The notes under the pieces were generated by a model, which had not been told where the DNA came from, ran no database searches, and saw only the letters and a program-made list of their open reading frames with translations. The position numbers were made by a program, and so were the translations under genes. A stretch of 64,000 nt of DNA from Nitrospirota bacterium (GTDB lineage: Bacteria > Nitrospirota > JACRHL01), in assembly GCA_016212085.1 (NCBI GenBank), contig JACRHL010000021.1:1-64000 (forward strand), read 5' to 3'. This document shows positions 1 to 64,000 of the stretch, piece by piece. The number at the start of each line of letters is the position of its first letter. The stretch's first letter is position 1.

Positions 1-141
1 CTCGGGCACGAAGGCGGCGGCGATCGCGAGATCGACGTAACCCTCGGAGGAGTTCACGGTCTGGGTGTTGTTGGCCATGGCGGTACCGGCAAACGCAACA
101 GCGGCGGCCACGCCAACAGCAACAGAGATCTTCTTGTTCAT
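1..141 (-). CDS. Exported protein of unknown function (N-terminal part only)
   Basis: The gene begins at the ATG at 141-139 and runs off the left edge, so 47 residues are visible. They start MNKKISVAVG, continue with an alanine/valine-rich hydrophobic stretch and a likely signal-peptidase site after AMA (about residue 23), then a polar mature start NNTQTVNSSEGYVDLAI. An AAGGA ribosome site lies just upstream of the ATG. The protein is therefore probably exported. Too little of it is present to say whether it is a porin, an adhesin or something else. It diverges from the pilin operon at 1013 across a long non-coding gap. Confidence 0.7.
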   Translation of the reverse strand, partial: MNKKISVAVGVAAAVAFAGTAMANNTQTVNSSEGYVDLAIAAAFVPE

Positions 142-963
142 CGTTTTCCTTTTTTCTTCGCTAATCACGGTCCCACACGTTGGGGGAGCCGTGGACTCCA
201 ATGGATACCGAACCAAAAAAACACATCATGTTCGGAGCTGGGCACACACTGTGCCCTGGGTTCGTGCGAAGGATTTTCTTCACACGGTTGCCATTCCCGG
301 TCAGTGGCCGGCGGCACGTTACATAAGACCTCCTTTACGTTTCACGTAACGCGTTTTGTCGAACACACGCCGGATCACCCTGATCCACCCCCGTTGCCCG
401 GTTGCGATCCCTCGGATCCGGCGCCGTCGGGAGTTCTTTTGTGCAACGCGCGGGCCAAACCGGTACATCCGCCGCAGCAAAATTCGTAACTCATTTGAAT
501 TACGCGACTTTCAGGATCAAAAAAATCTTCAGGCACCCTTTCGGCGGCACCCCGCGGGCCGGTTTGCCAGCGGCCCGTGTGAAACGCGTTGCCATTTGCC
601 GGGAAACCGGCGCAACAAATGCCTTGAAATTGGCCACACCCCCCTTGTTGGAGGGAGAAACCGTCTTCCCGGCCGATCCTCCGGGCCGGTCTTCCCGGCG
701 CCCGCCCCGGCCCGTGGGGCCCCATAAGGCCCTGGCTCCCGACGGACGGCGCACGTTCCTTGATCAATTAAATAAGGGGGACGCCCCGGCGCCGCCGCTC
801 ACCCCCCGCCCCGCGCCCGCCGAAAAGAACCGGGTGGCCTGTAGCCGCCTACCCAATCGGTGCCGATCCGTACGCGTCCGGCCCCGAGCGGGACGCCGGA
901 AACACGGCGAATGGATATGGATTCTCCTTATGCGCCAGTTGGTTGCGTCACGTTTTGGCGGGC
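142..963. other. Long intergenic region, no gene seen
   Basis: About 820 bases separate the divergent exported-protein gene from the pilin operon. The part nearest the exported protein (about 150-620) is clearly lower in GC than the rest of the window, which is usual for a regulatory region. It holds a palindrome with arms TTACG and CGTAA at about 334-348 and a short hairpin GGGCAC-N5-GTGCCC near 240-257. Open frames here have no recognisable protein sequence and no ribosome site. I see no RNA gene. Confidence 0.5.
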
Positions 964-979
964 TGGCACAGGCATTGCT
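964..979 (+). promoter_or_regulatory. Sigma-54 promoter of the minor pilin operon
   Basis: The sequence TGGCACAGGCATTGCT matches the RpoN -24/-12 consensus TGGCAC-N5-TTGC exactly, including spacing. It lies 33 bases before the first pilin ATG, giving a predicted transcript start near 990. Sigma-54 promoters are known for type IV pilin genes in Pseudomonas and relatives, where the PilR activator is used. No activator site was identified here. Confidence 0.75.
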
Positions 980-1012
980 CACATAGGGATCAGGAAACCC
1001 GAGGTACGACCC

Positions 1013-1540
1013 ATGCGCCACCGACCGAACCCGAACCGATCCCCCCTGGCCCAGGCCGGCTTCACCCTCATCGAGATGATGGTGGTGGTGGCGGTGCTGG
1101 CCATCATGACCGGCATCGCCATCCCCAACGTGCTGGCGTGGATGCCGGCGGTCAGCCTGAAGAACGAGACCAACGCCATGCTGGGCGCCATGCAGCGCGC
1201 CCGCTCCCTGGCCATCAACAACGGCCTGGAGCACCGGGTGCTGTTCGACTACGCCAACCAGACCTATCAGGTGGACAAGGGCGACCTGATGAGCGGCTCC
1301 ACCAACTGGACCACCGCGTGGGGGCCCGAGAAGGTCGGCGACAACTACTTTTACGCGCCGTGGTGGCAGATGGAGAACGAGGGCGCCAACCGGCCGTTCC
1401 TGCGCTTCACCGCCAATGGCTCGGCGGTGGCCAGCATCGATCAGCCGTACCTGATCACCTACAACACCCACGGCCTGCTCTACATCGCCTGGATCCAGCG
1501 CCGCACCGGCCACGTGACCCTCGAGAAGCGGACCTACTGA
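1013..1540 (+). CDS. GspH/FimT-family pseudopilin
   Basis: This 175-residue minor pilin is the first gene of a four-gene pilin operon. A short hydrophilic leader ends in QAG, followed by FTLIEMMVVVAVLAIMTG: the type III signal cut by prepilin peptidase before Phe, with the conserved Glu at +5 and the long N-terminal helix. The remainder fits the GspH/FimT fold, including the NAMLGAMQRARSLAI helix. Such proteins prime pilus assembly at the inner membrane. I chose the ATG at 1013 because GAGG lies just upstream and because the open frame to its left lacks pilin features. The stop overlaps the next start. Confidence 0.88.
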   Translation: MRHRPNPNRSPLAQAGFTLIEMMVVVAVLAIMTGIAIPNVLAWMPAVSLKNETNAMLGAMQRARSLAINNGLEHRVLFDYANQTYQVDKGDLMSGSTNWTTAWGPEKVGDNYFYAPWWQMENEGANRPFLRFTANGSAVASIDQPYLITYNTHGLLYIAWIQRRTGHVTLEKRTY

Positions 1541-2139
1541 TGGGCACCGGCCGTCATCCGCAAGTGGCCCCCTGGGCCGTGGGCCAGGCGGGCTTCACCC
1601 TGCTCGAGCTGCTCATCTCGCTGGCCATCTTCGCCTTCGGCATGATGGGCATCACCAGCCTGTTCGCCATGCAGACCAACATCAACGCCAACGCCATCCG
1701 CCACAACGTGGCCAACAACATCGCCCTGAACGCCGTCGAGGAGGCCAAGGGGGTGCCCTACTACCGGATGATCAACTGGAACCCGGCGGACGCCTCGGCC
1801 AGCGTCCCCTGCCAGCTGTCAGCGGCGGCCAACCTGGCCAACCGGGCGGACTGCCTGCGGCCGGACACCGTGAACGCCACCACGCCCCCCGCCCCCTACG
1901 ACCATTTCGTGAGCGATGCCGGCTTCGTGCCCGTGACCACCCTGGCCAACCTGGGCCAGATCCAGGCGGACCGGGCCTTCACCAAGGGCATGGAGATCCG
2001 CCGCACCTACACCATCACCCCCGACACCCCGGCGGTGGACATGAAGACCATCGCCGTGCAGGTCCAGTGGCGCCTGGCGGGGAGCAACGACGTGCAGACG
2101 GTGGCCTACACCACCGTGCGCGACATGGACATCCGTTAA
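1540..2139 (+). CDS. pilV: PilV-like minor pilin
   Basis: This 199-residue protein starts at the ATG that shares one base with the preceding stop, so translation is probably coupled. After the leader ending VGQAG comes FTLLELLISLAIFAFGMMG, a prepilin-peptidase site with Glu at +5 and a membrane helix. The sequence GMMGITSLFAMQTNINANAI resembles the PilV family (type IV pilus modification protein). The C-terminal half, with paired cysteines and a strand-rich VQVQWRLAGSNDVQTVAYTT segment, fits the globular pilin domain. Its neighbours, a FimT-like and a PilW-like protein, are the usual partners in the pilus-tip priming complex. Confidence 0.85.
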   Translation: MGTGRHPQVAPWAVGQAGFTLLELLISLAIFAFGMMGITSLFAMQTNINANAIRHNVANNIALNAVEEAKGVPYYRMINWNPADASASVPCQLSAAANLANRADCLRPDTVNATTPPAPYDHFVSDAGFVPVTTLANLGQIQADRAFTKGMEIRRTYTITPDTPAVDMKTIAVQVQWRLAGSNDVQTVAYTTVRDMDIR

Positions 2140-2157
2140 CGGAGCAGCAACGCCGCC

Positions 2158-5100
2158 ATGCGCAACCCCTTCCGCGATCAATCCGGCTTCACCCTGGTGG
2201 AGCTGCTGATCTCCCTGGTCATCGCCTCCGTCGCCGCGGCGGGCATGTTCAACCTGTACCTGACCTACGTGACCTCCACCGTGCGCCAGGACCAGGTGCT
2301 GCAAATGCAGCAGAACGCCCGCGTGGCCATGGACGACCTGGAGCGTGACCTGCGCCAGGCGGGCCTGGACGTCACCCAGGGCGACCCGGCCCTGCCCGAC
2401 CAGGCGGTGTTCGCCTTCGCGGCCCCCTACGAAATCATCTTCAACGCCAACACCGATTCCACCGTGGGCGGCATCCGCCCCGCCGCCGCGCCGTCCCAGG
2501 TGCCCACCAACCCGGCCAGCGGCGTGGCCTTCTACCACCCGGCCAACGAATACCCCCTGGCGGAGACCGTGCGCTGGACCCTGGACGCCACCGGCGACGG
2601 CGTGCTGACCGCCGCCGACAGGATGGATACGGCCAACCCCAGCCTGTACCGGCTGGCCCGGCAGGTGTTCGGCTACTCCGCCCTGAGCGGCGCCAACGGC
2701 CCGCAAACCTCCACCAGCGCCGAGGCGCTGCGCGGCCCCGATGCCTACCCGGACGGCACCCGCCCGCCGGTGCTGTTCCAGTACTGGATCAACGAGATCG
2801 ACCTGAACGACGACAACCTGGTCGACGCCGGGGAGGACATCAACGGCAACGGCATCATCGACCGCTTCCTGTGGGGCGACGATGGCGGCACCGCCGGGCT
2901 GGCCAGCCCCCTGGCCAGCAACGGCGTGCTGGACGGGCCGGAGATCGAGGCCCTGATGACCGGCAACGGCGGCGGCCCCAAGGTGATGGACTCCTTCGAC
3001 GCCCCCATCACCGCCGCCACCGGCGACGCCCGCGCCACCACCCTCACCCGCGCCGAGGCCCTGTCGAACATCGCCCGGGTGGCGGTGAACGTGGTCACCG
3101 AGACCCAGGTGGCCGACCCGGCCTATACCAACTCGCCCCACGGCAGCACCTACCCGTACCGCGAGCAATCGGTGATCAGCTCGGTCACGCCGCGCAACGT
3201 GCTCACCGACGTGGCCTCGGAGATGCAGCTCACGGTGACCGCCTCGCCGGCGGCCATCCAGTGCCCCAACAACTCCACCACCCTCCAGGTGCGCCTGGTG
3301 GACGCCGCGGGCACCCTGGTCACCGATCCGGTGGACGTGACCATGACCACCAGCGTGGGCATGTTCTCCCCCAGCAACACCCAGAGCGCCACCGTCGCCA
3401 CCATGGGCGGCGTGGCCACCTTCTCCCTGGTGGGCGACCTGAACAGCAACGCCACCAAGGCGGTGGTGAACGCCACCACCAGCTACCTGAACAAGCCCTA
3501 CAGCGCGGCCACCACCGTGGACTTCGTGGCGGCGGCGCCGTCGTCCATCGTCCTGGCGCCGGATGCCAGCTCGCTGCCGGCGGACGGCCTGTCCAGCACC
3601 ACCATCCACGCCACCCTCATCGACGCCTGCGGCAAGCCCGCGGGCGACGGCAGCAACCTGTCCTGGTCGGTCACCACCAACCCGCTGGGCATCGGCGGCA
3701 GCATGACGCCGCCCGTCAGCCCCATCTCGGGCGGCACCGGCTCGGCGCTGCTCACCTCGGGCACCTCGTCGGGCATGGCCATCGTCTCCGCCACCGAAAC
3801 CGCCACCGGCGTGACCGGCGTGACCACCGTCAGCTACACCGACTGCGTCCTGGCCATGACCTCCGGGCTGCCGGCCATCCCCGCCGACGGCACCAGCACC
3901 ACCACCGTGACCCTGCTGCTCACGGACAACAGCGGCACCCCCCAGCCCGGCGTGACGGTGAACCTGTCCACCGACGCGGGCGGCGTGTCGCCCGCCCAGG
4001 TGGTCACCGACGCCAGCGGCAACGCCACCGCCACCCTGACCAGCGACGTGATCCCGCACACCGCCCAGGTGACCGGCAGCGTGCCCGCCACCGGCGGCGC
4101 CTGCGACCTGACCCTGGGCCGCGCCCAGGTGGACTTCTCCGACTGCGGCGTGCGCCTGGTGAGCGACGTGACCGAGGTGACCCCCGGCAATCCGGGCACC
4201 CAGGCGGTGCTCACCGCCACCGTGCTCGATTCCACCTCCGGCGCGCCCCTGGCCAGCCAGCCGCTCACCTTCAGCCACTCGGGCACGGACGGCAGCATCA
4301 GCGTCACCAGCACCACGACCAACGGCAGCGGGCAGGGGCAGACGGTGTACACCGCCGGCCCCACCTTCGGCGTGGCCAACATCGGCGTGGCCAGCGGCTG
4401 CGGCGTGGCCAGCGTCGACATCTACGTGCGCGACTGCGTGGTGAGCGTGCAGGCCCAGCCGGCCTCCATGCCGCCCACCTGGGGCAACACCAGCGTGATC
4501 ACCGCCACCATCACCGACAGCATCTCCGGCGTGCCCCTGGCCGGGCGCGAGGTCACCTTTAGCGTGAACAACCCGGCCCTGGCCGAATTCACCACGCCGG
4601 CCACGGTGACCACCAGCATGAGCGGCACCGCCAGCGTGACCCTGCGCGCCCTGGGCACCGCCGGGGTGGTCACGGTCACCGCCGCGTCCGCCTGCGGCCA
4701 GTCCACGGCGCAGGTGGTGCTGAACAACTGGAGCATCGCCCTGGCCAGCTCGAGCGCGTCGGTCACCCAGGGCGGCGGCGCCACCCTCACCGCCACCATC
4801 ACCAACGGCGGCACGCCCACCTCGCCCGCCGGCGCGGACAACAACGTGACCCTCACGTTCGACGCCCCCGGTGGCCTGGGCAGCACCATCACCCCCGCCA
4901 GCGGCCCCACCGTCGGCGGCGTGAGCGGCCACACCTTCACCGCCGGGTCCACCTCCGGCTCGGTGACGGCAAGGGCCTCGGCCACCATCGGCGGGGTGCT
5001 CATCAGCGGCTCGGTCACCCTCGCCATCACCGACCCGGTGGCGAGCGACCCCATCGTGCTCGACCCCCTGTCGCCCAACGCGTGCCCCGGCGACCCGGAG

Positions 5101-5472
5101 CGCGCCGCGTTCACCGTCGAGAACGTGGGCGCGAACGACCTGCGCGTCACCTCCATCCACTTCACCTGGACCGGCGGCGACAAGCTCAAGCGCGTGATCA
5201 CCGAGGGCAGCGTGCCCGCCTGCAACGGCGGCTCCAACCTGTGGCGCTCCGACGGCTGCGGCAAGCCCGACGGCATCAAGAGCTCGCCGGTGACCCTCAC
5301 CGAGTTCTGCAAGGACGTCGTCATCCCCGCGGGCGGCACCTATGGCTTCAACCAGTTCCGGCTGGACAACGGCGACCTGCGCGGCGAGACCATCACCGCC
5401 ATCTTCACCCACGAGCCGGTGGGGGGCGGCACGCCGTCCACCTCCAGCATCACCGTCGTGGTGCCGTTCTAA
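2158..5472 (+). CDS. pilW: PilW-like minor pilin fused to Ig-like repeats (pilus adhesin)
   Basis: At 1,104 residues this is about three times the usual PilW length. Residues 1-345 are PilW-like: prepilin site SG/FTLVELLISLVIA, the helix QMQQNARVAMDDLERDLRQAG and a long insert-rich globular part. About six bacterial Ig-like (Big_1/invasin-type) domains follow, beginning near residues 350, 462, 562, 662, 759 and 857. They carry phrases such as LPADGLSSTTIHATLIDACG and recurring D-C starts. A distinct Cys-containing C-terminal domain (about 965-1104) reappears at the end of the pilin at 37073. The likely role is a tip-located adhesin carried by a pilus. The Ig repeats and the terminal domain are direct reading; adhesion is inference. 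Confidence 0.85.
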   Translation: MRNPFRDQSGFTLVELLISLVIASVAAAGMFNLYLTYVTSTVRQDQVLQMQQNARVAMDDLERDLRQAGLDVTQGDPALPDQAVFAFAAPYEIIFNANTDSTVGGIRPAAAPSQVPTNPASGVAFYHPANEYPLAETVRWTLDATGDGVLTAADRMDTANPSLYRLARQVFGYSALSGANGPQTSTSAEALRGPDAYPDGTRPPVLFQYWINEIDLNDDNLVDAGEDINGNGIIDRFLWGDDGGTAGLASPLASNGVLDGPEIEALMTGNGGGPKVMDSFDAPITAATGDARATTLTRAEALSNIARVAVNVVTETQVADPAYTNSPHGSTYPYREQSVISSVTPRNVLTDVASEMQLTVTASPAAIQCPNNSTTLQVRLVDAAGTLVTDPVDVTMTTSVGMFSPSNTQSATVATMGGVATFSLVGDLNSNATKAVVNATTSYLNKPYSAATTVDFVAAAPSSIVLAPDASSLPADGLSSTTIHATLIDACGKPAGDGSNLSWSVTTNPLGIGGSMTPPVSPISGGTGSALLTSGTSSGMAIVSATETATGVTGVTTVSYTDCVLAMTSGLPAIPADGTSTTTVTLLLTDNSGTPQPGVTVNLSTDAGGVSPAQVVTDASGNATATLTSDVIPHTAQVTGSVPATGGACDLTLGRAQVDFSDCGVRLVSDVTEVTPGNPGTQAVLTATVLDSTSGAPLASQPLTFSHSGTDGSISVTSTTTNGSGQGQTVYTAGPTFGVANIGVASGCGVASVDIYVRDCVVSVQAQPASMPPTWGNTSVITATITDSISGVPLAGREVTFSVNNPALAEFTTPATVTTSMSGTASVTLRALGTAGVVTVTAASACGQSTAQVVLNNWSIALASSSASVTQGGGATLTATITNGGTPTSPAGADNNVTLTFDAPGGLGSTITPASGPTVGGVSGHTFTAGSTSGSVTARASATIGGVLISGSVTLAITDPVASDPIVLDPLSPNACPGDPERAAFTVENVGANDLRVTSIHFTWTGGDKLKRVITEGSVPACNGGSNLWRSDGCGKPDGIKSSPVTLTEFCKDVVIPAGGTYGFNQFRLDNGDLRGETITAIFTHEPVGGGTPSTSSITVVVPF

Positions 5473-5488
5473 CCCATCGAGGCATGCC

Positions 5489-7255
5489 ATGCGCACGCAA
5501 CACCACCCCCTGACGAACCAGCGCGGCTACGCCCTGGTGCTGGCCCTGCTGATCCTGGCCCTGCTCTCCTCCCTGGGCATCGGCGCCATGTACCAGAGCA
5601 ACATCGAGATGTCGGTGGTGGGCAACGAGCGCGCCGGCAACAGCCTCCTGATGGCGGCGGACGCCGGCGTGGAGCTGGGCAAGAACACCGTGTGGGCCCA
5701 GTCCGGCTTCGGCAACAACCTGAACGTGTCGTTCGCCAACCTGGACGCCTACTTCGCCGCCCAGAACCTGCCGTTCAGCCTGCCCGCCGCCAACCTGGGC
5801 AACAACACCATGTACCAGGTGACCATCCCCGCCAGCTACACGCCGCCGGGGGCCGCCGCGCCCGTGTCGGGCTACGACCAGGTGACCGACACCAGCAAGC
5901 GCCTCATCACCTTCCAGTCCCGCGCCTGGATCGACGACAACGGCAACGCCGGCTTCGACGGCGGCGAGCGCAGCCGCATGGTCACCGCGCGGGTGGCCTT
6001 CGAGTACGGCTCGATGACCTTCCCCTACGGCATTTTGACCCAGAACACCGAGTGCATCCTGTGCCACGCCAGCATCGTGGGCGACGTGGTGTCCCTGAAC
6101 CAGATCACCGTGCGCAAGATGGACGAGGCCTACTCCGCCATCCTGGGCGACGTGTTCACCATGGGCGTCACCAACCTGGACCAGGCGGGCAGCCGCGTGG
6201 TGCGCGCCTATGCGGACCAGAATGGCGATTATGCCACCGTGGAGGCCGCCGGCGAGACCCCCCTCAACATCACCACCGGCTACTCCGACCCGGACCGCTT
6301 TCCGGTGGACGCCAACGGCAACCCGTCGTTCCCCAAGATCGAGAACCTGGCCTACTACCAGGGCCTGGCCGGCGCCTACAACGGCGGCAGCGGCAGCACC
6401 CTGTCCGGCGGCAGCATCACCGGCGTGCCCCTGGGCGGCACCTTCGCCGCCGGCGCCGTGGCCGTGGGCAACGTGGCCCGGACCTACGCGGGCAACCTGA
6501 TACTCACCGGCACGCCGGGCAACTGCGTCCAGCTCAACGGCCCCCTGGTGGTGGAGGGCGACCTGGTGATCCGCGGCTGCGTGCAGGGCGAAGGCTCGCT
6601 GTACGCGGGCGGCAACGTGTTCGTGCCCGACTCGGTCACCTACGCCGATTCCGCCGCCGACCGGCTGGCCCTGGCCGCCGGCGGCAACATCGTCATGGGC
6701 GACTACCGCGACACCTCCAACTCCGCCAACAAGGCCGAGCAGAAGGTGGGCGGCGGCTCCTTCATCAAGAAGGAGCTGTGGCAGTTCAACAAGGACGTGC
6801 AGACCCTCTACCCGGCGGGCCAGCGCCGCTACTACGCCGCCGACGACGGGCTGGTCTACAGCAGCGGCAGCAACACCATCACCCCCGCCGCCGGCGACAC
6901 GGTGGTGACCTACACCCCCTCCGCCAACGCGGGCGGCAACCCGTGGATCACCACCACCGAATACCTGAACAACTACGTGAACCAGACCACCGGCGTCACC
7001 CGGCTCGACGCCCTGGCCTATACGGCCAACGGCATCTTCGGCATCCAGCGCCTGGGCACCAAGCAGATGACCATCAACGGCGCCCTGGTGTCCGCCGACA
7101 TCGGCATCCTGATCCCGGGCCCGGACGGCAAGAGCGCCAACTACGACCCGTCCAACATCGGGCTGACCCTCAACTACGACAGCCGCATGTCCACCTTCCT
7201 GTCCGTGGCGCGCAACCCGGCCAAGCGCGTGGTGAGCTGGCGCGAGGGCGCCTGA
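5489..7255 (+). CDS. PilX-like minor pilin with a CxxCH motif
   Basis: This 588-residue protein begins with a PilX-type N-terminus: NQRGYALVLALLILALLSSL, then NIEMSVVGNERAGNSLLMAADAGVE. This pattern is typical of the PilX_N family, which lacks the canonical +5 Glu. It is much longer than PilX (about 200 residues). Residues 189-193 are CILCH, the consensus for covalent c-type heme attachment. The middle (about 345-420, ending GSLYAGGNVFVPD) looks like a right-handed beta-helical, bactofilin-like stretch. The start at 5489 is preceded by GAGG. A diheme cytochrome gene follows, so heme binding is plausible but unproven; the cysteines could instead bind a metal or form a disulfide. Confidence 0.75.
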   Translation: MRTQHHPLTNQRGYALVLALLILALLSSLGIGAMYQSNIEMSVVGNERAGNSLLMAADAGVELGKNTVWAQSGFGNNLNVSFANLDAYFAAQNLPFSLPAANLGNNTMYQVTIPASYTPPGAAAPVSGYDQVTDTSKRLITFQSRAWIDDNGNAGFDGGERSRMVTARVAFEYGSMTFPYGILTQNTECILCHASIVGDVVSLNQITVRKMDEAYSAILGDVFTMGVTNLDQAGSRVVRAYADQNGDYATVEAAGETPLNITTGYSDPDRFPVDANGNPSFPKIENLAYYQGLAGAYNGGSGSTLSGGSITGVPLGGTFAAGAVAVGNVARTYAGNLILTGTPGNCVQLNGPLVVEGDLVIRGCVQGEGSLYAGGNVFVPDSVTYADSAADRLALAAGGNIVMGDYRDTSNSANKAEQKVGGGSFIKKELWQFNKDVQTLYPAGQRRYYAADDGLVYSSGSNTITPAAGDTVVTYTPSANAGGNPWITTTEYLNNYVNQTTGVTRLDALAYTANGIFGIQRLGTKQMTINGALVSADIGILIPGPDGKSANYDPSNIGLTLNYDSRMSTFLSVARNPAKRVVSWREGA

Positions 7256-7265
7256 CCCCCGCGCC

Positions 7266-7298
7266 GGCGCGCCGCCCGGACTTGTCCGGCGGCGCGCC
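7266..7298 (+). terminator. Strong hairpin after the pilin operon
   Basis: An inverted repeat with a 14-bp GC-only stem (right arm TCCGGCGGCGCGCC) and a short loop lies 11 bases after the PilX-like stop. No U tract follows, so it may act as an mRNA 3' stabiliser or a Rho-assisted end rather than a classical intrinsic terminator. Confidence 0.45.
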
Positions 7299-7371
7299 AG
7301 CGTCTACGTTGGTAGGTAGGGGTCGTGGATGCAGTCAACCGGTAGCGCGGCCCCGTGTGGAAGGATGCCCC

Positions 7372-8268
7372 ATGAACACGCCCGCCCGGCTGATCGCCCT
7401 GTTGCTGCCCGCCAGCCTGCTGTTTGCCGCCCTGCCCGCGCGGGCAGGGCAGGACGCCCCACAGACTCCCTCGGCGCAAACCCTCAAGCTGGGCCTGGGC
7501 CTGGTGGAGCACCTGGGGTGCCTGTTCTGCCACGGCCTGGGCGGCCGCCAGGGGCTGGACAACCCCAACGCCAAGGAGCGCAAGCGCGTGCCCGCGTGGG
7601 ACGATCCCGAGTTCGCGAAGCGCTATCCCGACCCGGCCAAGGTCAGGCAGACCATCCGCGAGGGGCGCTTCCCGGAGCGCGACCCCGCCGCCACCAGCAA
7701 CCCCATCCCCATGCCGCCCTGGGGCAACCGCCTCACCGACCCGGAGATGGACGCCATCATCGCCTACATCTGGAGCCTGCGCGAAACCCCCACCGCCAGC
7801 CACCCCAAGGGCGGCCGCTGGAAAACGGCGGAGCTGGCCACCGGCACCATCACCCAGCCGCTGCCGCCGGAGGACACCGAGGTCACCCACGAGCACGGCG
7901 CGCCGGGTACCGGCGGCAACGCCCTGGTGGAAAAGGGGCGCGGCCTGGTGGGATACCTGGGCTGCCTGCACTGCCACGGCCTGGGCGACAGCGACAGCAT
8001 GCCCAACCCCAACGCCCGGCGCGACCCGGTGCCGCGCTGGGACGACGCGGAGTTCGTCAAGCGCTACTGGGTGGACGACGGGGTGCGCTACGTGATCGAA
8101 AAGGGCAGGAGGCCCCAGAAGGCCCCCGGCGCCACGGACGAGCCGGTGCCCATGCCGCCGTTCGGGAACATGCTCGACAACCAGGAGATGGACGCCATCA
8201 TCGCCTACATCTGGAGCCTGCGGGAGCAGCCCATGGCCCCCGCCGGCCTCCCGGCGCACGACCACTGA
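7372..8268 (+). CDS. Periplasmic diheme c-type cytochrome
   Basis: This is a 298-residue protein with a Sec signal peptide (LLLPASLLFAALPARA, cleavage near residue 25). Two homologous cytochrome c domains follow. Heme motifs are CLFCH (50-54) and CLHCH (198-202). Each is followed by WDD.EF.KRY, an MPPWGN or MPPFGN segment whose Met is the likely sixth ligand, and a closing MDAIIAYIWSLRE helix, so the gene arose by internal duplication. It should transfer electrons in the periplasm; the redox partner is unknown. It lies just downstream of the CxxCH-bearing PilX-like gene on the same strand, but a GC hairpin separates them. Confidence 0.9.
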   Translation: MNTPARLIALLLPASLLFAALPARAGQDAPQTPSAQTLKLGLGLVEHLGCLFCHGLGGRQGLDNPNAKERKRVPAWDDPEFAKRYPDPAKVRQTIREGRFPERDPAATSNPIPMPPWGNRLTDPEMDAIIAYIWSLRETPTASHPKGGRWKTAELATGTITQPLPPEDTEVTHEHGAPGTGGNALVEKGRGLVGYLGCLHCHGLGDSDSMPNPNARRDPVPRWDDAEFVKRYWVDDGVRYVIEKGRRPQKAPGATDEPVPMPPFGNMLDNQEMDAIIAYIWSLREQPMAPAGLPAHDH

Positions 8269-8269
8269 C

Positions 8270-8412
8270 GGGCACCTCTCAAAACCGTCGCGAGCGGTTC
8301 GAGTGCAAGGCGGACGGAGCGCAGAGCCCGAGACATATCATGGTGATAGGCGAGGGTTCGAGCACCGCCCAACGCAGCAATCGGAGCGCGCAGCAGGTTT
8401 TGAGAGGTGCCC
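8270..8412. repeat. 143-bp palindromic repeat, copy A
   Basis: The element starts GGGCACCTCTCAAAACC and ends with its exact 17-base reverse complement. The 4 bases TGAC flank it on both sides (8266-8269 and 8413-8416), as a target duplication would. The left TGAC includes the stop codon of the cytochrome gene. Inside are the conserved words CAAGGCG and CAACGCAGC, which bracket an apical hairpin TATCA-TGG-TGATA. Copies B (21207) and C (28508) are inverted relative to this one and have the same length. Confidence 0.9.
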
Positions 8413-8439
8413 TGACGGTACCCGGAGCGGGCGGACCGG

Positions 8440-8808
8440 TCAGGCCGGGGCGGTCGGCGCCTCGGCCACCATGCGGTCGAGGTGGGTGCGGGTGGCCACG
8501 TCCATGCAATCGAACTGGATGGCCATGCCCGTGGGCGTGACGCGCACCACCCAGCCGCCGGCGGCAAGGCGGATCAGCCGCCCACCGTCGCGCACCAGCC
8601 CCTCCAGGTCGATCCGCGCGTTCGCCGGCAGGGGGGTCCGGGTCTCCAGGAAGCAGCCGCCCAGGCTCAGGTCGCGCACCCAGCCGTGCACCTTCAGGGT
8701 GCCGGCGGCCAGGCTCACCCCCACGCGCAAGGGCACGCGGGGCGCGGCGCGGCGCTCGCGGCTGGCGCTGGAGGTAACGGGCTTGATGGGGCGCATGGGG
8801 GTGCTCAT
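8440..8808 (-). CDS. PilZ-domain protein
   Basis: This 122-residue single-domain protein contains the two c-di-GMP signatures of the PilZ family: an RxxxR turn (RAAPR, about 19-23) and DLSLGG (DxSxxG, about 46-51) followed by CFLET. After these come the beta-barrel strands ending [10 protein letters not shown]. Such proteins bind c-di-GMP and act on motility, pili or exopolysaccharide through a partner. It is transcribed towards repeat A and lies divergent from the isomerase gene. The partner cannot be read from the sequence. Confidence 0.85.
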
Positions 8809-8856
8809 GGGCCTACTTATCGGTTGTCGCCAACCCCCGCTTTAAGGCCGGGGGGG

Positions 8857-8886
8857 TTCTCCGGCCGCCCCGCCGGGCCCTATAAT
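8857..8886 (+). promoter_or_regulatory. Sigma-70 promoter of the isomerase gene
   Basis: A perfect TATAAT (8881-8886) lies 18 bases after TTCTCC, a weak -35. The start of transcription should be near 8893, giving a leader of about 54 bases before the ATG at 8947. Confidence 0.6.
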
Positions 8887-8946
8887 GGGCGCCTCCATCA
8901 ACCGCAACCCCCGCCTGATCCAACCCCTGATACAGGACGCACACCC

Positions 8947-9453
<507 letters not shown>

Positions 9454-9475
9454 GGCGCCATCCCGCCCCGGAAAC

Positions 9476-9508
9476 AACGCCCGCCCCGGAAACGCCGGGG
9501 ACGGGCGT
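9476..9508. terminator. Hairpin between convergent genes
   Basis: The arms AACGCCCGCCCCGG and CCGGGGACGGGCGT pair around a five-base loop, 23 bases after the ppiB stop and 27 bases beyond the stop of the opposite-strand gene. It may end transcription from both sides. There is no U tract. Confidence 0.45.
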
Positions 9509-9535
9509 GCGTTGGGGGGCCGCCGGGGCGGACGG

Positions 9536-9802
9536 TCAGCCGGCCATCCGGGCCCCGGCGCTCATGCGCCGGTCGGAGCAGTCCTCGGTGCACGACCCGG
9601 TGACGTGGCGGGTGATGCACTCCCGGCAGAAGGCGCCGTTGGCGGGGGGCAGGTTGCTGCCCTTGTAGTGGTCCTCGGGCCAGCTGGAGCAGTTCACGCA
9701 GAAATGCCAGGGGTCGGCCTTGCGCCGCATGCGGCGGTACGGGTGGGCCGTGGCAACCCCCCCCATCGGACCGATGCCCGCCTGGGTTCCGTTACCGTTC
9801 AT
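9536..9802 (-). CDS. Cys-rich small protein, paralog 1
   Basis: This is an 88-residue soluble protein with a GGAGG ribosome site before the ATG at 9802. The core reads HPYRRMRRKADPWHFCVNCS, then WPEDHY, PPANGAFCRECITRH and C-x3-C. It shares PYRR, WHFC-x2-CS-WP, PP, C-x2-EC-x2-RH and a final C-x3-C with two neighbours (9792 and 10876). Three cysteine pairs and conserved His suggest a structural zinc or other metal site; this is inference. I recall similar WHxCxNCxxWP proteins as conserved hypotheticals elsewhere and know no function. Its 5' end overlaps the end of paralog 2 by 11 bases, so the two are probably co-transcribed. Confidence 0.8.
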   Translation of the reverse strand: MNGNGTQAGIGPMGGVATAHPYRRMRRKADPWHFCVNCSSWPEDHYKGSNLPPANGAFCRECITRHVTGSCTEDCSDRRMSAGARMAG

Positions 9803-10103
9803 TTGACACCTCCGCCACCGCAACCTTGCCCGGCCGCCCCGGCGGAAGGGCGTCCGTGACCGGAGCGGCCGGGCCCGCCGCCCGTCGGGGCGGCCGGACC
9901 GCGCCGGCGGCCGCGGCCCGCTGGCCGCAGCCGCCGGCGCACGACCCGGTGGCGTGGCGGGCGGCACACTCGTGGCAAACGTCACCCTCGGCGGGGGGTT
10001 CCCCCTGGGCCACGTAGTGGTTGCGCGGCCAGCCGGAACAGTTCACGCAAAAATGCCACAGATAGGCGGCGCGGTGCGCCACCCGGCGGTAGGAATGATC
10101 CAT
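9792..10103 (-). CDS. Cys-rich small protein, paralog 2
   Basis: This 103-residue relative of the proteins at 9536 and 10876 starts MDHSYRRVAHRAAYLWHFCV, followed by NCSGWPRNHY, PPAEGDVCHECAARH and C-x3-C. The start at 10103 was chosen over an in-frame ATG at 10124 because GGGGAGG lies at the right distance and because the paralogs also begin MDH-YRR. It carries a proline/arginine-rich C-terminal tail of about 35 residues that the other two lack. The tail could be a decayed read-through into what was once spacer. It is upstream of paralog 1 in the same direction. Confidence 0.78.
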   Translation of the reverse strand: MDHSYRRVAHRAAYLWHFCVNCSGWPRNHYVAQGEPPAEGDVCHECAARHATGSCAGGCGQRAAAAGAVRPPRRAAGPAAPVTDALPPGRPGKVAVAEVSNER

Positions 10104-10315
10104 GCGATACCTCCCCTTCCCCATCCAAGAAGAAAGTCTCCCCCATCGCGCATGTCACGCTGGATTGTCAGTCCATGTAACTTTAGCACAAATTAGCCAA
10201 GCGCGATTCATGCGCTTCGTCATGCGGACGAACTGCTATTTACCGGCATGGCCCGCCGCCGTGCTAGCATTGGGGATGCCCCCTTGATCCGGGCCATTTC
10301 TCATGGAGCGTCGCC
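10104..10315. other. Divergent intergenic region
   Basis: This 212-base gap between the Cys-rich gene pair (minus) and the VOC gene (plus) contains a locally AT-rich stretch (10170-10210), likely promoter DNA. A possible -10 (TAGCAT, about 10264) precedes the VOC gene. No coding sequence is seen. Confidence 0.4.
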
Positions 10316-10741
10316 ATGGAACCGCGCATCAGCCTCGTCACCCTGGGCGTTGCCGATCTGTCCCGCAGCCGGGCGTTTTACGAGCGCCTGGGCTGGAGGG
10401 CGTCGTCCGCCTCCACCGACACGGTGGTGTTCTTCCAGGCGGGCGGCATGATCCTGGGCCTCTACCCGCGCCGGCTGCTGGCGGAGGACGCCCGCCTCGA
10501 CCCCCAGGGCAGCGGCTTCGGCGGCATCACCCTGGCCCACAACGGCCGCGGCAAGGCCGAGGTGGACCGGCTGCTGGCCGAGGCCGTCGCCGCCGGGGCC
10601 ACCCTGCTGAAACCGGCCGAGGACGCGTGCTGGGGCGGCTACTCCGGCTACTTTGCCGATCCGGACGGCCACCCGTGGGAGGTGGCCTGGAACCCGTTCT
10701 TCCCCATCGCCGACAACGGAACCATCTCCCTGCCGGAGTGA
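10316..10741 (+). CDS. VOC-family (glyoxalase/dioxygenase-fold) protein
   Basis: This 141-residue protein is made of two beta-alpha-beta-beta-beta units typical of the vicinal oxygen chelate superfamily. The first is ISLVTLGVADLSRSRAFYERLGW and the second ends GYFADPDGHPWEVAWNPFF, the hallmark closing motif with a metal-ligand Glu. Members include glyoxalase I, bleomycin-resistance proteins and dioxygenases. The typical first-strand His is replaced (SLVTLGV), so metal binding and activity are uncertain. No neighbouring pathway narrows the substrate. Confidence 0.82.
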   Translation: MEPRISLVTLGVADLSRSRAFYERLGWRASSASTDTVVFFQAGGMILGLYPRRLLAEDARLDPQGSGFGGITLAHNGRGKAEVDRLLAEAVAAGATLLKPAEDACWGGYSGYFADPDGHPWEVAWNPFFPIADNGTISLPE

Positions 10742-10781
10742 CCGGACGGAACCCGGTGGAGTGACCGGACGGAACCCGGTG
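10736..10781 (+). repeat. 23-bp perfect tandem duplication over a stop codon
   Basis: The unit begins GAGTGACCGGACGG and occurs twice head to tail (10736-10758, 10759-10781). The first copy includes the last sense codon and the TGA of the VOC gene. It looks like a replication-slippage duplication and leaves the protein unaltered. Confidence 0.9.
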
Positions 10782-10821
10782 GACCGGCGCCGGACCCTTT
10801 TTTTCGGCACGCCCGCGCCCG

Positions 10822-10852
10822 CCACGGGGGTGTGGCGGGCGGACCTTGCGCG
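10822..10852 (+). terminator. GC hairpin after the VOC gene
   Basis: The arms GCCCGCCAC and GTGGCGGGC pair around a short G-rich loop between the convergent VOC gene and the third Cys-rich gene. A run of T (10799-10804) lies before it rather than after, so on the minus strand it could serve as the end of the Cys-rich transcript. Confidence 0.35.
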
Positions 10853-10875
10853 CACGCCTGGATTTAAGTCCACTG

Positions 10876-11079
10876 CTAGAACCCGGCGCTCATGCGCCGC
10901 TCGCCGCAGTGCTCGCGGCACATGCCGGAGGCGTGGCGCGCCACGCACTCGGGGCACAGGGGGTCGTCCAGGGGCGGCTGCCCGCACCCCTCGAAATTCG
11001 CCGTCGGCCAGCCGGAGCACTTCACACAAAAATGCCAGGGATCGCTCTCGCGCCGCATCCGGCGATACGGATGGTCCAT
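10876..11079 (-). CDS. Cys-rich small protein, paralog 3
   Basis: This 67-residue protein is the most compact of three local paralogs. It starts MDHPYRRMRRESDPWHFCVK, followed by CSGWPTANFEG, PPLDDPLCPECVARHASGMC and C-x2-RRMSAGF. The final RRMSAG is shared with paralog 1. The ATG at 11079 is used because AAGGAG lies nine bases upstream; an upstream in-frame ATG lacks a site. The fixed C-x2-C / C-x2-C-x3-H / C-x3-C pattern suggests a small metal-binding fold. Function is unknown. It is separated from its paralogs by the VOC gene. Confidence 0.8.
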   Translation of the reverse strand: MDHPYRRMRRESDPWHFCVKCSGWPTANFEGCGQPPLDDPLCPECVARHASGMCREHCGERRMSAGF

Positions 11080-11325
11080 GCCGGTGCCCTCCTTGGCCAC
11101 GCGACCGCCCATCGAAGATCGGATCTATCGAGTCCGGTGTTTTTTTGTAACACATCCGCCGCCCCGTTGCCATACGGGGAACATGCACCACCCGCCCGGG
11201 CGGCTCCGGGCGGAAAAACCCCCTTGCGGCGAGCGGGTTGGCTTCCATGTTAGAATACTCGGATTTTCCTGGGCCCGGCCCCCGACCCCGGCGGACCGGC
11301 GCCACAACCCCTTTTGGAACCCGCC

Positions 11326-13152
11326 ATGTCCCGCGCCCTCCGCAACATCGCCATCATCGCCCACGTGGACCACGGCAAGACCACGCTGGTGGACCAGCTC
11401 CTGCGCCAGTCCGGCACCTTCGCCGCCCACGAGCACGTGGCCGAGCGGGTCATGGACTCCAACGACCAGGAGCGCGAGCGCGGCATCACCATCCTGGCCA
11501 AGAACACGGCCGTCCGCTACGGCGACACCACCATCAACATCGTCGACACCCCCGGCCACGCCGACTTTGGCGGCGAGGTGGAGCGCGTGCTCAACATGGT
11601 GGACGGCGTGCTGCTGCTGGTGGACGCCTTCGAGGGCCCCATGCCGCAGACCAAGTTCGTCACCGCCAAGGCCCTGGCCCTGGGCCTGCGCCCCATCGTG
11701 GTGGTGAACAAGATCGACCGCCCCGGTTCCGACCCGGAGAACGTGGTCAACCTCACCTTCGATCTGTTCTGCGCCCTGGGCGCGGGCGACGAGCAGCTCG
11801 ACTTCCCCGTGGTGTTCGCCTCCGCCAAGGAGGGGTACGCGGTGCTGAGCACCGCCGACGCCCCCGCCAGCGGCTCCGGCAAGGGCGACATGACCTGCCT
11901 GTTCGAGGCCATCCTCAAGCACGTCCCCGTGCCCGCCGGCGACCCGGCGGCCCCCACCCAGATGCTGGCCACCACCCTGATGTGGGACGACTACGTCGGC
12001 CGCATCGTCATCGGCCGCATCGCCCAGGGCTCCCTGCACAGCGGCGCCCAGGTGGCGGTGGTGGGCGAGGGCGGCCGCATCCACAAGGGCAAGATCAGCA
12101 AGCTGATGGGCTTCAAGGGCCTGCAACAGGTGCCCATCGAGCGCGCCCTGGCGGGCGACATCGTGGCCGTGGCGGGCATCGACGAGATCGCCATCGGCGA
12201 CACCATCGCCGACCCGGACAACCCCGTCGCCCTGCCCCCCATCCGCGTGGACGAGCCCACCCTGAGCATGGAGATCCGCGTCAACGACTCGCCCCTGGCG
12301 GGCCGCGAAGGCAAGTTCGTCACCAGCCGCCAATTGCGCGACCGCCTCTACAAGGAGGTGCGCACCAACGTGGCCATGCGCGTGGAGGACACCACCCAGG
12401 CCGAGGTGTTCCGCATCTACGGCCGTGGCGAGCTGCACATCGGCATCCTGCTCGAAACCATGCGCCGCGAGGGCTTCGAGATGGCCGTGGGCCGCCCCAC
12501 GGTGGTGATCCGCGAGCACGACGGCCACAAGCAGGAACCCTACGAGCACGTGACCGTGGACGTGGACCCCGAGTACCAGGGCACGGTGATCGAGAAGCTC
12601 AGCCGCCGCGGCGCCCGCATGGACGAGATGGCCAACATGCCCGACGGTCGCGTGCGCCTCATCTTCACCAGCCCCACCCGTGGCCTGATCGGCTATTCGT
12701 CCGAGTTCCTCACCGACACCCGCGGCACGGGCATCATGAACCACGTGTTCCACGACTGGGGCCCCCACCTGGCCGATCTGCCCGGCCGCATCAACGGCAC
12801 CCTGGTGTCCATGGTGGACGGGGTGAGCGTGGCCTTCGCCCTGTGGAACCTGGAGGAGCGCGGCCGCCTGTTCGTGGGCCCCGGCGAAAAGGTCTACGAG
12901 GGCATGATCGTCGGCATCCACACCCGCGAGAACGACCTGGTGGTGAACCCCCTCAAGGAGAAGAAGCTCACCAACATCCGCGCCGCCGGGCGCGACGACA
13001 ACATCAACCTGTCGCCGCCCTTGCTGCTCACCCTGGAGCGCGCCATCGAGTTCATCGAGGACGACGAGCTGGTGGAGATCACCCCCAAGTGCATCCGCCT
13101 GCGCAAGCGCCAACTGGCGGAGACCGACAGGAAGCGCGCGCGCGGCAAATAA
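11326..13152 (+). CDS. typA: Translational GTPase TypA/BipA
   Basis: This 608-residue protein has the family's usual length. The G domain is complete: G1 AHVDHGKTT (about 11-19), switch [18 protein letters not shown] (about 128-131) and a SAK motif written ASAKEG. EF-G-like domains II, III and V follow, ending in the BipA-specific C-terminal domain ([20 protein letters not shown] and the lysine/arginine-rich end). TypA binds the ribosome near the EF-G site and aids 50S assembly and growth under stress such as cold. The ATG at 11326 fits the family N-terminus [21 protein letters not shown] likely -10, TAGAAT, lies near 11253. Confidence 0.96.
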
Positions 13153-13326
13153 CCTCCCCCCGCCCCCCCTCCATGGGGGGGTGGCGCTGGGAAACGGATT
13201 CGCCCCCCTTGCCCCCCCGTTCGCGGGGGGCAGGGGGCGGCGGCCGCGCCGGGCACGCCGGGCGGCCGGCAAAAAACAAACCAACTTACAACCTGTTACG
13301 CCCTTTTTTTGGGCGCGTCGCCGAAT
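13153..13326. other. Hairpin-rich spacer after typA
   Basis: Two C/G-run hairpins are present: CCCCCC-TCCAT-GGGGGG near 13165-13185 and GCCCCCC-N-GGGGGGC at about 13212-13232. They probably end the typA transcript. A run of seven T at about 13302-13308 follows further on. No coding sequence is seen. Confidence 0.5.
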
Positions 13327-13342
13327 TGGCAGACGGCTTGCT
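13327..13342 (+). promoter_or_regulatory. Candidate sigma-54 promoter
   Basis: The sequence TGGCAGACGGCTTGCT has the TGGCA-N6-TTGC geometry of RpoN promoters, differing from consensus only at the sixth base. It would start transcription near 13353, just ahead of the small exported protein gene. It looks like the stronger match at 964. Confidence 0.55.
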
Positions 13343-13414
13343 CCATAACGGGGTACCGGGCCGTTGTGCATTGTGTGCGGCCCGGGGGGAAATGGCGCCG
13401 TGTGTGGGGCGCCG

Positions 13415-13891
13415 ATGTGCAACCCGTGTGGAGGAAAGCCCAAACCGGCAATGAAGCGGATCGTCCTGTTCTACGCCCTGTTCCTGGCCGTGCTGACCGC
13501 CATCGGCATGCTGCCCTTCGCCGGGGCCGGCGCCGGCGGGGCCGGGCCGGTGCTGGAACTGGGCGAGCCCGCCCTGGGGCCGATCCACGCCCTGCGCGGC
13601 TACGTGCAACAGGACGGCTATGTGAGCCTGGACGAGGCGGAGACCACCCTGGAGCTGTCCATCCGCAACCGCTTCGGCCTGCGCCCGGAACAGCCGGGCC
13701 GGCCCCTCACCTTTTTCGGGGGGGCCACGGAGGCGGACGGGCCGTCGTCGTACTTCTCGCCGGACTGGCGCCCGGACGGCCGGGGCGGCAGCCTGAACGA
13801 CTGGTCCGGCCAGCGGGTGGGCGACCTGTCGGCGCTGGACCGGGCCGCCACCGGCGACCTGGAGCGGCTGATCGGAAGCGGCCTGGGCTGA
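13415..13891 (+). CDS. Small membrane-anchored or exported protein, unknown
   Basis: From the ATG at 13415 the protein has 158 residues: MCNPCGGKPKPAMKRIVLFY, one hydrophobic segment (about 14-35), then a soluble glycine/proline-rich part ending in an acidic helix (LSALDRAATGDLERLIGSGLG). An in-frame ATG at 13451 would omit the MCNPCGG segment. The frame stays open upstream to a TTG at 13364, which adds CIVCGPGGNGAVCG and so a CxxC...C...CxxC cluster. A GGAGG at 13430 is badly placed for 13451, which favours an upstream start. I do not recognise the family. It sits under a candidate sigma-54 promoter. Confidence 0.6.
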   Translation: MCNPCGGKPKPAMKRIVLFYALFLAVLTAIGMLPFAGAGAGGAGPVLELGEPALGPIHALRGYVQQDGYVSLDEAETTLELSIRNRFGLRPEQPGRPLTFFGGATEADGPSSYFSPDWRPDGRGGSLNDWSGQRVGDLSALDRAATGDLERLIGSGLG

Positions 13892-13956
13892 CCCATCCGG
13901 CCCGGCAATCCAAAAGACTGGCCCACGCCCCGCGCGAACGGCTATCATGGCGCGCC

Positions 13957-14070
13957 ATGAGCAACCGTCCGCCCACATTCCTGGAATGGATCCTGTCGCT
14001 GCCGTGGTGGGCCAAGCTCATCATCTTCGGCGGCACCGCCCTGGGGCTCTGGTACAGCCTGCCCCACTGA
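13957..14070 (+). CDS. 37-residue single-pass membrane peptide
   Basis: The short frame encodes MSNRPPTFLEWILSLPWWAK followed by a hydrophobic segment LIIFGGTALGLWYSLPH. One transmembrane helix fills the C-terminal half, with a Trp-Trp-Ala-Lys boundary. A possible -10 (TATCAT, about 13942) lies immediately upstream, so the leader would be very short. No family is known to me. The composition is coherent for a membrane peptide, but no ribosome site is obvious. Confidence 0.5.
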   Translation: MSNRPPTFLEWILSLPWWAKLIIFGGTALGLWYSLPH

Positions 14071-14353
14071 CCGGATACCCGGCACGCATGGGCCCTTGAA
14101 CCCGACCTCCCCGCGCCGGACGCCGGCTCGCCGGCAAGCGGCGTTTTTCAACCGCCTGGCCGCTGCACCCGACCGGACGGCGGCGCCCCCCCCCGCATAC
14201 GTAAAGTTCCCACTCCGGCCCGCCGAAACGGGGAATGAGAGATCCGGCCCTTGCCAAGGGCGGGGGAGGGAGACATCGCGGGGTGCCCCGGGGCACCCGC
14301 CCCCCCTTTGCCCGGCGGGCCGCCACCCTTTGCATGGGGCGTGGAGGGGCATC
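14071..14353. other. Intergenic region before a kinase operon
   Basis: These 283 bases contain no gene that I can support. The part from 14150 to 14250 is less GC-rich and probably carries the promoter of the following three-gene operon. Confidence 0.35.
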
Positions 14354-15745
14354 ATGGACGACGGCAGCGGCGACATCGCGCGGACCCCGCGCAACCTGTA
14401 CGCCAGCGCCCTGGTGCTGGCGCTGGCCATCATCGGCGGCATGGTCTACGTGCTGGTGAACGGCATGCGCATGTCCACCGTGCACGACCCGCTGATGCAC
14501 GCGGCCCTGGGCATCCGCCACGAGGCCACCCTGGCGCACCTGGGGTTCGAGGAGTTCGTGGCCGGCGAGCCCAACGCCAGCCTGCGCGACGCCTGGGACC
14601 ACCTGGAGCGGGCCGAGGCCCTGGCCCAGGTCATGCTCCAGGGCGGCATGGGCAACGAGGGGTACGTCACCCCCCTCGAGGACGGCAAGCTGCGCCAGGA
14701 GATCACCGGGGTGCTGGTGCAGCTCCGGGCGTTCCGCAACGTGGCCAACCAGCGCCTGGCGCGCCACGAGACCGGGGTGGACGGCCAGCTCACCCACTCC
14801 TTCCATGCCATCTACTGGATGCTCACCACCCGCACCGACGTGGTGCGCGCCAGCGTGCAGCGCACCATGGAGCACGAGGTGGCCGCGTTCCACCACACCC
14901 AGACGGTACTGATCGTCATCTGCCTGATCCTGTCGGGCATCGTGGGCACCCTGTTCCACCGCTTCAGTGTGGGCATGGCCCGCACCGTGCAGGCCTTGAA
15001 GGAGCGCGACGAGGAGCTTTCCGCCCGCACCCGCGAGCTGGAGCACAACAACCGCGAGCTGGAGCAGTTCGCCTACGTGGCCTCCCACGACCTGCGCGAG
15101 CCCCTGCGCAAGATCCAGGCGTTCGGCGACCGGCTGGTGGAGAAGGAGGCCGCGCACCTGTCGGAGCGCGGGCTCGACTACGTGGCGCGCATGGTCGCCG
15201 CCGCCGAGCGCATGGAGGCGCTCATCGAGGGGCTGCTGCTCTACTCCCGCTGCGGCACCCGCACCCAGCCCTTCGCCCCGGTGGACCTGAACCGGGTGGC
15301 CAGGGAGGTGCTGTCGGACCTGGAGGCGCGCATCCACGACACCCACGCCCACGTGGACGTGGGCCCCCTGCCCACCATCCACGCCGACCCCATGCAGATG
15401 GGCCAGCTGTTCCAGAACATGATTTCCAACGCCCTCAAGTTTCAGGAAAAGGGCACCGCCCCGCGGGTGAAGGTGCGCGCCGTGGTGCACGACGACAGCC
15501 TGGATCTGAACTTTTCCGACAACGGCATCGGCATCCCCGAGGAGTACACGGACCGCATCTTCGGCGTGTTCCAGCGCCTGCACGGCCGCGACGAGTACGA
15601 CGGCACCGGCGTGGGCCTGTCCATCTGCAAGAAGGCGGCGGAGCGCCACGGCGGCAACATCGAGGTGATCTCGGCGCCGGGCCGGGGCACCACCTTCAAG
15701 GTGCACCTGCCGGTGCGCCCGGCGGTGCTGGAGCAGGCCGCATGA
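14354..15745 (+). CDS. Membrane-bound sensor histidine kinase
   Basis: This 463-residue kinase has transmembrane helices at about 17-36 and 182-202 that frame a periplasmic helical sensor domain. A short coiled coil (ALKERDEELSARTRELEHNNRELE) leads to the HisKA helix with phospho-acceptor His in FAYVASHDLREPLRKIQAFG. The HATPase_c domain has N (MISNALKF), G1 (DNGIGIP) and G2 (GTGVGLSICKKAAERHGG) boxes. The H-box style HDLREPL is that of phytochrome-type kinases paired with single-domain regulators, as is the case here. A GGAGGGGC ribosome site precedes the ATG. The stop overlaps the next gene's start. Confidence 0.9.
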   Translation: MDDGSGDIARTPRNLYASALVLALAIIGGMVYVLVNGMRMSTVHDPLMHAALGIRHEATLAHLGFEEFVAGEPNASLRDAWDHLERAEALAQVMLQGGMGNEGYVTPLEDGKLRQEITGVLVQLRAFRNVANQRLARHETGVDGQLTHSFHAIYWMLTTRTDVVRASVQRTMEHEVAAFHHTQTVLIVICLILSGIVGTLFHRFSVGMARTVQALKERDEELSARTRELEHNNRELEQFAYVASHDLREPLRKIQAFGDRLVEKEAAHLSERGLDYVARMVAAAERMEALIEGLLLYSRCGTRTQPFAPVDLNRVAREVLSDLEARIHDTHAHVDVGPLPTIHADPMQMGQLFQNMISNALKFQEKGTAPRVKVRAVVHDDSLDLNFSDNGIGIPEEYTDRIFGVFQRLHGRDEYDGTGVGLSICKKAAERHGGNIEVISAPGRGTTFKVHLPVRPAVLEQAA

Positions 15746-16248
15746 CCCAGCGCCTGGACAGCGCCGCCGAGGCCGTGCTGGCGCGCCGCACGCGCCGCCT
15801 CAACATCGTCATCGTCGACGACGACCCGGACGACCGCCTGCTGGCCCGCGAGGCCCTGGACGACCTGGCCGCGCGGGGCGCCGCCCGCGCGGGCAACGCC
15901 ACCCTGGCGGCGGACGGCCACGCCCTGCTCTCCCACCTGAAGCGCGCCGCCGCCGGCAAGGCGCCCTGGCCCGACCTGGTCCTGCTGGACTGGAACATGC
16001 CCGGCATGAACGGCGCCGACACCCTGGCGGCCCTCAAGGCCGATCCGCGCTACGCGGCCATTCCCGTGGTGGTGGTGAGCACCTCCCACGCGGATGCCGA
16101 CATCGCCGACGCCTACCGGCTGGGCGGCAGCGCCTTCGTGACCAAGGCCAACCACTTCGCCGACGTGGTGGACACCCTGGGGCGCATCCTGACCTTCTGG
16201 ACCGGCACGGCGCTGCCGCCGCCGCGCCACGGGGAGGACGCCCCGTGA
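15742..16248 (+). CDS. Single-domain response regulator
   Basis: This 168-residue stand-alone receiver has acidic pocket VDDDPDDR (about 27-34), phospho-acceptor Asp in DLVLLDWNMPGMNG, the conserved Ser/Thr in VVVVSTSHAD and Lys in SAFVTKANHF. This is the Rcp1-like CheY subclass usually encoded next to bacteriophytochrome-like kinases. There is no output domain, so it most likely passes phosphate to another protein in a relay or acts by binding. Its ATG overlaps the kinase stop (ATGA), and its stop overlaps the next gene's GTG. Confidence 0.9.
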   Translation: MTQRLDSAAEAVLARRTRRLNIVIVDDDPDDRLLAREALDDLAARGAARAGNATLAADGHALLSHLKRAAAGKAPWPDLVLLDWNMPGMNGADTLAALKADPRYAAIPVVVVSTSHADADIADAYRLGGSAFVTKANHFADVVDTLGRILTFWTGTALPPPRHGEDAP

Positions 16249-17447
16249 CCGGGCCGGTCCGCACCCTGCTCATCGAGGACGACGCGGACGACGCCCTGCT
16301 CACCCGCGAGATGCTGGGTGACATCCGCGGATCGACCTTCGACATCCATCACGCCCCCACCTACGACGAGGGCCTGCGCCAACTGCTCTCCGGCCAGTTC
16401 GACGTGTGCCTGCTGGACCACCGGCTGGGCGCCCGCACCGGCATCGACCTGATCCGCGAGGCGGTGGCGGCGGGTGCTGACTGCCCCATCATCCTGTTCA
16501 CCGGCCAGGGCGACGAGACCCTGGCGGTGGCCGCCCTGCAACTGGGCGCCCGCGACTACCTGGTGAAGGGCCGGGTGACCCCCAAGGCCCTGCAACGGGC
16601 CATCGGCAACGCCATCGAGAAGCACACCATGGAGCGCGCCCTGGCCGCCCACCGCGCCGAGCTGGAGCAGGCCAACCGCGAGCTGGCCCGCAAGAACGCC
16701 GACATCCAGGGCTTCCACCACACCGTGTCGCACGAGCTGAAGACCCCGCTCACCGTGGCCCGCGAGTTCGCCGACATCCTCATCGAGGGCCTGGCCGGGC
16801 CGCTCGGCGCCGAGCAGGCGGAATACCTGGGCATCATCCGCGCAAGCTGCGACCACATGGCCACCATGATCAACGACCTGCTGGATTCCAGCCGCATCGA
16901 GAACGGCAAGCTGGCCCTGCACCGGGAACCGGTGGACGCGGCGGAGCTGGTGAGCGGCGCGGTGCGCGCCATGGGGCCGGCGGCCAGGGAGCGCGGCATC
17001 GCCCTCGCCTGCGACTGCTCCGGCGGCCTGCCCGCGCTGCATGCCGATCCGGCCCGCCTGAACCAGGTGCTGGCCAACCTCATCGGCAACGCCCTCAAGT
17101 TCACGCCGCCGGGGGGCGCGGTGCGGGTGAGCGTGGCGCCGGACCCCGACGGCGCCTTCCTGCGCATCGCCGTGAGCGACAACGGGGTGGGCATCCGCGC
17201 CGACAAGCTGGACGCCATCTTCCAGCGCTTCTACCAAGTGGACGACCGGCGCGATCAGGAGAAGGGCGGGCTGGGGCTGGGGCTGTCCATCTGCAAGGGC
17301 ATCGTGGACCTGCACGGCGGGCACATCCAGGTGACCAGCCGCGCCGGGACCGGCAGCACCTTCAGTTGCCTGCTGCCCACGGCGCCGCCGGAGGCAGCGC
17401 CACCCGCGCCAGGAAGCCCCCCAGCGCCACGGAGCGGCTCAGGGTGA
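16245..17447 (+). CDS. Receiver-histidine kinase fusion
   Basis: This 400-residue soluble protein starts at a GTG that overlaps the previous stop. An N-terminal receiver (LLIEDDADD; Asp in CLLDHRLG; Lys in YLVKGRV) is followed by a coiled linker. Then come HisKA (GFHHTVSHELKTPLTVAREF) and HATPase_c (NLIGNALKFT, DNGVGI, GLGLGLSICKGIVDLHGG). The order REC-HisKA-HATPase marks a cytoplasmic kinase controlled by phosphorylation, presumably in a relay with the two preceding proteins. Its last 86 bases overlap the end of the convergent kinase gene. Confidence 0.9.
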   Translation: MTGPVRTLLIEDDADDALLTREMLGDIRGSTFDIHHAPTYDEGLRQLLSGQFDVCLLDHRLGARTGIDLIREAVAAGADCPIILFTGQGDETLAVAALQLGARDYLVKGRVTPKALQRAIGNAIEKHTMERALAAHRAELEQANRELARKNADIQGFHHTVSHELKTPLTVAREFADILIEGLAGPLGAEQAEYLGIIRASCDHMATMINDLLDSSRIENGKLALHREPVDAAELVSGAVRAMGPAARERGIALACDCSGGLPALHADPARLNQVLANLIGNALKFTPPGGAVRVSVAPDPDGAFLRIAVSDNGVGIRADKLDAIFQRFYQVDDRRDQEKGGLGLGLSICKGIVDLHGGHIQVTSRAGTGSTFSCLLPTAPPEAAPPAPGSPPAPRSGSG

Positions 17448-18708
17448 GCACCCCGCCATAGCTCTCGGCCACCTCGCTGGCGATGGCCAGCCCCAGGCCG
17501 TGGCCGGGGATGGCCTCGTCGGCGCGGGTGCCGCGCCCGGTGAGCATTTCCAGATCCTCGCTGCGGGCGCCGGGGCCGTCGTCCGCCACCGCCACCACCA
17601 GGCCGTCGCCGGGCTCCAGGTTCACCAGCACCCTGGAGCGCGCCCACTTGCAGGCGTTGTCCATCAGGTTGCCGAACAGCTCGAGCACGTCCTCCCGGTC
17701 GGCGGCGAACAGGGTGCCCGCCGGCAGCTCCACGCGGATATCCAGGGCCTTGTCGCGGTACACGGCGCCCAGGGCCGCCGCCAGGCCCTTGAGCTCGGCG
17801 CCCAGGTCGAGGCGCTGGCCGGGGCGGGCGACGCCGGCCAGGCGCGCCCGCTTCAGCTCGCGCTCGATGAGCTGGCGGATCTTTTCGGTCTCGTCCGCCA
17901 GGCGCCCGCGCAGGGCCGGATGGGGCGCAAGCTCCGGGGCGTCCGCCGCCTGGGTGAGCAGGGTGAGCGGCGTCTTCAGGGCGTGGGCCAGGTTGCCCAG
18001 GGCGTTCCTGGAACGGCTGACGCGCCCCGCCATCAGGTCCAGCAGGCGGTTGAACTCGGCCACCAGCGGGCGCACCTCGTTGGGCACCGTCTCGCGCAGG
18101 GCGGCCACCTCGCCGCGCTCCAGGGCGGCGATGTCGCGGCGCACGCCGTCCAGGGGCTGGAGCGCCTTGCTCACCAGCAGGCGCTGCGCCACCACCAGCA
18201 GCACCAGCCCGCCCAGGGACAGCAGGGCATAGGCCCACTGGGTGGCGCGCACCTCGTTGAGCAGCGGCGCGAGGTCCTCCGCCACGGCGATGCGGATGTC
18301 CTCGCCACCCTTGCGGAAATGGCGGATCACCACCAGCAGCGGCTGGAACTGGGGCCCCACGGTGTGGACCCCCTGGCCGGCGCGGCGCCCCAGGTCCACG
18401 TTCAGCTCCTGGTCCCACAGGGAGCGGGAGCGCAGCACCGCGTCCCGCACCTGCACCTCGTAATAGTGGCCGGAGAAGGGGCGATCGAAGATGGGGTCCA
18501 CGCGCTCCGGGTCGAGGGCGATGCCGTCCGGCAGGAGCAGGGTGGCCAGCAGCAGGCCCTCGGCGTCGTGCCCCAGGCGGTTGGCGATGCGGTTCTCGGC
18601 CAGGTTGCGGATGGCGATGCCCACCGCCACCACCTGCACGGCGAACAGCACCACCAGGCTGACGGTGAGCCCCAGCGACAGGCGGCCTTTCAGGGAATTG
18701 AGCGGAAT
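17362..18708 (-). CDS. PhoQ-like sensor histidine kinase
   Basis: This is a two-helix membrane kinase: TM1 in LGLTVSLVVLFAVQVVAVGI, a periplasmic domain of about 120 residues, TM2 in WAYALLSLGGLVLLVVAQRL, HAMP, then HisKA with NLAHALKTPLTLL. The HATPase has NLMDNACKWA, DDGPGA and GHGLGLAIASEVAESYGG. NLAHALKTPL is the PhoQ/QseC-type H box. The start is unusual: no ATG/GTG gives a full TM1. GGGGAGG sits six bases before ATT at 18708, which directly follows the regulator's stop. The GTG at 18654 would leave TM1 without its basic KGR flank. It forms a two-component pair with the gene upstream. Confidence 0.82.
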   Translation of the reverse strand: MPLNSLKGRLSLGLTVSLVVLFAVQVVAVGIAIRNLAENRIANRLGHDAEGLLLATLLLPDGIALDPERVDPIFDRPFSGHYYEVQVRDAVLRSRSLWDQELNVDLGRRAGQGVHTVGPQFQPLLVVIRHFRKGGEDIRIAVAEDLAPLLNEVRATQWAYALLSLGGLVLLVVAQRLLVSKALQPLDGVRRDIAALERGEVAALRETVPNEVRPLVAEFNRLLDLMAGRVSRSRNALGNLAHALKTPLTLLTQAADAPELAPHPALRGRLADETEKIRQLIERELKRARLAGVARPGQRLDLGAELKGLAAALGAVYRDKALDIRVELPAGTLFAADREDVLELFGNLMDNACKWARSRVLVNLEPGDGLVVAVADDGPGARSEDLEMLTGRGTRADEAIPGHGLGLAIASEVAESYGGVLTLSRSVALGGFLARVALPPAAPWAAGN

Positions 18709-19374
18709 CTATTCCTCCCCGCCGCCGAACACGTAGCCCTGGCCGCGCCGGGTGCGGATGCGGTCCTTGCCGATCTTCTGGCGCAGGCGGCGCACGTACA
18801 CCTCGATGACGTTGCTCTCCTTCTCCGCGTCCAGGTCGTACACGTGTTCGTCGAGCTGTTCCTTGGAAAGGATGCGGCCGGCGTTCATCATCAGGTAGCG
18901 CAGCAGGCGGAACTCCACGCCCGTCAGGCGGTGGGTGGCGCCGTCGGCGGTCACCTCCTGGGTGTCCTCGTGGAGGACGACGCCGTGCCGCTCCAACGGC
19001 CCCTGGGTGCCGCCCTTGCTGCGCCGGAGCAGCGCCTGCATGCGCGCCACCAGCTCCTCGATGTGGAACGGCTTGGCCATGTAGTCGTCGGCGCCGGCGG
19101 CGAAACCGTCCACCTTTTCGTGCCACTGGCCGCGCGCGGTGAGGATGATCACCGGCATGGCGTTGCCGCGCCGCCGCCAGTTCCTGAGCACGTCCAGGCC
19201 CGTCCGGCCGGGCAGGCCCAGGTCCAGCACCACCGCGTCGTAGGGGAACTGGTCGCCCATGATCTCGGCCACCTGGCCGTTGGCGGCGCCGTCCACCGCG
19301 TAGCCGGCGCGGGTGAGGCCCGCCTCCAGCTCGCCGCGCAGGGTGTTGTCGTCCTCCACCACCAGCACGCGCAC
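18709..19374 (-). CDS. PhoP/QseB-type response regulator
   Basis: This is a 221-residue OmpR-family regulator: receiver with VVEDDNTLR (about 5-13), Asp in AVVLDLGLPGRTGLD, the TARGQ switch and Lys in YMAKPFHIEELVARM. The winged-helix DNA-binding domain contains LTGVEFRLLRYLMMNAGRIL and VIEVYVRRLRQKIG and closes with RRGQGYVFGGGEE. It is cotranscribed with the cytochrome genes upstream and the kinase downstream. A PmrA/QseB-like direct repeat (21400-21419) lies before the operon, so autoregulation is likely. Inputs may be metal, pH or redox; none is proven. Confidence 0.92.
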   Translation of the reverse strand: MRVLVVEDDNTLRGELEAGLTRAGYAVDGAANGQVAEIMGDQFPYDAVVLDLGLPGRTGLDVLRNWRRRGNAMPVIILTARGQWHEKVDGFAAGADDYMAKPFHIEELVARMQALLRRSKGGTQGPLERHGVVLHEDTQEVTADGATHRLTGVEFRLLRYLMMNAGRILSKEQLDEHVYDLDAEKESNVIEVYVRRLRQKIGKDRIRTRRGQGYVFGGGEE

Positions 19375-19375
19375 G

Positions 19376-19735
19376 TCAGTCTTCCCGCTGCGTGTGCACC
19401 ACGTCGCCGGTGGCCGCGTCCAGTTCCAGCTCCCACACCTGGCCGTTATCGTCCAGCATCTGGATTTCGTAGATGTAGCCGGGGTGCTCCGCCTCGCGGG
19501 TGAGCTTCACCTCGAGGGGCTGGCCGGGGTGCAGGCGCATGGCCATGCCCAGCACCCTCTCCAGGGGCAGGATCTCGCCCGCGTCGAGCAGGGCCTTGGC
19601 GCGCTCGTGATCCTCCATGGGCGCTTCGTCGGCCAGCGCCGGCGGCGCCCAGCACAGGGCCGCCGCGAGCAGGATGCCCCAGAACGGCGCGCGCCCCGGG
19701 CGCCGCGAGCGGGATTGGCGATGGGGGTGCTGCAT
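19376..19735 (-). CDS. Periplasmic PepSY-domain protein
   Basis: This 119-residue protein has a basic N-terminus, a signal peptide ending ALCWAPPALA and a single PepSY domain: AKALLDAGEILPLERVLGMA, PLEVKLTREAEHPGYIYEIQ, then a final strand WELELDAATGDVV. PepSY domains can inhibit proteases or serve as periplasmic sensors. They are often encoded with PhoPQ-type systems and b-type cytochromes, as here. An in-frame GTG at 19774 would extend it upstream, but the ATG at 19735 gives a normal signal peptide. It is the middle gene of a five-gene operon. Confidence 0.85.
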   Translation of the reverse strand: MQHPHRQSRSRRPGRAPFWGILLAAALCWAPPALADEAPMEDHERAKALLDAGEILPLERVLGMAMRLHPGQPLEVKLTREAEHPGYIYEIQMLDDNGQVWELELDAATGDVVHTQRED

Positions 19736-19761
19736 GGTGCCTGGATGGATGGGGGGCCCGG

Positions 19762-20349
19762 TCAGTCGGTCCACTTGCCGTGACCGGGAATGACCACGTT
19801 GCTGTCGTTATAGTAGCCCTTGTCGGCCTGCACGTGGCAAGCGTCGCAGTGGGAGGCGCTCTCCACCTTGGCGTTGCCGGTGACGAGGCGCGCGGGGATG
19901 TCCTTGTGGGCATCCTTGATGTAGGGCACCTCGCTGATCCGAAGCGGCGTGTCGCGGGCGGGGATGGAGCGCACGATCTGGGCCGGGCGGCGCAGGTGAC
20001 TGGTGTCGGCGGCGTTCTGGATCAGGTATTCGGTGATGGCGGTCCGGGCCTCCGGGTCCAGTTCGGCGTTGTCGCCGAAGTGGTCGTCCAGGGTGGCCAT
20101 GATCCGGTCCCAGCCGCGCGCCGGCAGCAGGCCGGGCTGGTAGGCGAAGTGGCAGTCGCCGCACTCGCTCAGGTAGCGCGCGTCGGTGGCGGGGGCCACG
20201 TCGGTGCCGCCGGGGAGCCGGCTCCACAGGGCGCCGGAATCGTCGCCACGGGAGGTCAGGTAGGCCCAGGCGCCCAGGCCCAGGGCCGCCACCACGACCA
20301 GGGTGACGGCCCAATCGCGCCGCCGGCCCGGACGGCCGTCAGCGCGCAT
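19762..20349 (-). CDS. Diheme cytochrome c of the DHC family
   Basis: The 195-residue product has an N-terminal anchor (RDWAVTLVVVAALGLGAWAY) and two c-type heme motifs, CGDCH (63-67) and CDACH (168-172). The features Y-LSECGDCHFAYQPGLLPARGW and DDHFGDNAELD match the DHC family, which is typically partnered with a b561-type membrane cytochrome. Its ATG overlaps the stop of that b-type gene by 11 bases. It should accept electrons from, or donate them to, the membrane cytochrome in the periplasm. Confidence 0.9.
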   Translation of the reverse strand: MRADGRPGRRRDWAVTLVVVAALGLGAWAYLTSRGDDSGALWSRLPGGTDVAPATDARYLSECGDCHFAYQPGLLPARGWDRIMATLDDHFGDNAELDPEARTAITEYLIQNAADTSHLRRPAQIVRSIPARDTPLRISEVPYIKDAHKDIPARLVTGNAKVESASHCDACHVQADKGYYNDSNVVIPGHGKWTD

Positions 20350-21160
20350 CGTCGGCACCGCCGTCGTCGTCCTCGGCGGACGCTGCGGCCTGGGCCGCGT
20401 CGTCACCGCCCAGGCCCAGGGCGAGGCCGCCCACCGCCAGCACACCCCCCAGCAGCGCCGCCAGCGGCAGGATCATCCCCGCGGCGCGCCCCAGGGGCAG
20501 GCGCCCCTGGCGCCGCCCGGCATCGGCCCCCTCGGCGGGGGCGGCCACCGTGGCGTGGGCGGGCGCAAGGCCCACCGTATCCGGGTGCAGCCGCTTCACG
20601 CCGGTGACCATGGCGGCGATGAGGTTCTCGCGGTGCAGCAGGCTGGAGAACAGCACCCCGCACACGTGCAGACCCGCAAGGCCCAGGGTGCCGAAGGCGA
20701 GCACCTCGTGCAGCTCCTCGAAGAAGTCGTGCCCGAACAGCCCCAGGGTGCCGGCCACGCCCGCCAGGGGCCCGGCGTTCTCCTCGGCCCCGTAGGCCAG
20801 CATGCCGGTGACGCCGGTGAGCACCAGGCCGGCGAGCAGCGCCATGATCATGTACCCCGCCGCCGGGTTGTGGCCCACGTGCGAGGGCGCCCGGAAGGCC
20901 ACCATCCGCCTCAGGTAGGCCAGCGCCTCGCGGGGCGGCACGACAAAGCTCGAAAAGCGGGCGTGACGGGTGCCGATCACGCCCCACGCCAGCCGCGCCG
21001 CGACCAGGGCCAGGATGGTGTACCCCGCCACCACGTGCAGGTCGGCGAAATGATCCTCGGAGGTCAGGAAGGCGATCAGGAAGGCGCCCACCACCCCCCA
21101 GTGGAACACCCGCACCAGCGGGTCCCAGACCTTGACCGCCTGGGTCGTTTGCTTGCTCAT
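20339..21160 (-). CDS. Cytochrome b561-type membrane protein
   Basis: This is a 273-residue protein with four core transmembrane helices and heme-ligand histidines in VWDPLVRVFHWGVVGAFLIA, FADLHVVAGYTIL and FEELHEVLAFGTLGLAGLHV, the pattern of the b561/Ni-Fe hydrogenase b subunit family. The C-terminal 70 residues are low-complexity, with one further hydrophobic segment and an acidic tail (EDDDGGADDAR). The start at 21160 follows AAAGGAG. It heads a five-gene operon (b561, DHC, PepSY, regulator, kinase) and probably exchanges electrons between quinones and the diheme partner. Confidence 0.9.
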   Translation of the reverse strand: MSKQTTQAVKVWDPLVRVFHWGVVGAFLIAFLTSEDHFADLHVVAGYTILALVAARLAWGVIGTRHARFSSFVVPPREALAYLRRMVAFRAPSHVGHNPAAGYMIMALLAGLVLTGVTGMLAYGAEENAGPLAGVAGTLGLFGHDFFEELHEVLAFGTLGLAGLHVCGVLFSSLLHRENLIAAMVTGVKRLHPDTVGLAPAHATVAAPAEGADAGRRQGRLPLGRAAGMILPLAALLGGVLAVGGLALGLGGDDAAQAAASAEDDDGGADDAR

Positions 21161-21206
21161 GGCCAACTCCTTTGGGGGCCGCCACACCGTGACGGCCGGA
21201 ACCGTT

Positions 21207-21349
21207 GGGTATTTCCATCAACCTGCTGCGCGCCCCGATTGCTGCGTTGGGCGGTGCTCGAACCCTCGCCTATCGGCAAGATATGTCTCGGGCTCTGTGC
21301 TCCGTCCGCCTTGCACTCGGGGCGCTCGCGACGGTTGATGGAAATACCC
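21207..21349. repeat. 143-bp palindromic repeat, copy B
   Basis: The arms are GGGTATTTCCATCAACC and its exact reverse complement. GTT flanks both sides. The interior is close to copies A and C, but 7 of the 17 arm bases differ from copy A, each balanced by the complementary change in the opposite arm. It lies between the likely promoter and the start of the b561 operon, so it would be transcribed within the leader. Confidence 0.9.
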
Positions 21350-21399
21350 GTTATCTTTCGGGGCATCCGGCCCCGCTCTTGACCCAAAGGTATCCAGCC

Positions 21400-21419
21400 A
21401 ACCTGAACCCAACCTTAAC
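21400..21419 (-). promoter_or_regulatory. PmrA/QseB-like operator upstream of the b561 operon
   Basis: Read on the minus strand, GTTAAGGTT-GG-GTTCAGGTT is a direct repeat with an 11-base period, matching the YTTAAG-N5-YTTAAG pattern bound by PmrA/QseB-type regulators. The operon it precedes encodes such a regulator. Assignment is by pattern only. Confidence 0.5.
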
Positions 21420-21470
21420 GGTGCGAAAATTTCCTGACGATCCCGGCGGAACGCCCGCGAGGCCGGCCGG

Positions 21471-22739
21471 TTACGGCGCGCCGCCCTGGCCACGGGGGGG
21501 CGCGGCGGGCGGGCGGGAGGATGCCTCCGGCGGCGCCAGCCGCGCGGCGTTGCGGGCCACATAGCCCTTCAGCAGGAACGGCGGCCCCAGGGTGGTGAGG
21601 GCGATGATCATGACCATGCCCGTGTACAGGGCGTTGTCCAGGATGCCGGAGGCGAGGCCCAGCTCGGCGAACACCAGCCCCACCTCGCCGCGCGGCACCA
21701 TGGCCAGGCCGATCACCACCCGCGATTGGGGCGTCTCGGAGATCAGCCACGGCGCCGCCATCTTGCCCGCCGTCGCCACGCCGAACAGCACCAGGGCGAA
21801 GGCCCAGATGAAGCCCGAGCCCCAGTCCACGGCGCCCAGGTCGATGGACAGCCCCACGGTGACGAAGAAGATGGGCGTGAACAGGTGGATCACCGGCCCC
21901 ATCTGCCCGGCGATGCGCTCCGAGAAGGCCGGGTCGCTGGCCAGGGCCGCGCCCAGCGGCACGAAGAACCGGCGCGACAGGGCGAGGCCGGCGGCAAAGC
22001 CCCCCAGCAGCTCCGGCGCCCCCATCCGGTGGGCCAGAACGGCGAACAGCAGCACCAGCGAGATGACCGTGGTGGGGATCAGGCCGGGAATCTCGCTGCG
22101 CGCGTCGAAGCGCTTGATGACCACCGACATGGCCTTGGCCACCACCGGCGCCAGGGCGAAGAACAGCCCCATGAACAGCAGCACCCGCCCGGCCTTGCCC
22201 AGGCTCACGCCGCCGCCCACGGCGAACTCGTACAACAGCGCCAGCAGCACCACGCCGAACACGTCGTCCAGCACCGCCGCCCCCAGCACCACCCGCCCCT
22301 CGTGGCTGCGGTCCAGCCCCAGATCCCGCAGCACGCGCACGGTGATGCCGATGCTGGTGGCGGTGAGGGTGCCGCCGACGAACAGCGCCGCAAGCTGCGG
22401 CAGGTCGAACAGATAACGGGCCGCAACGTAGCCCAGGGCGAACGGCAGCGCCAGCCCCGCCAGGGCCACCACCGCGCTCTTGGGCCCGGCGCGCCACAGC
22501 AGGGTGGCGTCCGTCTCCAGCCCCACCTCGAACAAAAGCAGGATGATGCCGATCTCGGCCAGCAACTGGATGGGGGCGTCCACGTGGATGAGGCCCAGCA
22601 GGCTGGGGCCCAGCACCACCCCGGCGGCCAGCTCCCCCAGCACCGATGGCACCCTTGCCCGCGCCGCGACCTCGGCGCACACCCGCGCCGCCATCAGGAT
22701 GAGCAGCAGTTGGAACAGGGTTTCCGCGATGTTCGGCAT
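21471..22739 (-). CDS. CPA2-family cation:proton antiporter (KefB-like membrane domain)
   Basis: This 422-residue integral membrane protein has about 12-13 helices. Family marks are LGELAAGVVLGPSLLGLI, LLAEIGIILLLFEVGLETD, the VLGAAVLDDVFGVVLLALL segment with the ion-binding Asp-Asp, and the closing MVPRGEVGLVFAELGLASGI. The Kef-type TrkA-N nucleotide-binding domain is absent, so it resembles Na+/H+ or K+/H+ exchangers of the NapA type. GGGAGG precedes the ATG at 22739. It is probably involved in pH or ion homeostasis; the ion cannot be read from sequence. Confidence 0.9.
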   Translation of the reverse strand: MPNIAETLFQLLLILMAARVCAEVAARARVPSVLGELAAGVVLGPSLLGLIHVDAPIQLLAEIGIILLLFEVGLETDATLLWRAGPKSAVVALAGLALPFALGYVAARYLFDLPQLAALFVGGTLTATSIGITVRVLRDLGLDRSHEGRVVLGAAVLDDVFGVVLLALLYEFAVGGGVSLGKAGRVLLFMGLFFALAPVVAKAMSVVIKRFDARSEIPGLIPTTVISLVLLFAVLAHRMGAPELLGGFAAGLALSRRFFVPLGAALASDPAFSERIAGQMGPVIHLFTPIFFVTVGLSIDLGAVDWGSGFIWAFALVLFGVATAGKMAAPWLISETPQSRVVIGLAMVPRGEVGLVFAELGLASGILDNALYTGMVMIIALTTLGPPFLLKGYVARNAARLAPPEASSRPPAAPPRGQGGAP

Positions 22740-22829
22740 CACGACCTCCCGCCCGCTTCCGCGCGCCCGGGCTCCCACCCCCTGTTCGAAGGCTGACCGA
22801 AATCCCGGCCACCGTCAAACCGGAAGGGC

Positions 22830-23252
22830 CTACACCGGCTTGAGCACCGTCAGGCACACCGCGGCGATGAGGAGCAGGGTGGGCACCTCGTTGGCGACGC
22901 GGAAGAATTTCTCCGTCCGGGTGTTGCGCCCCTCGGCGAAGGCCGCCAGCCATTGGCCGCAGGCGAAGTGGAACGCGAACAGCCCCGCCACCAGCAGCAT
23001 CTTGACGAAAAACCAGCCGCGCGGGTGCAGGAAGTCCCACATGAGCACCGCCAGCCACACGCCCAGCACGGTGGTGGCGACCATGGCCGGGGTCATGATG
23101 TAGCGGTACAGCTTGCGCTCCATCTCGCAAAACTGCCCGTGGGTGGCACCGTGCGGGTGGCGGGTGTGGTATACGAAGAGGCGGGGCAGGTAGAACAGCC
23201 CGGCGAACCAGCTCACCATAGCGACGATGTGAAACGACTTGACCCAGAGCAT
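22830..23252 (-). CDS. hemJ: Protoporphyrinogen IX oxidase HemJ
   Basis: The 140-residue membrane protein has four helices and matches Hem[65 protein letters not shown] and FHFACGQWL. HemJ oxidises protoporphyrinogen IX to protoporphyrin IX in heme synthesis of bacteria lacking HemG or HemY. That supply is relevant to the many c- and b-type cytochromes here. It is divergent from the lipoprotein gene at 23286. Confidence 0.92.
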
Positions 23253-23285
23253 GTCCCGCCCCTCTCGCTACGCTTTGGACGGGCA

Positions 23286-24317
23286 TTGTTCCACGCCGCC
23301 GCCGCACGCCGCAACCTGGCGGCCCGGTGGTTGCCGGCCGCCGTGCTGGCCGCCCTGCTGGCGGCCTGCGCCTCGGGGCCCCCGCCCCGCCCCGGCGTGC
23401 TGTTCCGGGTGGCGGACGACGGCTCCCAGGCGGCCCGCTTCGCCCCCCTGTTCGCCCCGGAACGGGCGGACCGGCCCGAGAACCGCGTGGGGACGCCTTC
23501 CGCCCGGCTGGAACAGGGGGACAGGAAAGCCGCCCGCGAACGGGTGTTCGTGGACCCGTCGTCACCGACCATCTATTACCAGGAGGTGCCCTTCCGGACG
23601 GAGCGGGGGGCCTACGTGAACCACGTCTACCGGGTTCACTTCCAGAAGGTGCCGTACCGCCTCAAGTTCTCCCACATCTCCGCCGGGCGCAACACGGGGC
23701 TGCTGGCGGTGGTGACGGTGGACGCGGGCGGCACGCCGCTGCTGGTCACCACCGTGCACACCTGCGGGTGCTACCTCACCTTCCTGCCCACGGAGCACCT
23801 GGACCCGGCCGTCTACCCGCCCGGCTGGCCCACGGAAACGGGCGCGGCGGCGGGCGCCCGGCAGGAAACATGGGGCGAGCGCCCCCCGGCGGTGATCGGA
23901 TTTCCCCCGCGCGGCGGCGCCGGACTCCCGGTGCTGGTGCTGCGCGACGGCACCCACCGGGTGGCCGACGTGATCCCCTTCGACCCGGACACGGCGCTGG
24001 AGATCATCCCCACCCCCCTGGCCCCGGTGGCGGACCTGGAAACGCTGCCCGTGGCCGGCGCGGAGCCGGTCGCCACCACCCCGTTCTTTCACCCCGATGG
24101 CCCCGGAAAAGGCTACGTGAAGGGCGCCCACAAGACCCTGGAATTCCTGTTCGTCTCCTGGTGGGCCCTGGACGCCCACGTGGGCCACGACAAGCGCTAC
24201 GCCCCCAGGGGCGAGACGGGCAAGGTGTTTTATACGAGCCTGAAGCCGTGGGCGCGGAAGGAGTCGGACATGTGGGAGTTCGCGGATTTTTTAAGGTATT
24301 GGGGGTGGGGGTTGTAG
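23286..24317 (+). CDS. Predicted lipoprotein, unknown function
   Basis: The 343-residue product starts at a TTG at 23286, the only start that leaves an intact signal peptide ([18 protein letters not shown]). LAAC is a lipobox, so it is predicted to be lipid-anchored. The mature part has repeated Yxx[21 protein letters not shown] strands, a [13 protein letters not shown] segment and a Trp-rich C-terminus ([17 protein letters not shown]). I do not recognise the family. Ribosome-site evidence for the TTG is weak. Confidence 0.65.
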
Positions 24318-24619
24318 GTTGGGCAGAGCGAAGCGAAGCCCAACGCCCACCCGGCCCGCCACAGGGAGCCATTATCCGTGAGCCGTTGGGCTTCATTGCA
24401 TTCAGCGCCAACACGGTCCTGCCCAACCGGCGTGTGGATGAAGCACGTTCCACCGCCCCCACCGACGTAGGCCTCGGATTTTTTGTCGGACCCAGGCGGA
24501 GGCGAGTGGACCCCGCAGGCGTAGCCCAAGCTACGTCGAGGACGGCCGCGCGCCGACAACGCAGGCTCCGGCGGAAAAGCCGTGGCCGGTGCCCTTCCAT
24601 AGTGCCCTACAATGCCCCC
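24318..24619. other. Repeat-filled spacer upstream of ynfA
   Basis: The gap begins with an inverted repeat GTTGGGC...GCCCAAC (about 24319-24349) and carries a segment TTGGGCTTCATTGCATTCAG (about 24385-24410), which recurs near 25024 with one change. Palindromic repeat R1 follows. A -10-like TACAAT lies at about 24608, just before ynfA. No gene is seen. Confidence 0.6.
24460..24591. repeat. 132-bp palindromic repeat, copy R1
   Basis: An imperfect inverted repeat with outer arms CACCG...CGGTG, inner arms around GGCCTCGGATTTTTTGTCGG, and an apex CGTAGC-CCAA-GCTACG. It contains CCAGGCGGAGG and GACAACGC at positions matching the CAAGGCG/CAACGC words of the 143-bp family. Copies R2 and R3 lie at 25102 and 25238. 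Confidence 0.85.
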
Positions 24620-24952
24620 ATGACCATGCCAACCACCATCGGGCTGTTCATCCTGACGGCCGTCGCCGAGATCGTGGGGTGTTACCTGCCGTACCTGTGG
24701 TTGAAGAAGGGTGCCCCGGCGTGGGTGCTGGCGCCCGCCGCCGTAAGCCTGGCCCTGTTTGCCTGGCTGCTGTCCCTGCACCCCACCGCCGCCGGGCGGG
24801 TGTATGCGGCCTATGGCGGGGTGTACGTGTCCGTGGCCCTGGTGTGGCTGTGGCGGGTGGACGGGGTGCGCCCCAGCGTGTGGGACGTGGTGGGCGTGGC
24901 CGTGGCCCTGTGCGGCATGGGCATCATCATGTTCGCGCCGCGCGGGGGATGA
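24620..24952 (+). CDS. YnfA/UPF0060 family membrane protein
   Basis: The 110-residue protein has four helices: [59 protein letters not shown] and [33 protein letters not shown] and [11 protein letters not shown] are signature segments of the UPF0060/YnfA family, related to small multidrug-resistance transporters. It is flanked on both sides by palindromic repeats. Confidence 0.92.
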
Positions 24953-25101
24953 TTCCCCCCGGTCGGGCAGCGCACCGCGACGCCCAACACCTGGGCCCGC
25001 CACGGGTCGGCAGCCACGGGAATGTTGGGCTTCATTGCACTCAGCGCCAACATCCCCCACCCACGCAGGCTCCGGCGAAAAAGCCGTGGCCGGCGCCCTC
25101 C

Positions 25102-25233
25102 CACCAACGTAGGCCTCGGATTTTTTGTCGGACCCAGGCGGAGCGAAAAAGCGACCGGAGGCGTGGCAGCGCCACGTCGAGGATCGGTTTTGAAGCGACA
25201 ACGCAGGCTCCGGCGGAAAAGCCGTGGCCGGTG
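25102..25233. repeat. 132-bp palindromic repeat, copy R2
   Basis: Same architecture as R1. The apex is CGTGGC-AGC-GCCACG where R1 has CGTAGC...GCTACG: the A-T pair of R1 is a G-C pair here, a compensated change. The left inner flank also differs (a GCGAAAAAGCG stretch). Confidence 0.85.
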
Positions 25234-25237
25234 CCCC

Positions 25238-25368
25238 CACCGACATAGGCCTCGGATTTTTTCGCGAGACAAGGCGGAGGCAAGCGGACCCCGCAGGCGT
25301 GGCGGCGCCACGTCGAGGATGGCCGCGCGCCGACAACGCCGTATCGCGGAAAAAGCCGTGGCCGGCGC
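25238..25368. repeat. 131-bp palindromic repeat, copy R3
   Basis: Third copy, with apex CGTGGC-GGC-GCCACG. The left arm GGATTTTTTCGCG faces CGCGGAAAAAGCC on the right, again partly covarying relative to R1/R2. It contains ACAAGGCGGAGGCAAG and GACAACGC. Confidence 0.85.
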
Positions 25369-25379
25369 ATACTAATACA

Positions 25380-26042
25380 ATGTCGCGCCGCACCATCAAC
25401 CTGGACAACCGCATCTACCACTACCTGCTGGACGCCTCGCTGCGCGAGCACCCGGTGCTGGCGGCGCTGCGGGAGCACACCGCCACGCTGCCGGACGCGC
25501 GCATGCAGATCGCGCCGGAGCAGGGGCAGTTCATGGCCCTGCTGGCGCGCCTGATCGGCGCGGAAACCTGCCTGGAGGTGGGCACCTTCACCGGCTATTC
25601 CGCCCTGGCGGTGGCCCTGGCCCTGCCGGAGCACGGCCGCGTGCTGTGCTGCGAGCTGGACTCGGACGTGATCACCACCGCCCGCCACTTCTGGCAGCGC
25701 GCGGAGGTGTCGGACCGCATCGAGGTGCTGCTGGGCGAGGCGCTGCGCTCCCTCGACGAGCTGCTGGCGGACGGCCGGTACGGCCACTTCGATTTCGCCT
25801 TCATCGACGCGGACAAGGCCAACTACGAGGAATACTACGAGCGCATCCTCAACCTGGTGCGCCCCGGCGGGCTGATCTGCGTGGACAACGTGCTGTGGAG
25901 CGGCCGCGTGGCCGACCCGGACCATCACGACCCCGCCACCCAGGCCCTGCGCACCTTCAACGCCCACCGCCGGAACGACCGGCGGGTGGACCTGAGCCTG
26001 GTGCCCATCGGCGACGGGCTGACCCTGTGCCGCAAAAAATAA
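25380..26042 (+). CDS. SAM-dependent O-methyltransferase (class I, COMT-like)
   Basis: This 220-residue protein is of the methyltransferase_3 family: PEQGQFMALLARLIGAETCL, EVGTFTGYSALAVALALP (SAM motif I), CCELDSD, FIDADKANYEEYYERI (metal-binding Asp) and GGLICVDNVLWSGRVADP. Relatives methylate catechol-type hydroxyls using a divalent cation. The physiological substrate is unknown. The ATG almost abuts a TACAAT-like -10, so the transcript may be nearly leaderless. Confidence 0.93.
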   Translation: MSRRTINLDNRIYHYLLDASLREHPVLAALREHTATLPDARMQIAPEQGQFMALLARLIGAETCLEVGTFTGYSALAVALALPEHGRVLCCELDSDVITTARHFWQRAEVSDRIEVLLGEALRSLDELLADGRYGHFDFAFIDADKANYEEYYERILNLVRPGGLICVDNVLWSGRVADPDHHDPATQALRTFNAHRRNDRRVDLSLVPIGDGLTLCRKK

Positions 26043-26251
26043 GCGCGTGAACAAGCGGCCCGCCGCCGGTTCTGGCTCCGTGCCGTGGGGGCTGCCGGCG
26101 CCGCCGTTCTCCATCTGACATAGCGGCCCGCCCCGTCCGCCTGAACGCATCCCCCCGAAAATTACCGCCCCGACGGTTTTTTTGCTTAACCGCCCGGCCC
26201 GATCCGTCGATAAGGCCGCATGGGGAAGCCCCCCGTCCACCCGAACCGGCA

Positions 26252-28492
26252 GTGACGGATGAATTACCGCAAGCACCACCTCCAGCCCGTCCACCGCCCC
26301 GTGCCGGGGTGCGCGCCGTGACCGGCCCGGCCCCGCAACGGCCGCCCCGGGTGCTGGTGGCGGACGACGACGGCACCACCCGCACCCTGATCCGCCACCA
26401 CCTGGAAACCAGCGGCCACGAGGTGCTGGAGGCGAAGAACGGCGCCGAGGCGCTGCGCCTGGCCCGCGAGGGCGCGCCGGACGTGGTGCTGATGGACGTG
26501 GTCATGCCGGTCATGGACGGCTTTGCCGCCTGCCGCGCCATCCGCTGCCTGCCCGAGAACGGCCAGGTGCCGATCCTGATGATCACCGGCCTGGACGACG
26601 GCGCCTCCATCGAGGCGGCCTACGAGGCGGGCGCCACCGATTTTTCCAGCAAGCCCATCCAGTGGGCCAGCCTGCGCCACCGCATCCGCTACATGGTGCG
26701 CCAGAAGCTTACCGCCGACCGCCTGCGCGACAGCGAGGCGCGCCTGGCCAACGCCCAGCGCATCGCCCGCATGGGCCACTGGGAGTGGGAGGTGGACGGC
26801 GGACGGCTGCGCTGGTCCGACGAGCTGTACACCATCCTGGGGGTGCGCCCCTACCGCTTCGACGGCACCCTGGACGGCCTCCTGGAGCTGGTGCACCGGG
26901 AGGAGCGCGACCAGGTGGAGCGCGCCTTCAAGGCCGCCGCCGTCGAGGGCGTGCCGCTGTCCGTCACCTATCGCATCACCCACCCGGAGCAAGGCCGGAA
27001 GGTGATCCACCAGGAGGCGGAAATGGTGACCCGCCCCGGCCAGCCCCGGCGCATGGTGGGCACCCTCCAGGACGTTTCGGAACAGTGCCGGGCCGAGGAG
27101 CGCATCGCCCACCTGGCCCTGTACGACCCCCTTACCGACCTGCCCAACCGCAAGCTGTTCAAGGACCTGCTGGCGCGGGCGCTCAAGGTGGCCACCACCC
27201 ACCCCGCCGCCCCCACCGCCGTGATGTTCGTGGGGCTGGACCGCTTCAAGCGCATCAACGACACCCTGGGCCACGAGGTGGGCGACACCATCCTGAAGCA
27301 GACCGCCCAGCGCCTGCGCGACAGCCTGGACACGTGGGCGGAGTGGCTGCGGCCCCGGCCCGAGGTGGTCATCTCGCGCTTCGGCGGCGACGAGTTCACG
27401 GTGATCCTGGAGCGCATGACCCAGCCGGACGACGCGGCCCGCGCCGCCCGCCAGATCCTGGACAGCATGGCCCGGCCGTTCCACGCCGGCGGCGAGGAGA
27501 TCTACATCACCACCAGCATCGGCATCGCCCTGTATCCGGGCGATGGCGACTCGGTCTCGGCGCTGCTCAGGAACGCCGACGCCGCCCTGCGCCACGCCAA
27601 GGGCCAGGGCAAGAACACCTTCCAGTTCTACGCCCAGTCCATGAACGGCAACGCCATGCACCGCCTGTCGCTGGAATCCAAGCTCCAGAAGGCCGTGGAG
27701 AACGGCGAGCTGGAGCTGCACTACCAGCCCAAGGTGGACGTGCGGCGCGGCAACGTGACCGGCATGGAGGCCCTGGTGCGTTGGCGCCACCCGGAACTGG
27801 GCATGATCTCGCCCGCCAACTTCGTGCCCATCGCCGAGGAGAGCGGCCTGATCGGCCCCATCGGCGAGTGGGTGCTGCGCGAGGCGTGCTTCCAGAACAA
27901 GCGCTGGCAAAACGCCGGGCTGACGCCCATGATGGTGTCGGTGAACGTGTCCGCCCACCAGTTCTGGCAGCGCGACCTGCCGGAGCGGGTGGCGTGCACC
28001 CTGGTGGAGGCCAACCTCGACCCGCGCTACCTGGAGCTGGAAATCACCGAGGGCACCTTCATGCACGACGCCGAGGAGACGGTGCGCATGCTCACCGACC
28101 TGAAGCACATCGGCCTGCGCCTGAGCGTGGACGATTTCGGCACCGGTTACTCGTCGCTGGCCTACCTGCAACGCTTCCCCATCGACACCCTGAAGGTGGA
28201 CCGCTCCTTCGTGACCGGCGTGACCACCAACCCGGACAGCGCCGCCATCACCCGCACGATCATCAACATGGCCCACTCCCTGGGCCTGGGCGTGATCGCC
28301 GAGGGGGTGGAGACGCCGGAGCAGTTCGCGTTCCTCGCCGAGCAGGGGTGCAACCAGATCCAGGGCTACCTGTTCTCGGCGCCCCTCACCGCCGAGCGCT
28401 TCGGCACGCTGATCGCCGAGCGGCGCCGCCTGGACGTGAAGGGGATGCTGGCCGGCGCGCGCGCCGCCGACCCCCTCGCCCTGGGCGAGTGA
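26252..28492 (+). CDS. Response regulator with PAS-like, GGDEF and EAL domains
   Basis: This 746-residue cytoplasmic protein has a receiver (VADDDG about 36-41, phospho-Asp 82 in LMDVVMP, Lys in SSKPIQW), a PAS-like domain (about 155-285) and GGDEF with intact FGGDEF (377-382). The EAL domain has EAL at 506-508, DDFGTGYSSLAYL, KVDRSF and IAEGVET. Both catalytic motifs look complete, so it could make or degrade c-di-GMP under phosphorylation control. Four intact PilZ proteins in the window are possible readers. The GTG at 26252 lacks a clear ribosome site; a GTG at 26319 would trim the Pro-rich leader only. Confidence 0.9.
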   Translation: MTDELPQAPPPARPPPRAGVRAVTGPAPQRPPRVLVADDDGTTRTLIRHHLETSGHEVLEAKNGAEALRLAREGAPDVVLMDVVMPVMDGFAACRAIRCLPENGQVPILMITGLDDGASIEAAYEAGATDFSSKPIQWASLRHRIRYMVRQKLTADRLRDSEARLANAQRIARMGHWEWEVDGGRLRWSDELYTILGVRPYRFDGTLDGLLELVHREERDQVERAFKAAAVEGVPLSVTYRITHPEQGRKVIHQEAEMVTRPGQPRRMVGTLQDVSEQCRAEERIAHLALYDPLTDLPNRKLFKDLLARALKVATTHPAAPTAVMFVGLDRFKRINDTLGHEVGDTILKQTAQRLRDSLDTWAEWLRPRPEVVISRFGGDEFTVILERMTQPDDAARAARQILDSMARPFHAGGEEIYITTSIGIALYPGDGDSVSALLRNADAALRHAKGQGKNTFQFYAQSMNGNAMHRLSLESKLQKAVENGELELHYQPKVDVRRGNVTGMEALVRWRHPELGMISPANFVPIAEESGLIGPIGEWVLREACFQNKRWQNAGLTPMMVSVNVSAHQFWQRDLPERVACTLVEANLDPRYLELEITEGTFMHDAEETVRMLTDLKHIGLRLSVDDFGTGYSSLAYLQRFPIDTLKVDRSFVTGVTTNPDSAAITRTIINMAHSLGLGVIAEGVETPEQFAFLAEQGCNQIQGYLFSAPLTAERFGTLIAERRRLDVKGMLAGARAADPLALGE

Positions 28493-28507
28493 CGCCCGAC
28501 CGCTTTT

Positions 28508-28650
28508 GGGCACCTCTATTAACCTGCTGCGCACCCCGATTGCTGCGTTGGGCGGTGCTCGAACCCTCGCCTATCACCCAGATATGTCTCGGGTTCTCCG
28601 CTCCGTCCGCCTTGCACTCGGGGCGCTCGCGACGGTTAATAGCGGTGCCC
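28508..28650. repeat. 143-bp palindromic repeat, copy C
   Basis: The arms are GGGCACCTCTATTAACC and GGTTAATAGCGGTGCCC, complementary at 16 of 17 positions. TTTT flanks both sides (28504-28507 and 28651-28654). The interior closely matches copy B. It lies between the GGDEF-EAL gene and the pilus operon. Confidence 0.9.
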
Positions 28651-28787
28651 TTTTCCTGGCCGGGGGCTCAAGTCGCCCCGGTGTCCGTCCGAAATGGAAA
28701 CAGGTGGCCTGACGTACCCCGGAACGGGACGCAAAGCGGGGGGCCGTAGTTCTTTCTTTCCCACTGGATTCGATTGGGGAGCATGAC

Positions 28788-29402
28788 ATGTCCGGGCACA
28801 AGACATTGAGGAACGACGCCGGCTTCACGCTGGTGGAGGTGGTGGTGGTGATCGCCGTGGTGGCCCTGCTGGCCGCCATCATGACGCCGCTCATCGCCAA
28901 GAACATCGACGACGCCAAGATCGGGCGCGCCGAGAACGAGGCCCAGGTGATCGCCGCGGCCGTCGGCAACTTCTACAAGGACGTGGGCCGCTGGCCGAGC
29001 ATGGACGCCTCCGGCGCCTACAACGGCGTGACCACGCTGGTGTCGGGCAACTCCGGCCTGGCGGGCACCGCCATCAACTCCAACGGCTGGGTGTCGAGCA
29101 CCTCCGGGGCGACGGTGGACTTCATCGAGAACCACCTGCTGAACAACGCCCCCAAGGGCACCGGCGCCTACCCGGCCACCGGACGTTCCTCCTGGCGCGG
29201 CCCGTACCTGAACGCGGCGCCGCTGGACCCGTGGGGAAGCCCGTACATGGTGAACATCGCGGCCACCAACACCAGCGCCGCGCCGCTCAAGGCCCTGGTG
29301 ATCTCGGCCGGGCCCAACGGGGTGATGGACACCGCCTTCGCCACCACCCGCACGACGCTGGCCGGCGGCGACGACATCGCCGTCAGCTTCCACGTCCGCT
29401 AG
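28788..29402 (+). CDS. GspG/MSHA-like major pilin candidate
   Basis: The 204-residue prepilin has leader ...RNDAG, cleavage before FTLVEVVVVIAVVALLAAIM with Glu at +5, and a GspG-like layout: an alpha-helix with AENEAQVIAAAVGNFYKDVGRWP, then SSWRGPYLNAAPLDPWGSPY and a C-terminal loop with GGDDIAVSF. DPWG-PY and GxDDI are calcium-site hallmarks of GspG-type pseudopilins. It opens an eight-gene operon encoding a complete inner-membrane machine and secretin. Confidence 0.9.
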   Translation: MSGHKTLRNDAGFTLVEVVVVIAVVALLAAIMTPLIAKNIDDAKIGRAENEAQVIAAAVGNFYKDVGRWPSMDASGAYNGVTTLVSGNSGLAGTAINSNGWVSSTSGATVDFIENHLLNNAPKGTGAYPATGRSSWRGPYLNAAPLDPWGSPYMVNIAATNTSAAPLKALVISAGPNGVMDTAFATTRTTLAGGDDIAVSFHVR

Positions 29403-29420
29403 CCGGGAGCCCGCATTCCC

Positions 29421-31194
<1,774 letters not shown>

Positions 31195-31202
<8 letters not shown>

Positions 31203-32397
31203 TTTCGCCTACCGCATGGCGGCGCCCGACGGCGCCACCGTCGAGGGCGCCATGAGCGCCGCCGACGAGGTGGCCCTGGCCGCCCAGGTGCGCGCCCTGG
31301 GCGGCGTGCTGATCTCCTGCAAGGTGCGCCGCGTGGTGCGCTCCGGCGTGCGCGTGGACCGCCGCGAGCTGATCACCTTCACCCAGCACCTGCACACCAC
31401 CGTGCAGGCGGGCATCCCGGTGCTGTCCGCCATCCGCGGCTATGCGAAACAGGCGGAAGACCCGGACCTGGGCCGCGCCCTGAGCGACCTGGCCAACCAG
31501 GTGGAGGCCGGCCAGTCCCTGTCCGAGGCCATGGCCACCTTCCCGCGCATCTTCCCGCCCCTGTACGTGAACATGACCGCCGCCGGCGAGGCCTCGGGCA
31601 AGCTCGACGCCATCCTGGAGCGGCTGGCGGCCTATCTGGAATGGCGCGACGAGATGGCCCGCGACCTGAAGCAGGCCACCGTGTATCCGGTGGTGGTGAT
31701 CTCCATGGTGCTCGGCCTGATCGTCTTCCTGCTGTCGTTCGTGCTGCCGCGCTTCATCGGCATCTTCGACGGCGCCACCATGGAGCTGCCGCTGGCCACC
31801 CGCGTGCTGATGGCCGTGGGCACCCTGTTCGGCGCCAACTGGCCGTGGCTGGCGGGCGCGACGCTGCTGCTCGCGCTGGGCTTCTGGCTGCTCAGGCGCC
31901 ACCCGCGCGGCGCCGTGTGGCTGCACCAGCGGCAGATCGCGCTGCCCCTGTTCGGCAAGGCGATACGCTACATCAGCCTGTCGCAGATGACCTACAGCCT
32001 GGGGCTGCTGGTGAACGCGGGCGTCAACATCACCCAGGCCCTGGCCCTGTCGCGCGGGGCGGTAACGAACCTCTTCCTGGCGGAGCGCATGACCCAGGTG
32101 GGCGAGCGCATCAACGCCGGCGAGTCGCTCACCCAGGCCTTTTCCCACTCCGGGCAGTTTCCGCCCCTGGCGTTGCAGATGATCGCCGTGGGCGAGGAGA
32201 GCGGCCAGCTCCCCGAGTCGCTGGATCGCGTCACCCAGTACCTGCGGCGCGAGGTGCAGCACGGCTTGAAGGTGGCCATGAAGGCCCTGGAGCCGGCCAT
32301 CACCCTGTTCCTGGGCGTCATGGTGGGCGGCATCGCGCTGACCATCTTCTACACCCTCTACAAGATGATCATGGCCATTGGAGGCACCGGGCACTGA
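31195..32397 (+). CDS. Inner-membrane platform protein (GspF/PilC family)
   Basis: The 400-residue protein carries the two T2SF repeats (FTQHLHTTVQAGIPVLSAIR and MTYSLGLLVNAGVNITQALA), helices near 168-190 and 205-225, and a final TM (ITLFLGVMVGGIALTIFYTL). The closing YKMIMA is typical of the family. It couples the ATPase to pilin addition. It overlaps both neighbours by a few bases, which indicates translational coupling. Confidence 0.94.
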
Positions 32398-33938
32398 TGG
32401 CCGACCTGTTTTCCAGGTGGCGGCGCGACGCCCACGTGGGCGTGGCCGTCGGCAGCAACCGGCTCAACCTGGCCAAGGTGGTGCGCCGGGGCGGCGTGTT
32501 CCACGTGGAGGCCTGCGCCAGCCTGCCCGCCGACCGCCACGCCGACCTGCGCGCCGTGGTGGCCGAGCACGGCTGGCGCGGCCTGCCCGCCACCATCGCC
32601 ATGCGTGACCAGATCGTGCTGCGCCGGGAGCTGAACCTGCCCCCCATGGGCGCCGGCGACCTGCGCAAGCTCATCGCCCGCGAGATCGCCGCCGAGGGCC
32701 GCGAGGGGCGCCTGGCCGCCTGGAAGGTGGAACCGCGCGACGGCGGCGTGCGCGTGGCGCTGCGCGCCGTGGAGCGGCCGCTGGCCATGGAGTGGGCGCG
32801 CCGCCTGCGCGACGCCGGGCTGGTGCCGCACCACATCCTGGCCCGCGCCACCGCCTTCGCCAACGCCACCCTGCGCCCGGAGGACCGCACCAACGGCGAG
32901 CTGATCTCCCTGCTCGACGTGTGGGAGCGCGAGAGCGACCTGGTGCTGGTCCGGAACGGCGAGCAGATCTACCACCGCCACATCGGCCGCGGCTGGGACG
33001 GCACCGAGTTCAACACCCCCCAGGGCGCCGGCACCACCGGCACCGCCGGCATTGCCGGTGGATACGGCGAGGTGGCCCTGGCCGGGGCCGAGGCCGCCGC
33101 GCCCCCGGCGGGCCAACCCGCCCCGGACGCCGCCCCGCGCGGCAACTGGGAGCGCCTGGCGGAGGAGGTGCGCCGCACCCACCTGTACGCCAAGAAGAAC
33201 CTCCAGGCCGGCGAGGTGGCCCGCGCCGTCCTCACCGGCGAGGCGGACGAAACCCGCCGCCAGTGGCTGGCGGACGCCGTGGGCTCCGACGTGCTGACCC
33301 TGGCCGGCTACCGCGCCGACCTAGTCTGGGACGGCGAGATCAACCCGCGCCACGTGCTGCCGGTGGGCGCCGCCCTGCGCGGCTTCACCCGGCGCGCCGA
33401 GCACGAGCGGCTGATCCCCGCCGAGGGGCGCGCCTCCAAGGCCCCGGCCACCCACGCCGCCACCGCCGCCCTGGGCGTGTGCCTGTTCGCCCTGGCGCTC
33501 ATGGGCGTGTACAACCAGGCCCGCGCCGTGTCCGGCCTGCGCGGGCATGTGGACATGCTGCGCCAGAACCTGGAGCGCATCGAATCCTCCCATCCGGGCC
33601 GCAAGCCGCCGTCGGACTCGCCCCTGGAGCAGGCCCTGCTGAATCTGCCCAATCCGTTCCCCGGCTCGCCGCTGCTGGCGGTGCTGGGCCGCGCGCTGCC
33701 CGAAGGCGGCCGCGTCACCGCCCTGTCCGCCGAGTGGGAGGGCGCCTGGAGCCTGGAGCTGGACGGCCACATCGATGGCGACCCGGTCACGGCCCTGCGC
33801 CACACCGGCCGCCTGATCGCCGACATCGAGGCGAGCGGCCTGTTCCACACCGTGGACCTGCTGCCCCTGGATTCGGACCGCCCCGGCCGCTTCCGGCTGC
33901 GGCTCACCCTGGAGGACGGCCATGGCCTCCCGTCGTAA
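32397..33938 (+). CDS. PilM/PilN-like pilus inner-membrane assembly protein
   Basis: This 513-residue protein combines an actin-like PilM/MshI-type cytoplasmic region (VGVAVGSNRLNLAKVVRRGG, about 1-350) with one membrane helix (HAATAALGVCLFALALMGVY, about 352-375) and a short periplasmic ferredoxin-like PilN/GspL part. In many bacteria PilM and PilN are separate; the fused order resembles GspL or the MSHA proteins. It should link the cytoplasmic motor to the periplasmic PilO/PilP proteins. A low-complexity Gly/Ala/Pro linker lies near 207-245. The start shares one base with the platform gene stop. Confidence 0.8.
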   Translation: MADLFSRWRRDAHVGVAVGSNRLNLAKVVRRGGVFHVEACASLPADRHADLRAVVAEHGWRGLPATIAMRDQIVLRRELNLPPMGAGDLRKLIAREIAAEGREGRLAAWKVEPRDGGVRVALRAVERPLAMEWARRLRDAGLVPHHILARATAFANATLRPEDRTNGELISLLDVWERESDLVLVRNGEQIYHRHIGRGWDGTEFNTPQGAGTTGTAGIAGGYGEVALAGAEAAAPPAGQPAPDAAPRGNWERLAEEVRRTHLYAKKNLQAGEVARAVLTGEADETRRQWLADAVGSDVLTLAGYRADLVWDGEINPRHVLPVGAALRGFTRRAEHERLIPAEGRASKAPATHAATAALGVCLFALALMGVYNQARAVSGLRGHVDMLRQNLERIESSHPGRKPPSDSPLEQALLNLPNPFPGSPLLAVLGRALPEGGRVTALSAEWEGAWSLELDGHIDGDPVTALRHTGRLIADIEASGLFHTVDLLPLDSDRPGRFRLRLTLEDGHGLPS

Positions 33939-34431
33939 CCTCGTCACCGGCATCGTGCTGGGCCTGAGCGCCTGCGCCGCCGTGGCCCTGGGGGTGACCC
34001 ACTGGGTGACGCTGCCCGCCGACGCCGCCACCCTGGACCGGGAGCGCGCCCGCCTGGAGACGCGCATCGGCAACCTGGGCAGCCACCTGGACTCCTGGCG
34101 CGACAGCCCGGACGGCGACCTGGACCGGGCCGAGCTGCCCGCCGCCTCGGCCCTGCCCGCCCACGCCGGCGACCTGCTGGCGGACATGACCGCCCACGGC
34201 GCCGTGGAGATGGTGTTCGCCGTGGGCGAGGAAGGCGGCGACCTGGGCACCGGGCGGCGCGAGCTGCGGGCCGAGTTTTCCGCCGACGTGCGCTCCCTGG
34301 CCACCATCCTCGACCGCCTCACCCTGTGGCGGCCGGCGGTGACCATCACCCGCCTGAACCTGGCCACGGGCGACGCCGGGCGCATCCAGGTATCCATGCA
34401 ACTGCAACTGCTGGGGCGGGGCGATGCTTAG
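33922..34431 (+). CDS. PilO/MshJ-like alignment protein
   Basis: The 169-residue protein is a single-pass membrane protein: TM in VTGIVLGLSACAAVALGVTH, a coiled coil (LDRERARLETRIGNLGSHLD) and a C-terminal ferredoxin-like domain (ELRAEFSADVRSLATILDRL ... ITRLNLATGDAGRIQVSMQL). Size, topology and gene order support a PilO/MshJ role in the inner-membrane alignment complex. Sequence identity alone would be weak. It overlaps both neighbours. Confidence 0.75.
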   Translation: MASRRNLVTGIVLGLSACAAVALGVTHWVTLPADAATLDRERARLETRIGNLGSHLDSWRDSPDGDLDRAELPAASALPAHAGDLLADMTAHGAVEMVFAVGEEGGDLGTGRRELRAEFSADVRSLATILDRLTLWRPAVTITRLNLATGDAGRIQVSMQLQLLGRGDA

Positions 34432-34939
34432 GGACAAACGCTTCATCGCCGTCCTGGCCGTCGCCCTGCTGATGGCCGTGGGCCTCAACGTGCGCTATTT
34501 CGCAAGCCGCCACCACCCGCGCCCGGCGGCCACCCAGATGGTGGCGCCCATGGGGCTGGCGGAGCCGGAAATGGCCCACGCGGCGGCGCCGCCGGCCCTG
34601 TCTCCCGCCGACCAGGTGGCCGCCTGGAACGCCCGCTACCCGCTGGGGCCGGGCGCCCGCAACCCGTTCGCCGCCGGCGGGTCGCGGGCGGAACCGGAAA
34701 AGGTTTTCGCGGCTCCGGCCGAAAAGAACCCTGGGGAGGTGGCGCCGCGCCTGGCGGCCATCGCCAACATCGACGGGAACCGGCTCGCCCTCATCGACGG
34801 CGAGCCGCTGCGGGAGAACGATACCTTGGGCAACATCCACGTGATCCACATCGGCACCGACCGGGTGACGGTGACCGCCGGCGGCCGGCACCGGACGCTG
34901 ACCCTGCCCGGCCTGCCCACGCCGCCGGTGGCGCCGTGA
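34424..34939 (+). CDS. PilP/GspC/MshK-like periplasmic connector
   Basis: The 171-residue product has an N-terminal membrane helix (FIAVLAVALLMAVGLNVRYF), a Pro/Ala-rich linker and a small beta domain: APRLAAIANIDGNRLALIDG, EPLRENDTLGNIHVIHIGTD, RVTVTAGGRHRTLTL. This is the HR/PilP fold that contacts the secretin N0 domain. The position immediately before the secretin supports the role. Confidence 0.78.
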   Translation: MLRDKRFIAVLAVALLMAVGLNVRYFASRHHPRPAATQMVAPMGLAEPEMAHAAAPPALSPADQVAAWNARYPLGPGARNPFAAGGSRAEPEKVFAAPAEKNPGEVAPRLAAIANIDGNRLALIDGEPLRENDTLGNIHVIHIGTDRVTVTAGGRHRTLTLPGLPTPPVAP

Positions 34940-37089
34940 CCATCGGGATGTCCACCCGGCCAAACGCCCGGCCGAGCGCCCGCCGCCACGCCGCCCTGGC
35001 CCTGGCCGTGCTGCTGTCCGGCTGCGCCGGCCCCCAGGCGGCCCTGCCGGGCGTGGACCAGAACGCCCACGCCCAGGCGCCGCTGCCGCCGGTGGTGGTG
35101 ACCGGGCACGGGCCGGGGGCCGGCGCCGCCCTGTCCGCCGCCGGCCGCTTCCAGTTCCGCGACACGCCGGTGGCCGACGCCCTGCGCCTGCTGTTCACCG
35201 GCAGCGGCGTGAACCTGGTGCTGGCCGACGGCGTCCAGGGCCGGGTGACCGCCGACTTCGCCGGGCTGTCGCCGGAGCAGGTGTTCGCCACCCTGCTGGC
35301 CCGCCACGGCCTGAAGGTGAGCTACCAGGACGGCACCGCCGTGGTGGCCCCGGAAACCAGCCGCACCTACAAGCTCGACTACGTGGCCGGCGACGCCCAC
35401 AAGGCCATCTGGGGCGAGATCGAGGCCCAGCTTGCCGCCCTGCTCGGCCCGGCGGGCAGGCTCACCGTGAGCGCCATGACCGGCACCGTCATCGTGACCG
35501 ACACGCCGGAGGTGCTGGACCGGGTGCAGACCCACCTGGCGCACCTGGAGCAGGTGGTCATCCGCCAGGTGCTCATCGAGGCCAAGGTCATCGAGGTGAC
35601 CCTGAACGACGACTTCGAGATGGGCGTGGATTTTGGCGCCTTCCCGCGCGCGGTGGGCATCTCGGGCACCGTCACCGGCAACGCCGGGGGTGGCAACGTG
35701 CTGTCCCAGGCGCTCACCCCCAGCACCGCCGGCTTCCAGTTCGGCCTGCTGGGGGCCAACGATTTTTCGGTGCTGCTCAAGGCCCTGTCCACCCAGGGGC
35801 AGGTGAACATGCTGTCGTCGCCCAAGGTGTCCACCCTCAACAACCGGCCGGCCACCATCAACGTGACCGAGCAGATCCCGGTGGTGAGCCGCGAGGTGAT
35901 CACCGGCGACGTGGCCGCCGACACCCGGGAGCTGTACGAGGTGACCTTCCAGGACGCGGGCATCCAGCTCGAGGTGACCCCGCAGATCGGCGCCGACGGC
36001 GCCATGACCGTGCTGGTGCACCCCCTGGTGACCGAGGTGTCGGGCTCCGTGACCACGCCGGACGGCCTGCAAACGCTGCCCATCCTCAACCAGCGCGAGA
36101 CCCGGAGCGTGCTCCGGGTGAGGGACGGCGAATCCATCCTCATGGGCGGCTTCATCCAGAACCGCATGCGCGAGGAGGTGGCCAAGGTGCCGCTGCTGGG
36201 CGACGTGCCCGGCCTGGGCGCCCTGTTCCGCCGCACCGTGCAGTCCCACGACCGGGTGGAGCTGGTGATCCTGCTCACCCCACGGGTGATGGACCCGGAG
36301 CGCATGGCCGGCGCCGTGCGGGACGCCCTGGCCGACGTGAAGCACCTGGCCCGCCCGTTCCACCTGGGCATCCTGCACAACGACCGCTTCGACCCGGAGG
36401 CGCTGCACGGCCTGTCGGGCTTCGCCACCGTCGCCCTGCCGACCATGCCGGAGGCGGGCGGCTTCGCCCCGGTGACCCGTCAGGGCCTGGCCCGCCACGC
36501 CCTGGAGCGGGGCTTCGCCGCCCTGGCCGACGACAATGGCGACGGCGCCGAACAGGCCTTCGCCACCGCCCTGGGCATCGACCCGAACAACGCGGAGGCG
36601 CACTTCCAGCTTGCCCTCATCGAGGCGGGCCGGGGCTACGCGGGCAAGGCCATGCGCCACTTCGAGCACATCGCCGCCCAACGCCCGGAGCACCCCTGGG
36701 GCATGAACCGGCTGGGCTTGCTGCTCACCGCCGCCGGCAGCTTCGAGCCCGCCAGCCAGGTGCTGCGCCACGCCCTGAGCCAGTTCCCGGACCACCCGGC
36801 GCTGCTCACCAACCTGGGCGTGGCCTACCTGGGCCAGGGCATCGACGACCTGGCCGAGGTGGCCTTCCGCCGCGCCCAGCGCCTTTATCCGGACGCCCCG
36901 GAGCCGCTCATCAACCACGCGGAGCTGCTCGCCCGGCGCGGCGACAACACCGGCGCCGTCGCCCTGCTGTCCGCCGCCCTGCCGCACATGGCCGACAGCC
37001 CGGAGTTCTACCTGCGGGTGCAGCGCCGCATGCTGGAGCTGGCCCCGTCGCCCGCCGCCACGGAGCCGGCCGATGGCAAGCGCGCCTGA
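34936..37089 (+). CDS. Outer-membrane secretin fused to a TPR domain (MshL-like)
   Basis: This 717-residue lipoprotein (LAVLLSGCAG lipobox) has secretin short domains (RFQFRDTPVADALRLLFTGS, AIWGEIEAQLAALLG), an N1-like region and the secretin core (VLIEAKVIEVTLNDDFEMGV, SSPKVSTLNNRPATINV, RQ-like RETRSVLRVRDGESILMGGF, VPLLGDVPGLGALFRRT, ELVILLTPRVM). After about residue 515 come about five TPR-like repeats (AFATALGIDPNNAEAHFQLA, NRLGLLLTAAGSFEPASQVL). In MSHA clusters the secretin MshL and TPR protein MshN are separate, so this is a fusion. The GTG at 34936 and ATG at 34948 are both possible starts. Confidence 0.9.
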   Translation: MTIGMSTRPNARPSARRHAALALAVLLSGCAGPQAALPGVDQNAHAQAPLPPVVVTGHGPGAGAALSAAGRFQFRDTPVADALRLLFTGSGVNLVLADGVQGRVTADFAGLSPEQVFATLLARHGLKVSYQDGTAVVAPETSRTYKLDYVAGDAHKAIWGEIEAQLAALLGPAGRLTVSAMTGTVIVTDTPEVLDRVQTHLAHLEQVVIRQVLIEAKVIEVTLNDDFEMGVDFGAFPRAVGISGTVTGNAGGGNVLSQALTPSTAGFQFGLLGANDFSVLLKALSTQGQVNMLSSPKVSTLNNRPATINVTEQIPVVSREVITGDVAADTRELYEVTFQDAGIQLEVTPQIGADGAMTVLVHPLVTEVSGSVTTPDGLQTLPILNQRETRSVLRVRDGESILMGGFIQNRMREEVAKVPLLGDVPGLGALFRRTVQSHDRVELVILLTPRVMDPERMAGAVRDALADVKHLARPFHLGILHNDRFDPEALHGLSGFATVALPTMPEAGGFAPVTRQGLARHALERGFAALADDNGDGAEQAFATALGIDPNNAEAHFQLALIEAGRGYAGKAMRHFEHIAAQRPEHPWGMNRLGLLLTAAGSFEPASQVLRHALSQFPDHPALLTNLGVAYLGQGIDDLAEVAFRRAQRLYPDAPEPLINHAELLARRGDNTGAVALLSAALPHMADSPEFYLRVQRRMLELAPSPAATEPADGKRA

Positions 37090-38257
37090 CAAGGCTAGCG
37101 CGCAGCACGGTTTCACCCTGGTGGAGGTGGTGGTGGTGATCGCCGTCATCTCCATCCTGGCGGCCACGCTGGCGCCGCTCCTGGCCCAGCAGGTCGACCA
37201 GGCGCGCCGCGAGGCCACCCGCATCCACCTGGAGGCGGTGGCGGACGCCCTGCGCCGCTATCACCTGGACGTGTACGACTTTCCCGCCGCCAGCGGCGAC
37301 GCCGCCGCCGACCTGGGGCAGCTCGAAACCAACGGCGCCGGCGCCACCGGCTGGGCCGGCCCCTACCTGACCGCCCGCTACGAGGCCGCCGACTACGCCA
37401 CCGACGCCTGGAACGGAGCCCTCTCCTACGCCCACACCGCCGGCACCAGCCAGGCGCTGCTCACCGCCCCGGCCGCCGACCACACCCTGGGCACCGCCGA
37501 CGACATCCAGCTCACGGTGCTGATGGACTTCGACGCGGTCAAGCGCCGGGTGGACGCCACCTACGAAAAACTGAAGCTCATCGCCGGCGACGTGTACGGC
37601 ACCAGCCCCACCCTGGCGCCGGGCAGCTATGCCATCCCCGCCACGTGGCAGAGCGACGCCTGGGGCAACGCCATCGTGTACCGCTACAACAACGACGAGT
37701 CGGCGGTGGTGTACAGCCCGGGGCCCAACGGCACCGCCGCCGCCAGCCCCCCGGCGGGCGACGACATCTACGTGGCCATGCTGTGGAGCCCCCCTGGCGG
37801 CGGGGGTGGCGGCGGCAGCGGCGCGGGCACCAACGACCTGGCGCTGGGCGCCGGCAGCGTGGAGATCTGCTCCGGCAACAACAAGGTGAGCTTCCGCATC
37901 GACAACAACGGCTCGGTGGACCTGAACATCACCCGCATGCAGATCACCTTCAACGACCCCGGCAACCTGCTGGAAAAGGTCGAGGGCCAGAGCTCCAGCG
38001 CCTCCTGCGGCAACGGCAACAGAGACCTGTGGAGCGACGGCGGCTGCGGCACGCCGGACGGCAGCCAGTCCAGCCCCGCCACCCTCACGGCGTTCTGCGA
38101 GACCATCACCGTGCCCACCGGCGGCTCGTACTGGTTCACCGAGCTGCGCTTCGACCAGGACATCAACGGCAAGAACATCACCGTGGTCTACACCGCCGAG
38201 CCGGTGGGGGGCGGCGCGTCGGCCACCTCCACCATCACCTTCACCGCGCCCAACTAA
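37073..38257 (+). CDS. GspG-like pilin with a Cys-containing C-terminal domain
   Basis: This 394-residue prepilin has leader ...SAQHG, then FTLVEVVVVIAVISILAATL with Glu at +5. A GspG-like globular domain follows (LGQLETNGAGATGWAGPYLT ... DAWGNAIVYRYN ... GDDIYVAMLW). A Gly-rich linker (about 243-252) leads to a further domain of about 140 residues with CSGNNKVSFRIDNNGS, DLWSDGGCGTPDGSQSSP, TLTAFC and EPVGGG. That domain matches the C-terminus of the PilW-Ig protein at 2158. It could be a tip or minor subunit with an adhesive head. It overlaps the secretin gene by 17 bases. Confidence 0.85.
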   Translation: MASAPDKASAQHGFTLVEVVVVIAVISILAATLAPLLAQQVDQARREATRIHLEAVADALRRYHLDVYDFPAASGDAAADLGQLETNGAGATGWAGPYLTARYEAADYATDAWNGALSYAHTAGTSQALLTAPAADHTLGTADDIQLTVLMDFDAVKRRVDATYEKLKLIAGDVYGTSPTLAPGSYAIPATWQSDAWGNAIVYRYNNDESAVVYSPGPNGTAAASPPAGDDIYVAMLWSPPGGGGGGGSGAGTNDLALGAGSVEICSGNNKVSFRIDNNGSVDLNITRMQITFNDPGNLLEKVEGQSSSASCGNGNRDLWSDGGCGTPDGSQSSPATLTAFCETITVPTGGSYWFTELRFDQDINGKNITVVYTAEPVGGGASATSTITFTAPN

Positions 38258-38260
38258 TTG

Positions 38261-38450
38261 GATGTCGCAAAAGGCCATCCGTGGCCTTGTGCGACTCGAA
38301 CCCGGAACAGCGTGGTGTTCCGGGCTCTCCGGCGCCCGTGGGCGCCGCCGGTACATCCCTGTACCGGACACCTCCAACCGGATGTCGCGAAAGGCCATCC
38401 GTGGCCTTTTGCGCCGGTACATTTCCCGGTGCCGGACACGGGCGTACCGC
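38261..38450. repeat. Array of about six hairpins after the pilus operon
   Basis: The hairpin GTCGCAAAAGGCCA-tccg-TGGCCTTGTGCGAC (38265-38296) recurs as CGCGAAAGGCCA-tccg-TGGCCTTTTGCG (38386-38413). Between them lie CCCGGAACA/TGTTCCGGG, GGCGCCC/GGGCGCC and GGTACA/TGTACC hairpins. No U-rich tail is present. The array separates the pilus operon from phoB and could stabilise mRNA, block read-through, or be mobile repeats. Confidence 0.8.
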
Positions 38451-38471
38451 CGCGCCCGGAATCGCGTAAAC

Positions 38472-38502
38472 TAACGGATCCTTAACAGAAACCGTTTACA
38501 AT
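38472..38502 (+). promoter_or_regulatory. Candidate PhoB-dependent promoter of phoB
   Basis: TAACGGA-TCCT-TAACAGA is a 7-4-7 direct repeat with an 11-base period, the geometry of a Pho box. It ends seven bases before TACAAT (38497-38502), a good -10. The same layout is found before the porin gene at 40698. The half-site differs from the enteric CTGTCAT. Confidence 0.6.
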
Positions 38503-38565
38503 GCCTGGAAACACGGCGTTGATTTCGCCCATGGGCGGGCCCCGGCCCCGCTCCCGGAGAACGCG

Positions 38566-39254
38566 ATGAACACGGACGGCAGCCACATCCTGGCGGTGGA
38601 CGACGAGGCGGACATCCTCGAGGTGATCCGCTACAACCTGATGAAGGCGGGCCACCGCGTCACCTGCGCCGAGACCGGCCAGGCGGCGCTGAACGCGGCG
38701 CTGGCCGACCCGCCGGGGCTGATCGTGCTCGACCGCATGCTGCCCGACCTGGACGGCGTCACCGTCTGCCAGCGCCTGAAGGCCGACCCCCGCACCCGCG
38801 ACATCCCGGTGCTGATGCTCACCGCCAAGGGCACCGACCCGGACGTGGTGGGCGGCCTGACCGCCGGCGCCGACGACTATGTGGTCAAGCCGTTCTCGCC
38901 CCCGGTGCTGGCCGCCCGGGTGGCGGCCCTGCTGCGCCGCGCCCAGCCCGAGGCCCCGGAAGGCACCCCCATCAGCGTGCACGGCGTGGAGATCGACCCC
39001 GGCCGCCACCGGGTGGCCATCGACGGCGCCGAATTGCGCCTCACCCCCTCCGAGTTCCGCATCCTGCAACTCCTGGCCGGCCGCCCCGGCTGGGTGTTCT
39101 CGCGCATGCACATCATGGACCGGGTGAAGGGCGAGGGCACCGTGGTCACCGAGCGCAGCATCGACGTGCAGGTGGCGGGCCTGCGCAAGAAGATGGGCGA
39201 CGCCGGCCCGCTCATCGAGACCGTGCGCGGCATGGGCTACCGCTTCAAGGGCTG

Positions 39255-39255
<1 letters not shown>
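38566..39255 (+). CDS. phoB: Phosphate regulon response regulator PhoB
   Basis: The 229-residue OmpR-family regulator has receiver ILAVDDEADILEVIRYNLMK, Asp in LIVLDRMLPDLDG, TAKG and Lys in YVVKPFSPPVLAARVAALLR, plus a winged helix with LTPSEFRILQLLAGRPGWVF, VVTERSIDVQVAGLRKKMG and ETVRGMGYRF. The long AKGTD loop and GRPGWVFSR resemble PhoB. Assignment rests on sequence plus its place before phoR and pst. It activates phosphate-starvation genes when phosphorylated by PhoR, and probably its own operon through the upstream box. Confidence 0.93.
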
Positions 39256-40676
<1,421 letters not shown>

Positions 40677-40697
40677 GGGGGATTTCGGGAAAGTTTT

Positions 40698-40728
40698 TAA
40701 CACAATCCTAACAATCCGCCTCTACCCT
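40698..40728 (+). promoter_or_regulatory. Candidate PhoB-dependent promoter of the porin gene
   Basis: TAACACA-ATCC-TAACAAT repeats with an 11-base period and ends seven bases before TACCCT (40723-40728). The box, its spacing and its distance to the -10 equal those of the phoB promoter at 38472. It probably also drives pstSCAB-phoU downstream. Confidence 0.6.
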
Positions 40729-40790
40729 TTCACCCACTGTACAAACCGTTCCGTCCGCCCACCGGCGGGCGCCACGCCCACGAGGCAGCG

Positions 40791-41729
40791 ATGCACCCGT
40801 TCCGGCATTTCACGACCCTTCTGGCCTGCCTGCTGTGCGCGCCCGTGCCCGCCATGGCCGTGCAGGTGAACGAGCAGCTCGCCCTGCACGGCGAGCTGCT
40901 GGCCGACGCCCTGGCGGCGGAGGTGGAGGCGGACACCGGCTTCCACGCCCGCCGCGTCCAGGCCGGGGCCACCTTCCAGGCGGGGCGCGACGACCGGCTG
41001 GGCGTCACCGCCGAGCAGGCGGGCGACGGCGGAGCGGTGACCGTGCGCGGCTTCCACTGGCAGCACAACCTCGCCCCCACCCACGTGCTGCGCGCCGGCA
41101 TCCAGCCCCAGCCGCTGGTGGACAAGGACGAGCGCGACCTGTGGGGCGAGCGCCTGGCGGCGCCCGCCTTCGCCGAATACTGGGGGCTGGCCCCGGCGGC
41201 GGACGCGGGGGTGGGCGTGTTCGGCCAGGCGGGCGGCGCCGTCGACTACCACCTGCTGGTCTCCAACGGCGAGGGCTACGGCAACCCGGCCGACGGCAAG
41301 GGCGTCGCCCTGTCGGCGCGGGTGGGGCTGTTCGACGGCCCCTGGGAGCTGGGCGGCGCCGTTTACGACGAGGGCGACCACGGCGGCGTGGCGGGCGACA
41401 ACCCGCGCCGGGAGATCGTCTACTTCTTCCACCACGGCGCCGGCGCCACCCTGGGCGGCCAGTACCTGCGCGCCGACGGCGGCACCGGCTTTACCGACGC
41501 CGAGGGCTACAACGTGCAGGGCCGCCTGAGCCTGGGCGGCGAGGGCGAGCTGTTCGGGCGCTACGACCGGGTGGAGACCGGCGCCACCGGCGTGCGCCAG
41601 AGCCTGACGGTGATCGGCTTCACCGGCCACCCGGCCCCCGGCGTCACCCTGGCCCCCACGGTCACCCTGCGCGACCACGGCCCCTACGACGACACCACCT
41701 ACGGCATCCACGCCCGCTTCGCATTCTGA
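40791..41729 (+). CDS. Outer-membrane porin, probably phosphate-regulated
   Basis: The 312-residue protein has a signal peptide (TTLLACLLCAPVPAMA) and then many amphipathic strands with alternating hydrophobic residues (AVTVRGFHWQHNLAPTHVLR, YHLLVSNGEGYGNP, AALSARVGLF-like, YFFHHGAGATLGGQYLRAD). It ends in YGIHARFAF, a terminal Phe typical of beta-barrel proteins. It lies between phoR and pstS behind a Pho-box-like promoter, which suggests a phosphate-induced porin like OprP/PhoE in role. The family itself was not identified. Confidence 0.75.
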   Translation: MHPFRHFTTLLACLLCAPVPAMAVQVNEQLALHGELLADALAAEVEADTGFHARRVQAGATFQAGRDDRLGVTAEQAGDGGAVTVRGFHWQHNLAPTHVLRAGIQPQPLVDKDERDLWGERLAAPAFAEYWGLAPAADAGVGVFGQAGGAVDYHLLVSNGEGYGNPADGKGVALSARVGLFDGPWELGGAVYDEGDHGGVAGDNPRREIVYFFHHGAGATLGGQYLRADGGTGFTDAEGYNVQGRLSLGGEGELFGRYDRVETGATGVRQSLTVIGFTGHPAPGVTLAPTVTLRDHGPYDDTTYGIHARFAF

Positions 41730-41755
41730 CGAGAAACCCACAGGAGAGCCACGCC

Positions 41756-42796
41756 ATGACCCGCACACTCGCTTCCCTGGCCGCCGCCCTGCTCTTGTGC
41801 GCCGGCACCGCCCAGGCCGGTTCCACCATCACCGGCGCCGGGGCCACCTTTCCGTACCCCATCTACGCCAAGTGGGCCCACGCCTACAACGCCCAGACCG
41901 GCGTGAAGCTCAACTACCAGTCCATCGGCTCCGGCGGCGGCGTCAAGCAGATCAAGGCGGGCACCGTGGACTTTGGCGCCTCCGACGCCCCCCTCTCCGC
42001 CGCCGAGCTCAAGGAGGCCGGGCTGGTGCAGTTCCCCATGGTCATGGGCGGCGTGGTGCCGGTGGTGAACCTGGGCGGCGTCGGCCCCGGCCGTCTCAAG
42101 CTGGATGCCGCCACCCTGGCCGGCATCTTCCAGGGCACCATCACCCGCTGGAACGACCCGGCCATCGCCGCCCTGAACCCCGGCCTGCCCCTCGCCGGCG
42201 CCATCACCGTGGTGCATCGGGCCGACGGCTCCGGCACCACCTGGATCTTCACCAACTACCTCACCAAGGTCAGCCAGCGCTGGGCCGGCGCCGTGGGCAC
42301 CGGCAAGAGCGTGTCGTGGCCGGTGGGCGTGGGCGGCAAGGGCAACGAGGGGGTGGCGGCGTTCGTCACCAAGCTGAGCGGCGCCATCGGCTACGTGGAG
42401 TATGCCTACGCCCTGCAGAACAAGATGACCACCGTGCAGCTCAAGAACCGCGGCGGCAACTTCGTGGCGCCCACGGCCAGCGCCTTCCAGGCCGCCGCCG
42501 CCGGGGCCGACTGGGCCCACGCCGGGGGCTTCAGCGTGGTGCTCACCGACCAGCCGGGGGCGCAGGCCTGGCCCATCACCGGGGCCTCGTTCATCCTCAT
42601 GCACGCCAAGCAGCGCCGCCCGGAACAGGGCGTCCAGGTGCTCAAGTTCCTGGACTGGGCGTACCGGAACGGCGGCGCGCCCGCCATGGCGCTGGACTAT
42701 GTGCCCATGCCCGCCGCCGTGGCCGACCTGGTGCGCGCCACCTGGACCGCCGCCATCAAGACCCAGGACGGCGCCCCCCTGTGGCCCGCCCGCTGA
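41756..42796 (+). CDS. pstS: Periplasmic phosphate-binding protein PstS
   Basis: The 346-residue mature-secreted protein has signal peptide LASLAAALLLCAGTAQA, then the PstS fingerprint: GSTITGAGATFPYPIYAKWA, YQSIGSGGGVKQIKAGTVDF, GASDAPLS, RADGSGTTWIFTNYL and GVGGKGNEGVAAFV. These loops provide the Ser, Asp and Arg ligands for phosphate. It captures phosphate for PstCAB. AGGAGAG lies nine bases before the ATG. It follows the porin gene by 26 bases. Confidence 0.96.
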   Translation: MTRTLASLAAALLLCAGTAQAGSTITGAGATFPYPIYAKWAHAYNAQTGVKLNYQSIGSGGGVKQIKAGTVDFGASDAPLSAAELKEAGLVQFPMVMGGVVPVVNLGGVGPGRLKLDAATLAGIFQGTITRWNDPAIAALNPGLPLAGAITVVHRADGSGTTWIFTNYLTKVSQRWAGAVGTGKSVSWPVGVGGKGNEGVAAFVTKLSGAIGYVEYAYALQNKMTTVQLKNRGGNFVAPTASAFQAAAAGADWAHAGGFSVVLTDQPGAQAWPITGASFILMHAKQRRPEQGVQVLKFLDWAYRNGGAPAMALDYVPMPAAVADLVRATWTAAIKTQDGAPLWPAR

Positions 42797-42801
42797 CCGC
42801 C

Positions 42802-43803
42802 GTGGACGCCCCGGAGACCGCCGTGGCCGAAGCCGCGAGCCCCGCCGCCATGCCCGCTCCGCCGGCGGCGCCCAGGGTGCGCGCGGGCCTGATGGCGCGC
42901 TTTGGCGACCGGGCGTACCGGGGCTTCACCGCCACCTTCGCCCTGGGCATCCTGCTGCTGCTGGGCAGCATGTTCCTGATGCTGTGGCGCGAGTCGGGCC
43001 CCGCCCTGGACGCCTTCGGCTGGGGTTTTCTGACCAGCGCCGGATGGAACCCGGTGACCGAGGAGTTCGGGGCGCTGGTGGCGGTCAGCGGCACCCTGGT
43101 GTCCACGGTCATCGCCCTGCTGGTGGCGGTTCCCATCAGCCTGGGGATCGCCCTGTTCCTGGCCGAGATATCCCCCCGCCGGCTGCGCACGCCGCTGGGG
43201 GTGGCCATCGAGCTGCTGGCCGCCATCCCGTCCATCGTCTACGGCATGTGGGGGCTGTTCGTGCTGGCGCCGCTGATGAGCGACCACGTGCAGCCGGCGC
43301 TGCAAACCGTGTTCGGCTTCCTGCCCCTGTTCTCCGGGCCGCCCATGGGCATCGGCATGCTCACCGCCGGGCTGGTGCTGGCGCTGATGATCGTGCCGTT
43401 CATCGCCTCGGTCACCCGCGACGTCTTTTTGATGGTGCCCACCACCCTCAAGGAGTCGGCCTACGGCCTGGGCTGCACCACCTGGGAGGTGGTGCGCGAC
43501 GTGATGATCCCCTATGGCCGCAAGGGCATCTTTGGCGCCGTGTTCCTGGGCCTGGGGCGCGCCCTGGGCGAGACCATGGCGGTCACCTTCGTGATCGGCA
43601 ACGCCCACCGCCTGTCGTCCTCCCTGTTCGCGCCGGGCAACTCCATCGCCAGCACCCTGGCCAACGAGTTCACCGAGGCGGACGGCGACGTGTACCTGGC
43701 GGCGCTCATCGAGCTGGGCTTGATCCTGTTCGCCATCACCTTCGTCATCATCGGCCTGGCGCAGCTCTGGATGCGGCGCATGGCGGGGCCGGGAAAGGCA
43801 TGA
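42802..43803 (+). CDS. pstC: Phosphate ABC transporter permease PstC
   Basis: The 333-residue permease has six helices and the PstC marks FLTSAGWNPVTEEFGALVAV, GTLVSTVIALLVAVPISLGI, IELLAAIPSIVYGMWGLFVL, and the EAA loop LKESAYGLGCTTWEVVRDVM. The N-terminal region before residue 30 is Ala/Pro-rich and the start is uncertain: GTG at 42802 is used, with ATG at 42850 also in frame. Its stop overlaps the pstA ATG. Confidence 0.94.
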   Translation: MDAPETAVAEAASPAAMPAPPAAPRVRAGLMARFGDRAYRGFTATFALGILLLLGSMFLMLWRESGPALDAFGWGFLTSAGWNPVTEEFGALVAVSGTLVSTVIALLVAVPISLGIALFLAEISPRRLRTPLGVAIELLAAIPSIVYGMWGLFVLAPLMSDHVQPALQTVFGFLPLFSGPPMGIGMLTAGLVLALMIVPFIASVTRDVFLMVPTTLKESAYGLGCTTWEVVRDVMIPYGRKGIFGAVFLGLGRALGETMAVTFVIGNAHRLSSSLFAPGNSIASTLANEFTEADGDVYLAALIELGLILFAITFVIIGLAQLWMRRMAGPGKA

Positions 43804-44657
43804 CCATGCGCGACACGCCCGACACCCGCCACCGCCGCGCCGTCAACCGGGCGGTGCTGGTGGTTTCCAGCCTGGCCGCCCTGTTCGGCCTGGTGATGCT
43901 CATCTGGATCCTGTCCGACGTGGCCATCAAGGGCATGGCGGCCATCAACTGGGATTTCTTCACCCAGTTGCCCGCGCCGCCGGGCGAGGCGGGCGGTGGC
44001 CTGGCCAACGCCATCCTCGGCACCGTGCTGCTGACCCTGCTGGCGGCCCTCATCGCCGTGCCGTTCGGGGTGATGGCGGGCACATACCTGTCCGAGTTCG
44101 GCAAGGACACCCGGCTTGGCGCCACCACCCGCTACGTGGCCGACATCCTGGTGAGCGCGCCGTCCATCGTCGTCGGCGTGTTCGTCTACCTGGTGCTGGT
44201 GCGGCCGTTCGGCAACTTTTCCGGGCTGTCCGGCAGCGTGGCGCTGGCCATCATCATGATCCCGGTGGTCACCCGCACCACCGAGGAGATGCTGCGGCTG
44301 GTGCCCAAGGAGGTGCGCGAGGCCGCCCTGGCCCTGGGCGCCCCCTACTGGCGCATGATGTTCGGCGTGATCTACCGCGCCGCCGCCGCGGGCATGATGA
44401 CCGGCATCATGCTGGCCGTGGCCCGCGTGTCCGGCGAAACGGCGCCGCTCTTGTTCACGGCCTTGAACAGCCCCTACTGGATGGAGTCGCTGAACGAGCC
44501 CGTCGCCAACCTCACCGTGACCCTGTTCAACTACGCCATGAGCCCCTATGACGACTGGCAGGCCATGGCCTGGGGCGCGGCCTTCGTGATCACCGCCGCG
44601 ATCCTGGCCCTGACCGTCATCAGCCGCCTGCTCCTCATGAAACGGAAACCGTCATGA
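43800..44657 (+). CDS. pstA: Phosphate ABC transporter permease PstA
   Basis: The 285-residue partner permease has six helices, [60 protein letters not shown] and the EAA motif [37 protein letters not shown] is highly characteristic of PstA. Its ATG overlaps the pstC stop and its stop overlaps the pstB ATG, a tightly coupled operon. Confidence 0.95.
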
Positions 44658-45505
44658 CCCCCATGCACCGCGCCAACCTCAGCCCCGCCGACATCCCGCT
44701 GGAGAAGCCGCCCCTGGAGCCCACCAAGGCCCCCGGCCGCCGCAAGGTGAAGGACGCCAAGATCAGCGTGCGCGGCCTCAACTTTTTCTACGACGGCAAG
44801 CAGGCCCTGTTCGACAACACCCTCGACATCGCCGGGGGCGAGGTGACCGCCTTCATCGGCCCGTCCGGCTGCGGCAAGAGCACCCACATCCGCTGCTACA
44901 ACCGCATGTACGACCTGTACAAGGGGCAGCGCGCCGAGGGCGAGCTGCTCATGGACGGCGTCAACATCATCGGCGCCGGCGTGTCGTCGCTGGACCTGCG
45001 CCACCGGGTGGGGATGATCTTCCAGAAGCCCACCCCCTTCCCCATGACCGTGTTCGACAACGTGGCCTACGGCCTGCGCCTGCGCGGCCGCATGCCCAAG
45101 AGCGAGCTGGAGGGCCGGGTGGAGGAGGCCCTCAAGGGCGCCGCCCTGTGGGACGAGGTGAAGGACTCCCTGCACCACCAGGGGACGAACCTCTCCGGCG
45201 GCCAGCAGCAGCGCCTGTGCATCGCCCGCGCCGTGGCCGTGGAGCCCGAGGTGATCCTGATGGACGAGCCGTGCTCGGCCCTGGACCCCATCGCCACCGG
45301 CAAGATCGAGGAGCTGATCGACGGCTTCCGCGGGCGCTTCACCATCATCATCGTCACCCACAACATGCAGCAGGCGGCGCGGGTGTCGGACTATACGGCG
45401 TTCTTCTACATGGGTAAGCTGGTGGAGTTCGGCGACACGGAGACCCTCTTCACCATGCCCCGCAACCAGCAAACAGAGGACTACATCACCGGCCGCTTCG
45501 GCTAG
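44654..45505 (+). CDS. pstB: Phosphate ABC transporter ATPase PstB
   Basis: This is a 283-residue ABC ATPase with Walker [11 protein letters not shown]-loop in [17 protein letters not shown], signature [14 protein letters not shown], Walker [14 protein letters not shown] and switch His in [25 protein letters not shown] and [13 protein letters not shown] are diagnostic for PstB. The residue after the Walker Thr is His rather than the usual Leu/Phe. It energises phosphate import. Confidence 0.96.
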
Positions 45506-45516
45506 GAAACACCGCC

Positions 45517-46218
45517 ATGCCCACCGCACACACCGTAAAGCGCTTCGACGACGAACTGAACGGGCTCAAGAGCCAGGTCCTGGCCCTGGGCGGCCTGGTG
45601 GAGAAGGCCATCGCCAACTCCATGAAGGCCCTGCTCACCCGCGACATGGAACTGGCCCGCCTCACCATCAACCGCGACCGCGCCATCAACGCCCTGGAGG
45701 TGCAGTGCGACGAGCTGACCCGGCGCATCCTGGTGCTGCGCCAGCCCGCCGCCGGCGACCTGCGCTTCATCATCAGCGCCATCAAGGTGGTGACGGACCT
45801 GGAGCGCATGGGCGACCTGGCGGCCCACATCTGCAAGAACGCCATCAAGCTGGAGGAGATGCCCATCCGCCCCAAGGCCGGCCTGTTGGGCATGAGCGAA
45901 CTGGTGCAGCAGCAGGTGTCGCGCGCCCTGGACGCCATGGCGCGGGGTGACATCGACCTGGCCATGGAGGTGCTGGCGAAGGACGCGGCCATCGACGAGC
46001 TGTACCACGGCACCTACCGCGAGATCCTCACCTACATGCTCGAAAGCCCGTCGCAGATCAGCCCCTACATCATGCTCAGCAACGTGGCCAAGAACCTGGA
46101 GCGCATCGGCGACCACGCCACCAACATCTGCGAGATGGTGATCTACATGATCCGCGGCCACGACATCCGCCACGTGGACCACGAGGCCGCCGCCGCCCTG
46201 CTGCGCGGCGAGGAGTAG
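45517..46218 (+). CDS. phoU: Phosphate regulatory protein PhoU
   Basis: The 233-residue all-helical protein contains two PhoU three-helix repeats with metal-cluster motifs: INRDRAINALEVQCDELTRR, LRFIISAIKVVTDLERMGDL, then LAKDAAIDELYHGTYREIL and LSNVAKNLERIGDHATNICE. The E-R-x-GD-H/L-A signatures match PhoU. It restrains PhoR when the Pst transporter is saturated. It closes the pst operon and is followed by a hairpin. Confidence 0.95.
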   Translation: MPTAHTVKRFDDELNGLKSQVLALGGLVEKAIANSMKALLTRDMELARLTINRDRAINALEVQCDELTRRILVLRQPAAGDLRFIISAIKVVTDLERMGDLAAHICKNAIKLEEMPIRPKAGLLGMSELVQQQVSRALDAMARGDIDLAMEVLAKDAAIDELYHGTYREILTYMLESPSQISPYIMLSNVAKNLERIGDHATNICEMVIYMIRGHDIRHVDHEAAAALLRGEE

Positions 46219-46246
46219 CCGCCGGCGCCGGGACACGGCGCCCCCC

Positions 46247-46279
46247 AAGGCCCGTGCCGGTGTGTCCGGAACGGGCCTT
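46247..46279 (+). terminator. Hairpin after phoU
   Basis: AAGGCCCGT and ACGGGCCTT pair perfectly around a 15-base interior, 29 bases after the phoU stop. The following TCGCTGTT is only weakly T-rich, so it is at best a modest intrinsic terminator for the pst operon. Confidence 0.5.
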
Positions 46280-46335
46280 CGCTGTTCATGCCCGGCGCCG
46301 GGCGGTGAACGCCGGACCGGCGCCGGATGCCGGGG

Positions 46336-46833
46336 TCAGGCGGCCTTGCGCCGCGGCTCCGGCACGGCCTTCAGGGGGCGATTCCGGCCGAACCAGCGTT
46401 CGGCGATCCAGCCGTCCACCGACCAGCGGCCGCCGCCCTCGATGGTCAGCGCCGCGCAGATGGCCAGGGCCAACAAGTGGTATTCGAACCCCTCGCCCGC
46501 CTGGTTGCCGAACCAGTTCATGAACAGGCCGTTGGGCCAGTGCACAAGGGCCACCGCCCCCAGCATGATGACGCCGATGGACACGGCGCAGAAGCGGGTG
46601 AGGAGGCCGGCGATCAGCGCCAGCCCGCCGAAGAACTCGCCCACGATCACCAGAACGGTGATCGGCGGGGCCACCCCCAGCATGTCGGAAAACGACCCGA
46701 TGGTGCCCGCATAGCCGGGCCCGCCATACCAGCCGAGCAGCTTCTGGGCCCCGTGGGCGAACATCACCACGCCGATCAACAGCCGAAGCACCGGGCCGGC
46801 GTAGGAATCCCCGGTGGCGAAAAGACGTTTCAT
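46336..46833 (-). CDS. DoxX family membrane protein
   Basis: The 165-residue protein has four helices: VLRLLIGVVMFAHGAQKLLG, TVLVIVGEFFGGLALIAGLL, AVSIGVIMLGAVALVHWPNG and YHLLALAICAALTIEGGG. FAHGAQKLLGWYGG and FEYHLLALA are DoxX (YphA-like) signatures. Members are linked to thiosulfate:quinone oxidoreductases or membrane redox stress complexes, but most have no assigned role. GGGGAGG precedes the ATG at 46833. It converges on the pst operon. Confidence 0.9.
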   Translation of the reverse strand: MKRLFATGDSYAGPVLRLLIGVVMFAHGAQKLLGWYGGPGYAGTIGSFSDMLGVAPPITVLVIVGEFFGGLALIAGLLTRFCAVSIGVIMLGAVALVHWPNGLFMNWFGNQAGEGFEYHLLALAICAALTIEGGGRWSVDGWIAERWFGRNRPLKAVPEPRRKAA

Positions 46834-47269
46834 AGTCAACCTCCCCGGACGGAGGGGCGGTGCCGGGCGGGCGCCGCGCCCCGTCCTGAACATGCGCGTC
46901 CCGGTCACCGGCCTGCCGGGCGCGGGACGCGCGCGATCACACTGCGTGGGGACCGACCCCCATACCCCAATGATTGCCCCACCCGGCCCCATCCGCCAGT
47001 TTTTGCAGGGATTTTTTTTGCGGACCGGGGCGGCGGCGCCTATGCGGCGCCGTCATCCACCCGGCCCAGGAACCGGAGCGCCACGCCCCTGGCATCGGCG
47101 CGCACCACGAGGGCGCGCAGGGTGGGCACGTCGGCCCCGTCGCCGGTCCTGGCCACCCGCAGGGTGACCTCGGTGCCCGCCTGGGGCGGCGGGTCGAACC
47201 CGGCGGACAGGTACACGCCGCCGTCGCTCACGTTGTGGGTGATGCCGTGGTACACGCCGTTGCCGGGCC

Positions 47270-47539
47270 AGGGCCTGTTAGCACAAATGGCAAGCGCGGC
47301 GTTGTGCCCCGAACGGCACCAGGCAAGGCGCGCGGAAGCGTGGTTTAGCTTAAGCTAAATGAGCGACGTGCAACGCAGCATGGGGCCGTTCGGGGCACAA
47401 CCCGAAGGGACGGGCCCATTTTTTCGCAACCCAGCGTTGCAGCGCTTGCCCGTACGGCCGGTACGGCCCGTGCGCCGCGCCTCGGTTTGCAAAAAAATGG
47501 GTTCCGTCGCCGCCCTTGCCATTTGTGCTAACAGGCCCT
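47270..47539. mobile_element. 270-bp MITE-like element with 25-bp terminal inverted repeats
   Basis: The ends are perfect 25-base inverted repeats beginning AGGGCCTGTTAGCACAAATG. The interior encodes no protein. A second, nested inverted-repeat unit occupies 47301-47401. The element lies inside a PilZ reading frame, which shows it arrived after that gene existed. No clear target duplication is visible (flanks differ), although restoring the frame requires about one or two extra bases. A transposase acting on these ends must be elsewhere. Confidence 0.85.
47301..47401. repeat. Nested palindromic unit related to the 143-bp repeats
   Basis: The arms GTTGTGCCCCGAACGGC and its exact 17-base complement enclose CAGGCAAGGCG, a perfect apical palindrome TTTAGC-TTAA-GCTAAA, and GTGCAACGCAGCA. 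The arm length (17), the CAAGGCG and CAACGCAGC words and the apical hairpin are the same design as copies A-C, though the sequences of arms and apex are different. Confidence 0.8.
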
Positions 47540-47706
47540 AGCACCACCGGCAGTTCCACGTCGATGCGTTCGGCGTCGCGCTTGTCGCTCATCCGCTCCC
47601 CCCCTGCCACGGTTCGCGCCGCATGTCGAGCCGAGTGTAGCCCGCCGGCCGGGAAAAGGGAAAACCGGGTATGCTGGGGGCGTTTCACCCGGAACAGGGA
47701 GCCGCC

Positions 47707-48837
47707 ATGCGCCGCGCCGCATCCATCGCCATCCTGCTGCTGATGCTGTCCGCCCCAGCCGCCGCCGAGCGGGCGCGGGAGCTGGGCATCCCCTTCGCCG
47801 GCACCCCCGGCCCCCTGAACGCCATCACCGACGTGCCCGGCGTGCGCGTGGGCCACGCGACCCTGATCCACGGCCAGGGCGGGGACGCCGCCCGCACCGG
47901 CGTGACCGCCATCCTCCCCCTGGGGCCCGACAGCGACACCCCGGTGCCCGCCGCCGGCGCCGTGCTCAACGGCAATGGCGACATGACCGGCACCCAGTGG
48001 CTGGCCGAGTCGGGCTTTCTGGAGGGGCCGGTGGTGCTCACCAACACCCACTCCGTGGGGGTGGCGCGCGACGCGGTGGTGGCCTGGGGGCAGCGGCACT
48101 TTCCCGGCACCGGCGCCTACTCCCTGCCGGTGGTGGCCGAGACGTGGGACGGCTACCTGAACGCCATCAACGCCTTCCATGTGCGCCCGGAACACGTGTG
48201 GCAAGCCCTCGACAGCGCATCCGGCGGCCCGCCGGCCGAGGGCTCCGTGGGCGGCGGCACGGGCATGATGGCCTACCGCTTCAAGGCGGGCATCGGCACC
48301 AGCAGCCGCCTGGTGGCGGGCCCCGGCTGCCCCTGCACGGTGGGGGTGCTGGTGCAGGCCAACTACGGCCAGCGCGACCAGCTCGTCATCGCCGGGGTGG
48401 CGGTGGGGCGCGAGATCCCGGACCTCATGCCCACCCGGGGCCAGGAAGCGCAAACAGACCGGCGCGACGGCTCCATCGTGGCGGTGATCGCCACCGACGC
48501 CCCGCTGCTGCCCCACCAGCTCGGCCGCCTGGCCCGGCGCGTGCCCATCGCCATCGGCCGCCTGGGGGGCATCGGCGCCAATTCGTCCGGCGACCTGTTC
48601 GTGGCCTTCTCCACCCGCGTGCCCCAGGCCTGGGCCGGCGGCACCCAGGCCTGGAGCACCCTGCCCAACGACGCCCTGGACCCGCTGTTTTCCGCCGTGG
48701 CCGACGCCACCGAGGAGGCCATCGTCAACGCCCTGGTGGCGGCGGACGACATGACCGGGGTGGACGGCAACACGGTGTACGCCCTGCCCGAGCGGCGCCT
48801 GCTGGCGGCGCTGCGCAAGTGGGGGCGGGTGCGGTGA
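47707..48837 (+). CDS. P1-family (DmpA/BapA-like) aminopeptidase, exported
   Basis: The 376-residue protein has a signal peptide (SIAILLLMLSAPAAA), then the S58/DmpA family pattern: GTPGPLNAITDVPGVRVGHA, RTGVTAILP, LNGNGDMTGTQWLAESGFLE, TNTHSVGVARDAVVAW, GSVGGGTGMMAYRFKAGIGT and GGIGANSSGDLFVAFST. The NSSGD segment holds the likely nucleophile at which the precursor self-cleaves. Relatives cleave D-amino-acid or beta-peptides; natural substrates are often unclear. A -10-like TATGCT lies near 47670. Confidence 0.9.
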   Translation: MRRAASIAILLLMLSAPAAAERARELGIPFAGTPGPLNAITDVPGVRVGHATLIHGQGGDAARTGVTAILPLGPDSDTPVPAAGAVLNGNGDMTGTQWLAESGFLEGPVVLTNTHSVGVARDAVVAWGQRHFPGTGAYSLPVVAETWDGYLNAINAFHVRPEHVWQALDSASGGPPAEGSVGGGTGMMAYRFKAGIGTSSRLVAGPGCPCTVGVLVQANYGQRDQLVIAGVAVGREIPDLMPTRGQEAQTDRRDGSIVAVIATDAPLLPHQLGRLARRVPIAIGRLGGIGANSSGDLFVAFSTRVPQAWAGGTQAWSTLPNDALDPLFSAVADATEEAIVNALVAADDMTGVDGNTVYALPERRLLAALRKWGRVR

Positions 48838-48926
48838 GCACGGCCCTAATGGGCACCCGCCGATCCGCCGATACGATAGCCGTCAACGCTGTCAAACGGG
48901 ACCCCTGTTCGGGAAGGGTCGTGACC

Positions 48927-49286
48927 ATGTCGAAACGGGACAACAACTCGGTCCGCCTGCACCGGCGCGTGCCGATCAACGCCATCTGCCTGCTGCGCGT
49001 GCCGGATCACGACGCGGTGAACGAGCCGGTGGTGAACATCAGCATGAGCGGCATGTTGATGCGCTCGCGCCTGGTGCTGAAGGCGGGCACCCGCTGCGAG
49101 GCGGTGGTGGCCTTCAACGAGCTGGGCACCTACCACACGGAGCGCCTGCACGCCCGGGTGGTGCGCGCCGACGGTTATTTTACCGCGCTGCAATTCGTGA
49201 ACCTGCTTCCGGACCAGCGCGCCTACCTGAGGGCCGTGCTGGACGCCCACCCCATCGACATGGACCTCACGCCGGCCGCGTCCTGA
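48927..49286 (+). CDS. PilZ-domain protein
   Basis: This 119-residue protein has the PilZ c-di-GMP motifs RLHRR (RxxxR, about 10-14) and NISMSG (NxSxxG, about 37-42), followed by MLMRSRLVLKAGTRCEAVVA and HARVVRADGYFTALQFVNLL. No other domain is present. The ATG at 48927 follows GGGAAGG at a suitable distance; a GTG six bases upstream is also in frame. It is followed by a broken TfoX-like gene on the other strand. Confidence 0.86.
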   Translation: MSKRDNNSVRLHRRVPINAICLLRVPDHDAVNEPVVNISMSGMLMRSRLVLKAGTRCEAVVAFNELGTYHTERLHARVVRADGYFTALQFVNLLPDQRAYLRAVLDAHPIDMDLTPAAS

Positions 49287-49317
49287 CGGCCCGGCCCCCC
49301 GGCCCGCGCGCACCCGC

Positions 49318-49510
49318 GGATCATCCCGCACGTCCTCCGGCAGCCGGTTCCACGGCACGCAGCGCGGCGCGCCCTCCAGGGCATGGACCCGGTTCAGGCT
49401 CACGAGGATGCGGTATACCTCCACGGGCCCCAGCTCGCGCACCGGCTCCACGCCTCCACCAGCCAGCGGGCGCTGGCGGGGCCGATGTGGGGCCCGTTTT
49501 CGGGGGCAGC
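49318..49510 (-). pseudogene. Relic of a TfoX C-terminal-domain gene
   Basis: On the minus strand one frame reads PENGPHIGPASARWLVEA and the next continues GVEPVRELGPVEVYRIL, then VSLNRVHALEGAPRCVPWNR and LPEDVRDD. Joined, these match the TfoX C-terminal domain pattern (GPKSARWL...GI-T--DL-ALG-V-AY--L ... VSLN-LYALEGAL--W--LP). A frameshift near 49458 and a short deletion after YRIL have destroyed it. No proper start remains. TfoX/Sxy proteins promote competence. Identification is by recalled family pattern. Confidence 0.5.
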
Positions 49511-49735
49511 CGTCCATGGGCCCACGGTGCCGCAAGGGGGCGGCAGGGGGGCAAACCCGTCCCCGTTCAGGAATGTGCCGCGCGCCGTGCCGGGCGCCCA
49601 TTTTTGGCCCGCCGTCCCCAGGCATCTTTTTTCTCAAGCCCCCCACGGCAGATACCGACAAAATTGGGGTACGGGCCCCGCCAGGGAGGGCGGCGCCGAA
49701 TCGTCCGCGCCACGGCGCGGGAAGGAGGCTAGCGG
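49511..49735. other. Intergenic region upstream of a PilZ gene
   Basis: Together with the TfoX relic this makes a gap of about 450 bases without an intact gene. The segment near 49620-49675 is less GC-rich and is the likely promoter region of the PilZ gene at 49736. Nothing else is recognisable. Confidence 0.4.
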
Positions 49736-50062
49736 ATGGACAATCGGATACACCGGCGCATCACCATCAAGGCGGCGGTCGCGCTGACCGTGGAGGGCGG
49801 ACGCCCCATCCACGGCTGGATCAAGAACATCAGCATCAGCGGCCTGCACGTCCGCACCGACGAGTTCCTGCCCCTGGGGACGCGCTGCAAGGTGACCCTG
49901 GTGGTGCGCGAGGGCGACGCGCGCCGCCGCCTGACCCTGGACGGCACGGTCAAGCGCCGCGACGCCGAGGGCATGGGCGTCCAGTTCAGCCCCCTGTCCG
50001 ACGACATGAAGCGCGACCTGAGCCTGGTGCTGCTGGAGACCCACGGCATCCCCCAGCCCTGA
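49736..50062 (+). CDS. PilZ-domain protein
   Basis: The 108-residue single-domain PilZ starts MDNRIHRRITIKAAVALTVE with RxxxR (RIHRR, about 4-8) and NISISG (about 30-35). It continues LHVRTDEFLPLGTRCKVTLV and DGTVKRRDAEGMGVQFSPLS, the standard beta-barrel end. Both c-di-GMP-binding motifs are intact. GGAGG lies ten bases before the ATG. Confidence 0.87.
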   Translation: MDNRIHRRITIKAAVALTVEGGRPIHGWIKNISISGLHVRTDEFLPLGTRCKVTLVVREGDARRRLTLDGTVKRRDAEGMGVQFSPLSDDMKRDLSLVLLETHGIPQP

Positions 50063-50340
50063 CCGGCCCCCCCGCGCCAACCCGCGCGCCGGCATCGGGC
50101 CGCCCCGGCCCCCGTTCCCACGACATCCCCTCCACACCGCCGCCATTCTGGCCCGGGTCTTGCAAACTTTTCCGGCTGAGTTCCCACGCGGCACCGCCGG
50201 ACCAACATCCAGGGCGGGCGCCCCCATCCACCGGATGGGAAAGTGGGAACCGCGCCGGAGTTTTACGGAAAACACTTTCCGTCTCCGGCCCCCGCGCCCA
50301 TGCCGGTCGCGGGGAACCCCAGTGGGATGGAGGGCCGCCT

Positions 50341-50784
50341 GTGACGCGAGTGTTCGCCGCGATGCTGACCCTGGTCTGCCTGTCCCTGGGCGGCCTGTGC
50401 GCCCACGCCGCCGAGCTGCCGCGCCCGGCGGGCTTCAACAGCGGCATCGTGGGTGATGCGTCCACCACCTCGGTGCGCCGCATCCTCCGCGAGAAGGGCC
50501 TGGCGCTGCTGGGCTTCCTGAGCCAGCACGTGGACGACCGCCTCACCGAGCAGCGCGCCCGCGCCGTGTTCCTGAGCGGCCCCGCCGCCCATGCGGGCGA
50601 GCTCCGCCCCGACCACGACCCCTCCCGCGTCGACCTGCCGTCGTTCCGCGAAGGCCTGCTGAGCATGGACGCGGCGTTCGCCCTGGGCGGCACCACGGTG
50701 GGCCCGGACCACCACGGCCCCCTGCGCGCCGCCGTTTCCGCCGGCCCGGGCCGGGTACGGCTGATGCTGCGCATGGACTGGTAG
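50341..50784 (+). CDS. Exported protein of unknown function
   Basis: The 147-residue protein starts at a GTG preceded by GGAGGG. It has a signal peptide (MLTLVCLSLGGLCAHAA, cleavage near residue 24) and a soluble, mostly polar mature part with helices (SVRRILREKGLALLGFLSQH) and an ending VRLMLRMDW. No cysteine motif or known domain is recognised. The 278-base gap upstream contains no gene. Confidence 0.7.
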   Translation: MTRVFAAMLTLVCLSLGGLCAHAAELPRPAGFNSGIVGDASTTSVRRILREKGLALLGFLSQHVDDRLTEQRARAVFLSGPAAHAGELRPDHDPSRVDLPSFREGLLSMDAAFALGGTTVGPDHHGPLRAAVSAGPGRVRLMLRMDW

Positions 50785-50839
50785 GCGGGCGCCTACCCGT
50801 GTAAAAACCGCCCGATTTCCGGCATCGCCGGGATAGTTT

Positions 50840-51169
50840 TTACCGCTTTTCCCCCTCGCACACCACCGCCACCGAGTACGACACCAGCGGCGTGCCGTCC
50901 GCCCGCGCGCCGGTCACGTGGGCGTACAGGTCCACCACCTCGGCCACCACGCAGCGCGCGGCGATGAGTTGCCGCGCGCGGTTCAGGCGCGTCTGCCGGT
51001 CGGCCATGGCCGGGTCGCCACTCATGTGGACAAAATAATCGTACTTTCCATCGGTGGGCCCCACCACCACCACCGACTGGGGCGTGGGCGGCCCCAGGGT
51101 GGGGCGCATGCCGGCGCAGGCGGCGGCCAGGGCGGCGGTCAGCAGGATCGGCAACAGGTGGCGTGGCAC
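50840..51169 (-). CDS. Small lipoprotein, unknown function
   Basis: The 109-residue product starts at a GTG (51169) preceded by GGAG, with signal LPILLTAALAAACAG whose AAC is a lipobox Cys. The mature part reads SVVVVGPTDGKYDYFVHMSG, then DRQTRLNRARQLIAARC and DGTPLVSYSVAVVCEGEKR. The shape suggests a small beta/alpha domain. An upstream in-frame start at 51310 would bury the signal peptide and is disfavoured. It diverges from the M48 protease gene. Confidence 0.72.
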   Translation of the reverse strand: MPRHLLPILLTAALAAACAGMRPTLGPPTPQSVVVVGPTDGKYDYFVHMSGDPAMADRQTRLNRARQLIAARCVVAEVVDLYAHVTGARADGTPLVSYSVAVVCEGEKR

Positions 51170-51324
51170 GGCAGGAACTCCCTCTCCCGGAGCGCGGGGA
51201 CGGGCCCCGTTCGCCTCGATCTTAACAGAATGTCGAACAACCCCGTTTGTCGGCCGCCCGCCGGCCCGACCGAAGCGCCCGAGGGGGGCATGATTCCCGC
51301 CGCCGGACACGCTATGCTGGGGGC

Positions 51325-52869
51325 ATGAAGCGTCTCCCCCGGCTCGCCCCGCTGCTCCTGCTGATCGCCGCCGCCTGCGCCACCAACCCGGTGACCGGCG
51401 AGCGCGAGCTGCGGCTGATCTCCGCCGCCGACGAGATCGCCATCGGCACGGAAAATTATGCCTTCTCCCAGCAGGGCCAGGGGGGGCCGTACACGGTGGA
51501 CCCGTCCGTCACCGCCTATGTGGCGGAGGTGGGCGGCAAGCTCGCGGCGCTGAGCGACCGGCCCGACCTGCCGTTCGAGTTCGTGGTGCTGAACAACCCG
51601 GTGCCCAACGCCTGGGCGCTGCCCGGCGGCAAGATCGCCGTCAACCGGGGGCTGCTCACGGAGCTGCATTCGGAGGCGGAGCTGGCCGCCGTGCTCGGCC
51701 ACGAGATCGTCCACGCGGCGGCGCGCCACGGCGCCCGGCGCATGGAGCGCGGCGTCCTGCTGTCCGCCGGGATGGCGGGCCTGGGAACCGCCCTGGGCGG
51801 CCGCCGGGGGGCCGACGTGGCGGTGGGCGGCGCCGCCCTGGGGGCCAAGCTCATCAGCAGCCGCTACGGCCGCGACGACGAGCTGGAAAGCGACCGCTAC
51901 GGCATGGACTACATGGCCCGCGCCGGCTACGACCCGCGGGCGGCCGTGTCGCTCCAGGAAACCTTCGTGCGGCTGTCCGAGGGCAAACAGGGCGACTGGC
52001 TGAGCGGCCTGTTCGCCAGCCACCCGCCCTCGCCGGAGCGGGTGGCGCGCAACCGGGCGCACGCGGCGGCGCTGCCCGCCGGCGGCAACCTGGGGGCGGA
52101 GGCCTACCGGGCCCGGCTGTCCGGGCTGTTCGCCACCGCCCCCGCCTATGCCGCCGCCGCCGAGGGCGAAACGGCCCTGGCGGCGGATGACCCCGCCACC
52201 GCCCTGGCCAAGGCCAGGGAGGCCATCGCCGCCCTGCCGGCGGAAGCGGCGTTTTATACCTTGAAGGGGCGCGCCCTGCTGGCGGCGGACGACGGCCAGG
52301 GGGCCGCCGACGCCTTTTCCGAGGCCATCCGCCGGCACGACGGCTATTTCCTGCCGTTCCTGCTGCGCGGCATGGCGCGCAAGGACCGGGGCGACGCGGC
52401 CGGCGCCCGCGCCGACCTGGGCGCCAGCCTCGCCCTGCTGCCCACCGCCGGGGCCCACTTCGCCCTGGGCGAGATGGACCGCGACACGGGCGACGCCGAC
52501 GCCGCCATCGCCCACTTTACCGCCGCCGCCGGCGAGGGCGAGGTGGGCCAGCGGGCGGCGCTGGAGCTGGCGCGCCTGGAGCTGCCGCGCCAGCCCTCCA
52601 AATACATCGCCGTGGGCGCCGACCTGGACGAACGCGGCATGGTGGTGGTGCGGGTGCTCAACCACGCGCCGCTGGCGGTGACCGGCGTGGAGTTGACGGT
52701 ATCCCTGGCGGGCCCCGGCGGCCTGTCGAGCCCCCCGGTGCGGCTGCGCCTGGACGGCCCCCTGGGGCCCGGCGAGGGGGCGCGGCTGGGCACCGCCATC
52801 GGCCCCATCGGCCGGGAACTGGGCGCCGCCCCGGTGCGGGTGCTGGTGACCGCCGCGCGGCCGCGCTGA
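51325..52869 (+). CDS. M48-family metalloprotease with C-terminal TPR region (BepA-like)
   Basis: This 514-residue lipoprotein (LLLIAAACATNPVTGERELR) has an M48 zinc peptidase domain: HEIVH at 126-130 and the third ligand Glu in DELESDRYGMDYMARAGYD. Asn-Pro-Val-Thr-Gly after the lipid Cys is common in periplasmic M48 proteins such as BepA/LoiP. TPR-like helices (about 275-420) and a beta-rich tail of about 90 residues follow. A role in outer-membrane protein quality control is likely by homology. A -10-like TATGCT lies 11 bases upstream, so the leader is short. A strong terminator follows. Confidence 0.9.
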   Translation: MKRLPRLAPLLLLIAAACATNPVTGERELRLISAADEIAIGTENYAFSQQGQGGPYTVDPSVTAYVAEVGGKLAALSDRPDLPFEFVVLNNPVPNAWALPGGKIAVNRGLLTELHSEAELAAVLGHEIVHAAARHGARRMERGVLLSAGMAGLGTALGGRRGADVAVGGAALGAKLISSRYGRDDELESDRYGMDYMARAGYDPRAAVSLQETFVRLSEGKQGDWLSGLFASHPPSPERVARNRAHAAALPAGGNLGAEAYRARLSGLFATAPAYAAAAEGETALAADDPATALAKAREAIAALPAEAAFYTLKGRALLAADDGQGAADAFSEAIRRHDGYFLPFLLRGMARKDRGDAAGARADLGASLALLPTAGAHFALGEMDRDTGDADAAIAHFTAAAGEGEVGQRAALELARLELPRQPSKYIAVGADLDERGMVVVRVLNHAPLAVTGVELTVSLAGPGGLSSPPVRLRLDGPLGPGEGARLGTAIGPIGRELGAAPVRVLVTAARPR

Positions 52870-52884
52870 CAGGGGGCCGGGCAC

Positions 52885-52926
52885 AAAAAAGGGGGGCGCC
52901 ACGTGTCCGTGGCGCCCCCCTTTTTT
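52885..52926. terminator. Strong bidirectional intrinsic terminator
   Basis: A6-GGGGGGCGCCACG-tgtc-CGTGGCGCCCCCC-T6: a 13-bp perfect GC stem flanked by A and T runs. It ends the M48 protease transcript and would also work on the opposite strand for the small membrane peptide gene. Confidence 0.9.
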
Positions 52927-53107
52927 GTGGAGAGACCGGCAACCTTGCCGGCCCGGACAGGCGGCTGTCCGGCCATGATGCCCGCCCCAGGGTCAGTCAA
53001 CAGGCCCGGGCGGGGCGTTGAAAAACGGCGGGTTTTGACCCGCCTGCGTCCGGTACGGGGAGGTACCGGCGGATTTCATGCGCGTGAGCGCCTGGAATCC
53101 GGACCTG

Positions 53108-53191
53108 CTAGACCAGAATCAGCCAGATGCTGAACACGGAGGCGGCGATTCCGGCCATGCACAGGTTCATATGGATGATGAGGGTCTTCAT
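53108..53191 (-). CDS. 27-residue membrane peptide
   Basis: The frame encodes MKTLIIHMNLCMAGIAASVF then SIWLILV. The ATG at 53191 has GGAGG five bases upstream, a good site; an in-frame ATG at 53218 preceded by GGAGAAGG would give 36 residues. It is a single hydrophobic helix with one Cys. The ending S-x-WLILV resembles the peptide at 56096. The 5' leader (53220-53300) is rich in potential hairpins, for example GGAGAGGCCGTGCAGCCTCC. Function is unknown. Confidence 0.5.
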   Translation of the reverse strand: MKTLIIHMNLCMAGIAASVFSIWLILV

Positions 53192-53439
53192 GATTGCCTC
53201 CATGGCAGCGGTGCCCATTTTACCTTCTCCAAGCAGTGACCGGAGAGGCCGTGCAGCCTCCCCGTGATCCAAACCAACCCCGATATGTTGCATACCCCGT
53301 GCCAGGAATGCCGTGGCCGCCCCGCGGACCACGGGCCGGGCGGGGCCTCGCTGTCTTCAAGGAACGCCCCCCGTGCCGGGGGGGCGTGGGGGGAGGGAGG
53401 GGGGTGTTCAAAAGTGGGCACCCCGGCCGCACAAGGTGT

Positions 53440-53880
53440 TCAATCCTGTACACCCGGCCATCCGGCCGGGCGGCGCAACAGCACCACGCCGTCGGAACTT
53501 TCGGTGAACCCCCAGCGGGCGTAGAACGGGCGCATCTCGGGCAGGCAGTACAGCTCCACGTCGCGCACGTCGCGCACGGCGGGGTGGGCCAGGATGGCGT
53601 CCATCAGCGCCGTGCCCAGGCCGGCGCCCTGGCACGGCATGTCCACGATCACGTCCAGCACCAGGGCCTTGGCCACCCGGTCGGTGAGGGCGCGGGCGAA
53701 GGCCAGCACCTTGCCCGTGTCCGGCGCCAGCAGCGCCACCACGCAGCCGGAGTTGCGCACCGCCTCGATGATCTGCGGGCGGGCCCGGTTCCGCTGCCAC
53801 CAGGCGGTGGTGAGCAGCCGGGCCAGGTCGGCATAGTGGCCGGGTTCGAGGGTATGGACGATCTTGTACGGCGGCGTCAC
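53440..53880 (-). CDS. GNAT-family N-acetyltransferase
   Basis: The 146-residue protein has the GNAT fold: VVALLAPDTGKVLAFARALT, VLDVIVDMPCQGAGLGTALM (acetyl-CoA loop Q-GAGLG-AL), DVRDVELYCLPEMRPFYARW and GFTESSDGVVLLRRP. It transfers an acetyl group from acetyl-CoA to an amine; the substrate is unknown. The GTG at 53880 is preceded by GGGAG; a longer frame upstream lacks family similarity. Confidence 0.88.
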   Translation of the reverse strand: MTPPYKIVHTLEPGHYADLARLLTTAWWQRNRARPQIIEAVRNSGCVVALLAPDTGKVLAFARALTDRVAKALVLDVIVDMPCQGAGLGTALMDAILAHPAVRDVRDVELYCLPEMRPFYARWGFTESSDGVVLLRRPAGWPGVQD

Positions 53881-54210
53881 CGACTCCCAACCTCTCCGGG
53901 GCGCCCATGGAACGGGCGCCGGGCGCAATCATCTTCCCCCGCGCGCCCGGCGTCAAGTGGGGGTATGCTTGCAGAAGGGAGAACCGGCCGGCCACCCGCC
54001 GGAGGCCGCATGATCGCGGGTTGCGCGCCGGGTTCCGGACATGGCGGTCCACCCCCCACGACCACCCGGCCGCCGTGCCGGGCCCGGCGCGCCTCATCCG
54101 CCCCGGTTCCCGCAAGACCATGCATGGGCCGTCGCGGGCGCTCCGGGCGCGGGGCGGCCTCGGGCGGTGCCCAGGGCTGCTGGCAAGATCCCCTCTGCTA
54201 CAATCGGCCC
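53881..54210. other. Divergent spacer
   Basis: These 330 bases between the acetyltransferase (minus) and arfB (plus) hold a -10-like TATGCT near 53964 and a TACAAT at about 54199, immediately before arfB. No credible gene or repeat is seen. Confidence 0.4.
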
Positions 54211-54639
54211 ATGCCCATCCGCGTGACCCCGCACATCGCCCTGGCGGACGACGAACTGACCCTGCGCCCGGTGCTCGCCTCCGGCCCCGGCGGCCAGCAC
54301 GTCAACAAGGCGGCCACGGCGATCATGCTGCGCTTCGACGCCGCCCGCTCGCCGTCGCTGCCCGAGGGGGTGCGGCGCCGGCTGCTGGCGCTGGCGGGGG
54401 CGCGCGCCACCGGCGAGGGGGAGATCGTCATTCACGCCGAGCGTTACCGCAGCCAGCGCATGAACCGGGACGACGCCATCGGCCGCCTGTGCGACCTGAT
54501 CCGCGAGGCGGCGGCGCCGGTCAAGGCGCGCCGCCCCACCCGGCCGGGCCGCGCCGCCCGCGAGCGGCGCATGGCCGGGAAGCGCCAGCGCGGCGACGCC
54601 AAGCGCCTGCGCGGACCGGTGGACGACCCGGATGCATGA
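54211..54639 (+). CDS. arfB: Alternative ribosome-rescue factor ArfB (YaeJ), class I release-factor domain
   Basis: This 142-residue protein is a stand-alone RF-1 catalytic domain with the GGQ motif at 27-29 (SGPGGQHVNKAATAIMLRFD) and a basic C-terminal tail (KARRPTRPGRAARERRMAGK) that enters the empty mRNA channel. ArfB hydrolyses peptidyl-tRNA on ribosomes stalled without a stop codon. Size and architecture match YaeJ closely. A TACAAT -10 sits 12 bases before the ATG. Confidence 0.94.
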   Translation: MPIRVTPHIALADDELTLRPVLASGPGGQHVNKAATAIMLRFDAARSPSLPEGVRRRLLALAGARATGEGEIVIHAERYRSQRMNRDDAIGRLCDLIREAAAPVKARRPTRPGRAARERRMAGKRQRGDAKRLRGPVDDPDA

Positions 54640-54650
54640 CGAATTTCTTG

Positions 54651-54677
54651 ATTTATCGGGCGATTTGCCCGATAAAT
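54651..54677. terminator. Perfect hairpin between arfB and a PilZ gene
   Basis: TTTATCGGGC-GATTT-GCCCGATAAA is a 10-bp perfect stem, 13 bases after the arfB stop. The AT base pairs at the base could act as a weak intrinsic terminator in either direction. It could also be an operator for the PilZ gene that follows. Confidence 0.55.
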
Positions 54678-54729
54678 TGGGAGGTGAGTGGCTTTCGCCC
54701 GCCCAGCGGGCGCATGTTGGGGGAACAGC

Positions 54730-55086
54730 ATGGCAGGATACGACCGGGAACGGGCGGACGACCGCCTTTCCGTGCAGATGGCCGCACGCATCCACTGTTA
54801 TGGCGAGCGGTTCATCGGCACGGTGGTGAACCTGGGCGCCGGGGGGGCGTTCGTGCGTGCCGGCCGCACGCTGCCCATGCAGGTCCGCTGCGACCTGGTG
54901 GTCATCGTGGGCGACGGCGGCGACCCGGAGCACTTGTTGGTGACCGGCACCGTGGTCCACCTGGCGGACGGCGGCATGGGCATCAAGTTCGACACCCTCG
55001 CGCCGGGGACGCTGGCGCGGCTGCTGGGCATCCTTTCCAGCGGCGGCACCAACCTGAAGCGCCGCCCCGTCGGATCGGGAGGCTGA
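54730..55086 (+). CDS. PilZ-like domain protein with altered motif
   Basis: The 118-residue protein resembles the other PilZ proteins here: RADDR (RxxxR, about 8-12), LSVQMAARIHCYGERFIGTV, VNLGAGGAFVRAGRTLPMQV and GMGIKFDTLAPG. The second c-di-GMP motif reads NLGAGG, so the usual Ser of NxSxxG is Gly; binding may be weakened. It is followed by a globin gene four bases later, so the two are probably co-translated. Confidence 0.83.
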   Translation: MAGYDRERADDRLSVQMAARIHCYGERFIGTVVNLGAGGAFVRAGRTLPMQVRCDLVVIVGDGGDPEHLLVTGTVVHLADGGMGIKFDTLAPGTLARLLGILSSGGTNLKRRPVGSGG

Positions 55087-55090
55087 CGCC

Positions 55091-55507
55091 ATGTCCATCC
55101 CCGTCATCGAATGCATCAAGCGCTGCACCGCGAACCCGGCGTTCCTGGACCGTTTCTACGAACTGTTCACGAGCAACCCGGCGGTCCGCGAGAAGTTCTC
55201 CAAGACCGACTTCGACCGCCAGAAATACCTGCTCGGCCACATGCTGGTGATGCTCATCAAGCACGCCTACGGCCTGCGCGGGGCCGACGAGCGCCTGACC
55301 GAGGTGGCGCGCCGCCACGGCACGGGCGACCTGAACATCCCCCGCTACATGTACAACGATTGGATCGACTGCCTGGTACGCGCGGTGCGCGAGACCGAGC
55401 CCAACCTCCCCGATGAGGTGATGGGCGACCTGCGGCGGGTCATGGAGGCGGAGGTGGCCACCTTCATCAGCCGCGCGGAAAACCCGACGAACGCCCCGGC
55501 CACCTAG
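55091..55507 (+). CDS. Single-domain bacterial globin
   Basis: The 138-residue all-helical protein shows globin spacing: FLDRFYELFTSNPAVREKFS, KTDFDRQKYLLGHMLVMLIK, then LTEVARRHGTGDLNIPRYMY with the probable proximal His in RRHGTGDLNIP, and a closing helix MGDLRRVMEAEVATFISRAE. It should bind heme and sense or detoxify O2 or NO. It is coupled to the PilZ-like gene, which suggests a gas-linked c-di-GMP response, but this is inference. Confidence 0.82.
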   Translation: MSIPVIECIKRCTANPAFLDRFYELFTSNPAVREKFSKTDFDRQKYLLGHMLVMLIKHAYGLRGADERLTEVARRHGTGDLNIPRYMYNDWIDCLVRAVRETEPNLPDEVMGDLRRVMEAEVATFISRAENPTNAPAT

Positions 55508-55603
55508 GGCCTGTTGACAAGCCCCTGGGGCGACAACGCAATGCGTTGATTTTCATGATACATATCATGCTCCCCCGTGTGTCGGGGCGCTACGTTTGAA
55601 TTG
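55508..55603. other. Palindrome-rich spacer upstream of the structured RNA motifs
   Basis: It begins GGGCCTGTTGACAAG, resembling the end of the mobile element at 47270 (GGGCCTGTTAGCACA). Two palindromes follow, CAACGCA-A-TGCGTTG (about 55536-55550) and ATGATA-CA-TATCAT (about 55556-55569). A possible remnant of a mobile element or an operator region; no gene. Confidence 0.45.
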
Positions 55604-55681
55604 GGTGAGGGGGGGCTGGGCCACGGCGGTTCTCCCCCATCGTACCGGCGAGGCCTGAGGATTCCGGTGCTCCCCCTCACC
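55604..55681 (+). ncRNA. Riboswitch-like structured motif, copy 1
   Basis: A closing stem GGTGAGGGGG/CCCCCTCACC encloses GGGCCACG, GGTTCTCCCCCA, ACCGGCGAGGCC and TCCGGTG. The same ordered words occur in copy 2 (55771-55847), although the closing stems differ in sequence. Conserved interior plus covarying stem is what a cis-acting RNA shows. A U-tract terminator follows 16 bases later. The class is not securely identified; strand is chosen from the terminator and the copy 2 promoter. Confidence 0.6.
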
Positions 55682-55696
55682 TACTGACGGGTGACG

Positions 55697-55721
55697 AAAA
55701 GGGCGTTCGTGCCCTTTTTTT
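55697..55721 (+). terminator. Intrinsic terminator after motif copy 1
   Basis: AAAAGGGC-GTTCGT-GCCCTTTTTTT: a stem of GC pairs extended by A-T pairs and followed by seven T. It would end the transcript from copy 1 or act as its expression platform. Confidence 0.8.
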
Positions 55722-55734
55722 GTGCAACATTCGC

Positions 55735-55762
55735 TTGCCTTACATTGACCGTCTGGTATACT
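55735..55762 (+). promoter_or_regulatory. Sigma-70 promoter for motif copy 2
   Basis: TTGCCT (55735-55740), a 16-base spacer and TATACT (55757-55762). The predicted start (about 55769-55771) coincides with the first base of the closing stem of copy 2, as expected for a leader RNA. Confidence 0.65.
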
Positions 55763-55770
55763 CCCGCGCC

Positions 55771-55847
55771 GGTGGGGCGGGGTGGGGCCACGAGGTTCTC
55801 CCCCAATCTGACCGGCGAGCCCGTACCATCCGGCGCCCCGCCCCACC
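55771..55847 (+). ncRNA. Riboswitch-like structured motif, copy 2
   Basis: The closing stem GGTGGGGCGGGG/CCCCGCCCCACC surrounds GGGGCCACG-A-GGTTCTCCCCCA, ACCGGCGAGCCC and TCCGGCG, the same interior as copy 1 with different stem sequence. It starts where the promoter at 55735 would begin transcription. Some 250 bases downstream lies a gene for a 30-residue membrane peptide. From memory the interior vaguely recalls ion-sensing riboswitches such as the DUF1646 motif, but I cannot confirm that alignment. Confidence 0.6.
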
Positions 55848-56095
55848 ACCCCACGGCCGGGCGGCGCGGTGGAGGCCGGTCTGCCCTTTCCGTGCATTTT
55901 TGTGACAAAAGGCAGTCCGAAACCGTTCCCGGGCGTGCTATGCTCCGGCCCTCGGGTGGCCGCCGGGGTGCGGAGGGCCGCCGCCGCGGCATTCCATGTG
56001 GAATGGCCCGGAGCTTGCACTTGGATTTTGGTTGGATCCTGTGTCTGCGAGTGCCGCCCGTGGCGGCCAAACCCCAGTCGGAGATTCGCCCGATC
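55848..56095. other. Leader between motif copy 2 and a small peptide gene
   Basis: The stretch contains an imperfect hairpin CTGCCCTTT...AAAAGGCAG (about 55879-55914) and a -10-like TATGCT near 55939. It could be an expression platform or a second promoter. No credible larger gene is seen. Confidence 0.4.
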
Positions 56096-56188
56096 ATGAT
56101 GCAATCCCGCTCCATGCTGGCCCAGCTCATTTGCGCCACCTGCTTCACCCTGCTGTCCATGGCCTGGCTGCTGATCCTGGTCGCCTGA
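56096..56188 (+). CDS. 30-residue membrane peptide
   Basis: The frame encodes MMQSRSMLAQLICATCFTLL then SMAWLLILVA, one membrane helix with two Cys. Its end (SMAWLLILVA) resembles the peptide at 53108 (FSIWLILV). GGAG lies 12 bases before the first ATG. It is the first frame after two riboswitch-like motifs, so it may be their regulated gene. Function is unknown. Confidence 0.45.
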   Translation: MMQSRSMLAQLICATCFTLLSMAWLLILVA

Positions 56189-56389
56189 GCGCCCTTTTGC
56201 GGCGCCCCTCGTAACCTGCCGGCCCGCGCCCCGGCGGCCCGCCCCCGCCCAGCCCCGCTCCCCATCCCCCCCGTGTAATATCCGGCATCGGCGCCGAAAA
56301 ATATTCACACCCCCCGCCGATTTTTCGCCCCCGCCCTGACCGTTATCATGTGACCCCCGCCCGCCCCGTGCTGGAATGCGGATATGGGC
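56189..56389. other. Intergenic region, nothing recognised
   Basis: C-rich sequence with a short AT-rich patch (about 56295-56310 and 56340-56350). No gene, terminator or repeat is supported apart from the repeat copy D that begins at 56390. Confidence 0.35.
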
Positions 56390-56501
56390 GGGTACCTCTC
56401 AAAACTGTCGCGAGCGGTCCGAGCGCAAGCCGCCCCGAGTGGAGCGGCGCTGCCACGCCGCGCAGGACCCGAAACATATCGCGGTGATAGGAGAGGTGCC
56501 C
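56390..56501. repeat. 112-bp internally deleted copy D of the palindromic repeat
   Basis: It begins GGGTACCTCTCAAAAC and ends GAGAGGTGCCC. The start, the GTCGCGAGCGG stretch and the apical TATC-N5-GATA match copy A. The right half between the apical hairpin and the terminal arm, including CAACGCAGC, is missing. The CAAGGCG region is also replaced by a longer GC-rich stretch. The one mismatch in the arms is a G-T pair. Confidence 0.85.
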
Positions 56502-56730
56502 ACCCGCCGGTGGCGCGGCGGGCACCACCCCGGACGGATGGCGCGGCCGGCCCCCCGGCCCACGCGTCGCGCGCGTCCCCCGTTCCCGCCCACGCCTGAG
56601 GGCGGCCCCGCGCCCCGCCGGCGCATCCGTGCGGCGGACCGGGCGGGATGCGGGGGCCGCCATGCGTTCGCGCCAACACCATGCCGGAGGGGCCCGGCGC
56701 ACCGGGCACCGGAATCAAGGAACCCGTGTC
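56502..56730. other. Intergenic region, no gene seen
   Basis: Very GC-rich DNA between repeat D and a small peptide gene. The frames crossing it are Pro/Arg-rich and not credible proteins. The ATCAAGGAACCC at 56713-56724 supplies the ribosome site for the following gene. Confidence 0.35.
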
Positions 56731-56889
56731 ATGGAACGAACCCTGTTGTGGAGGCGTTTCGTCGCCGTGTCCGTCTTCATCGCCGCCCTGGCGGCCCTGG
56801 CGTGGTTCACCGGCTGTGCCATCTGCCCCGCCCCCGCCCTGGCCGGCGTACCCGCCGGGGCCGCGCGGGTGGCGCACTTGCTGCCATAG
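56731..56889 (+). CDS. 52-residue membrane or exported peptide
   Basis: MERTLLWRRFVAVSVFIAAL leads into a hydrophobic helix to about residue 27, followed by TGCAICPAPALAGVPAGAAR. The FTGCAIC segment could be a weak lipobox or a CxxC pair. An AAGGA ribosome site precedes the ATG. No family is recognised. Confidence 0.5.
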   Translation: MERTLLWRRFVAVSVFIAALAALAWFTGCAICPAPALAGVPAGAARVAHLLP

Positions 56890-56901
56890 GGCGCCGGGGA
56901 C

Positions 56902-56937
56902 AAAAAAAGGGGGGAGCCCCGTGGCGGGACTCCCCCC
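56902..56937 (-). terminator. Intrinsic terminator of the DUF4382-like gene
   Basis: On the minus strand GGGGGGAGTCCCG...CGGGGCTCCCCCC is followed by seven T. It lies 34 bases beyond the stop of the large lipoprotein gene and fits an intrinsic terminator for it. Confidence 0.8.
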
Positions 56938-56970
56938 GATGCCGGCCGTCCGTGGCCGGAAGTGGCCAGC

Positions 56971-58893
56971 CTACATGCCGAACAGGCGCTTGGCCAGGCC
57001 CGGCGGCATCCGCACCGGGTCCGGGCCGCCGGCGGCCCGGCGCAGATTCACCACCACCACGTCGGCGGTGAAGGTGGCCGTGGGCCCGTCCCAGGCGCCG
57101 TGGGCGGTCAGGTGGCGGCCCGCCGCGCCGTTCGCCAGGGCCGCGTCCAGCGCCGCCTGGAAGGTGGCGAAATCACCGAACACCCGGAGCGCGCCGCCCG
57201 CTTGCAGGGCGTACCTGCCGCCCTCCGCCGCCGGGACGACGCGGGCATCGGCGCCCAGGCCGGCCAGGTCGATCACCGCCCCCGCAACCACCACGTGGTG
57301 GCGGTGGGGGCTGGCGGACAGGTCGGGCACCAGGCCGCCGGGGGCGCTGACGGTGAACGGGGTGAGGTCCGCCGGGTGCCACTGGATGGTCAGGTTGGCG
57401 CGCGGCTCCGGCTCCACGGGCGGCTGGGCCAAACTCATGGCCAAAAAGTCCGGCGGCGCGGCGCCGAACGGCGCGGTGAGGCCGCGCACGCCCACCGGAT
57501 CGCCCGCCGCCAGGGCCGACAGGTCCAGGGCCCCCGTGTCCACCCGGTAGGCGGCGGGGTCCGAGTCGTCCGCCGGGGTGGCGCCGGTGCCGGCGAAGTC
57601 GTAGATGTCCACCGGGCGGCCGTTGAGGGCGCGCAGGTCGAGGGTGAGGGTGCCGGCGGTGGTGGCCACCACCAGGCCGTGGGCGTGGGAGACCTCGATC
57701 CGCGCCTTGCCCTGGGTGGCATCCAGGGTGGGCGTGACGGACAGGTCGGCGGCGATGACGGCCGCCGTCTCCAGCAGGTCGCCCACCACGGTCACGCGGC
57801 CGCCCACGGACAGGTCGGCCGGGGTCATGGGCGCGCCCAGGGGGCCGGTGACGATCGTGTCCGGGCCGATGAGCACGGTGAGGGTGTCGCGCAGCAGGTC
57901 GGGCCGGCCGACGCCGCTGTCGAAGGACAGGACGGCGCCGCGCAGGGTGAGCTGGTCGCCCAGGCGGCTGGTCAGCACGCCGTGGGCCACGTCACGCTGG
58001 CCCCAGGGCACGCTGGAGCCGGCGCGCACCGTGCTCGCCAGCATGTGGCGCAGGGCGCGCTGCACCTGGCCGAAGGCCACCACCGGGCTGCCCGGCTCCA
58101 GGGCGGCCAGCGCCGCCAGGCCGTCGGCCCCGGTGTAGGCCACGCCGTCGATCTCGAAGGCCGTCTGCCCGTCCACCGCCACCGGGAAGTCGCCGAAGCG
58201 GTGCGCCGCCCCGTGGTGGCCGAAGGGCCGCACGTGCAGGGTGAACTCCGAATTGTCCAGGTCCACCCGGTCCAGCAGGCCGCGCAGGCGGTGGGGCTTG
58301 GCGAAGTCGGCATCCACCTCGGCCAGCAGCACCGGGTCGACGGTGACCACCGGCGCCGCCGGGATGGTGAGGTCCACGGCATTGGTGGCCGCCAGGTCGA
58401 AGTCGAACACCACGTGGGCGGGCACGCCGGGGCGGATCAGGATGTGGTCCATCTCCTCCAGCTGCACCGCCATGGTCACCTGGGCCAGGGGGTTGCCGTC
58501 CGCATCCACCAGGGTGGCGGGGGTGGCGGCGCCGGCCACCTCGACCTGCACGTCGGCGGAGGTGTAGTCGAGCACCATCTCGGCGCCGGTGTAGACGCCG
58601 TCCGGCACCATGGCGGCGGTGAGGAATTCGGTCATCTCGGTGTACTGGGCGAAGTCCACGCGGGTGGACAGGGGCAGCACCTGCACCTGGGTGCCGTCGG
58701 CGCGGCTCAGGGTGAGGGAGGTCACGTCCACCTGATAGGCGAGAAAATCGCCATCGGCGTCGGTGAGGCCGATGACCACCTCGCCCAGCCCGGTGGCGCC
58801 GCCGCCACAGCCCGGCAGCAGCGGCACGGCGGCCAGGGCCAGGGCGGCGCCCAGCGCGGCGAGCGCGCGGCGCATGCGGGAGAATACGTTCAC
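56971..58893 (-). CDS. Large lipoprotein with a DUF4382-like N-terminal domain
   Basis: The 640-residue protein has a lipoprotein signal (ALALAAVPLLPGCGGGATGL). Residues 35-190 (GEVVIGLTDADGDFLAYQVD, VTSLTLSRADGTQVQVLPLS, VPDGVYTGAEMVLDYTSADV) match the DUF4382 pattern, a carbohydrate-binding-like beta-sandwich. The remainder is several strand-rich repeats such as VDLDNSEFTLHVRPFGHH and GGRVTVVGDLLETAAVIAAD, resembling DUF5666-type OB-like modules. Surface or periplasmic location is likely; function is unknown. It is followed by a strong terminator. Confidence 0.75.
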   Translation of the reverse strand: MNVFSRMRRALAALGAALALAAVPLLPGCGGGATGLGEVVIGLTDADGDFLAYQVDVTSLTLSRADGTQVQVLPLSTRVDFAQYTEMTEFLTAAMVPDGVYTGAEMVLDYTSADVQVEVAGAATPATLVDADGNPLAQVTMAVQLEEMDHILIRPGVPAHVVFDFDLAATNAVDLTIPAAPVVTVDPVLLAEVDADFAKPHRLRGLLDRVDLDNSEFTLHVRPFGHHGAAHRFGDFPVAVDGQTAFEIDGVAYTGADGLAALAALEPGSPVVAFGQVQRALRHMLASTVRAGSSVPWGQRDVAHGVLTSRLGDQLTLRGAVLSFDSGVGRPDLLRDTLTVLIGPDTIVTGPLGAPMTPADLSVGGRVTVVGDLLETAAVIAADLSVTPTLDATQGKARIEVSHAHGLVVATTAGTLTLDLRALNGRPVDIYDFAGTGATPADDSDPAAYRVDTGALDLSALAAGDPVGVRGLTAPFGAAPPDFLAMSLAQPPVEPEPRANLTIQWHPADLTPFTVSAPGGLVPDLSASPHRHHVVVAGAVIDLAGLGADARVVPAAEGGRYALQAGGALRVFGDFATFQAALDAALANGAAGRHLTAHGAWDGPTATFTADVVVVNLRRAAGGPDPVRMPPGLAKRLFGM

Positions 58894-59080
58894 GGCAGAA
58901 CCTCCTTGTCCGTTGCCCCCATGGGGGCGTTTGCAGAAAACCGGCGCGGGGAAAAATCACCCGCATGGCCCCAACAACGCGCGAACCGCCCCGGCGGTTG
59001 ACGCGGCCCGCCGTTTTTTTTGCCCCGCCCCCCCGTTCCGCGCCGCCGGGACATGACATCGCCCCCCGTTTTTGGCCAGA

Positions 59081-59674
59081 ATGGGTGTTATGTGTGTCCA
59101 CCCCGCCGCCCCGCGCCCGCCGCTCCGCCGTTTTTGGGCCGGGCTCCTCGCCCTGGCGCTGGCCGTGGCGGTCCCCGGCGCCGCCCTGGCGAACCACCCC
59201 AGCGCGCCGCACCACGACCACGACCATTACGGGGTGTTCTGGGCCGGCCACCTGGCGGGGCCGGATGACGACTTCGCCGAGCTTCAGGGCTTCGCCAAGT
59301 GGCCGCTGCCGTGGCACGGCACCCGCAAGGACGGCTGGCACTGGGAGAGCGCCCTGTGGGCCACCGCCGGACCGGTGTCCGTGAACGGCGACCAGGGCTG
59401 GATGGTGGGCGCGGGGCCGCTGCTGCGCCTGCTCACCCCCGGCACGCGCTTCTACGGCAGCCTGGGCATCCGCCCGGTGATCCTGTCGCGGGAGCGGTTT
59501 GGCAACCTGGACCTGGGCTACCGGCTGGAGTTCATCAGCCACGCCGGCGGCGGCGTGTACCTGACGGAGCGCCTGAGCGTGGGCTACCGCATCCAGCATA
59601 TCTCCAACGCCGGCCTGTCCGACACCAATCCGGGCATCAACCTGTTCATCATCCAGGCGGGGTGGAACCTGTAG
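59081..59674 (+). CDS. PagL-like lipid A deacylase / acyloxyacyl hydrolase family
   Basis: The 197-residue protein has a signal peptide (LLALALAVAVPGAALA) and an eight-strand barrel-like pattern. The C-terminal YRIQHISNAGLSDTNPGINL carries the His-x-Ser pair of PagL (H-x-S-N-x-G-x(4)-NPG). A His-rich stretch HPSAPHHDHDHYG follows the signal. PagL removes the 3-O-acyl chain from lipid A in the outer membrane. The Glu of the triad is not certain. The start is unclear (ATG at 59081 or 59090); neither has a good ribosome site. Confidence 0.82.
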   Translation: MGVMCVHPAAPRPPLRRFWAGLLALALAVAVPGAALANHPSAPHHDHDHYGVFWAGHLAGPDDDFAELQGFAKWPLPWHGTRKDGWHWESALWATAGPVSVNGDQGWMVGAGPLLRLLTPGTRFYGSLGIRPVILSRERFGNLDLGYRLEFISHAGGGVYLTERLSVGYRIQHISNAGLSDTNPGINLFIIQAGWNL

Positions 59675-59725
59675 CCCTCGCGGGCGGCCTCCGGGCGCGC
59701 TAGAATGGTTTTTTACGGAATCGCC

Positions 59726-60940
<1,215 letters not shown>

Positions 60941-61084
60941 CCCTTCCCGCTTGCAATCTCCCGGACCGGGTGCTATCTGGTTAAGCCTGACGCGCCACCG
61001 GCCCATCCAAGCCCGGCGGCCGGCGGCCGGAACCACGAACGGGGCGCCTCCAGTCGCGAGCGCCCCCGAGGGGGGAGGGTTCTC

Positions 61085-61192
61085 ATGGCCGTGTTCCACC
61101 TGCCGACGGTTTCCGGCGCCTACCGCCGCATCGCCACCTGCCCGCTGGCGCTCATCCACGCCCTGTTCGGCGCGTACCTGATCCTGCGATGA
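61085..61192 (+). CDS. 35-residue peptide, unknown
   Basis: MAVFHLPTVSGAYRRIATCP is followed by LALIHALFGAYLILR, a short amphipathic or membrane helix. A strong GGGGAGGG ribosome site precedes the ATG. An upstream hairpin GGGCGCCTC...GAGCGCCC (about 61040-61063) sits in the leader. No family is recognised; the ribosome site is the main support. Confidence 0.45.
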   Translation: MAVFHLPTVSGAYRRIATCPLALIHALFGAYLILR

Positions 61193-61445
61193 CGTGAACA
61201 CCCGGCGCCGGGGCGCGGGGCGCCGCCCCCCCCTTCGCCGCCCGCACACCCCGGAACGGGCGGCGCCGCTCCGGCCCCGGCGCGCGATGCGCCCGCCGGC
61301 GAGGGGCCGCTCCGGACCCCGTTGTGGCACCCCCGCCAACCGGCGCCGGCGGCGGTTTGTTCCCGGCCGCATTTTTTTTCGAAAAACCGGCCGGCGCCGC
61401 CGCCCCCTGGCGAATTTTGCGCGCCGACCGATTACCATAGGGGCC

Positions 61446-62945
61446 ATGGGCAATCCGGACCGCAAAGGCTACTACCGTATCCTGGGGGTGGACCCGTCCG
61501 CCTCGGCGGAGGCCGTCAAGAAGGCCTACCGCCAGCGCTCCAAGGAGCTGCACCCGGACCACAACAAGCGCATGGGCGCCGACATCCAGTTCGCCGCCCT
61601 GAACGACGCCTACCGCGTCCTCTCCGACCCGGACACCCGCGCCCGCTACGACACCACCGGCCTGGAGCGCGAGGCCCCCGGCGGCGGCGAGACCGGGCGC
61701 GAGGTGGGCACGCCGGTGCCCTGCGGCCGCTGCGGCCGGGTGAGCGCCCAGCCGCGCTACGTGATCTTCCACCAGGTGGTCGGCCGCCTGAGGGACGCGG
61801 CGGTGGACAGCGTGCAGGGCATCTACTGCGCCCGCTGCGCCCGCGACGTGGCCATGACCGCCTCGCTGTTCACCTGGGCGCTGGGGTGGTGGGCCTGGAA
61901 CGGGCCGCCGCGCACCCTGCGCGCCATCCGCAACAACATGCGCGGCGGCCAGCGCCCCGCCGCCGCCAACCACCGGCTGCTGGTCTACCAGGCCCAGGCC
62001 TTCGAGCAGGCCGGCAAGGCGCCCCTGGCCCGCGCCCTGGCCAGGGAGGCCCTGGAGATCGACCCGCACGGCGACCTGGCCGCCCTGGCCCGGCGCATCA
62101 TGGGCCCGGACGACGACGAGGTGCCGCAGCTCAAGGACCAGTGGAGCCCCGACCCGCTGGCCATGCTGGGCCAGCTCATGCCCGGCATCGTCCTGCTGGT
62201 GGCGCTGCTGGTGCTGGTGCCCGACTGGCACCGCCCCGCCGGGCCGCCGCCCGGCCCCCATGCCGGTTCCATGCTGCCCGGCGCCCCCCCCGCGCCGCGC
62301 CCGGACAGCGAGCACGCGGCCCACATCACCGCCGACGGGGTGATCCTGCGGGTGGCCCCCGGCGACGCCCAGGCCGCCCTGGCCACCCTGGGCCGCTTCG
62401 AGGACGTGACGCGCCTGGAGCGCCTGGGCGGCGGCTGGGTGCGGGTGCGCGCCGGCGACCTGGAGGGCTACGTGCGCCCGGACCAGCTCGCCGGCGGCTA
62501 CGGCAGCGTGGCGCTGGCCGCCTGGTGCGCCGAGAGCCTGGGCGACCGCCCCGGCAACGGCCAGGTGTTCACCCGCGCGGGCCAGGGGCCGCACACGGTC
62601 AAGGCCGCCAACCACACCCAGGCGGACGCCCTGGTGAAGCTGAAGGACGACGCCGGCCGCACGGTGCTGGCCTTCTACCTGTGGGCAGGGGCCGAGGCCA
62701 CCGTGGGGGGCGTGCCGGAGGGGGCCTTCCAGACCGTGTTCGCCCTGGGCCGGCGCTTCTCCAACGGCTGCGTGACCTTCATGGAGCGCCACGACACCCT
62801 GGCGCTGGTCGACCCCGTCGACCTCCACACCCCCCTGGGCCCGGATACGGGCGGCGCCCTCTACGCCATGGAGGCGCGCCTGGCCCTCACCCCCGCCGGC
62901 GCGGGCGCCGTGCCCATCGACCCGGTGGCCTTCGCCACGGACTGA
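61446..62945 (+). CDS. J-domain membrane protein with Cys pairs and an SH3-like region
   Basis: This 499-residue protein starts with a J domain (GYYRILGVDPSASAEAVKKA, HPDHNK with the HPD tripeptide, YRVLSDPDTRARYD). CGRC and CARC pairs (about 95-140) may bind zinc. A TPR-like stretch (LLVYQAQAFEQAGKAPLARA), one membrane helix (MLGQLMPGIVLLVALLVLVP, about 239-258) and a Pro-rich linker follow. Next is an SH3-like segment (LERLGGGWVRVRAGDLEGYV), then a strand-rich C-terminal domain. It should recruit DnaK at the membrane. The combination is uncommon; the substrate is unknown. Confidence 0.82.
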   Translation: MGNPDRKGYYRILGVDPSASAEAVKKAYRQRSKELHPDHNKRMGADIQFAALNDAYRVLSDPDTRARYDTTGLEREAPGGGETGREVGTPVPCGRCGRVSAQPRYVIFHQVVGRLRDAAVDSVQGIYCARCARDVAMTASLFTWALGWWAWNGPPRTLRAIRNNMRGGQRPAAANHRLLVYQAQAFEQAGKAPLARALAREALEIDPHGDLAALARRIMGPDDDEVPQLKDQWSPDPLAMLGQLMPGIVLLVALLVLVPDWHRPAGPPPGPHAGSMLPGAPPAPRPDSEHAAHITADGVILRVAPGDAQAALATLGRFEDVTRLERLGGGWVRVRAGDLEGYVRPDQLAGGYGSVALAAWCAESLGDRPGNGQVFTRAGQGPHTVKAANHTQADALVKLKDDAGRTVLAFYLWAGAEATVGGVPEGAFQTVFALGRRFSNGCVTFMERHDTLALVDPVDLHTPLGPDTGGALYAMEARLALTPAGAGAVPIDPVAFATD

Positions 62946-63034
62946 CGGGGAGGTCGGTGCCGCGCCGGGCTGCCATCCGTCACACAATCCGCTAGGCTTG
63001 AGGGGAACGGAATCATCGAGCACCAGGAGGCGGC

Positions 63035-63244
63035 ATGAACGACCACGTTTACAAGCATATCGAACTCACCGGCACGTCCGCGGACGGCATCGAGGCGGCG
63101 GTCGGCAACGCGCTGGCGGTGGCGGCGCTCAGCGTGCGCCACATGCGCTGGCTGGAGGTGATCGACACCCGCGCCCACATCGAGGGGGGGCGCGTGGACC
63201 AGTGGCAGGTGACCGTGCGCATCGCCTTCACCGTCGAGAGCTGA
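63035..63244 (+). CDS. Dodecin family flavin-binding protein
   Basis: The 69-residue protein matches dodecin: [60 protein letters not shown]. The Trp in RHMRWLEV corresponds to the flavin-stacking residue. Dodecins assemble as hollow dodecamers that store FMN/FAD or lumichrome. AGGAGG lies eight bases before the ATG. Confidence 0.93.
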
Positions 63245-63684
63245 GGGCCCCGCTTAACGCCCCGCCCCCCCAAGCCGACGAAAGCCGTGGGGGCGGGGCG
63301 GGCTCGGGTCCCCCGGAGGGGGCCGTGCCAGGGGGGTGGGGCGGGGGCCGCCGCCCGCCCGGCCGGGTGGAAATCCGGAAAAAATCCGGCACCCGGTGGC
63401 CCGGACGAACGCTTGCCGTGCGCGGCACCCCGCCCAACAATCCATGAGGGTGCGGGAGGAAAACGCACCGGGGCGCCGGGGCACCGTTGAGCGCGGCGCC
63501 CCGCCGGCGGTTTCCCGTCCCGCGCGGGCTCCCGGACGGGAGGTTGCAAACGCCGTCCGGCGCCTGTTTCAACGGGAAACCGGGAACGCGCGGTGGCTTC
63601 CGGTCTCCCCTGGTTTCAAGCGCGTCGGCGCATGCAATCCGCCCCCCTGCGCCGGACGCACGCCGGAAAACCCCCGGCGCCCGG
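63245..63684. other. Intergenic region with GC hairpins
   Basis: These 440 bases contain no supported gene. GGGGCGGGGCGGGC-type runs face CCGCCC-type runs, and GGCGCC...GGCGCC palindromes occur near 63472-63505. It lies between the convergent dodecin and peroxiredoxin genes and probably contains terminators for both. Confidence 0.4.
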
Positions 63685-64000
63685 TCAGCGGTTGGGCTGC
63701 GGCGTCATGCGCAGGTACGGCTTGAGCTCCGTCCACCCCTTCGGGAAGCGCCGCTGCATCTCCTTCGGGTCCGTGAGGGCGGGCACGATCACGCACTCGC
63801 CGCCGTCGGTCCAGTCGGCGGGCGTGGCCACCTTGTAGGTGTCGGTGAGTTGCAGCGAGTCGATGACGCGCAGGATCTCGTCAAAATTGCGGCCGGTGCT
63901 GGGCGGATAGGTGAAGCTCAGCCGCAGCTTCTTGTTCGGGTCGATCACGAACACGGAGCGCACCGTGAAGGTGTCGCTGGTGTTGGGGTGGATCATCCCG
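63685..64000 (-). CDS. 1-Cys peroxiredoxin (Prx6 type), C-terminal part
   Basis: Only the last 104 residues are in the window; the gene continues past the right edge. They read SDTFTVRSVFVIDPNKKLRL, SFTYPPSTGRNFDEILRVID, SLQLTDTYKVATPADWTDGG, EMQRRFPKGWTELKPYLRMT and PQPNR. This is the end of the AhpC/TSA fold plus the 1-cysPrx C-terminal domain of the Prx6 subfamily, which reduces hydrogen peroxide and organic peroxides. The catalytic Cys lies outside the window. Confidence 0.92.
   Translation of the reverse strand, partial: GMIHPNTSDTFTVRSVFVIDPNKKLRLSFTYPPSTGRNFDEILRVIDSLQLTDTYKVATPADWTDGGECVIVPALTDPKEMQRRFPKGWTELKPYLRMTPQPNR

Follow-up and report, generated by a model that had tools for sequence, protein, structure and literature searches.

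The 64,000-nt stretch of DNA analyzed here (the window, 71% GC) contains an intergenic region (55508-56095) that lies between a globin gene and a membrane-peptide gene and holds two related units on the + strand. The features of this region and of the flanking genes are listed here in the order of their positions.

55091..55507, + strand: single-domain globin gene, the upstream neighbor of the pair and a possible clue to its functional setting (phmmer match to 1tu9 (PA3967), E = 4e-14)
55534..55548, + strand: terminator-like hairpin CAACGC-AAT-GCGTTG followed by ATTTTC, which would end the globin unit
55554..55569, no strand: perfect palindrome CATGATACATATCATG, FNR-like (ATGAT-N4-ATCAT), centered at -41.5 from a predicted +1 at 55603
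55591..55596, + strand: putative weak -10-like element TACGTT, located 7 nt upstream of copy 1; a -35 element is absent
About 55603..55682 (unit 55604-55681), + strand: copy 1 hairpin RNA, stem GGTGAGGGGGGGC/GCTCCCCCTCACC, C-rich loop TTCTCCCCCA
55696..55720, + strand: intrinsic terminator of copy 1, stem GAAAAGGGC/GCCCTTTTT with T7 (-12.3 kcal/mol, z = -2.5)
55735..55762, + strand: sigma-70-type promoter ahead of copy 2, with the hexamers TTGCCT-N16-TATACT and a TG preceding the second one (9/12 matches)
About 55771..55848 (unit 55771-55847), + strand: copy 2 hairpin RNA, stem GGTGGGGCGGGGTG/CGCCCCGCCCCACC, C-rich loop the same as in copy 1
55852..55903, + strand: possible but weak terminator of copy 2, hairpin CACGG..CCGTG and then CATTTTTG (-25.8 kcal/mol, z = -0.9)
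56096..56188, + strand: gene for a 30-aa single-span membrane peptide, probably its own unit (homologs in genomes G003, E = 7.8e-5, and G002, E = 5.2e-4)

The layout is promoter, hairpin, and terminator, then promoter, hairpin, and a second hairpin with five T, and then a separate membrane-peptide gene.

The paralogous units and their closing stems

The two units are paralogous and have a length of ~78 nt each. In register, copy 1 runs from stem GGTGAGGGGGGGC through the interior TGGGCCACGGCGGTTCTCCCCCATCGTACCGGCGAGGCCTGAGGATTCCGGT to stem GCTCCCCCTCACC, and copy 2 from GGTGGGGCGGGGTG through GGGCCACGAGGTTCTCCCCCAATCTGACCGGCGAGCCCGTACCATCCGG to CGCCCCGCCCCACC. Both interiors contain the conserved boxes GGGCCACG, GGTTCTCCCCCA, ACCGGCGAG, and TCCGG. 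The original prediction had described these four boxes as shared in the same order and spacing; all four are present in both copies and in the same order, but the gaps between them (2/1, 4/5, and 10/9 nt) are one base apart each. Copy 1 and copy 2 are 76% identical over 77 nt, and the local alignment of unit against unit scores 38 compared with 11.6 +/- 2.3 for dinucleotide shuffles (z = 11.7). Local alignment of the interiors without the stems gave z = 10.2 against dinucleotide shuffles, whereas against shuffles the 80 nt upstream of the units show no similarity between the copies (z = -0.3) and the 80 nt downstream show marginal similarity only (z = 2.9). Similarity is confined to the ~78-nt unit and the promoters have none; therefore, it is the RNA that appears to have been kept and not the flanks. 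In a BLASTN search of the whole genome (2.7 Mb, 99% complete) with copy 2 as a query, the sole match was copy 1 (E = 1.4e-6).

The closing stems had been described as different sequences of perfect complementarity. They are indeed different, with a sequence that is only partly common to the two copies, but they are longer than described (13 and 14 bp) and include one G-U pair each. Among the 13 aligned pairs, two are fully compensated (A-U to G-C and G-C to C-G) and two more are half-changed, which, as a comparison of two sequences, is modest evidence. Sliding the stem partners by 1-3 columns reduces the pairing from 100% to 46-65%. Finding a stem by itself says little because 10-bp inverted repeats that are 50-75 bp apart are not rare at 71% GC, having 20 start positions in the window. 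However, the combination of compensated stems and a nearly unchanged interior with diverged flanks implies selection, and the unit-bounded conservation together with the compensated stem points to an old duplication that may have been retained for its RNA.

We considered three candidate folds of the interior, namely A (GGGC/GCCC plus GGU/ACC), B (GGUUC/GAGCC), and C (two small hairpins). The predicted fold differs between the copies, A being best for copy 1 and B for copy 2. In the best fold of copy 1, GGGCC/GGCCU, CG/CG, and CGGU/ACCG are paired and the C-rich stretch lies in a 13-nt loop; in the best fold of copy 2, GGUUC pairs with GAGCC and CC with GG, and the CC beside the U is paired. 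In both predicted folds, at least part of the shared C-rich stretch GGUUCUCCCCCA is unpaired.

Transcription signals and the oxygen/NO context

The start of each unit coincides with a predicted transcription start. For copy 1, the center of the palindrome (55561.5) is 41.5 nt from the first base of the stem (55603), and palindromes of this kind are expected by chance only 0.03 times per window even with one mismatch allowed. The site ATGATACATATCAT, centered at -41.5 from the predicted start at 55603, has the form (TTGAT-N4-ATCAA-like) and the position (-41.5 or farther upstream) of FNR/DNR-type sites, although ATGAT-N4-ATCAT is one base per half-site off the FNR consensus, the outer base differing from the Escherichia coli consensus. 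A site centered at -41.5 with a weak -10 element and no -35 element is the textbook arrangement at class II promoters on which CRP/FNR-family proteins act as activators, and the absence of a -35 element before copy 1 is what is expected for such a promoter. The putative copy 1 promoter is thus identified from the spacing of the palindrome, and its start site is a predicted one.

The TTGCCT-N16-TATACT promoter that the original prediction had positioned to initiate copy 2 is present, with TATACT located 8 nt before the first base of the unit, and it is the only sigma-70-type site in the 1 kb scanned, where 0.2 per kb are expected in a shuffle. The T7 terminator (55696..55720) was likewise found where it had been reported, 15 nt after copy 1, and there is no ORF between copy 1 and this terminator. 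The hairpin with five T after copy 2 is no better than shuffles (z = -0.9). Overall, the view of the two units as structured, independently initiated RNAs is supported by this anatomy and by the compensated closing stems. A minus-strand reading gave only matches that reflect stem symmetry, without a promoter, and was rejected.

Genome-wide, we found 12 WTGAT-N4-ATCAW sites compared with one for the reversed control, and most of these 12 FNR-like sites appear inside coding sequence. Two CRP/FNR regulators encoded in the genome score over the family cut-off, and both have E..S-type recognition helices. The globin next to the pair (55091-55507) matches no Pfam model at E 0.001 and has five paralogs elsewhere in the genome (G000:C16, C18, C21, and C22). 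Because of the palindrome geometry, the FNR-like sites in the genome, the CRP/FNR regulators, and the globin neighbor, a link of the pair to oxygen or NO is a reasonable reading of the sequence.

Single-domain globins are expanded in this genome, with six matches in 2.7 Mb compared with 1-4 in sister genomes. The FNR-like sequence TTGATGTGGATCAA (L028:1501-1514) lies upstream of an NnrS-like gene, which we take to be NnrS, and ATGATTTTAATCAT (L025:1501-1514) lies upstream of an HPP-like membrane protein gene beside a gene for an Rrf2 regulator, whose closest match is NsrR without reaching the NsrR equivalog cut-off. These palindromes at the NnrS-like and HPP-like/NsrR-Rrf2 genes likely mark an NO-responsive regulon.

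Searches for relatives, the membrane peptide, and alternative explanations

No family was found in Rfam 15 at either gathering or permissive thresholds, the only matches being chance ones to miRNA and snoRNA models (E > 0.5), and BLASTN with the whole region against 60 related genomes, plasmids, and phages found no homolog. A covariance model (R1) recovered only its own copies from 396 genomes of the phylum, 395 of them relatives, in a search whose first pass may lose distant relatives, and again only its own copies from three same-family genomes searched in more detail; a three-mismatch pattern in the family genomes found none besides these copies. Several other candidates were rejected. The exact interior pattern has one match in 85,000 species genomes, which lies inside an open frame of Acidimicrobiia without a stem and is attributed to chance; three matches to a similar pattern in viral contigs have no flanking stems and were also judged to be chance; and the weak covariance-model matches elsewhere comprise the stem only. 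The element thus appears to be an orphan in all data searched. The original prediction had named a lack of homologs with the conserved interior elsewhere as a refutation, and such homologs were absent from everything searched, though the paralog pair itself shows selection.

The original prediction had placed the pair before a 30-residue membrane peptide. The ORF is real and conserved in two further genera, but it begins 250 nt downstream of the pair. Its relatives, MPVFANLICGTCFALAAMGWLVLLAG and MPVFAQIFCITCFAAAAMGWLMLLAG, are encoded in two sister genera of the family, and the element is absent upstream of both (G002 and G003). The sequence TGC-TATGCT at about 55939 resembles TGC-TAGCCT before one of these relatives and may be the peptide's own promoter. 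The window peptide (56096-56188) matches no Pfam model.

Single-span membrane peptides of 26-30 residues with the pattern ICxTCFxxxxMxWLxxL are thus found in three genera (56096-56188; L017:1498-1578; L018:1498-1578). A perfect hairpin, TGTACAAAAT-GGGGGAGGG-ATTTTGTACA, which is a possible operator, lies upstream of one sister-genus peptide (L018:1258-1286), and a degenerate form of it lies near L017 1268-1290. Within the window, a second tiny membrane-peptide ORF, MEAIMKTLIIHMNLCMAGIAASVFSIWLILV (53108-53203, - strand), has a weak resemblance (C...S..WLILV) to the peptide at 56096-56188 and is possibly its paralog.

The ligand-binding leader originally proposed for this locus, in which copy 1 would control the adjacent terminator and copy 2 the 30-aa membrane peptide, would account for the variable, compensated stem around a conserved interior, as in tandem riboswitches, and for the placement of a terminator 15 nt past copy 1, a promoter directly before copy 2, and a membrane-peptide gene downstream. 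However, nothing is encoded from the copy 1 terminator to copy 2's own promoter. Past copy 2 come a terminator-like hairpin and a candidate separate promoter before the peptide gene is reached, and, unlike in tandem riboswitches, no expression platform is tied to an ORF. Because the terminator stem and the closing stem share no sequence, it is also not obvious how the formation of one would exclude the other. As a rule, riboswitch classes are found in many genomes, whereas this motif matches no riboswitch class in Rfam, was found in no other genome searched, and is missing upstream of the peptide's relatives. We therefore consider a riboswitch quite unlikely at this locus; covarying stems around a conserved interior do not necessarily indicate one.

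Slightly easier to entertain, though still unlikely, are protein-binding or structural RNAs. In this case a protein, and not an mRNA, would contact the long stem and the conserved interior, and the RNAs might act as decoys, 6S-like in shape, that capture RNA polymerase or some regulator. The long flush stem that begins at the transcription start, the sequence-conserved interior, and the C-rich loop that is identical in both copies would all suit such a role, but the units are half the length of 6S RNA and have no Rfam match to it, and they lack the repeated GGA-type motif of Csr decoys. The pair might instead be a tandem duplication of a hairpin or 3'-end element that now lacks a function and is decaying, or consist of DNA-level inverted repeats. 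This view agrees with its restriction to two copies in one genome and with the frequency of inverted repeats at 71% GC; we regard it as very unlikely given that the stem changes are compensated and the interior is almost unchanged while flank similarity has been lost, and that, unlike REP or MITE elements, the unit has no dispersed copies.

A possible pair of tandem sibling sRNAs

The reading that we prefer, with somewhat better than even confidence, is that of a tandem pair of sibling sRNAs that act in trans and expose a C-rich, anti-SD-like loop, copy 1 being probably controlled by oxygen or NO through the CRP/FNR family. As in known tandem siblings, two similar predicted RNAs (76% identity, z = 11.7) are adjacent in one intergenic region, and the genome contains an Hfq gene. 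The 5' end of each unit would fall no more than a base or two from its transcription start, and the long GC stem would lock the RNA. The stretch GGUUCUCCCCCA could base-pair with G-rich 5' untranslated regions or ribosome-binding sites and block translation, probably with the help of Hfq. A CRP/FNR-family regulator acting at the palindrome centered at -41.5 would turn on copy 1 when oxygen is low or nitric oxide is present, and copy 2, expressed from its sigma-70-type promoter, may be constitutive. In this proposal, the paralogy, the compensated stems, the palindrome and its spacing, and the Hfq and CRP/FNR genes are observed, and from them we infer transcription, the identity of the regulator, the base-pairing mode, and the targets.

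Several sequences could serve as targets of such sRNAs. Pairing would be possible between the shared stretch UUCUCCCCCA and GGGGGAGA, which occurs 0-14 nt before an ATG at 33 places in the genome; among the 30 inspected, few resemble real gene starts. One of these few is the start of a globin paralog (L061), where the loop complement immediately precedes the ATG in the context AGAGGGGGAGACATG. Additionally, the copy 1 loop has a 12-nt perfect complement, CGATGGGGGAGA, at 10137-10148 (- strand) of the window, ~40 nt upstream of the point where a gene for a small Cys-containing protein (..YLWHFCVNCSGWP..) likely begins. As candidate targets these matches are suggestive, being post hoc picks that may be due to chance. 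A wider proposal, to which we assign a low probability, is that respiratory or NO-detoxifying genes including the globin paralog are tuned by a new lineage-restricted structured RNA, duplicated so as to have one oxygen/NO-inducible copy and one sigma-70-type copy or, less likely, that the RNA binds a ligand in a pocket of its interior.

Sibling sRNAs that lie in tandem and carry C-rich anti-SD loops are well documented (PMC3712013, PMC5362039). In Rhizobiales, AbcR1 and AbcR2 (alpha-r15) are homologous tandem sRNAs that are encoded in one intergenic region as independent units with intrinsic terminators (PMC3712013). The pair described here resembles them in its tandem intergenic homologs and its C-rich anti-SD loop (UCUCCCCC here and UCCUCCC there), and Hfq is present here too; however, AbcR1 and AbcR2 have three hairpins whereas each unit here is a single hairpin whose closing stem has 13-14 bp, there is no sequence match and no Rfam match, and promoter 1 here has an FNR-like site. 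NmsRA and NmsRB of Neisseria are tandem siblings with ~70% identity, their own promoters, and anti-SD motifs, and are under stringent-response control (PMC5362039). The tandem organization is the same and the identity comparable (70% there and 76% over 77 nt here), but the Rfam scan revealed no sequence relation, and control by the stringent response is a property of the Neisseria pair. If transcribed, the units would be an undescribed sRNA pair from a little-studied uncultured lineage, located beside a globin gene and, as it appears, under an FNR-type regulator, and would add another case of sibling sRNAs with C-rich loops whose origin is separate from that of the RNAs in rhizobia, Neisseria, and Firmicutes. 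Among the firmicute RNAs, RoxS/RsaE has C-rich loops that pair with ribosome-binding sites and is induced by NO through a redox regulator (PMC4409812). Although RoxS/RsaE is a single gene of Firmicutes, is controlled by ResDE, and has no sequence match here, it shares the C-rich loops and is under redox/NO control of the kind suggested for copy 1.
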